From NCBI RefSeq assembly GCF_030867095.1, contig NC_081826.1:254242251-254306250 (forward strand): a stretch of 64,000 nt of DNA, in the 5' to 3' direction. The stretch comes from Alligator mississippiensis (lineage: Eukaryota; Chordata; Crocodylia; Alligatoridae). The notes below the pieces were generated by a model. The model was given only the letters and a program-made list of their open reading frames with translations. It made no database searches and had not been told where the DNA came from. Position numbers and translations under genes: made by a program. Below, in pieces: positions 1-64,000 of this stretch. Numbering within the stretch: position 1 is the stretch's first letter; every line of letters starts with the position of its first letter.

Positions 1-410
1 AGAAGCAAAATGGAGCCAGTATTTTCAATCCATATTGTGTTTGTACTTCACTAATGGCCAGTGCACTCTAGTCCTCTGTTAGTGTGCGTTGTGGGGATGA
101 GAAATGTCTGTGTCTTCCTTTTTCCCCCAGATTAACCAGGAGTATAGGAACAGATAGAATGAAGATTGTCATTCCTGTATGCCAGCACCCCATGTCCCAA
201 GAGGAGAGTCCAAGGTTCTGAAACAAGCACCCTTTCTAAAGCATAGTTCCTTTTTAGTGTTGTTCTGGAGCAGCACTGTTGCATGCTAAACCTAGAGGCT
301 CAGTTTGGTGCTGATGCTTTACTGGCTTCAGGATGAGTAGTAAAACTCTCTACTATTTTGTTATGCATCTGTGAAGGGTTAAACTTCAGAGAGATTGTTT
401 CTTTTAACAG

Positions 411-3075
<2,665 letters not shown>

Positions 3076-4950
3076 ATATTGGAAAAGCTGAAGTTAAGCC
3101 TTGTTAAAGAAACTGATCACATGTAAAGGAACACTACACAGTATCTAAATTTTAGAAGGAAAATCATCTTCAAGAAAATGATTTCTGTGGAGGATAATTA
3201 AAAGGCTCATTAGACTTGTGATCAATGAAACTCATTCTGCCTTTGAACATCTTCAGTGGTTAAAAATGGCTCCTTTTATGGAGCTATTTCAGATGTCTTG
3301 AACATGTCTTTTAGAGTTCTAGGGATTCATCTTATCTTATTCATTGCTTTCCAAAGGGTCAGTCCTGTGTCTTTATGGGTTGAAAATATGTTAACTTGTA
3401 AACTAATAACCAAGATGAAAAGTTATGTTAGGTACGTTGTTTTAAAAAAATGATTTGGTTAAAATTGGATTGTATGTATTTGTCCATGTGATCTTCGTTT
3501 TCTGGTTAACAAAGTGGTTTTTAAATATAAAGTGATAGCAGCCTACTTGCTATTGATGAATTCCTAATTTTAATTTTATTTGTTCTGATTTTGAGCTTAG
3601 GTATTAGGCTATGGGATAATTTTACTGTCACATTAGTTGGTAGATACATTACTGTACTTGTATTTCCCTTGCTGCTGTTCAACTTAAGCAGCATTAAAAT
3701 TATAATTGGGTTGCATTATTTTTCCGTTAAAGAAAGTACTTATTTTACAAAGTACAGAATCATCTGACATTATTCTGTACTGGAACATAAAAAAAGCATT
3801 GTCCTTAACTCTCCAGGCATTTTGTTCAGGTATAAATAGGATATCCTGAGTTTTTTCAAAACTTAACTGATACGCCTATAAAAATGATACATCGGGCCAT
3901 TTAAAGCTTTGACTGTATTAATACAGTTTGTTACACAGTTTTATAAAATAGAAATGGATTTGAGTGAGTGGAGTCAAGAACAGATGTTTACAGTTTTAAA
4001 ATCTTATCTTTTAAAGTATGGTGTTTTTGCACATGAATGGCTTGTGGTGTTTGACACTTATTCCCTCGGAATAGGTGCATAGCTACTGCTTAACTTGAGA
4101 AAAAATAAAGCCAGGAAAACCATGCTGTTATTTAATATTACAGATGTTTTTATGTTGGATTCTTTTTAAGTGTTTTTGTGAAAAAAATATTTATTTTCTA
4201 AAAAGTCTAAATTGTCTGTCTTATGAAAAATGCTTAGTATGGGAATCCATTAAAACGACTGAGAAAAGCTAATACATCAAACACAGTTGTACACAAAAGT
4301 ACTGTATTCGGACCAGTGAGGTAGCTTCAGGTGTTCCTTAAAGTAATGCAGGAAACCCAGGTTTATTTTGGGTTGATTTGCCACTAGGAAAGCTATGCTA
4401 CAGAGTTAACCTGTTGGGGCAAGCATACTATTAATGGGCTTGAACCTTTGTCCTTAGCTGGAAGGATGGTTTTAGCAAGTTGGGTAACATGCTTCTTACT
4501 GGCATGCAGAAGTGTTCCAGGGGGGATAAGGGAATGTTAGTCTCTTAACATGCACGTCTGGTATAAATCATGAAGTATTAGTTTGTAGTAAATCAGATAA
4601 TATTAATGCATTGGTTTCATAAAGCTAACGTGCAAGCACAAAGACATACTACATGCTAGGTATGCTGTGGTAGCATGTAAATATCATGAATGTTTATCTT
4701 CCTGAAGTATTGTTGTTTAATAGTTACCATTTATTTATGCAAAGTTGAAACTGCTTTGTTTCTGTGTTCAGCCAGTGATTTATTTAAAGTAACACTGAGC
4801 TGGCAATAAGTGGTTGGTTCAGTGTTCATTTTGGTGAATATAACTGACATTCTGTCTTGCAGAAATAACATTTTGTACTATTACTAAATTGTGTACATTT
4901 TGGTACAGAATCCTTTTTCAGTTTCAGTAAAACAATGGAAAAGCATATTG
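3076..4950 (+). other. HMGCR: Probable HMGCR 3' untranslated region
   Basis: The sequence after the stop is AT-rich, free of recognisable repeats, and has several ATTTA-type words (for example near 4130, 4730 and 4780), as in unstable lipid-gene transcripts. An AATAAA lies near 4103. A variant AGTAAA at about 4926 would end the transcript at a length similar to the long human 3' UTR. The exact poly(A) site cannot be fixed from sequence alone. Confidence 0.5.
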
Positions 4951-5732
4951 GCTTAATTGTGATGTTTAAAGTATGATATTCATCAGTAAGTCATGAATTA
5001 TACAGATGAAGTAAGAAAGATAGAAATGTTAATGAAAGGATTAGTTACACAGTATAAGAACTTCTTGCCTTACACAGCAGAAGCCCCTACACATGGTTCT
5101 GAGATTCAAGTATTTTAGTAGTATCAAAAAAAAATTCATAAAAATGAACTGCTGGTGGAGTTAGAGAAGATTCTCCACTTCAGCAAATCACTTGAGCATA
5201 GCATAGCAGTTTCTATTGAGACCTGACTTTACACACATCCCCCTTCCCCCCTACTTTTCTGAGAGTTATGGAAAACTTGGTCATAATTATCTGGAGCAGA
5301 ATTTTTTTCTGAGTGTTGTATGACCTTGTGACTACACACAACTGTACTTCTGAACAGTCTTCTGATCCATTTGATCTGAATGCTTTGCTATTTTGGTCTG
5401 GGAATTCTAAATGTTATTGCATTTACTCAGTGATAACTAGGGCATCAAAATATACTAAGTGAGTTGCTCTGCAACTCCAGTTTTTGCAATGCCAAGATTA
5501 TTTGGGAAGAGGACGGAAACCTCTAAACAAAAGTTTTAGACTAAGAGTTAAGATTCTAAGTAAATAGACGTGTTAGGACAGCATAAAGTATAATTATTTA
5601 AGTTAGAAATGTGAAAGTTTAAAAATATTTTTTAAAGTTGAAATTTAGGAGTTTTAGCTGCTGCACCCCTAAATATAGTCCAGAAGCACTTTAAATCTGG
5701 GGCTTCAACCCGCAATCCCTGTCTTTCACCAA
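4951..5732. other. No feature recognised
   Basis: AT-rich intergenic DNA downstream of HMGCR. I see no open frame of note, no clear repeat ends and no RNA gene. Confidence 0.4.
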
Positions 5733-6669
5733 GGCTAGGGACAGAGATTACACATAAGTCAGTTTAAGTGATCAGAAACTGGTTTAAACCTGTAACAAAA
5801 CAGATGTTCAGTGCACATAAACCAGTTTGAAAATGGCTTAAAGTGGTTTGAGATATACCTGGCTGAATGTAGTATCAGACTTAACTGATTTGGGTCAAAC
5901 CTATTTATGCAATGTCTGTCTCGGACCTCTTCCTGGTTTAAGTTAAATCGGAGTCACCAGCATGCTCTCTGGGCTGGGCGGGGCACCCTTCCCCTCTGCT
6001 CCCTGGCTGCAGCTCAGGCAGAGACTGCATGTACAAAGGGGTCTGCCTGGCTTCCTCCTACTCCCCCACCTTCCTCATTACTCTGCTGAAGCAGGGATTC
6101 TCCCTCCCCTCTGCCTTGCACAGATACCTCTCAGCATTAGCTAGCATACTACGTGCTGGCTACAGTCCATGCTGTGGGAGATGGGACAAAGGTAGATAGG
6201 ACAGTGTTGGCTTAGGGCTTGTTGGAGCTAATCAACAGGTAGCTGGTAATGTCCCTCCATTCCTTCCTTGAAAAAAATTGTTTAAGAAGAACTTGAAGTA
6301 AGGGAGAAAAGCTTTGTTCTGTTTGATGGGTTAATAAATGCTAACAATTCCCTGTGTAACTCTGTGCTGTATAACTCAATGCTCTCTTATCAACTCCCTG
6401 CTGGCTCCCACACTGGTCAGGAGGAGGGGCAGGAACCCCTCCCTAAGCAGAGCATCCAACCAGAGCCGAGCCACGTGCCCCCTCAGCTCAGCACTGTGCT
6501 TATGACTCCCTAACTTCTTGCCTGAGCCACTGCAGGCATCTGCCTGCGTTTCTGGAATGAAAAGGGAATGTCTATCCACCTCCAAATTGGTTCAAGCTTT
6601 GCAAGTTAAACTAACCTGCAAAGATTGAATCAATTCAGGCTCAGGCTTTTTGAATGTCTGTCTGTAGCC
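5733..6669. repeat. DNA-transposon-like repeat, copy A (partner at 33751-34249)
   Basis: Shares long stretches with 33.75-34.25 kb: 'ATTACACATAA', 'AAGTGATCAGAAACTGGTT', 'ATCAGACTTAACTGATTT', and near the right end 'ACTAACCTGCAAA' and 'CAGGCTTTTT'. Ends are imperfectly inverted (GGCTAGGGACAG at left; GGGCTACAGACAG on the opposite strand at right). This copy is about 430 bp longer than the partner because of extra sequence in its middle (roughly 6120-6370). Non-coding; superfamily not assigned. Confidence 0.5.
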
Positions 6670-6949
6670 CAAGAGACCCAGAAACTTAATCTTGTGAAAT
6701 GAAATGTCAATTATTTCCCTTCCAAACATGTATCTTTCCATTTTAAAGCTAGAGATCCTTCCTTCCACTGTGGTTAAAGCCCCAGCTCACAATTATATTT
6801 TATAACTGTGGTCCATGCAATGCCTAGCCATTCTGCCCCTAGGGATTCAATACCTGTCAGCTTCTACTCTACATCCTTTAAGCCACAGCTGTATAAATGG
6901 CACAGACCATGTTTGGTTCCCTGAAACCAAGTTTAACATGAATTTGATT

Positions 6950-7191
6950 CAGAGATTCTCAACTAGGGTGCCATAGCACTTTGGGGTGCTGCAAGATCCT
7001 TTGAAGGGTGCCACAAAATGTAAGAAGGTTAGCAGAAAAGTTCAGGCTCAAGCTGGCCACTCCTCCCACCCCTACTGCCCAGCCTCTACAAGGAGGCAAG
7101 TAATGTAAATTAATTACTTTTTGAAAGGAGGTCTCAATTTTCAAACATTATGGGGGGGCTGCCTTGAATCTAATAAAGTTGAGAACTACTG
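6950..7191. mobile_element. hAT-type MITE (CAGNNNTTCTCAAC ends)
   Basis: The left end is CAGAGATTCTCAACTAGGGT; the right end on the opposite strand is CAGTAGTTCTCAACTTTATT. These are hAT-like inverted ends about 240 bp apart. The flanking 8-mers match poorly, so it is old. The same family occurs at 50372-50849 and in part at 18956. Confidence 0.6.
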
Positions 7192-9369
7192 CATTAATCA
7201 TTAAGTCCATTGCAAGAGACCAAGCTTATCTGTAGTCAACCTAGGCACAAACTAACCATCTGACATAGACCTAAAGCATTTGCAATTGGATGGAGTCAGC
7301 TGCTCAGAGCTCCAAGCAGTCTAATCATTGTCTGACGGTAAAGGATATCATTTCAAGCCTGTTAGCTGGTATCTGTTAAAACCCCATTGTAAACAGTGTC
7401 CATGTCCAACACTGGTTCCCTGGAACTAGTTTGTCTCTGTAGAGTGGACCCTACCTCTCTCTTTCTCCTGCACTAGTCATGGGCCCAACCTTGGGAGAGG
7501 TTAACCCTTGGAAAGCTTCAGTTGTACAGCTACACCAGCAAAGCTGTCTTTTGTCAGTATAGATTGTTCCAGGCACTCCCAAGCAAAAGTACAGTTCAGA
7601 GATTTGAGACCTCTTAGGCTTTCAATTTTATAGAGAGACTATGAGAATGTTTGGTAAATATCCTGCTATTTGCCTGGTACTACAGAACATGTGAGTGTCT
7701 ATAACTTTGGTGATATGGTATGGAAAAAGTCTATCCCATGGGAAATTGGTAATATAGTTAAAAACTCCCATTTAGGTAGATGCCATGACCTGTGGAAGGA
7801 TCAATTTTAACTGGTGATGGAGAAACATGAAAAATCAACTGAGGCTTTGATAAATGCAACTCAAGGCCTTGCTGAATAACATATCAGATATTAAAACAAC
7901 TAATAGAACAGTTGGTAGAACAACTTCAGAATCAGATCTCATTAGTGAACGCTGTAACATGCAAAAAACTGTCAGGAAGCAGAAACTATATCAGGTAAAG
8001 TTGCACAATAAAAAGGGGAGAAAGGATTTTGGAAAACAAACAATCTGTATAACGACAGTGACCAGGAGACCATCTTATACGGCTTTTTTTGTACCAAGCA
8101 TGGTACTGATATCTATCAAAAGAGGACAAGTATCTGAGTTGCTACAAAATAATATATGTTGCAATAGGATGAAGGTCCCAACAAAGAGAAATTGATCCAT
8201 GAGGGAATATGATTATTGGATGATGGTTAAACTATTCTTCCAAGGGATGCGTCCTAGATTGAACAGATGATATAATGAAGGCATGGACATCCTTATAAAA
8301 AGAAATGAGCTGTTGGCTTTTGAACTAAATCGCATTCCCTGTGCAAACAGCTGGTTCAATTAAAAAACTCCCTCCTGTGCAGGAAGTCAGAAAATGAAGC
8401 TGGAAACTAGAACATCCCACCCCTTCTACCTTGCAATTATAATGGTACGCCAACTGGATGTAGCAGTTTGGACATACCACTAAAGCCTCGAAACTTTTGT
8501 ACATGGACAAAGCATGAAAAATTGCACCTCTGATGAGCAACATGGGTGGGACTGCAGGAGATGTGAAGAGATGTTACTGCTGGTGGAGTTTATGATTAAA
8601 CTCAAATCTCTCAAACTAGTCTCTCCAAAACTTACTTTGGGGGTCTACTAAGTAATGGTTTATGTCACCTCTCTCTATAAGTCCAAGGAGCTGGGAAAAT
8701 ACTACAAAAATATTTCCTTTGATATTTTAAACTAAACCCTTCTAAAATACTGGAAAAGTCTGTAGGACCGTATTCATATAGTACATGACACAATGCAGCT
8801 TTTTTTATTTGATGGTTTAGCTGGATACCTGAACCATACCATAAAGTACAAGCATAACAAAGGATTAGTTGGATCAGGTCCTAAACTATCTCACTTAAAA
8901 AGGTTTTTTGCTTGATCTTAGATTACGAGATAAACTCTAATTTGTGTTTTACTGCAGATACTAACAATTCTGTGTAGTCAAAGAAACTATATTTGGTGTC
9001 ACTCCTGTTCCTCCCAAATGGCATTCTGTTGTTACACTCCCAACCTTTGTACTTACTTTATTGTTCAGATGTTCTTCAAAGCTGACATATTGTCTGTGGT
9101 GAATGAATAAAATATGATTTAGTTAATAATAAGTAAGTGCGCTCATATAAGTTAAATGTTTGAACAATAGAAATTACCATGGATGAGTATAGCATTAAAG
9201 AGGGATCTTCATAAGGTTTGAATTTTTTTTTAACTGTATATTATGTTCTTAGGTATAAAAAAACATTTAAAATTGTAAAGGGAGATGTGGGGATGAGTCG
9301 AACTCTTGAGGTTCTTGGTCCTCCAGTTTCCAGAACAGACAAGGGAGAGATTTCACGAAGTATTTACTC
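7192..9369. other. No gene recognised; one short unassigned open frame
   Basis: Mixed-composition DNA. An open frame of 113 codons at 7854-8195 (+) and one of 72 codons at 8325-8543 (-) show no domain I recognise. The wider 7.8-8.9 kb stretch may be an old degraded coding repeat, but I cannot name it. No splice signals, promoter or repeat ends stand out. Confidence 0.35.
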
Positions 9370-10000
9370 AAATCCAACATGAGGTTTCCGCCCCTAGTTC
9401 AACATGGGGGAAAAGAAACCTCATCTTGGATTTGCATACAGACTAGCGGCTGCCGTGACTCTGTCTCTATCTCCAGCCCTAGCCCCAGTCCCAAGCTAGG
9501 GGAGATTGTGCAGTACGAGAAGAAGCAAGTATAGGGAAGATTGCATGGTGTGGAGGAGGGGAGCAAGGGGAGACTGTGGTGTTTGCAGCCCAGGGGCAGT
9601 ATGGAGTGCCACCATTCAGTGGCACAGGAGCTGCTCTGCCTCAGGGTCCAGGCCAGGACTGTAGCTGGAGCTGCTGCCATTTCTGCTGCCTGGCTGGGGC
9701 AGGAGCCAGAGCCACCACCATATAGAAGAAGCAGTGGCCAGTGGTTATGGGGGCAAGCAGTGGAAGGGGCAGGCACTGGGGGTGGGAGAAGGCACAAGGA
9801 GGACCAGTGTCGGGGGAGGCTGGGCTGCAGCAGCCCTTTACACTGCTCAGCCAAAGGAGTCCTGCTGTGCTGGAGTTTGCACTGCCCAGCTAGAGGACCT
9901 GGGTGCAGGGATATCCAGGACAGGTAAAACCACCCTCTCTTCCCCACACATTCACACCTGGGCACAGGGGAGTTTTGCCCAGGTTACAAAACTTATTTGT
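9370..10000. repeat. GC-rich unclassified repeat-like block
   Basis: The GC content rises sharply against the flanks, with overlapping open frames on both strands (about 188 codons on -, 128 on +). That pattern comes from base composition, not from a gene. The word ATGAGGTTTC near 9380 returns in inverted orientation near 9420 (GAAACCTCAT). No family assigned. Confidence 0.3.
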
Positions 10001-10104
10001 AATGCTTCTACTCCTGCCTGCTTTAGGTTTATCAGGAAACTCTAACATAGGCAGGAGCACAGCCCCCTGGAGGAGAATCACTGAGGTAAGTGGTGGCAGC
10101 ACAA

Positions 10105-10183
10105 CAGCGGTTCTCAACCATGGGTGCCTCCAAATTCAAGTTGTGGAGGGTGCTCCCAACTCTAAACAGGTTGAGAACCACTG
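10105..10183. mobile_element. Very short hAT-type MITE (79 bp)
   Basis: CAGCGGTTCTCAACCATGGG at the left faces GGTTGAGAACCACTG at the right, a 14-15 bp inverted end pair around about 50 bp. Same terminal class as the elements at 6950 and 50372. The flanking 8-mers do not match. Confidence 0.55.
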
Positions 10184-10831
10184 CTCCAGTACTTGGCAGT
10201 AGAAGACAGAATTTGTTTTCCTTCAGTTCACACAGCAGGAGTCTGACCATATCTTCCCATCCCCTTGGCTGCTCTCAATCACTCCAAGACCCTGAGGGCT
10301 GCATCTTTGAGGACTGCATTAGTTTGCTCCAAAAACAGGTGATCCCAGGTAGCCCAAGGACAGGAGAGCAAGCCAACTTCTCAGAGGTCCCATGCAGGTG
10401 ACTTGTTTGGTGCAAGGGTAATCTGGGGTTTAGTACCTTTCTTGGTACATGGAGTCATGCCACTGAAGAGCAGAGGTAGAGTCTCAAGGCAGACCAATGA
10501 GAACGTTTGATGGCCACCTTGCACTCCATTTGTCCTGGTATCGCTTATCCCACAAATAGGAAGTCAGGCTCAACACCAGGGAGGTAAGCTGTTGTCATTC
10601 TAAGGTGAGATTTAATGAGGAAAAGCCAACACTAAATCCTGACCAGGATGACCCCTTCTCCTGCCATTCACACCATTTCAAAACTATAAACAACCTTGGG
10701 CCCATGCTTCTTGTCAATCCCTCCTCTAGACAAAGGCTCAGCAGTCAAGTGTTACTCAGTGCCTCAGAACATGTAGTCTTCTGTCTCAGAGTTAAGGTCT
10801 TGCCTTCACTGCAAGTTGTGACCTGACTGCA
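10184..10831. other. No feature recognised
   Basis: Repeat-like mixed DNA between the short hAT MITE and a CR1 fragment. The short open frames overlap one another and have no domain. Confidence 0.3.
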
Positions 10832-11243
10832 TCAGAACAGGCTGGGGACTGACTGGCTTAAGCAGCAGCTCTGCAGAAAGGGGCCTGGGGGTTACAGTGG
10901 ACAATGAGTTGATTATGGGGCAACATATGATACCCTTGTTGCCAAGAAAGCTAACAGCATACTGGCCTGCATTAGTAGGAACGTTATCAGCAGATCAAAG
11001 AGCAGCAAGGGAAGTTTAGATTAGATCTTAGGAAAAAAATTCTCACTAGGAGGGTAGTAAAACACTGGAACAGGTTACCTAGGGAGATTGTGGATTCTCC
11101 ATCCTTGGAGGTTTTTAAGACCTGGCTAGATAAAGCCTTGGGTGGAATGATATAGTTAGGGATGGTTTGAGCAGGGGGTTGCACTAGATGACTTCCTGAG
11201 GTCCCTTCCAACCCTAATTTTCTATAATGCTATGATTCTATGA
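10832..11243 (+). mobile_element. CR1 LINE 3' fragment, internally deleted
   Basis: CR1 ORF2 tail and 3' UTR. The first part aligns with the region following the RT domain (AEKDLGV-like stretch and AKKANSILACISRN). After about 10995 it jumps to the extreme C-terminus (GSLD, RKKFSLGG, then RLWILHPWRFL) and ends with the CR1 3' signature CTTCCTGAGGTCCCTTCCAA and two ATTCTATGA-like octamers. The skipped middle implies an internal deletion. Stops are present. Confidence 0.8.
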
Positions 11244-11964
11244 CTGAGGGAACCACATCAAAGGGATCAACCATATCCCTTCCCCTGACAACAAAACCTT
11301 TATAGCCAGGCCCTAAATGAGCTGAAAGGTGGAGTCAGATGGCTGAGAATAATATCTCAAGGTATCCATCTACTTCCTCTGCCATCTTCCTCTATATTCA
11401 TTTGTCCTAGCTAATGCATTATGACTTGAGCACTGGACAAGCAACTGTCCTTCTAACGGAACTGTAGCAGCAGAAATCCTAGCAGCAGAAGCAGTTTCCT
11501 TTCTGTTTTTTGTCCCTACCAGCCAATTACAGGAGCTCATGGCAACGCAAAGATAGCATCTGTTGCTAAGAAGCTGCAGTTAAGTCCAAGACACCCAAGC
11601 AGGTATAAAATTCACAAGAGGGCTTTAGCATCTGGTAAAATATTTTTAAAAATTCACAGGAAGGCTTTAGTCTCTGGCAAGATCCACACCAGCCAGAGGT
11701 CAAATGTCATCTTGCAGGAACTGGTAACACTGGAGACATGGCCAAGGATGTAGAAGGACCTTAGGACAAACTGTTACTGCCCCAGAATCTGACAGCTCAG
11801 CAGGGGAAGTGTCAGCACTTGCTGCTGGATTTGTGAATGGAGGGAGTAAAGAGAAAGGGAGGCAGAGACACAGGATGCACAGAGGGCCTTCAGATTTGCC
11901 TTATGCTGGTACTTGGAGAGAGAGCTCTGAGGCCTATCCAAAATGTCTGGCTGCTGGTGCTGAA
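11244..11964. other. No feature recognised
   Basis: Intergenic DNA with no clear element ends. The short open frame at 11774-11968 (-) and its overlap at 11837-12046 (+) have no recognisable domain. Confidence 0.3.
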
Positions 11965-12232
11965 CCATACTCCTGTAGTTAGAGGCATAACAACATGGCT
12001 AAGTGCCCAGGGCAGCTGCCAAACACTGGGGCAGTGGCACGGGTAGATCTAACATTTTGAAAAGGGTGGTCTGGGTGCTGAGATGCATCATCACAAATAA
12101 AGTAAACCATATTTTTCACCAGTTAAAAATAAACTAGAAGCATTAGTAATATGATAGGGGACTAGGGCTCTATTATTCAGTTTAAGATTGAAGCAAAAAC
12201 AAATATAACTTTATTGGTTTCTAACCTGTGTA

Positions 12233-14596
12233 CAGGACCTCCACCTGACTCAGGAGGTACACGGTCCCACTAGGGGGAATGCCATACTGGATCTGGTATT
12301 GGCAACAGGAGATGACATGGTAGCGGACCTCCAGATCGGTAGCCATTAGGGGACAGTGATCACCTAATAATAAAATTCACCATAAGACGGCGAGTGGGTA
12401 AGGTAACTAGTAGGGTGAAAGTGCTAGACTTTAGGAAAGCTGATTTCAATGAACTCAGGCGATTAGTCAAGGACGCACTGCAGAGTAGGAGATTTGAAGA
12501 GATGGAAGCCCAAGAAGGGTGGCTGTGCCTTAAGGAAACGATCCTTTGGGCACAAAGCAAGACGATCCCCGAGTGAGGCAAAAGAGGGAAAGGGGCCAGG
12601 AGGCTTCCCTGGCTGACCAGAGAAATCCAGAGCAGCCTAAGGGCCAAAAGGGGAGCACATAAAAAGTGGAAACAGGGAGAGATCACCAAAGATGAATATA
12701 CCTCCTCTGCTCGTGCTTGTAGGGAGCCAGTTAGACGGGCCAAAGCTACCATGGAGCTGAGGATGGCAACCCAAGTAAAAGACAACAAGAAATTTTTTTT
12801 AGATATATAGGGAGTAAAAGGAAGGCCCAGGGAGGAATAGGACCCCTGCTAAATGGGCAGAAACAATTGGTGACAGACAAGGGGGACAAGGCTGAACTCC
12901 TCAACGAGTTCTTTGCCTCAGTGTTCCTAAGCGAGGGGCATGACAAGTCTCTCACTGGGGTTGTAGAGAGGCAGCAGCAAGGCGCCAGACTTCCATGCGT
13001 AGACCCTGAGATGGTGCAGAGTCATTTGGAAGAACTGGATGCCTTTAAGTCGGCAGCCCTGGATGAGTTCCATCCAAGGGTGCTGAAGGCACTGGCCGAT
13101 GTCATTGTAGAGCCACTGTCGGGAATATCTGAAAGCTCGTGGCGCACGGGCCAAGTCCCGGAGGACTGGAAAAAGGCCAACGTGGTCCCCATTTTCAAGA
13201 AGGGGAGGAAGGAGGACCCGGGCAACTATAGACCTGTCAGTCTCACCTCCATCCTTGGCAAAGTATTTGAAAAAATTATCAAGGCTCACATTTGTGAGAG
13301 CCCGGCAGGACAAATTATGCTGAGGGGAAATCAGCACGGGTTTGTGGCAGGCAGATCGTGCCTGATCAATCTAGTTTCTTTTTATGACCAGGTTACGAAA
13401 CGCCTGGACACAGGAGGAGGGGTGGATGTCGTATACTTAGACTTCAGGAAGGCCTTCGATACGGTATCCCACCCCATACTGGTGAACAAGTTAAGAGGCT
13501 GTGACTTGGATGACTACACAGTCCGGTGGGTGGCGAATTGGCTGGAGGGTCGCACCCAGAGAGTCGTGGTGGATGGGTCGGTTTCGACCTGGAAGGGTGT
13601 GGGCAGTGGGGTCCCACAGGGCTCGGTCCTTGGACCGATAATCTTTAATGTCTTCATCAGTGACTTGGACAAGGGAGTCAAATGTACTCTGTCCAAGTTT
13701 GCAGATGACACAAAGCTATGGGGAGATGTGGACATGCCGGAGGGCAGGGAACAGCTGCAAGCAGACCTGGACAAGTTGGACAAGTGGGCAGAAAACAACA
13801 GAATGCAGTTCAACAAGGAGAAATACAAAGTGCTGCACCTAGGGAGGAAGAATGTCCAGCACACCTACAGCCTAGGGAATGACCTGCTGGGTAGCACGGA
13901 AGTGGAAAGGGATCTTGGAGTCCTAGTGGACTCCAAGATGAACATGAGTCGGCAGTGTGACGAAGCCATCAAAAAAGCCAATGGCACTTTATCGTGCATC
14001 AGCAGATGCATGACGAATAGGTCCAAGGAGGTGATACTTCCTCTCTATCGGGCGCTGGTCAGACCGCAGTTGGAGTACTGCGTGCAATTCTGGGCACCGC
14101 AATTCAAGAGGAATGCAGATAACCTGGAGAGAGTCCAGAGGAGGGCCACTCGTATGGTTAAGGGCCTGCGGACCAAGCCCTATGAGGAGAGACTAGAGAA
14201 ACTGGATCTTTTCAGCCTCCGCAAGAGAAGGTTGAGAGGCGACCTTGTGGCTGCCTATAAGTTCATCACGGGGGCACAGAAGGGAATTGGTGAGTATTTA
14301 TTCACCAAGGCGCCCCCGGGGGTTACAAGAAATAATGGCCATAAGCTAGCAGAGAGCAGATTTGGATTGGACATTAGGAAGAACTTCTTCACAGTTCGAG
14401 TGGCCAAGGTCTGGAATGGGCTCCCAAGGGAGGTGGTGCTCTCCCCAACCCTGGGGGTCTTCAAGAGGAGGTTAGATGAGCATCTAGCTGGGGTCATCTA
14501 GACCCAGCACTCTTTCCTGCTTATGCAGGGGGTCGGACTTGATGATCTATTGAGGTCCCTTCCGACCCTAACATCTATGAATCTATGAATCTATGG
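12233..14596 (+). mobile_element. CR1 LINE, 5'-truncated, ORF2 reverse transcriptase nearly intact
   Basis: The fragment starts in the C-terminal part of the endonuclease (AILDLVLATGDDMVADLQIG) and runs through the reverse transcriptase to the 3' end. Stops lie in the first part (a TGA near 12574) and a frame shift lies at the T run near 12800. From there the frame is open for over 560 codons. RT landmarks in order are NVVPIFKKGRKEDPGNYRPV, GFVAGRSC, VVYLDFRKAFDTVSHP (motif A), GVPQGSVLGP (motif B) and [11 protein letters not shown] (motif C), ending EHLAGVI and TAG at 14499-14501. The 3' UTR is about 95 nt and ends in three ATCTATGA-type octamers at 14573-14596. The sparse damage marks a young copy. 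It copies itself by target-primed reverse transcription. Confidence 0.95.
12867..14501 (+). CDS. CR1 ORF2 reverse transcriptase, open part (544 codons)
   Basis: A continuous frame encodes the whole RT palm and the thumb/C-terminal region of a CR1 ORF2. The catalytic aspartates are visible as LDFRKAFD and FADD. The C-terminal region (RPQLEYCVQFWAPQF, ERVQRRATRMVKG, FSLRKRRLRGDLVAAYKF) is the conserved CR1 tail. The ATG at 12867 is only the first methionine after the frame break; upstream codons in this frame (GSKRKAQGGIGPLLNG) also belong to ORF2. It is not a host gene. Confidence 0.93.
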   Translation: MVTDKGDKAELLNEFFASVFLSEGHDKSLTGVVERQQQGARLPCVDPEMVQSHLEELDAFKSAALDEFHPRVLKALADVIVEPLSGISESSWRTGQVPEDWKKANVVPIFKKGRKEDPGNYRPVSLTSILGKVFEKIIKAHICESPAGQIMLRGNQHGFVAGRSCLINLVSFYDQVTKRLDTGGGVDVVYLDFRKAFDTVSHPILVNKLRGCDLDDYTVRWVANWLEGRTQRVVVDGSVSTWKGVGSGVPQGSVLGPIIFNVFISDLDKGVKCTLSKFADDTKLWGDVDMPEGREQLQADLDKLDKWAENNRMQFNKEKYKVLHLGRKNVQHTYSLGNDLLGSTEVERDLGVLVDSKMNMSRQCDEAIKKANGTLSCISRCMTNRSKEVILPLYRALVRPQLEYCVQFWAPQFKRNADNLERVQRRATRMVKGLRTKPYEERLEKLDLFSLRKRRLRGDLVAAYKFITGAQKGIGEYLFTKAPPGVTRNNGHKLAESRFGLDIRKNFFTVRVAKVWNGLPREVVLSPTLGVFKRRLDEHLAGVI

Positions 14597-15465
14597 AATG
14601 AGTTAAAAACAATTTGCAGGAGCTTCTTTGCCAGCAACATCTAACAGGCAGCAGAGTTGCAAAACAAAGGCTAGCTTGGTTGGTGGAACGTCAAGCCCAT
14701 TATAAAGAAGAGTGGATCATTAATATCTGTGGAATGAAGAGTTTAGAAGGGATGAGGTAGATTATAATGAGCCATGAAGTCAATTGACTCCTCAGCACTG
14801 CCTGAAAAGGCAGTTGCTGCTGCCACCAGCACCAGACAGCTGGTTTTAAACTTTGGGTGGAGCAGGAATCAAAATATGTGTGGGGGGTGGTGCAAGTACA
14901 CCAGTGTATGTCCCCTGGATCCAGCCATGTGCCGTGGTGACTGCTGGTTGCCACTGCACTTCTGGCACAATCGCGTAAGGGAAACAGCAGTCATTTTTTT
15001 ACATCCCTCCCCCCTCCAAATCAGCACCTGGGTCATCCTGTCCTAGCTGTGCCTCTAACTATAGTAACCTCCCCAACCCTGGGGCAGAACAGAGCTTTCA
15101 CAAACCTTCTCCTAGCAGTCAAAAACTAGCCATGTACTCTGACATGGTTTGTATTTTTCCATGCTGAGTATATTCAGTAATGTCTGTTGAAACCTATTCC
15201 CTCACTGCGCCCTTGCTCAGTGTTGTTAGAAACTACTCTCTGCTAAAGTGAATCAGAGGGGACAAATCAGAGGATGGCATTTGATCAAGAAACCAAACTA
15301 TCCAAACTATGATGGGTGGAAGGAAGAGGGAGGAGGGCAAAGTCAGTAACATGGTGCAGATGGTGAGGTTAAAAAACCAGTGATATGCTGCCAGAGTTGC
15401 AGAAAGTGCACGCTGGGAGGAGGGGGGAATAGAGCTGACAAACGATACCACAGATGGGCTAAGTC

Positions 15466-15560
15466 AGAGGTCTCCAACCTTTTTATGGTGAAGATCACTT
15501 TTTGTAAGTAAAGGGCACCCAAGGATCTACTGCCCCGCTCCCTTTCCAACACCCCACCCC
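15466..15560. mobile_element. Left end of a hAT-type MITE
   Basis: CAGAGGTCTCCAACCTTTTT is a typical hAT-MITE terminus, followed by AT-rich and then C-rich DNA. I find no matching right end nearby, so it is a partial copy. Confidence 0.4.
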
Positions 15561-15758
15561 ATTCACTCTCCATTATTGAGGTTGCTCCATTTCATGTAAA
15601 TAATTCAATATTAATTGGAATACAGGCTTGAACATAAAATTCGCACACCCCAGCAGCAATAACTATTGAAATACAGAGTCAGTGTTTGACTTTTTCCCCT
15701 CTCTTCTCCAAAGTGTTTAGTCATTTATTAAAAGAACAACTTTAAGAGGAAAAAGACT

Positions 15759-15900
15759 CACCTCCCTCTAATGGTTAGAGTACTCTTCTACATGGTGGAA
15801 GACCTGGGTTCAAGTCCCTACTGCAAATGAAGCTGCTTGGGGATTGGGGAGTAGGTCTCTCTCACCCAAGAAGAATGTATTCTAACCATGCAAGCCAATG
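15759..15900 (+). repeat. tRNA-derived SINE-like sequence
   Basis: 'CTCTAATGGTTAGAGTACTC' resembles the A box of a tRNA-Glu-like head and 'GGGTTCAAGTCC', about 45 bp later, is a B box. The spacing fits a tRNA, but the arms do not pair well and a tRNA-unrelated tail follows. I read it as a tRNA-derived SINE remnant, not a working tRNA gene. Confidence 0.45.
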
Positions 15901-16147
15901 AAACGTACCGCTGGTTAACCTGATTATGTTTTCCCCTGGTTGCTTTCTGTACAGGTTAAGCATACTTTAGAATGCCTACCAGAATTGGCAAGATAGGAAG
16001 AGGAACATCTAGTCTGCAGATCCTCTTTGAGCCGGAGCATGAGTAAGGGCACCAAGAAAGTTCAGCACATCAGGACTCAGTTTTGCACCTGCCCTCTAGT
16101 GGAAGTTTAGGAAACCAGGGGTTTACTGGTAGAGACTGTGGTATATA

Positions 16148-17050
16148 GCAGGGGGTGGGCAATTATTTGGGCTGGAAGGCTACTTAACAGGGGTGACTCA
16201 TGCCTCCTGAATGGGGGGGGGGGGGTGGGATACAGTTTCTGGGTGACCCTGGGGGCAGGCCAAAAGCCCCATACCCACTCCTATACTACTGTGCCACAGC
16301 TTAGTGCCCTGCCCCCTGCCCTTCTCCCCAAAACGCCACCAGCTAGCACAGCAAAAAAACTGCCCCATCCTGAGCGGTGCCGAGTTGGGGGACAATGTCG
16401 GGGGGGGCACTTGCCCCCCTGCCATGCCCCCCCTACCAGTCACCTGTGCCACTTAAGGAGTTTTGGTGAACTGTCGTGGGGGGATGCTGACCTGGCCTCG
16501 GCTCCCCTGTCAGTTTTTTGCACTGGCTGGCGTGGCTGGAGGATGCTAACTGATCCTATCAAGTCCCAGGCCCATCTGCCCTGCACTCACCACTGGGGGC
16601 ACTGGACAGAGCAGGTGGACTGGATCTCCATAGAGCTCGTGCCCATCTCAGGGACATGCAGGGAGCAAGTCACAGCTCTGCCCCAAGTCCTGGACACCTG
16701 GCCTCATGCTGTTAGCACACTACAATCCCAGCTCCAGCCTTGCTTGCCCATCCCGCTCCCAGACACTGCTCCCTGCCCACTCACAGCCCCATCCCATCCA
16801 CTGATGAGCATATCCTGTCTGTGGGGGTCATAGGCCAGTCTCTGCCTGCCCCCTTGCCTACTCTGTCCAGCATCCCTGGCTGTGGGTGCAGGACAGATGG
16901 GTCGGGTCATCCAGGCAGCAGGGCCGGGTCCAGTGACAGCAGAGGAGATACTGGCAGTGCCAGCAGCTCGAAGTGTGAAGGCAGAGTGAACTGCTACTAT
17001 GGGATCTATATTTGCAACCATTCTGTGCAGAGTAATAAGGTCCATTATAG
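16148..17050. repeat. GC-rich repeat block opening with a hAT-type end
   Basis: It begins CAGGGGGTGGGCAATTATTT, the same terminal class as the complete hAT MITE at 57648-57816. A poly-G run and a GC-rich stretch with overlapping frames on both strands follow (231 codons on +, 142 and 84 on -). No protein domain is recognisable. No matching right end found. Confidence 0.35.
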
Positions 17051-17069
17051 ACTTGGCAGACTTCCTTCC

Positions 17070-17173
17070 TTGGGTGAATTTGATATCTTTTATTAGACCA
17101 ACCCAAATAGTTGGAGAATAGTTATTAAGCAAGCTTTCGGGTTGGTCTAATAAAAGATATCAAATTCACCCAA
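17070..17173. repeat. Perfect 35-bp inverted repeat with 34-bp spacer
   Basis: Arm 17070-17104 begins TTGGGTGAATTTGATATCTT; arm 17139-17173 is its exact reverse complement. Weaker similarity continues outward (GTCTGCC on both sides). The right arm runs on into 'AGACCAACACGACTACAACC', typical of a dispersed repeat end that I recall from reptile DNA. The transcript would fold into a long hairpin. Confidence 0.85.
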
Positions 17174-17526
17174 GGAACCTTGTCTGCCTATGTCCTTAGA
17201 CCAACACGACTACAACCTACACCCCTGCATTATAGACTTGTACACTTTTCCTAGTTGTCTTATCTTTTTTAAATCATTCTTTCACTGTCAGTACAGTATT
17301 CAGTAATACATTATGAACAATTTAATTGAATATTATGTGTGTATAAGGAACAAGAAAATCGTACTCCTTTTGGTAAAAAGGGCTCAGAAAGCTTTCAAGG
17401 CTTAACCAAGCTGTTCCTCAATGCCTTTATTATTACAATGCAATAAAACTCTTATCAGCAAAAACAAGTGTGGATATGCATAACAACTTTTGTAATAATC
17501 TCAGATATAGTAAGAAAATATTATAG

Positions 17527-17542
17527 TGTGTGTGTGTGTGTG
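17527..17542. repeat. (GT)n microsatellite
   Basis: About eight GT units, directly upstream of the RTE-clade remnant. Confidence 0.8.
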
Positions 17543-17639
17543 AAGAATCTATGTTGCTTGTCTTTTTAACAAAGTAAATAAATAGCATAGGCATAGGGGG
17601 TAGGCCAAAATCTTGTCATTGAAAATATATACGAATATG

Positions 17640-18300
17640 CTGAGTCAGCGTGGCATTTCTACAAATAAGAGAAGACATTATTACAAACTAAAATTTATCA
17701 TTTTAAAACAAAAGCAATGGTGTTCCAAAATGAAATATATGCATTGTGGTTTCTCCGAGATACCTGATGTTGGAAATGTGATAATCGATGAGAAACGTGT
17801 TCAAGTATCTGGGGTCAGCCATTCAGTGGAATGAAGAGTTAAATGAAGAGTTGAATCATTGAATAACAGCAGGGTGGATGAACTGGAAATTGGCAACAAG
17901 AATATTATGCGACAGGAGAGTATCAGTGAAGTTGAAGGTGACAATCTACAAGACGTGTGCGTCCAGCGCTATTGTACAGAGCCCCTTGAAGAAAACTAAA
18001 GAAAGGAGACTGAATGTGACAGAGATGAGGGGTAAAGTGAGCAATACTTACATCAGAGGACTGCTGAAGGTAGTAGAAGCATCTAGGAAAGTACAGGAGA
18101 GAAATCTGGCATGGTATGGGCATGTTCAAAGAAGCCTGGAAGAATATGTAGGAAAATAAGTTACCAGCGTGGTACTACTAGGGAGAAGGGGAAAAGGAAG
18201 ATTGAACATGAGATATAGTGGAGAAGGATATGAGAGAGAAGGAGTTGGAAGAAGAAGATATGTATGACCAAAGCCAGTAGAGAGCCAGGATCCACAACAG
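17640..18300 (+). mobile_element. Degraded RTE-clade LINE, end of reverse transcriptase
   Basis: Reading across frames shows the RTE-type C-terminal RT region: VFKYLGSAIQ near 17800, AGWMNWKLATRILCDRR at about 17870-17918, VSVKLKVTIYKT, then a gap where the VRPAMLYGAE segment should be, KERRLNVTEMR, IRGLLKVVEASRKVQERNLA and WYGHVQRSLEEYVGK to 18159. Several stops and shifts and the missing piece show an old copy. No other RTE-like piece is visible here. Orientation is the same as HMGCR. Confidence 0.75.
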
Positions 18301-18955
18301 CGATCCCCTTTAGAGAGGATAAGCAAAGGAAGAAGAAGAAAAAGGTACTGGTAGTAATGCAACATGAGGTACTTCCACTTATATTTTGCTGATACTATTT
18401 CAGTTATCTTGGTCACAAACTATTTGTTTGATCAAACCAATCAGTTGCTCCTGTTTCCAAAATAGTGAAGATGATGGGTGATCCTCAACTGTAAACGGAT
18501 TCCTTTAAACAGCCACACAATCTTTGTGAAGTAAATCTCACATGGCAACAAAATTATTGCCCTTTTGTGTATGGTCATAACAAGAGATTTCCAAAGTTAC
18601 AATGAACTGCAAAGCAAGCTACTTTAATTACCAGCAGCTTTTATGTATTTATTTTGTAATTATTCAGTGATAAAAATAGAGAGGGAATTTTATGCTTTAC
18701 ACAGCCACAGCATTGTAATAGCTTAATTACTGAACACCTAGAGCTCAGCATAAAAAATGTTTCCTGACAGTATATTGACTGTAAATAGTATTTCCTAAGG
18801 ACAAGGAAAACAACAACAAAGAACATGGTAGAAGATTTCTAAACATGGAAAAACAATATTCAAACTGGAACTGCATTATATTACCTAATACCACAAAGAG
18901 ACCAAAAGGAAGGGTGGGTGACTAGGACCTACTTACAGAAGAATATATGTACTCT
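18301..18955. other. No feature recognised
   Basis: AT-rich DNA after the RTE remnant with only short spurious frames. Confidence 0.35.
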
Positions 18956-19045
18956 AGTAATTCTTAACCAGAGTGCCACACCATCTTGGGGTGCCCTGAG
19001 ATCCTGTCAATGGTGTCATGGGATGCCACACAAGGTTAGCATGTT
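18956..19045. mobile_element. Partial hAT-type MITE
   Basis: 'AGTAATTCTTAACCAGAGTG' followed by 'CTTGGGGTGCCCTGAGATCC' matches the left part of the element at 6950 ('TTTGGGGTGCTGCAAGATCC'). The right end is missing. Confidence 0.45.
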
Positions 19046-19350
19046 GGGTTTGCAAATACGATTCCCAAGATAAACCCAGAGATTTCAAATAGAAATCCAT
19101 AGTTGTAGTCTTTCTGAGTTCTGTGCAACAGAAAAACTGCTCTATTATTTTTATGTAGTAAAAAATGAGTGAAAGCTAAGAGCTGCCATTTTCTGAGGGG
19201 TAGGGGGATAGGGGGTGCACTCACCCAGGCTGATTTATAGCCTGGTGTTTACAGCACATATCTGCAAATTTTGCATTGGAACCCAACCCCCCTTCCCCCC
19301 CCCAGCTCAGGCAAGGGACCTGGGTACCAAAACTCTGTCTCTAACCACTA

Positions 19351-21032
19351 GTGGCATCTTTACATTTGTTCTGGAGGTGGCGGTGGGGGAGGGGGCTTTA
19401 ATAAGATGGACGCTTACAGCATCTCATGTATTCAGCATCCTGTGCTTCAAAAAGATGGGGGGGGGGGGGGTGCTTTAACTAGTTTGAAGCATTGAAGCAT
19501 GGAGATGCTGAATACATGAGAGGCGGAGGCTGCTGGAGCATGCTAATTAGCACACAGATTAATAGATACTATGGTCAGAAGGGACCTCAACAGATCATCG
19601 AGTCCGACCCCCTGCCTAGGCAGGAAAGAGTGCAGGGGTCAGATGACCCCAGCCGGATACCTATCCAGCCTTCTCTTAAAGACCCCCAAGGTAGGGAAGA
19701 GCACCACCTCCCTTGGGAACCCATTCCAAATTTGGCCACTCTTACCACGAAGTTTTTCCTGATGTCTAGCCTAAATCTGCTCTCTGTCAGTTTGTGACTA
19801 TTGTTCCTTGTTACCCCAAGAGAAGCCCTCATGAACAGAGCATCTCCGATCCCTTTCTGCATTCCCCTAATGAATTTGTAGGCGACCACAAGATCACCTC
19901 TTAGCCTTCTCTTGCAGAGGCTGAAGAGGTCCAGGTCCCTCAGTCTCTCCTCATAGGGCTTGACCTGTAAGCCCCTAACCATACGAGTGGCCCTCCCCTG
20001 GATCCTCTCAACTCTATCAACATCCTTCTTGAAGTACGGCGCCCAAAACTAGACACAGTACTCCAACTGCGGTCTGACCAATGCCGCATAGGGGGGAAGT
20101 ATCACCTCTTTGGTTCTATTTGTCATGCATCTGCTGATGCATGATAAAGTGCACTTAGCTTTGCTAATGATTTCGTCACACTGATGACTCATGTTCATCT
20201 TGGAGTCCACTATGACTCTGAGATCTCTTTCCGCTTCTGTGCTGCTGAGAGGGTCACTTCCCAGCCAGTAGATGTGCTGGATATTTTTGCACCCTAGGTG
20301 CAAGCACTCTGCATTTGTCCTTGTTGTACTGCATCCTATTGTGTACTGTCCACTTTTCTAACCTATCCAGGTCCGTCTGCAATCGTTCCCTACCCTCCGG
20401 ATTGTGCACTTCACACCACAATTTATTATCGTCCGCAAACTTGGACAGAGTACACGTCACACCCACATCCAAGTCACTGATGAAGACATTGAAGAGTACA
20501 GGTCCAAGGACCGAACCCTGCAGGACCCCACTACCCACATCCTTCCAGTTCGATACTGACCTGTCTATTACCACTCTCCTGTGTGCGACTGCTAAGCCAA
20601 TTTGCCACCTGTTGGACTGTGTAAACATCTATGTCACAGCCTTTTAATTTATTTGTGAGAATAGGATGAGATACCGTATCGAAGGCCTTCCTAAAATCCA
20701 AGAAAATGACATCCACTCTACTCCTGCGTCTAAGCGTTTTGTGACCCTGTCATAAAATGAAACCAGATTGGTTAGGCATGATCTACCTGCTATGAATACA
20801 TGCTGGTTGCCCTGTTGCATTATTTTTCCCACTGGACTCCCACAAATATGATCCTTCATAATCTTTTCAAAGAACTTTCCAAGGATGGAGGTGAGACTGG
20901 CTGGTCTACTATTACTTGCCAGAATTACTGGCCTATAATTACTCCAGCAGACTCAATTAATCAAGTCTGCTCCAATGTGCTGTAATTACAGTGCATCGGA
21001 GTAGCATTTCCAAATGTCTACAGGCATCCTAG
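19351..21032. repeat. MITE interrupted by a CR1 LINE
   Basis: Left part 19351-19555 and right part about 20943-21032 together match the intact copy at 2213-2529 (GATGCTGAATACATGAGA, GCATGCTAATTAGC, then CAGCAGACTCAATTAATC, TGTCTACAGGCATCC). The CR1 lies exactly where the copy is broken. The MITE is therefore older than this CR1. Confidence 0.7.
19556..20942 (-). mobile_element. CR1 LINE, 5'-truncated, minus strand
   Basis: On the minus strand it shows ORF2 from just inside the RT domain (ISGNY-like start near 20930, then FIAGRSCLTNLVSFYDRV, IFLDFRKAFDTVSHP, VLQGSVLGPVLFNVFISDLD, SKFADDNKLW) to the 3' tail and the signature GAGGTCCCTTCTGACCATAG. Several frame breaks separate the pieces. Sequence is clearly more diverged than the copies at 12233 and 51184, so it is older or from another subfamily. 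Confidence 0.9.
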
Positions 21033-21043
21033 AATATTAATGT

Positions 21044-22177
21044 TGTAGCAGGCTTGCGTTTTGGAGCTTGGGTTGAGTCCCAGGCTTGAAATCTTGCTGT
21101 TTTGATTGGTTGAACTCATCCCCCAATCAGGAGGCAGTCAGAGGAGTTCAGTCACGCCCTTTTCCTGAGGGGAGGGAGAGAGGAGTCGTTCCCCCCCAAT
21201 GCACCCCTGTTGTGGACCTGATTGAAGACTGCAACACTCAAGTCTGGAAGACTTCAGGGGTGGAGTCCTGGAGCATACAAAAGGAGCTGCATGCCCAGCA
21301 TGAGGGGAGCACCTCCAGGAGAGAGAGAAGGGCGGGGCTTAGAAGAGCTGAGGAGAGCTGCTCAGGAGGGCAAAGCAGCAGCCCAGAAGTGCCCCTGAAG
21401 ACTTCCATTAGCAGGAACGGCTCCAGCAGCTAGGCTTTCGGGGTGCAGCACAGCAACATGGCGTCCAGATCCTGGGAGCTGCGTGAGGCGGCTCAGGTCT
21501 GCAACCTCTGGTGCGTGGCCAGAGACACGGTACACAGGCCGGTGCATGGAGTAGGACCTTTGGAGCGCTTGGGCGGCTCAGGTCCTCAACCCTCGAAATG
21601 AGGCTGGGAGCTTGGTGCAGGAGGCGCTGCATGGAGGGTCTGGGAGCGGACTGAGCCTGGTGCTGCACGAAGCAGCCCAGGCCTCCGACCCATAGCAAAA
21701 GGTTGAGTCCAAAGAGCCAGACGGTGATTGGGCTACTGAGCCAGCCGACAGGGCCAAGCCAGAGGCCCCAGAAGCCCTGCGTAGCGGAGCCCTGTTCCAG
21801 GGGACAGCGACCCCCACTGAAGCCCACTGCAGGCGAGAGAGCAGCCTAGCGCAGAGGACGAGGACCACCCTGCAGGCCTGGGAGCCGTGAGTTGCAAGGA
21901 AAAGAGGATTACCACAGGGGAGGGGAGTCTTCCCCTGGTTAGTTAAGGCCTCCTAAAAGGGGAGGTCCCACTGAGATGGCCCCCCTAAAGTTACCAGCTT
22001 CTTTGTAGGGCTTGGGAAAAGCCCAAGGGCATTGGGGTATCCCCTCGGGATTATCTTTGAGGTTTATTTGTTTCAGATCAGATACTTACCAATGACTTAC
22101 CTGTATCTGGAGCACTGGTATAAGGTTTTATGTCATTTACCCAGAGGGTATTGTTTATGTCACTGGTTTAGATATCT

Positions 22178-22208
<31 letters not shown>

Positions 22209-22421
22209 TGTACATATGTTTATATCCATGTTCCTTTCCCTTGTGATAAGTTAATGTAAATACATTTGTATACAGTTATGTCCCCTGACTGTCCTGGCCT
22301 GGTTCTATAGGGACGGAGGGAAACTGAGCGGTCTGCAGTTCCCACCCCACAGCACACCTGCCAGCTAACAATCCCCTTCAATTGGAGAAGGGGAGTATAC
22401 AGCCCAGTTATCTGGGCTACA
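21044..22421. mobile_element. Solo-LTR-like block (LTR retroelement fossil)
   Basis: A 1378-bp block begins TGTAGC and ends GCTACA, the short inverted TG..CA ends of an LTR. It is flanked on both sides by ATGT (21040-21043 and 22422-22425), a 4-bp target duplication. There is no internal coding region beside it, so it reads as a solo LTR left by recombination between two LTRs. An (AT)n run lies inside. ERV or Gypsy origin cannot be told from this. The matching duplication suggests moderate age. Confidence 0.55.
22172..22206. repeat. (AT)n microsatellite
   Basis: A run of about 17 AT units inside the LTR-like block. Confidence 0.85.
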
Positions 22422-22425
22422 ATGT

Positions 22426-24049
22426 AAAAGACAGATACCAGCATCATGCCGCCTCATCCAACTGTTTTAAAGTGCTCATTTTGTGAGGGATCCTAGCCTG
22501 CTTGGTGCTTGTTTTACAAGCTCTGAGAACGCAGAGCAAATCATGCTAGGCAGAGCCAATGACTAGTTTCTGGACCATGAGAAGGTTTAGGTGAAGAACA
22601 GCACTGAACTGAGATGAGCAGTTCTAGGCGTGCACAAGAGTGTAGAGGAAATGTGACTATCAAGCAGGTGTTTAGTTGCTTTCAGAGTTAGGTGGCAACT
22701 GAGCAGTGGTATTTTAGATCCAAATTTTTAATTTAGATGCCTCAGTTTTGCCAAAATCCTTTGCTGGATCTAGACCATAGATCAAAGTACATTTTCCAAC
22801 CTTGGCTTAAGAAAGAAGGAATTAATATGGCCAGAGGTTTCAATTACTTTCACAGGCCAAGACAATCGATTTGTATCCCACATTTGACTACAGTAAACAG
22901 GATAGACATGCCATAATAGACAGCAGAGTATGAGCTATGGGCAACTGGTGCCTCCTGAGTCAGCGGCCAGTCAGTAACCATGGTGGGTCCCCCAGCAGCC
23001 TATTGCACTGACTGGGAAACATGAGCGGTGCTCCTGGAAATGCCAGCAGCGCCTCTCCTGGCACCCCCACTACCCAGCTGGTGCTTGCAGGGGGCACACC
23101 AGCGCTCCCGCCTGCCCCCCTGCCCATTGCCTAAGCGGGGAGTGCTGCCTGTCAGGGGGTGCACCAGCGCTCTCAGGGGGTGCATGTACATGTCACCACT
23201 GGTATGAGCTGTCTTCCTTATACACATTAGTATAAGCTAAGTGAAACCATTACATTTAATAACAAAGCAAAGCATTAGTCATCCATGAAAATAACTTTAT
23301 GGAGACAAACATTCATTGTCTATCATCAATTTTAGATTGTCCATCCACCAAGAAATTGAAAAAATCTGCAATTGGAGTCTAAAACAAAATTTCTAGATAA
23401 CAAAAGACATGGGAATTGGTACAACTGTGGGCCACTCTTCCTGAAGATATCCATTTAAGCTAAGTTTTGTTACAGGCTTCTGTTAGAAACAGGAGAAGAC
23501 AGAGGCCTACAGAAGCTACAACAGACAGAAAGGTAAGCAGAAATAATAGCATAAATATAGTATGTTGTAATCAATTTCTGTTCAATGTAACCAGTTGTGT
23601 TAGGACACTCAAAATGAGGCATGGCACAGGTGTGGTACTGTGCTGCGAAACCTGAGCTGGTTGTAAGCTCATTAGGTTTGTTCAAATAAAAACGAAGAAA
23701 AAAAGGACTGAAACGAAACGGCATCAGTGGGAAGGGCAGCTGAGATAACTAGAGAAGGGCCCCAATTGCAAATCCGTCTGACTGAAAAGGTGAAGTGAAG
23801 AGGCAAGGATTTCCCAGGGCAGCCTCTTTTATTGGACCACCTGCTTGGTTGAGAGGAAGCTGGACAGGCGTTGGGGGGCGCGGTGCTCTTCCTCAGCATG
23901 AAAACATTTGTAAATCAGGAGTTGAACTACAGAGGCGTTGCTCAGGAGAAGTGTAGGGAAGTTTGGTGTCCCAAGAGAAACTCTCTCGGGAGACATTTAA
24001 CTCTGGTTGCTCCCGGGTTATTTCTCTCTCTCAGACACTTTTTCTGGTG
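22426..24049. other. Intergenic, no gene recognised
   Basis: Ordinary DNA upstream of the MED18 CpG island, with a GC-rich repeat-like patch at about 22930-23200. The latter contains 'GTGCACCAGCGCTC' twice. No host exon is supported. Confidence 0.35.
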
Positions 24050-24645
24050 AAATCGACGATTTTGCAGGGCACGGAGGTGGGGGCGGGCAGCGCGAGGCGG
24101 GCGCTGCAGCTTTGCCGGCTGCCAGGGCCCTTGGCGGGGTTCACAAAACAGCGGCGTGCCCAGGGCACGAGCTTAAGCGGATGAGGTAGGAAGAAATGTC
24201 AGGACCCTGCGCTGGCGGGGCAGACAGGGCGGGGGTTACTGGCTGAAGGGCGCGAACCGCGCGTACCCGGATTGGGCAGCAGCGGCCGTGGGGGCAGGGC
24301 CGAGGGCCCGCGGCGGTTGGCCTCCGGATGCTGAATAACGGCGAGGTGACATGGCCCCGCCCCCAGGAGCGCGCGAGTCACCAGGCGCCCGCCTCCCAGC
24401 TGGCAGCTTCCCTAGGGCTCGCGGGCGGCGCAGGACAGGCCCCGCCCCCGGCCGGAGAACCCCACCCCCGGACTCCGCCCCCGCCGCCTCCCATTGGCGC
24501 GGAGACGGCGGCGCATGCGCACCAGGTTTGGACGCGCTTGGAACCCTCCCACCCCCATCCTCGGCCGAGTGTGCGCATGCGCCCTGCCCGAGCTGTCGAG
24601 CGACTACCTCTGCCCCCCCACAGCCGAGCTAGGTGGCCGGGCAGC
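24050..24645 (+). promoter_or_regulatory. MED18: CpG-island promoter of MED18 with two NRF1-type sites
   Basis: GC and CpG content jump from about 24050 and fall again after exon 1. GGCGCATGCGCA at 24510-24521 and TGCGCATGCGCC at 24572-24583 fit the NRF1 palindrome (YGCGCATGCGCR) in its core. An inverted CCAAT box (ATTGG) lies at 24493-24497. There is no TATA box. This is the usual promoter type of housekeeping genes. Transcription start is likely at 24580-24640, by inference from spacing. Confidence 0.75.
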
Positions 24646-24718
24646 ATGGAGGCGCCGCCGGTCACCATGATGCCCGTCACGGGCGGCACCATCAACATGA
24701 TGGAGTACCTGCTCCAAG
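24646..24718 (+). CDS. MED18: MED18 exon 1
   Basis: 73 nt, 24 codons plus 1 nt; donor GTGAGC at 24719. The frame stays open far upstream of the ATG and past the donor, but the protein family starts at MEAPPV, so this ATG is chosen. Confidence 0.95.
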
Positions 24719-25738
24719 GTGAGCCCAGCCCCGGCCCGCGCTGCCTGGGGCGGCCCGAGCCCCCGCCTTCCAGCTGGGAAGAAACCGGCTGCGGGTTGGC
24801 ACAGTGCTCAGGCAGTGCACGAGGTGGGCAGGGCCTGGGCTCAGAGAGACGGGCAGGCTACATGTATTGCGTAGTTGAGCCATTAATTGCGCGATGTATG
24901 TAACCGGCGGGGGACGGGACAGGCGGCCTTGGACGGCCAGACTAACAAAAGCTGGCAGGGCCAGCGCTGACACTGTGCACCTTTATTTCTTCAAGTAATT
25001 AAGTTCCCTGCTGCTTTCAGGAAAAAAGAGCCTGGTGTTTTAAACCTCAAGGCAACAGACTGCTCCCTTGTGAAGCCGGGGTGGAGGAGGGGTTTCTGGG
25101 CAATCTTGTGCCAATAGAGGAGAGGAAAGGGCATGGGTGTTCGTGAACTGGTGAGCAGTGACGTTTCCGGTCTGTCTTCTCCAGGGAGCGTTCTGGATCA
25201 AAGCCTAGAGAGTCTCCTCCATCGGCTGCGGGGCCTGTGCGACAACATGGAACCGGAGACGTTCCTCGATCACGAGATGGTGTTTCTCCTCAAGGGGCAG
25301 CAAGCCAGCCCCTTTGTGCTGAGGGCACGGCGCTCGATGGACAAAACAGGCATGCCCTGGCACTTGCGCTACCTGGGCCAGCCAGAAATAGGAGACAAAA
25401 ACCGCCATGCTCTGGTCCGTAACTGCGTAGATATTGCCACCTCGGAGAACCTGACCGACTTCCTGGTGGAGATGGGCTTCCGTATGGACCATGAATTCGT
25501 TGCCAAGGGCCACGTATTCCGCAAGGGCATCATGAAGATTGTGGTATACAAGATCTTTCGCATCCTGATGCCAGGAAACACTGAAAGTATAGAGCCCTTG
25601 TCTCTCTCATACCTTGTAGAGCTGAGTGTAGTGGCACCAGCAGGTCAGGACATGGTTTCTGATGATATGAGGAACTTTGCTGAGCAGCTGAAACCATTAG
25701 TGCACTTGGAGAAAATTGACCCTAAAAGGTTAATGTGA
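24646..25738 (+). CDS. MED18: MED18, Mediator complex subunit 18, complete (2 exons, 208 aa)
   Basis: MED18 is a head-module subunit of Mediator, which links transcription factors to RNA polymerase II in the nucleus; it pairs with MED20. Exon 1 (24646-24718) encodes MEAPPVTMMPVTGGTINMME, then YLLQ. Exon 2 (25185-25738) begins GSVLDQSLESLLHRLRGLCD and ends HLEKIDPKRLM and TGA. The join gives 208 codons, the length I recall for human MED18, with only scattered substitutions against the human sequence as I remember it (for example MDKTGMPWHL for human MDRAGAPWHL). The start has a strong context (A at -3, G at +4). The gene has its intron and promoter, so it is not a processed copy. It lies between HMGCR and CERT1, where human has no MED18. 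Confidence 0.97.
25185..25738 (+). CDS. MED18: MED18 exon 2 with stop
   Basis: The acceptor is TCTTCTCCAG, and the exon has 554 nt. It holds nearly the whole beta-barrel protein, including ETFLDHEMVFLLKGQQASPF, GDKNRHALVRNCVDIATSEN and LSYLVELSVVAPAGQDMVSD. AATAAA overlaps the stop codon (25738-25743). A second AATAAA at 25925-25930 is the more likely poly(A) signal. Confidence 0.96.
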
Positions 25739-25950
25739 ATAAAAAGCAGTCATGGGTGTTGCAGACCACTTTGGTTCAGGGTCATAATGACCTGCCTCCT
25801 TAAACTGTTCTTACAAAATACCTCTTGCAAGATTAAAGCTAGGGGCCAGGAATTATTTGGTATTTAGTTTTGTCACTCTGATAATTGACAGTTTGGGGTA
25901 ATTTGTTGTTATAGGGTAGCTGTGAATAAAAGATGTTTGAAAACAGCTTA
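25739..25950 (+). other. MED18: Probable MED18 3' UTR
   Basis: About 0.2 kb of non-repetitive sequence follows the stop, with AATAAA at 25925. A longer form cannot be excluded. Confidence 0.5.
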
Positions 25951-26799
25951 AAAGCAATTCTTTCAAATGAAATTCTAAGCAGTATGAGGAAAGGCATTTA
26001 ACATAAGTTTGTATTAGCATTCCTGCCCCTCCAGAGTGCGTATGTGTACACGCACACACACTAATACTAGAACAGGGAGCATACAATGCCAAGTTTGAAG
26101 ACATTTAACTTATGTAATACTGCTTCCCCAGTAGCGTATGTTTGCATGCCTTTTCAACAGTTGTACTTTTGTTGCTCTTGAATGCTGTAATATTCAGGTT
26201 CCAGGTTTTAAAACAATGTTCTCAAGCTATTAAAAAAAAAAAGATTCCATCCTGACATCTGGGGTTTTGGAAAAGCTCTTTGGGGGTGGAGAGAGAGAAA
26301 AAGAAAAAACAAAACAAAAATCAGGATTTTTAGCCGCAAGTGTACTTCATAATACTTTAAAATCTGCAGTTAGGAATACAGTCAAACACCTCACAGTCTG
26401 ATTGCTTCATGAAAGTCAAGCATCGCAATGCCCAACTGTTGCACGTGTTGGAGTGAATACAATGGATGGGGGTTGGGTATTTATAGTATTAGAGCAATTT
26501 ATAAAACTAAGATGAGATGATTTATTATAAGAGTACTGCAAGAGTGGTTTATTTTGATTGCAATTGGTTTCCCATTTTCTCTTTCAGTATTTATAAATCA
26601 AACCCTATCCTACAGCTCCATGGGATTTGTATTTAGTATAAAATATTTAATTTTAGCAATGAAAACTCTCAAATGCACACACTCCACCACAAGGGCTATT
26701 TTTTCATTAAAAACCTAGGCATTAAATCTAATGTGCCTAAGGCTTCTGACCTGTTACTTTTGTAGCGCTACAAAGTTTGTAATAATACAAAACATCACT
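25951..26799. other. No feature recognised
   Basis: AT-rich intergenic DNA with short A-rich runs (near 26230 and 26300). Confidence 0.35.
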
Positions 26800-27400
26800 G
26801 TGGGGTATATACATCTACACAGACCCCTGGCTGGAGCATGACAAAGTCACCACAAAGGCTTGTTCTCTAGCCAGGGGAAAATAGGGGGCTGCTCCTTAAA
26901 CCTCCATCTCCACAAGGAAGGCCCATCAGTGAGCAAGACAGGCTTGCCTGTTTAGCTATTCCCATCATAGCAACAGGCGGCAGAGCTGCCCACAAGCCAT
27001 CTGTGGTGACAAGGGCTGATTGGGCAGTCTCTGCCCCCTTGTCAGCCTTTGCCCTACTTCAGCCATTGGCAGCTGTTGCCATCATTTCAACAGATGATGA
27101 GCTGGTCTTAAGCCACCCACAGCAGCAAGGGCTGATCAGGCAGTAGAGACTCCTGCTGTCACTGTTGCCCCTGCTAGTACCCTGGCTCTTCCCTTGGGCT
27201 CTAGCAGTAGCAGCAGTTGTGCGAGCAGCAGTGGGGATGCCATAGGAACGCCTGCCAGTTGTGGTGGCAGTAGTAGGGTCCCTGCAGGCCTCCCCCAAGT
27301 TTGCCATCTGGGCAAGCAATTTAGGGAGACAGTCATTCTTCCTGCTTCTCCCTTGCAGGGGTGAGGTGGGAAGGGCAAGCAGAGCTCACTGGAATACCAT
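26800..27400. repeat. GC-rich MITE-like block with a diverged internal duplication
   Basis: It opens GGGGTATATACATCTACACA, close to the GGG..TCTACA ends of other MITEs here. Inside, 'GCCACCCACAGCAGCAAGGGCTGATCAGG' style sequence near 27110 repeats an earlier version near 26995 ('CAAGGGCTGATTGGGCAGT'). The right end is unclear. Confidence 0.35.
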
Positions 27401-29040
27401 GCATGCTTCAGACCTGTGTATCAAGTGTCACATAAAAAAAAGTTTCCCCACAACACAAGTGGCTGTTGGAAGCAGCAACTTTGTTGTAGATCCACCGTTT
27501 TTAATGCAACAAACTGAACGTGTACACTTCCTCTCTCTCTCACTAAAACAGTGTGTATAACAAAAAATGTGTAGTGCAAAGGCCTAAGTGGATGAGTAAA
27601 GGCATGATAGATTGGGAAACCTACTAATATGCAATCAAAGTGCTTTTGCAAACAGAGAGTATAATTTCATTTCTTATGAAAATTATAGAAGAGATGACAA
27701 CATTTAACAGCACATACCTATCTTAAGCAACAGGAAAGGACAGCTCCTTAATGAAGGGTATTGTAAATGCCCATCAAATGACAAGGAAATTTAAGTGAAT
27801 AGTAGAATTGTGAATTTTCCAAGTTAATCAGTGTACATGATTGTTGTCATCAACTATGCAACATGACAGTATGTGGAATACAGTGCCCTCAGCATTTCAT
27901 GGATGCTGAATTGATGTAAAAATAAGCAGATACTTGAGTAATCCATGAAGATTTAAATTGTGGCTAGCTAATGAACTGGGAGTGTTATTATGACAGTAAA
28001 TACAATCCTCAAAACTTGAAAGTATATTTCATAATGCAGGTGGCAGCATGTATGTACCCAGAATAACAGTACATCTCGCATGTTTCTACTTAATTCCTAG
28101 AACATAATGTAATTCTTTAGGGGACAAAACATGCCTACGGCATCCTTTGTTTCTCAAGATATACTAGTTTGCTCATGTAAAATCAAGCACCATTTTGATT
28201 CTCATCAGCATGTTTGGTTTGGAAATACAGGTGTGTATTTTTGTAGTACTGAACACAACAGGAAACCTGTTGAACACAATGGGAAGACTGGTAAAACAGT
28301 ATATAGTTTCAAAAAAGGTGTTTGGGGGCTAGCCTTCCTGTCAGAACATGTTCTATTGTGGGTTATGTCTCAAATGACTTTTGAGAGCAATAGTATTAAG
28401 AGCTTTTGTACTTTTTCATACCATGTTTAATCACTCATCTGCTTTGCTAATACAGAGTCTACATGATTCACAAAATGATAATATTAAAGGATCTGTTAAG
28501 TGCCAGCTAGTATTGAGGAAAGTTGTAGTGATGTAACCTGGTACTTCCCCAACTTCTTTATATGGCAGGTCTCTTATTAAACACAGATCCTCTGTTAAAC
28601 ACTTCTCCCAGTTCTGATTCAGACCTTTCTGGGGAAACTTGCAGTGCTCGGTTATATAAAGATACTATTAGGACATTACCAAGAACAAGTTTAAATGATC
28701 TATGGTGATGGGTTGAGTTGTTTGGACACATCGTTCCTATTGTTTAAAGCTATTGTTTACTGCATTGGGGAGAACCACCCAGGGAAGTGTTTACATTTGA
28801 CATTTATTTTTATTTAAGTTCTAAAATACACATAGTGAAAATTTTCGTTCCACAAAGATTCTAATTTTTTGGTTCCAATTCATAATGGAAACCAAATTTT
28901 AAACAGCTAAGGTTCCTGCAGTATGAATATTCACTTTTCAAAATAGCTGTATTCCCCCTTGGTGGGGATTTCAAATGAATGGATCACAATATGCTGTAGC
29001 AGAGATCTAGTCTCATGAAATAAACATGCTTTAAAATCAA
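27401..29040. other. No feature recognised
   Basis: AT-rich DNA. A 99-codon frame at 28131-28430 (+) has no domain, no splice context and no CpG promoter, so I do not call it a gene. Confidence 0.35.
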
Positions 29041-29240
29041 GGAGTAATACAGGTTTCCCTCAATTTATGTGGGTTCGATTTATGCAAATCACTCTTATGC
29101 AGTGACCCTTTTGTACCTGAAATTCGTTATATGCGAGGTAAATTTGCATGTATGCAATTGGCATAGGACTGGAGAATGCCATATAAATTGAGTTTGCATA
29201 AAGCGAACTTATTTTATACAGTAACGTAAGAAATAGGGGT
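29041..29240. mobile_element. Tigger/pogo-like MITE end
   Basis: 'CAGGTTTCCCTCAATTTATG' with 'GGGTTCGATTTATGCAAAT' and 'GCATAAAGCGAACTTATTTT' has the style of Tigger-type termini, in which CG-derived words such as TTATGCA repeat. Only one end is clear. Confidence 0.4.
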
Positions 29241-29522
29241 AAGTTTCCCTGTTGGCTGCTCCCAGGGCCAGCTGGGGTGAGCGTAGACAAGCAGAGTCCC
29301 TGGCGGTGCGTGGCATTCACCCCAGCCCCACAGACTCTTTGAAGAAAAGCTTCATAAACATGGCAGGGTGGCGTGGGGGGACCAACTTTAAAATAAAAAT
29401 ATACATACCTGAAAAGCGGAATCTGTAAAAAGGCTCCCATTTGTGGACTTTCAGTATGTTCATCCAAAGCCACATTTGTGGGTGGGTAAGGGAAGCCAGT
29501 TTCTGTAGCTAACAGTACAGAA

Positions 29523-29832
29523 TAGGGGTGTGCGAAGTGGGCCCTATTCAATTCGGCCTGAATCAGGGATAGCGATTTGATTAGTTGATTCAGATCACTG
29601 CCCTTGATTTGATTCGACTGAATCCGAATCTGAAGATTTGATGCCAATTTGGACATAGACACAGCTTTACATGTATTTTCTACATACCTTGAGGTAGCAG
29701 GCATGGCTCATGAACACTGCGATGCTGGGGCGCACGGAGAGTCCGACAGTAGTGCAGTGGGGCCCTCCACGTGCTTGGCGGCAAACCCAGAAGTGGGTCT
29801 GCTGGGGAGTGCACGGGGGCCCAGCAGTTATT
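29523..29832. repeat. One arm of a foldback hAT-like family (TAGGGGTGTGCGAA end)
   Basis: Starts TAGGGGTGTGCGAAGTGGGC and continues with 'GATTCAGATCACTGCC', 'GAATCCGAATCTGAAGATTT', 'TCTACATACCTTGAGGTA'. The same order occurs in both arms of 36131-36724 and in inverted orientation at 47325-47640. The opposite arm is missing. Confidence 0.65.
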
Positions 29833-30059
29833 AAACTAAAATGTACATCTTTTAGATTCATAAAACAAAAGCTAGCTTTCTTAAGCATTATGACAGTGCA
29901 TCGTGCTTCACTGAAAGTTACTTCCATACCTTATCTAATGTTCACCTGAGTTAATGCTTCCACATTTGAGTTAATGCTTTTAGCTAGTGTTTAAGAGTCT
30001 GAGGGTGCCTATAACGCATGCTCTGACATATTCTAATTAGAATGAGCTTTAGTTAACAT

Positions 30060-30190
30060 CCTATGGCCATTTCTAAACGTGCAGCGGGGCTTAATATATG
30101 TGATGCTGCACGTTTTAATTAGAGCAGCTCTCTGGGAACCACTAGTGAAGAAGTGTCATCCTCCCCACCCTCAAGCATGTGTATAAGCAC
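30060..30190. repeat. Partial MITE related to 2213-2529
   Basis: 'GGCCATTTCTAAACGTGCAG' end and 'TTTTAATTAGAGCAGCTCTC', similar to the left half of the 2213 element. The right half is absent. Confidence 0.4.
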
Positions 30191-30259
30191 CCCTAAGGAC
30201 TGTGAAATGGTCTATCAGCTTCATTCTGCAGCTCAGATTTGAGTTGCATTCTTTTAGTG

Positions 30260-30638
30260 TAGGGTTGTTCAACTGGCAGCCCAGGAGCCACAGACTGCCT
30301 CCAGAGGATCAGTGTGTGGCCCCTGAGCTCCCACCCAGCTGTTCTTCTCCACATCACTTCAGCTGCTGTAACAGCAGAGGGCTGCAGGCTCCCCTTTCCT
30401 TCCTTTCACTTCCTGCCCCAGGGCACAAGGGAGTACACTGCACTATTGCACAAGCTGCAGCCTGGGGTCCTTGCATGGCACAGGGATGGAGAGCAGAGGG
30501 TGAGACTGGCTTGGGCTGCATGCCATGCAGAAGTACAAGGCTCTGTGGCTTGTGCTAGTGCAGGTTGTGCAGCATGTGGCTCCCACAGGTATGACCCAGG
30601 TGTATGGCCTCTGGCTACTTAGAAGTTGGGCAGTCCTG
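30260..30638. mobile_element. hAT-type MITE with 8-bp target duplication
   Basis: The left end is TAGGGTTGTTCAACTGGC and the right end on the other strand is CAGGACTGCCCAACTTCT. The flanks TTTTAGTG (30252-30259) and TTTTTGTG (30639-30646) match at 7 of 8 positions. Interior C-rich, no transposase. Relatives begin near 31931 and end at 55394. Confidence 0.75.
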
Positions 30639-30646
30639 TTTTTGTG

Positions 30647-31930
30647 CACCATTGCTTCTTCCTTTTTAAAGTACCTTTCTCTTTTTCCAACCTTGATTTT
30701 TCTCCATTTAGCTTGCAATATGTCCATTAGATTATAGCTAGAGGTCCTAGCTAATATTTTGCTGGGGGTTGTAAATACACTTCTAGTCTAAAAAGGAAAA
30801 AAAGGGGGCACTAGAAAGGAAGCATTATAGAAAATGGGCACAGAGATTGAAGGGGAAGATTCAAATTAGGATTTAAGTGCAGGAATGGACAGTGTCCACA
30901 CAACTGATTTTAGGTACCTGGCTGCAAGAGGTCACAAAGGGACACCAGAGTTCTGCATGCCCATCAAGGTAACCAAGATGCAGAAGACTGTCATTCATCA
31001 CACACAGCATGCAAGGAAGGGAACACTGAATCTAGATGAGAGAAACTGGAAAGGCAAGTGCTTCAAAATTCTGCTTTTTTTCCAGACTTTACCTGCACAC
31101 CTAACTGCTGCCAAACACCCAAGTTGTGCCTTTGCAAGACCAGGATTCACAGTTCAGAACACGCACCTTGATTTGACCACTGAAGTCACCATTATTAGCA
31201 CCTCATCATTAGCACCCATCTTTGTCCACTAGCCTAGGGTTAGGAGTACCTCACCCAGGAAGCCGCAGACTCTTAAAGCAGTAGCTCACAAGGGGCTTTA
31301 CCTATATCTCCCACGGTCAGTTAAGTTCGCTAATGTACAGGCTACAGGCTCAACCAGACTGAGAACATGTTCTGCTCTTTCAGTGGAAACTAGGCCACTG
31401 ACTATAAAAAGACCTTGAATCAGGGGCCAGAGAAAACAAGCATGGTGGAATCCAAATTAATAGGCGAGAGAACACTTTTGTGGCAGAAAGGAGTCCTAAA
31501 TTATTGTATTATTTAGTGATTTTATTTAATGATGATTCAAAGCAACAGTCAGCCCCAGCTCCGTGAGTCCTAGGAGCAGGAGCAAGTGCTGAATTAGAAC
31601 ACTTCTAACTCGCCATTAACTCCAGATGTCTCGCTGGTGTGACAATTATGTTCCATAAGCCCCGCCCTAAACTATGGCTTTAGCCAAATCACTTGCACTG
31701 TGTCTCTTACTCCACAGATTTATGGCTTCATATTTAAATCCTTTCAGGTATGTTATTGAATGTGATCCACTCAATCCAAGCAACTCCAAGTTTAGCATTT
31801 AAAAAACAAACAAACTTAGTGAAATGTTCAGGTTAGGAAAAACATTTAAAATCAGCAGCGCACAAAATTATTTTATGCTCTTCCAGAAAGTTTTATTTTG
31901 GGGGAAATACCCTTATACCTTATCCTCTGA
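30647..31930. other. No feature recognised
   Basis: Mixed DNA with no clear element ends. The 115-codon frame at 30885-31232 has no domain. Confidence 0.35.
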
Positions 31931-32370
31931 ATTGGGGCGGTCCAACTCCTAAGTAGCTGGGGGCTGCGGGAGTTGCCATGCACTGCAGGCTGCATGCAAT
32001 GCAAGTCCCCCATTTCTCACTGTACTGCACAGGCCACCAATGCTCTGCATATGTCCCCATAACCACACTGCGTGAGCCCTCAACACACTGTGCAAGTCCT
32101 CACCACAGCATACAGGCCTCCAATGCATTGCATGAGTATTCTCTGCTGTACCACATGGGTCCTGGCCACAGATGTGCCACACCTGCAGGTGCATGTGTGT
32201 GTGCAAGACAGCTCCCCCCTGCAGTCCCTGCCACATCATCCTTACTACACAGCAGGCAATTCCTGCTATATTGCTAGTGCCAATGCCACACAGGGTCCCC
32301 CACAGTCCTTTGGCCACAGGCTCCCTCACCCCACAGGTGCACCCCTCTGCTTCATCTCCTGGGGTAGAGA
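31931..32370. repeat. hAT-MITE left end with degenerate minisatellite
   Basis: Begins TTGGGGCGGTCCAACTCCTA, the same terminal class as 30260 and 55394. Then follow several imperfect units of roughly 30 bp built on 'CACACTGCGTGAGCCCTCA' and 'CATTGCATGAGTATTCTC'. No right terminus found. Confidence 0.4.
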
Positions 32371-32627
32371 CAGGCAGCAGAAGCTAGAAGAGAGAGGCAG
32401 AGGTGGGGACTTCAGTCGCAGCAGCAAAAAGCAAAGAGGGGATGCTAATACTCCCCAGGAAATTTTACTTTTGGTCTTATTTTATCATGAGCTTTCTCTG
32501 CACCAAATGTGTACTGCATCTGAAAGCCTGTCCAAAATTCAATAAAAGATACCACAAAAAAAACCAGAAGACACCTTGTCTGAAGACAACAGAGCTATTG
32601 CACAACTGACCCAAGAACACTATGAGG

Positions 32628-32760
32628 GGGAAAGGGATAGCCCAGTAGTTAGGAGGCAAGCCTGGGACTTGGGAGACTGTTCTCAAGGTCATTAACTTGC
32701 AGCATATCTGAGATTGAAGGTGGATATTTAGTTAAATGCTTTGTAGTTCAGGCCAGTGCC
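32628..32760 (+). repeat. MIR-like SINE remnant
   Basis: 'GGGATAGCCCAGTAGTTAGG', 'GCCTGGGACTTGGGAGACTG' and 'TCTCAAGGTCATTAACTTGC' follow the order of a tRNA-derived MIR head. Diverged and short. Confidence 0.4.
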
Positions 32761-33750
32761 TGGTTTAAAAGTAGTACCAGGAATTAGAAGCTCTCACCAC
32801 TATTACTCATTTTAATTTATTAGTTGCAGAAAATGTCTTTTGTCATCAATGCTGGGAGGCATCTTGCCACACTGACTTGAAACAAAGTTGGCAGAAGGAT
32901 AAGCCAACATTAATGTTACCTAGGAGAATAAAAGTCAGGATACACATACAACTAAAGACTCTACTATAGGAAGCTCTTAAAAAAAAAAAGGGGGTGGAGG
33001 GTAGGGGGAAAGGTTTCTTTATAGAACTTTCTCCAATGAAACTGCTCAGCAGTACATGCATTAAAAAGGTCCATTGTCTACATGTAAAACAGGCTGAAAC
33101 TATTGGAAATCAACATCCTTGACTGCTGCTTTTTTGTTGCCATGTTCACTCAAATTTACCACTGCTGCAAGTTTACCAGCCCCTTAAAAAGGAACAGGGA
33201 CTACTGCAAGACAAGGAAGCAGCACTTAGCATTGTCCCGCAATCCATGCAAAAGCAGAAATCTAGGAAACTAAAACTGGGCTGGGGCGGGGGGGAAGAAG
33301 ACAACATGTAGGATCACACCAGGAGTTGCTTCCTTGCCTGCATCCTATTCCACCCAGTGAGGTAACCCCTTTCCTCCTCCTAGAACACCACTAACTTCTG
33401 GACTGGGATGACATAGCTATTCCACACCAATATCAATGCAATTGGTGTTTCTTTTGTCATAGGGACAACAAAAATATAGCTTCTTCAGTTACCAGGCATG
33501 GAAGCATTAAAAGTAGAGACAGACAGACGGACCGACCTGGAGTTATAAGGACTAACTTCATAATAGTAGGAACTATTAGCCAATTAGAACAAGGGGCATA
33601 TACTTGTACGTTGGAATATTGTGATCCTGGTTATAAGTTTTGTGTTTTTCTATAAAACAAAGACAATACAATTAATTTGTACTTGTGCACACACAATAGG
33701 TGCTCACCTCATCCCAAAGACATTTATCATACAATATACAGAGTGCTTTA
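32761..33750. other. No feature recognised
   Basis: AT-rich DNA with an A/G-rich patch near 32970-33010. Confidence 0.3.
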
Positions 33751-34249
33751 GGGCTAGGAACAAAAATTACACATAAACAGGTATAAGTGATCAGAAACTG
33801 GTTCAAATCTGTAACACAACAGAAGTTTAGTGCACATAACTGCTTTCAAAATGGCTGAAACCAGTTTAAGATAAACCTGGATGCATATACTATCAGACTT
33901 AACTGATTTAGGTTAAACCAGTTTACTGAACTTGTCCCAGATCCCCTCCAGATTCAAATTAACTCAGTCCCCCAGCATCCCAGAATGCTTTGCACCTCCC
34001 CAGCAAACCCCTGCTAGCAGGGTGGGTAGGCTAGCTTTGGCCCAATCTATATGTTTCAGCCAAGCAGGGAGGTGTGCTCTAGTGCCTCCTGGCTTTTTGC
34101 CTGGACCACTGTAGGCATGTGGCTGCATTTCCAGAATCAGAAGTGAATGTCTGTTCACTTGCTTATTGGTTTAATCTATGTAGCTTAGACTAACCTGCAA
34201 AAATGAAATTAATTCAGCCTCAGGCTTTTTTACTGTCTGTACTTAGCCT
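33751..34249. repeat. DNA-transposon-like repeat, copy B (partner of 5733-6669)
   Basis: Same order of shared words as copy A but without its middle extra block. Ends are GGGCTAGGAACAAAAATTAC at left and, on the opposite strand at right, AGGCTAAGTACAGACAGTAA. Comparing the two copies gives the family structure: long imperfect ends around a variable GC-richer centre. Confidence 0.5.
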
Positions 34250-34534
34250 AAAAGTAGTAAATTAACTTATCAAGACACGAAGAAAAAACAGATTTAGTTT
34301 ATTTTGAGGAAAAGAAGAAGAAAATGTAGTACTCTGTACAATAGCAAATTTAAGTTAATCAAGAAATAGGCTTTACATCCTTGACTAGCCATTTGCAGAG
34401 ATTCCAAGACCTCAGAATGTGAGCCCACATATAGAGCTCAGAGTTCAATTTCTTTTAGCTTAAAGCTAACAGAAGGGTATGGCAAAAAGCACAGTCTGTG
34501 GGTAAAACAGTTCAGTAACTGTAGAAAAAACAGT

Positions 34535-34813
34535 GGGCATGTCTATCTGTCACCATATGGTGACATAGCAATGCATTACATTGTGGTATGGTGATCACGT
34601 GGGTCTACATGTGATCACCAGCTATGCTGCCACAGTGGCACGCTCCCCTGGTATAGTGCACCACTATGGTGACAAAGCGGCAAAATCTAACTATACGCCA
34701 TGTGCATGGTGCAGTAACCACCCATACTGCGCCATGCTTTAGTATTTCCAAAAGGAAGTACTAAAACACAGCACTGCAGCAACATCACCATATGGTGACA
34801 TGTAGACACACCC
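34535..34813. mobile_element. MITE with ~30-bp inverted ends carrying CACCATATGGTG
   Basis: Left end GGGCATGTCTATCTGTCACC, right end on the opposite strand GGGTGTGTCTACATGTCACC, both continuing into the palindrome CACCATATGGTGA. AGT flanks both sides. 279 bp, non-coding. Ends belong to the GGG..TCTACA class. Confidence 0.75.
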
Positions 34814-35071
34814 AGTAAAGTCAAGTCTTTATACAGGACAGTTTGAAATCCTGGGTCTTGTTGAGTCAGAGCTGTATTTGGCAGAGTTATTGGGGAAGGG
34901 GAAATAAAGAGGGTTTATACCATTGCTGCAGTAACTAAACTGTGCTAGTTAATCCCCAGGGTAAGATTACAGCAACCTCAAGACCAGGTAACTAAGGCTA
35001 AGTGGTCTTTACCACTTTATACGCTATTGCAGTTCAGTGATCACACCAGCCTAAGTACAAAAGGTAACAGT

Positions 35072-35301
35072 GGGTGCATCTACACGAGATGCTGACTGCA
35101 CAGTAGCCAAGAAGTAATGTGCAGTAGTGTCACAGACGGGGTTAATACACTACTGCTCAGTATTACTATGTTACTGTGCAGTAGTGTCACCTAAAAGACG
35201 TTTGCCAGTGCTACTGCACAGTAACCTCTAATTACTGTGCATTTTTTTAGTACTTGCTAATACAAGTACTAAATAAATGCGCAGTAGCATCTCATACAAG
35301 G
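35072..35301. mobile_element. MITE of the GGG..TCTACA class, right tip missing
   Basis: Starts GGGTGCATCTACACGAGATG; near the right edge the opposite strand reads GTATGAGATGCTACTGCGCA, matching the left end from its tenth base inward. The interior repeats 'ACTGTGCAGTAGTGTCAC'. Confidence 0.6.
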
Positions 35302-36109
35302 AAGAGAAGTGAACAGACTACAATTCTGCAACTGGTACCTTAATGTAGGGCCTATGAAAGGGGGAAGATGGCAGTAGTTGTACCAGGCTCCCCCAAATCA
35401 GACCCCTATTTCTTATTTCCAAAATGGGAGAGGGGCCCTACCAGGATGTCCTAGGTCCAAATATTTCTCCCACAGGCCCTAGTCATGAATCTTCTTGATA
35501 TAATTAATTGTATGTTTAATTTATGAGACTAATTCAATTTACTGTGAAGATTAATTTCTTAAATGTACAGAAATAGAGTATTTTAGAATACAATATAATA
35601 GACAAGATTACACTATAGTGCTCTATAAAATTTAGTTTTGCTAAAATATACAATAATATTTTGCTACTGTATACAATTTTACTGTCCATTTTATAGTATT
35701 GTTGTAGCAAATGCTGCTTTATATAGGAGCTCACCTGCAGAAGAGGAATACAGTATATAGAACTGAGATTGCCTGCAGTAACCCAGGACAACGGATTATT
35801 TCACTTTTATAAATTTATATAGTATCATTTTGAAACCAGGTATAAATACATGTATTTATAATTACACACTAAGTTGGGTTCTTTCCCTATTGCTTTTACT
35901 GGCAGGTTACATATCATTTTAAACATCTTCCCAACTGGCACCAACTGCCTTTAAAAGGAGGTTTTACACATTAAGTATTTAATCTTTTAATAGATACTTG
36001 TAACTTTAATTAATCTTTATTAAAACACATGCGTGCTCTTGCAAAGAGCTAAGTGTGCATTTTATAAAGCAACAGCATTATAACTTGGCCATAAGCGTTC
36101 CAGCTTTCC
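35302..36109. other. AT-rich, no gene
   Basis: Very AT-rich DNA. It holds a 26-bp sequence at 35845-35870 that recurs exactly at 39885-39910. Confidence 0.4.
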
Positions 36110-36117
36110 CTCTAAAG

Positions 36118-36922
36118 CAGAGGTGGCTAACAGGGCTGTGAGAAGCTTCGGTCACTGATTTGATTTGGTGGCTGAATCTCCAAATCGAATCAGGAGACCC
36201 CTTAATCTCTCTGAATTGAATCGGAACCCTCCGAATCAATTCAGTGAGATTCGACAATTCAGACAGTCACAGCTTTAAATGTTTTTTCTACATACCTCAA
36301 GGTACCAGGAGGCTTGTGAACACTGAGATGGTGGGGTAGATGGAACGTCCCACAGGAGCATGGTGGAGTCCCCAGCACACACTGCAGCAGACCTGGAAGT
36401 GGACCAGAAGCACTTCCGGTCCAGTTCTGGATTCACCACCAAGCACACGGGGGGGGGGGGGGGAGACAGACCTCCGCGATCCTGTGGGACACTCCATCTG
36501 CCCCACCATCTCAGTGTTCACGAGCTGCACCTGGTACCTCAAGGTATGTAGAAAAGGCATTTAAAGCTGTGTCTATGGCTGAATCGCTGATTCTCCAAAT
36601 CTGCACCAAATCTTCAGGTTCGGATTTGGCTGAATCAAATCAGGACAGTGATCTGAATCAACGAATCAAATCACTGCCCCCTGAATCGGGCTGAATCAAA
36701 TACAGCCTGCTTCATGCACCCCTAGTGCACTAACCTATGGCTCCAGAGTCACGTGCAGATCTTTAGAAGTTAGTATGCATCTCCTTGAATGTTTCCATAG
36801 CTATTGTGTCACGTGTGCTTGTGCAAATTGGTCACTGTGTGGTTGTGCAAAAATTCAAGGAGACTCGTATTAACTTCTGAAGAGCTGCATGTGGCTCCGG
36901 AGCCGCAGGTTAACTACCCCTG
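36118..36922. mobile_element. hAT-type element with perfect 8-bp target duplication, hosting a second element
   Basis: Left end CAGAGGTGGCTAAC; right end on the opposite strand CAGGGGTAGTTAACCTGCGG. CTCTAAAG stands on both sides (36110-36117 and 36923-36930), an exact 8-bp duplication. The bulk of its length, 36131-36724, is a separate foldback element that landed about 13 bp inside the left end. The true body is about 210 bp (36725-36922 plus the tip). Non-coding. Confidence 0.85.
36131..36724. mobile_element. Foldback element with two long inverted arms
   Basis: The left arm (about 36131-36360) and right arm (about 36480-36724) are inverted copies: 'CTACATACCTCAAGGTACCAGG' style sequence and 'GAACACTGAGATGGTGGGG' occur in both. 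Between them lie a spacer and 15 G at 36449-36463. Ends are AGGGCTGTGAGAAG and, opposite strand, TAGGGGTGCATGAAG. Same family as 29523 and 47325. Confidence 0.8.
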
Positions 36923-36930
36923 CTCTAAAG

Positions 36931-39900
36931 GGTGCAAAAGTACATTCTTCAGTGTGTAATCTTCTATATATAAAAAATTATCCACTTTACTTCTAGAAGT
37001 TTTAAGCTACTGTCCTACAAAAAACATTAATTTCTTGAATCTAACCATGACAATCTAGAAACCTTAGTTGTTATATTAAGATGCAGTTTATAACATTTTA
37101 CCTCTTCAAAGCATTGAACATTAAGAATAACTACAAACCAGAACTTTTGATCATAATACCTTTAATACTTTTCACTTTTAAATACTGGTTTTAAAATTTG
37201 TGATTGTAACATGGAAGAGCCAACTTTTTAATTTTTAAAACTTATCATTAGGATCATAAAGCTATCAGAACAATCAGTTACACTCTACACACTCAAGGTA
37301 CTCAAAATGTGATTTATGTTTCCAGTCTGTAGATGAACAGTGGTAAATTCAACAGTACAACTGTGGACAAAAATGAATGGTGGACAATCTGATTAGTTTA
37401 AAGAAAAATCAGCACAATTTCAGATAAGACAGCTCAGCCCAACTAGGTAAAAAAGTTTGCCCTTCAAGTGCCAATGGGATCTTTTATAGCGAAAGTGTGT
37501 CAGATTGATCCTATATCCCCAGAAGACACTGAACAATTTCCAGTGTTTAATCTAAACCATTTTTTCAGACTGAACAAACTGCCATGTTAGGTATTCCACA
37601 GTTATCTAATTTGGTTAAGACAACAGAAACTGGGGTACAATCCCATGTAAAAATTGCTGCTTTTCTTTTCTCCAATTGGGCTGAATTAAACTGAATTGGC
37701 ATACCTTTGAAACAAAAAGTTACAAGGGCAGGGATCCCTGCTTAAAAATGGAACTGAAACTGTAGGAATAAGACAGTTACATAAAATTGAAAGAAAAAAA
37801 GAGCCCAAGTGTTGGAAGTGGGATTAAAAAGATTTAAGAAAGCCCCAAAAGTAAGGAAGGCAGGAGATCTTTTCTGGAAGAAAGAGTATAAATCGCTATA
37901 CATCTGAATAGCCTGAGAAGCCTATACTTCACACACTTATTTTAAGGGTCAATACCTGTGACCTTGACCTTGCAAAATTGAATAATTTCTTAGATGTCTC
38001 TCATAACTCTTATTGGGCAGGGCTTGCTGCAGTGAAGTACAAGTGATTTTATCTAAAAGTAAAAGGTATTCTTTACAAATAGTATCTGTAGTGTATTTTT
38101 ATTTACAGAATAAATTGCAAAAGTACATCACATTTAGTGCAAATGCAACTAATGATATTATGATTTATATACTGCTTTGTAAACTTTCCATACAATTGTA
38201 AAATAAAGCTATCCAATTAAATTAAGAAAATTACTTGTCTGTGTTCAGTTGAAAGGAGTTAAACATTTATACATTTGGGATATATAATTATTTTTTGTAA
38301 AGTTCCCATCAGTGGCTATGGCAGATGAATCATTGTTCAATTGATTGTAAAGATGAAGCACATTTGAGGTAAGACATTCTTTAAATATTATACAAAATGC
38401 TCACTGGTGATGTAGTAAACGTACAGTTTTTCATCTTATTTGCCTTGCTAACATTACCATATAGGCACTTTTCTATATAATCAAATTAAGAATAGAATTA
38501 TTCTGTAATAAGGCATATTCTATGCACATCATTTAAAAAGGCAAATAAAAAAGGAGAAAAATTATGGAGCATGAAATCTATGTGCATGTGTTTAATCATA
38601 TTATGAATGTTTCTAATTTTTTTATGCAAAATAAAGACTAACATACAAGGAAGTAATTCATTTTTAACACTGTGCAGGTATCTTATTTAATTAGCCAAAT
38701 TTAATTGAATCCATTTTATATTACAATAAGTTTAATTTAATCTTCAGGTACCTGCTATACTATACCAAATAAAACTTTCTTTTGGAAAAAATATATCTCT
38801 GAATCTCACATTTTGATACAAAAGTGAAATGCCCAAGAATACCTTGGAATAGTCTCCAACTAAAAGGACATCAAATAAGATGTCTATTAAAGCAAGTACC
38901 AGCCTCTGCCACAAACATCTCCTAGTGACTACTTCCAGAGACATGCAAAATATTTGATATTTACATTTCTCACAGCAACTAAGGGGAACTTTTCTTTTAG
39001 AATCTATGGATTTTCATAGCTCTTAATGTTTACCTCTTGATCAAAAAATGTAACGCAACTTATATTTCTGTGTGAACCTCAGAGCATGGCTTTATTAAGA
39101 TGAGAAACAAGACGTGCAGGACCAGGAAATAATATACTTGCTTTTACTTCCAGACTTGGAATGTTGCCCTATGTAGTCCAATTTGCTTCAATAAATATTA
39201 CAGTGTACCTTTCACTGTTTCAGGAAAACCCTGGATATCATGCAAGAAAGCAGCCCACATGTAGCATGGACAGACCACCACTGCAGCTTTTCAGTCAGTT
39301 TTTTGCCTGCTCATACAGAATCTAACTAGAAATTTCTGGATCATGTTCAATAACAAAAATTCTGTAGCACATATTACATAACTAAAAAATACAATAGAAA
39401 TATAAAGATATCTGGAAAAAATAAAGCTTTTCACACTCTTCCTCCCTCAGAGCCAAAGGTCTTCATAGGAGTAAGACAATAGAAAAGGAAAAGTCATAAG
39501 GATATTGACAGCCCTCAGTTAATAACTGACATTTTACATAACAAGATTATTCATTTTAGAAACAAGCAGCAATAAACTATGATTATACAAAGCAAAACAA
39601 AACCTGCCAAAAAGTCACCTAGATTTTACTGCAAACCTGTAAAAAATAATACAAACAGGTTTTTGTGCATATAAAGCACATACGGGATGCTATATGTGCA
39701 TTTGTCTTTTGTGCTTTTTAGACATGCACAAAAACAGGAACTGTGTGAGTTATCTTATAAAGGTCCACAGCAAACAAAAGCTTTGCAAATTGTTTAAAAT
39801 TAAAGCAGTAACTCAAGTTGGTGATTCAAAGTTGTATTTCTCTCCTCTAAAGCAAGCAAATAAAAAGAGCCATATACATGTATCAATACATGTATTTATA

Positions 39901-41254
39901 ATTACACACTGATTCAGCAGGACAGCTAGCAGGAGACAGCTAGTGTTAGATGTTCAGCTTCATGGTGTTGCAATATTTCTTCACTTTAGTACACAAAGCC
40001 TAGGACTTGGGCCATAAAGACTGTAGATCCTATGTTCCAGCTTGGAGCATTCAATTTGGGTTCTCTCTCCAACATGGAATGTTCACACAGTCTTGTTCCA
40101 ACCACTGTCAAAAACATGGAAAGAACATGGCAGAATTAATTTTGAGTATCACATAAGTTATGAAATATGTTTCTAGAAAAAGTGCAATTCAGAAACTCTT
40201 TTCCTGTTTGTACGAGCCAAGTTTACCAATTCAGTCAAGCCATCTGTAACCGAAGGCATCTAAAAGGCATTCAAGGAAAAGTGACATCATTACAAAAGAG
40301 GATCATATGACTCAGATTTTTAGGGCTTTGTATGCTAAATGAAACCTATTCAAGAGCTAGCCAGTGTAAAGATCAGAACAGCAAGCAGGCAAAAATCCAT
40401 CTAGTCTACTTTCTGCTATATCAGAGCTGCCAGATTCTGCCCACACAGCTGACACTTTACTGCTCTAGCCTAACAGTCATGTGTCAAAGCATACTGCAAT
40501 CTCAGTGTAACGTCACAAAAGCACACACCTAAATCTTCCATAAGCAAGAAGCTTGCATCTGATAACATAATTGAGACTGCCCTGAAAAAGACTGGCGAGC
40601 CAATTAACATCAGCTGTGACCAGATAGTGACATTCAAAACTACATCAGCACTTGACAACAGATACTCACCAATGGCCGAGACATCTATTTGACTAAATCT
40701 ACATCATTTTGTGATTTTACAGTAAAAATGAATCAATCCCAAAAATCCTAAATCAATATCCTGTCAACTAGATGACAAAAGAATGAAATTGTTCTTTGCT
40801 AAAAGATGAATCTCATATCAAAAAATCCCATTCCTCAAAACATACAGAACTAGTCTCCGCTTTGATCATGAGGATCTTCATTGGGATGCTGGACACCTCA
40901 ACTATTCATCTTTCAGAACAAGTAAAGAGAGTGTAATGTGTACAGAAAGATATTCAACTTCATAAACCCTTGATTTGTTTCAAAATATAGGAGTTTAAGA
41001 CTATGTTTGACAGATGAGGAACGGTCAATGCTGACTCTTCTCATGCATTTCTAGCTTATTAAAAACCTAGTCTACGTTTAGGTAACATCAGTCCATTCAC
41101 TCCAATATAGCCAATCAGACTAAAACATGCAAACAAAAATGGTTTGCACCATTTGCACTGAATTTGGACATACTACAACGTAAAATTAAAATTCTCAAAA
41201 TATATGTACAATTTGTTTGGAAAAAATCAACCACTTTTCTCACATACCACACAC
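36931..41254. other. AT-rich interval, no gene or clear repeat ends
   Basis: More than 4 kb of AT-rich DNA between the hAT element and a GC-richer repeat. No long open frame. Part of it could be distal CERT1 3' UTR (minus strand), but the poly(A) site cannot be placed. Confidence 0.35.
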
Positions 41255-44200
41255 GACACAATAAGACTGACAGGACCTGGCCCCAGGGGCAGCTGCGATG
41301 CCCCTTGGGGACCGTGCAACTCCTGGCCCACTCCAGCTCCTCAGGGTATCCTCCCATTTTCCTTGCCTGCCACTCCTTGATAGAATTATTTTATCATTAA
41401 AGGGAAGCTGCTCCAGAGTCCCAAAGCAACCCATAGTTGGTTTTGGCCAGCAGGCCCCTCCCATACCCAGGAGACCCTAGCCCTGCCCCTAAGGCACTAA
41501 GCTGCAACTCCTGGCCCTGTCAGTGCCTCAGTTGCCTTACCAGCTATTTGAAGCCTCCAGCTTCCCCTGTAGCCATACTTATGCCTCACAGATGTTCCTT
41601 CAAGTTCATCCACCAGGCCTACTGGCCCTGTCTGTTAACCAACCCACTGAGCCTGCTGGGCCCCTGGTCCTTGTCTGGCTTCTGCCCCTCTTGGGTTTCA
41701 TTCCCTTTTACCAGGCTTTAGTCCTATTGGCTTAAGTCTGCTATGGCTTCAGTGTCACTGCCTTGGCTTAGTTCCTCCAGCCCTCTGGGTCTCTAATCCT
41801 AGGCTGAACTGCTTTAACTCACTCCATCTTTAGTCTTCTGGATCCTTGAACTCAGGCTGGGCTGCTTTCAATCACAGAATCATGGAAAATTTGGGTTGGA
41901 AGGGACCTCAGGAAATCATCTGCTCCAACCCCGTAACTCAAAGCAGGATCACCCCCAACTAGATCATTCCAGCCAGGGTTTTGTTGAACCAGGCCTTAAA
42001 AACCTTCAAGGAAGGAGAGTCCACCACCTCTCTAGGTAATCTCTTCCAGTGCTTCACCACCCTCCCAGTGAGAATGTTTTTCCTAATAACCCACCTAAAC
42101 TTCCCTTGCTGCAGCTTGACACCATTGCTCCTTGTTCTGTCATCTGCCACCGCTGAGAACAGTCTAGCTCCATCCTCTTTGGACCCCCTTTAAGATAGCT
42201 AAAGACTGCTATTAAATCCCCTCTGTCTTCTCTTCTGCAGACTACATAAGCCTAGTTCCCTCAGCCTTTCCTCAGAAGTCATGTGCCCCGGTACCCCTAA
42301 CCATTTTCACCGCCCTTCGCTGGACTCTCTCCAACACATTCACATCCTTTCTGTAGCAGGTGGGCCAAACTGGACATGGTACTCCAGATGTTGCCTTACC
42401 AGTGCCAAATTGTGGGGAACAATTGCATCCTTCAATCCGCTGGCAGCGCTCCTAATACAGCCCAGTATGCTGTTAGCCCTCTTGACAACAAGAGCACACT
42501 GCTGACTATATCAAATCTTATTCTAACCCTCAGGTCTTTTTCTGCAGAGCTGCTGCTTAGCCAGTTGGTTCCAAGCCTATAGCGGTGCATGGGATTGTTC
42601 AGTCCTATGGTTCAGGACTTTGCACGTGTCCTTGTTGAACTTCATGAGATTTCTTTTGGCCCAATCCTCCAATTTGTTGAAGTCACTCTGAGTCCTAAGC
42701 CCTACTCTACAGCGTATCTACTACTCCCCCCAGCTTGGTGTCATCTGCAAGCTTGCCGAGGGTGCACTCCATTCCATCTTCCAGATTGTAATGAGGATAT
42801 TGAACAAAACCAGTCCTAGGACATACCCGAGGCACTCCACTTAATAATGACTGCCAACTAGAACAAGCTATTGATCGCTACCTGTTAAGTCCGACAATCC
42901 ATCCAGCTTTTCTATCCACCTTACATTCCGTTCATCCAACCCATATTTTCTTACTTTGTTTGCAAGAATGCTGCGGGAAGCCTATCAAAAGCCTTGCTAA
43001 AGTCAAGGTACATCACATCCACTACTTTCCTTGCATCCATACAGCCAGTCATCTCATCATAGAAGGCAATCAGGTATGTCTTGCCCCTGCCCTCAGGCAT
43101 GACTTGCCCTTGGTGAGTCCATGCTGACTCTTCCCGATTACTTTCTTCTCCTCCAAGTATGCAGAAATGGATTCCTTGAGGACCTGATTTTTCCAGGGAC
43201 TGAGGTGAGGTTGATTGGTCTGCAGTTTCCTGGATCCTCCTTCTTCCCTTTCTTAAAAGGTTGGCCCTATATTTGCCTTCTCCAATCGTCCGGAACCTCC
43301 CCAGTCACCATGAGTTTCCAAAGATAATGGCCAGTGGCTCAGCCAGCTCCCTCAGCACCTTGGGATGCATTGCATCTGGCCCCATGGACTTGTACATATC
43401 TATCTTCTCTAAAAAGTCCCTCACCTGTTCTTTCACCACTAAGGGCTGCTCACTCCCTACACTGTATTGCCTGGTGCAGAAGTCTAAGAGCTGATCTTAC
43501 CCATGAAGACAGAGGTAAAAAAGGCACTGAGTACTTAATCTTTTCCTCATCATCTGTCACTAGGTTGCCTCCCCCATTCAGTAAGGGACCCACACTTTCC
43601 CTGACCTTCCTCTTGTGCTAACATACTTGTAGAAACCCTTCTTGTTACACTTTATGTCCCTTGCTAGCTGCAACTCCAGTTGTGCTTTGGCCTTTCTGAC
43701 TTCATCCCTGCATGCCTAAGCAATATGCTTATACTCTCCAGTCATCTGTCTAAGTTTCCACTTTTTGTAAGCTTTCTTTTTGTGTTTAAGCTCAAAGAGT
43801 TCTCTTACACCAAGCTGGTCACATGCTATATTTGCTATTCTTCCTGCACTTTAGGATAGTTTTTTCTTGCCCCTTCAGTAAGGTTTTTTTAAAATACAAC
43901 CAGCTGGCCTCCCACAGCATCCTGCCCATCAGTTTCCTGAGGGAGTCCAAGCCTGCTTTTTTGAAGTCCAGGGTCCATACTCTACTGCTCACCTTTCTTG
44001 CTTTAGTCAGGATCCTGAAGTTGATTATCTTGTGGTCACTGCTGCCCAAGTGACCAATGGCCCAGCCTGCAGCCCTCTGGGTCCCTGACCACAGGCTAAG
44101 TTGCCTAACACTGGCCTGGGCTCTCCCAGTTTCAGCTTAGTTAATCACATCAGCCTCAACCCTCTGGGTCCCTGATGCCAGGGTAGGCTGCCTGCCACCG

Positions 44201-45300
44201 AGGGCCCCACGAGGCACCCCTCTGTGGCCTCCACAGCTTCCCCATAGCCACAACCCATCCTCCGGTATCTACCTTAGTCAAAACAAATACAAGCAAATCG
44301 ATTAGCACTTAACACTCTCCCTGCAGCTCTCTGGGACAGCTTGGGTGTTAGTCATTCCATCTCCTGCAGCAATCTTGCTCAGCAGCTCCTCTCCCTGAAG
44401 CCTGCAGGGCCAGACTGATGGCTAAATCTCAGGCACTGGTTGTGTATGCCCCAAAGTCCCACCTTGTCCTGTCAGATGGCTCTCCAGCCACACACAGGGG
44501 TTTCTCCTTTTGGCTTGATCATCATCCTGTCCTCCTCTGCTGCAGCTTAGCTTGCAGTTCCTAATCCTGTGCTGCCCGGAGGTCTGCCCCTTGGCAGCAT
44601 GCTACATAGCAGCCAGCTCCAGAACAGTCCCTCTAAATGGTAGCGCCTATGCTGTTGTTGTTTCTGGCCTGCTTGCTTTCTGATGGCTTTCTCTCTAGTA
44701 GCTAGCTTGCTTCTTAGCTGCCCAGCTCCCTGCCCTACACAGCAAGCTTGATCTGCTGCTCTCTCCTTAAAGTAACAATAGCCTTTGGCTCTCTGTTACA
44801 AAGAGACATTTTGTTTTGGGGAATGACTAAAAAAAAAGATTTATCCAGAGATATGGCCACGGTGGAGAATGGGCTCACTTCACCCTCCCTTTCCTGCTCA
44901 GGCAAAAGCTACAGTTTTAACTCCTTTTACAGCTGAATTGTCAAAGCTGAAATTGTAGCTGCTAGTGAAGATTGAACTCTATTGGTAGATCTAGGATTTT
45001 GAAGAGAGCTAAAAAACACACAAGGCAGAGCTGTGAAATAGGAGAGACCAAAAGTGGCTAACAGACAGCAGAACTGCTAAAGAATGGACCTTGATTAGTG
45101 GAATGTCTTGACTATTAAAAAAAGGAAAGTAAGCTGTTAATACCAAGATGAAAAACAATTAGCAGGAATCAAGTAGATAATGAGTCATGAAGTCAACCAA
45201 CTTCCTCAACACTACTAGAACCAAAATGCCACTGTTGCCATTCCAGCCAGAGAAATCAGCTCCTTTGCTTAAAGACAAAATTGGGATGTGTGGAAAGCTA
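41255..45300. repeat. Long unclassified repeat split by a CR1
   Basis: The GC-richer flanks of the CR1 (41255-41870 and 44059-44960) share a degenerate unit built on 'CCCTCTGGGTCCCTGA', followed by 'CAGGCTGGGCTGC'-like sequence; it appears near 41777, 41840, 44073 and 44160. So the CR1 landed inside one older repeat. The part at 45.04-45.25 kb resembles 14.64-14.83 kb. I cannot assign a class; an LTR-type origin is possible but unproven. Confidence 0.4.
41871..44058 (-). mobile_element. CR1 LINE, older subfamily, minus strand
   Basis: The low end shows the bird-like CR1 3' signature 'TTGGAAGGGACCTCAGGAAA' after 'ATCACAGAATCATGG'. On the minus strand the ORF2 tail is readable (FRWVIRKNILTGRVVKHWKR, LPREVVDSPSLKVFKA), and upstream parts reach a region near 44050 that reads SSDHKIINFRILTKARKVSS, the end of the endonuclease domain. 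About 2.2 kb, with many stops and shifts. This is the most complete but most decayed CR1 in the window. Confidence 0.88.
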
Positions 45301-45339
45301 ATTTTGAAAGGGAAGAAAGTGCATATGGTATAAGCAGGG

Positions 45340-46600
45340 GGAATAAAAACAATTAAAAAAAATGAATTTTTAAAAATTTAAAGTCAGTTTTTTAAATTTA
45401 ATCGTATTTTTTATTTTTGTTAAGATGCTTTTTAAAAAAAAGAATAAACCTATAATCAAGATGGTCTCAAATAGTAAATAATTAGAAGTTATAATCCTTA
45501 CTCCATGATGATATCTTTGAGCTTTAACGTATCTTAAATTGAAACTATGTGTTCATGTAACCTTCTTAGAAAAGTTTTATAAATAGGTCACAACAGGCCA
45601 TGGATTATATATGGGGCCCAATGTTATGGGGTTCCCAGAGGCTCCTCTATTGATTAGATTAAAGAAAACCACTCTACCCAGTGGGACTCAGTGCTCAGCC
45701 TAGAAGATTCCATTAAGCATCTCTGTGATGCTTATTTTCAGTTCTCAGACTGTGGATGCGTCTCCTGAGTTAACATCCTTGTTAACAGCAGCATAGAGAA
45801 ATGAGAGACCAGACCTGATTACCTACCCATCAGCCCTCTCATCTCTGCAAGTTTGTGTACACAGAGTCATGCCCTTATCTCTCTCTAACTTCTTGAAACA
45901 TTTCACTTTTAAATGAATTTGTTTGTTGGGGTGGAGTAGATCTGGGCAAGGAGGAAGAGTCTGGAGATAAATGCAAGGAGGGAGGGGCACTAGAAACAAA
46001 ATAAACATTTTGAGCAGAATAGTCCAGAAGTCTTGAGTATGACAGAAGTCTATGTTTCTGAGTACACAGCCTCTTAATTGATTTGAGATCTAGTGAAGGA
46101 ATGGTATGGTAGAAGGGAAAACCTATCATGGCAGCAGGCTTGCCAGGCCATAAAAGAGAAGAAATCTAGAAGAAAGCCCCAAGCTAATAACCTATGGCTG
46201 CACTCATCTGATGTCCTCTTAATATAGCATGGCAAAATTATCTGCTAAATATCCATGATTAATTTAGTGAATTGGAAATATATTGGGAGGTAGACTATCT
46301 CCTTCAATTAGCTTTGGTAAATAAAATAACCTAATCATAATTCAGTTGTCTGATGTAGTTGCAAAATGAATCTGAAAAAAATCAAAATCACTGCTTTAAA
46401 ATCTAGTGTGTACCTTCGAAAAATGAAACCTACATCTCCGAGTTGTGAATAATATACATGAAGGTTATATCAAACAACAAGAATGCACATTTGTAGAAAG
46501 AGATTAAAATCGAGGCTTCCTGACCAGTGATTTAAATAGTGATTTAAGTTGTGATTTAAAACAGATTTCATTTAAATCAAATTCATCCTGGCTATGAGAA
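45340..46600. repeat. Probable AT-rich DNA element with GATTTAAATCA-type end
   Basis: The high end on the minus strand reads CCAGGATGAATTTGATTTAA, then several 'GATTTAAAT' words. The low end is rich in 'AAATTTAAA' and 'TTTTTAAA'. I recall such ends from a reptile MITE family. The borders are guesses. If right, it lies inside the CERT1 3' UTR. Confidence 0.35.
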
Positions 46601-46813
46601 GAAATATGGTAATCGTAAATCTTATTTTTCTACATACATAGAAAATAAATGTATTTGCTAAATAAGTGTTACTGCAAAATTCAGAATACATATGCAAGTT
46701 CTTATCTCTGAAAATGTTTAAACATTTCTACACTGCTTATCTTTGGTTTAGCCTTAAGTACTTACATCAACATATAATGAAAAAGTGACAAGTTCAGCAA
46801 ATACCTGTTAATA
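46601..46813 (-). other. CERT1: Proximal CERT1 3' UTR
   Basis: Sequence directly after the stop codon, so transcribed. How far the UTR continues to lower coordinates, through the repeats at 41-46.6 kb, cannot be seen. Confidence 0.5.

Positions 46814-64000
<17,187 letters not shown>

Follow-up and report, generated by a model that had tools for sequence, protein, structure and literature searches.

A single MED18 gene relocated to the interval between HMGCR and CERT1 in the alligator genome

MED18 and its neighbours in the window

The window, a stretch of 64,000 nucleotides from the genome of Alligator mississippiensis (contig C3, positions 254242251-254306250), contains no N and holds the 3' parts of HMGCR and CERT1. 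An intact two-exon MED18 gene (24646-25738, plus strand, 208 codons) is placed between the stop codons of the two, at 3073 on the plus strand and 46816 on the minus strand. The features are as follows.

408 to 3075, plus strand: 3' coding exons of HMGCR (open reading frames, PDB match, stop codon at 3073)
24000 to 24999 (about), unstranded: CpG island over the presumed promoter and first exon of MED18 (CpG observed/expected ratio)
24511 to 24520, plus strand: candidate NRF1-like palindromic core, GCGCATGCGC (motif scan)
24573 to 24582, plus strand: second candidate NRF1-like core, GCGCATGCGC (motif scan)
24646 to 24718, plus strand: MED18 coding exon 1 (start codon at 24646)
24719 to 25184, plus strand: MED18 intron of 466 bp (GT donor at 24719, AG acceptor ending at 25184)
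25185 to 25738, plus strand: MED18 coding exon 2 with the stop codon (profile, PDB alignment, splicing, Pfam)
25738 to 26234, plus strand: four candidate poly(A) signals, at 25738, 25832, 25925 and 26229 (from sequence only)
46814 to 57162, minus strand: 3' part of CERT1, with two START-domain exons and a C-terminal exon (stop at 46816)

Two joined exon pieces of HMGCR matched solved HMG-CoA reductase in the PDB at 1.1e-60, and the START-domain exons of CERT1 matched solved CERT. The C-terminal exon that ends at 46816 was recognised by short words of protein sequence, and we take it to belong to CERT1. The two genes thus surround MED18 tail to tail, as the first-pass annotation had described. 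In human they presumably also stand tail to tail, with no MED18 between them. The 3' ends of human HMGCR and CERT1 almost meet or overlap; the distance from stop to stop in the window is about 43.7 kb.

The window also contains three LINE-like stretches, which we take by resemblance to be CR1. That at 12735-14498 (plus strand) has an open frame of 588 amino acids with a reverse transcriptase domain above the Pfam cut-off, that at 51121-52107 (minus strand) gave a weak Pfam match below the cut-off, and that at 19590-20048 (minus strand) gave no Pfam match. An open frame of 167 amino acids at 49034-49534 (minus strand) had no Pfam match at 0.001; by eye it resembles the C-terminal part of a site-specific LINE, presumably R2-like.

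The spliced coding sequence of MED18 comprises 627 nucleotides and translates into exactly the 208 residues. This product matched the Pfam Med18 family at 2e-49 (score 169.1 bits, cut-off 21), and its residues 1-208 aligned to residues 1-208 of solved mammalian MED18 chains in the PDB, with 195 of the 208 residues identical to one of these chains. Splicing, Pfam and the PDB alignment therefore agree on the intact gene with its intron and 208-codon frame that had been read from the letters at the outset, and its coordinates hold. The product is presumably an ordinary Mediator head subunit of unchanged function.

Upstream of the gene, the ratio of observed to expected CpG was 0.67-0.90 in all five 200-bp bins of 24000-24999, compared with 0.256 for the whole window, in agreement with the CpG promoter that the first-pass annotation had attributed to MED18 and that is here predicted from sequence. 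Two copies of GCGCATGCGC, which we take to be the core of the NRF1 motif, are found 64-135 bp ahead of the MED18 start codon, with 62 bp from the start of one to the start of the other. No further copy occurs in the 64 kb, where whole-window shuffles gave an expectation of 0.02. When 24050-24700 was simulated 20,000 times with a first-order Markov model, at least one copy was obtained in 161 simulations and two copies in none.

Copy number and the SESN2-PHACTR block

We searched the whole genome (2,346,462,532 bases, or 2.35 Gb, in 195 contigs) for every MED18 locus, and only that of the window was found. The Med18 profile gave one match, the window gene, among the two best candidates scored. 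A DNA search with 24050-25738 also gave one match, its own locus, with one best candidate scored. The best MED18 match outside the window gene had an E value of 2.1 and was located on contig C8. A DNA-level duplication with promoter, which had been one of the options at the start, is not supported, given the single copy in both the profile and the DNA searches and the failure to find any copy at the old site. Transfer of the 3' flank from another place was also considered and set aside, since the 1022 bases that follow the stop codon matched themselves alone genome-wide (one candidate scored).

The old site is defined by the order of genes in mammals. In published lists, goat chromosome 2 carries SESN2, MED18, PHACTR4 and RCC1 in this order, with small RNA genes between them (PMC11874128), and the list for human chromosome 1 has the same order of the four genes (PMC4231109). 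MED18 is displaced in the alligator relative to human, as the first-pass annotation held.

In the alligator, a sestrin gene taken as SESN2 is located on the minus strand of contig C6 (2248167-2252240). Two of its exons scored about 229-233 bits (229.3-232.8) against solved Sestrin-2 chains, the corresponding exons of the other three sestrins scored 203.7-206.4, 180.2-182.7 and 161.1-162.7 bits, and the gene on C6 was named SESN2 because its score was the best of the four. RPEL exons of a PHACTR-family gene, to which the name PHACTR4 is given by position, lie in the same orientation as SESN2 at C6:2148268-2159183 (minus strand), with about 89 kb separating the closest exons detected for the two genes. 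The sestrin on contig C8 (83153200-83156389), which by eye stands beside a FOXO-like gene, was set aside as a candidate for SESN2 after the comparison of scores. It is a fourth sestrin in this genome; mammals have three.

Between these genes, in contiguous tiles free of N (C6:2150001-2260000), there was no match to MED18 better than E 2.4. The power of the search was gauged with simulated copies of exon 2 that differed by substitutions only, set in 30 kb of C6 sequence and searched in a small database of their own at a cut-off of E 0.5. Recovery was complete (20 of 20 copies) at each of 20, 30, 35, 40 and 45% divergence and fell to 9 of 20 at 50%. Judged by this substitution-only control, no remnant of MED18 was found between SESN2 and PHACTR on C6. 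The same tiles contained 15 CpG-island-like runs, none of which could be linked to MED18, and no NRF1-like core. The old neighbours SESN2 and PHACTR are still together, and MED18 is undetectable between them. The gene has thus been relocated rather than duplicated.

SESN2-PHACTR4 and TAF12-TRNAU1AP are near each other in mammals. In the alligator, TAF12 and TRNAU1AP were found near C6:10.2 Mb (10.18-10.23 Mb), 8 Mb from SESN2-PHACTR4 (2.15-2.25 Mb), which indicates that the old MED18 block has been broken by a further rearrangement too. Neither RCC1 nor ATP5IF1 had a convincing match in a motif scan of the stretches examined. A second TRNAU1AP-like match, with an in-frame TGA in one of its pieces, occurs at C3:130942936-130944603; RPEL exons lie about 0.3 Mb away, at C3:131.24-131.34 Mb. 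This neighbourhood mirrors that of PHACTR4 and TRNAU1AP in mammals, and the two are perhaps a pair left by an old whole-genome duplication.

Direction and age of the move

The position of MED18 between HMGCR and CERT1 is derived, not ancestral. In the zebrafish Ensembl list as printed, cert1a (+1) stands immediately before hmgcra (-1), without an intervening med18, and the word med18 has no occurrence in the main text of that paper (PMC9210284). An order common to all reptiles and fish, by which the first-pass annotation would have recognised an ancestral arrangement, is thus not what the zebrafish list has. A predicted ancestral amniote block places med18 beside rcc1 (PMC3880147). The insertion is considered derived because mammals and one fish agree in having no MED18 at HMGCR-CERT1, the papers at hand covering this one fish, two mammals and the predicted amniote block.

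As for the age, the same lizard paper, from 2013, mentions incidentally that med18 of chicken lies on Z (PMC3880147), and the abstract of another paper puts the split between birds and crocodiles at about 240 million years (PMC11632352). Because chicken MED18 is on Z, the move most likely dates from the ancestor shared by birds and crocodilians, or from earlier. It is probably as old as the archosaurs, or older, and common to birds, and we infer that the bird and alligator moves are one event; a single shared move in the bird-alligator ancestor is the simplest account. The lineage-specific relocation suggested in the first-pass annotation thus stands as to kind, while the lineage was most likely the archosaurs or a larger group and not the crocodilians alone.

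The chicken evidence gives the chromosome, not adjacency to HMGCR, and would therefore also suit separate moves in birds and in the alligator lineage, or a move in the alligator lineage only with the chicken Z position unrelated to it. We consider this unlikely. Chicken HMGCR, like MED18, is on Z, and we presume that the gene sets paired with a POLK-HMGCR set in a chicken SNP-interaction table are those of chromosome 7. The pairing then fits a location of HMGCR on chicken Z, since the SNP table has pairs of chromosome 7 with Z (PMC6813082).

Mode of the move and comparison with known relocations

Taken together, it is very likely that a DNA-level move took the sole MED18, as a small unit, from between SESN2 and PHACTR4 to the gap between HMGCR and CERT1 and that the old copy was lost, most likely in the bird-crocodilian ancestor or earlier. 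The unit would have consisted of the promoter, both coding exons with the intron, and the 3' end. The loss of the old copy may have followed copying (copy-then-loss) or been part of a cut-and-paste transfer, and at its new site the gene would later have been carried on the avian Z.

Human MED18 is among the common oestrogen- and NRF1-target genes in the lists of one paper (PMC5187886). In combination with this listing, the two NRF1-like cores upstream of the alligator gene suggest, short of proof, that the ancestral promoter came along with MED18, which at the new site is presumably driven from its own CpG promoter. A search of 23000-27200 for repeats of at least 14 bases revealed neither a junction nor a target-site duplication, and no carrier element. 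The short direct repeats in this segment fall into two families, both within 23088-23184 and neither bracketing MED18, and there are three inverted repeat pairs. A target-site duplication is not expected to survive, since the move is so old.

Both the intron and the island, which resembles a promoter, speak against a processed retrocopy. The first-pass annotation had likewise excluded an ordinary one, rightly so given that a GT-AG intron of 466 bp interrupts the coding frame. A retrocopy could nevertheless have been made from an intron-retaining transcript begun upstream of the usual start and have then replaced its parent, and a run of 11 A (26232-26242) does lie after a poly(A) signal. Such an origin is quite unlikely, because the CpG island and two NRF1-like cores stand upstream of the start codon, no direct repeat of at least 14 bases brackets the gene in 23000-27200, and a poly(A) tail of that age should have decayed.

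It is highly improbable that the order HMGCR-MED18-CERT1 is ancestral and that mammals moved MED18. The comparison takes in the zebrafish, goat and human orders only, but the adjoining cert1a and hmgcra of zebrafish, where med18 is absent from the main text (PMC9210284), and the predicted amniote block with med18 beside rcc1 (PMC3880147), both speak against it. An assembly join or misplacement, with the true location of MED18 elsewhere, had been raised at the outset and is barely credible, although the case is built on assembled sequence: there is no N in the 64 kb, MED18 is single copy, the old site (likewise free of N) yielded no MED18, and chicken, an independent assembly, also has MED18 off the old block, on Z (PMC3880147).

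The small chance of an intron-retaining retrocopy and the reliance on assembled sequence from one archosaur lower the confidence in the mechanism of the DNA-level move and in its shared age, while confidence in the relocation as such is unaffected. It is likely, in our assessment, that an ancestor of archosaur age or earlier saw this broadly needed Mediator gene move onto an autosome from which the avian Z later arose, that MED18 has since been exposed to dosage effects as a Z-linked gene in birds, and that its position is a rare marker that dates the move. If this is true, MED18 between HMGCR and CERT1 could be used as a rare genomic marker for archosaurs and to test the placement of turtles, and the move would account for the Z-linkage of MED18 in chicken. 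The relocation has already been noticed in part in print, through the remark on chicken med18 (PMC3880147); a search of the open-licence literature gave no description of MED18 between HMGCR and CERT1. We regard the move as a piece of genome history, with no pointer to a new molecular system, and as a clean case in which a housekeeping gene has moved, apparently with its promoter, and left nothing detectable behind.

Three comparisons place the alligator gene among known systems. Mammalian MED18 is likewise a protein of 208 residues, 195 of which are identical between one mammalian chain and the window product, but it sits in the order SESN2-MED18-PHACTR4, whereas the alligator keeps those neighbours without MED18. 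The Z-linked MED18 of chicken resembles that of alligator in lying away from the ancestral rcc1 block; for chicken the passages on MED18 report the chromosome alone (PMC3880147), whereas the alligator assembly shows both the new neighbours, HMGCR and CERT1, and an old site emptied of MED18. As in the general class of single-gene positional relocations at the DNA level, one intact gene with its intron stands at a new site and nothing was found at the old one, but here no junction or carrier element was found by which to name the mechanism. The MED18 move is a well-anchored instance of this known type of event.
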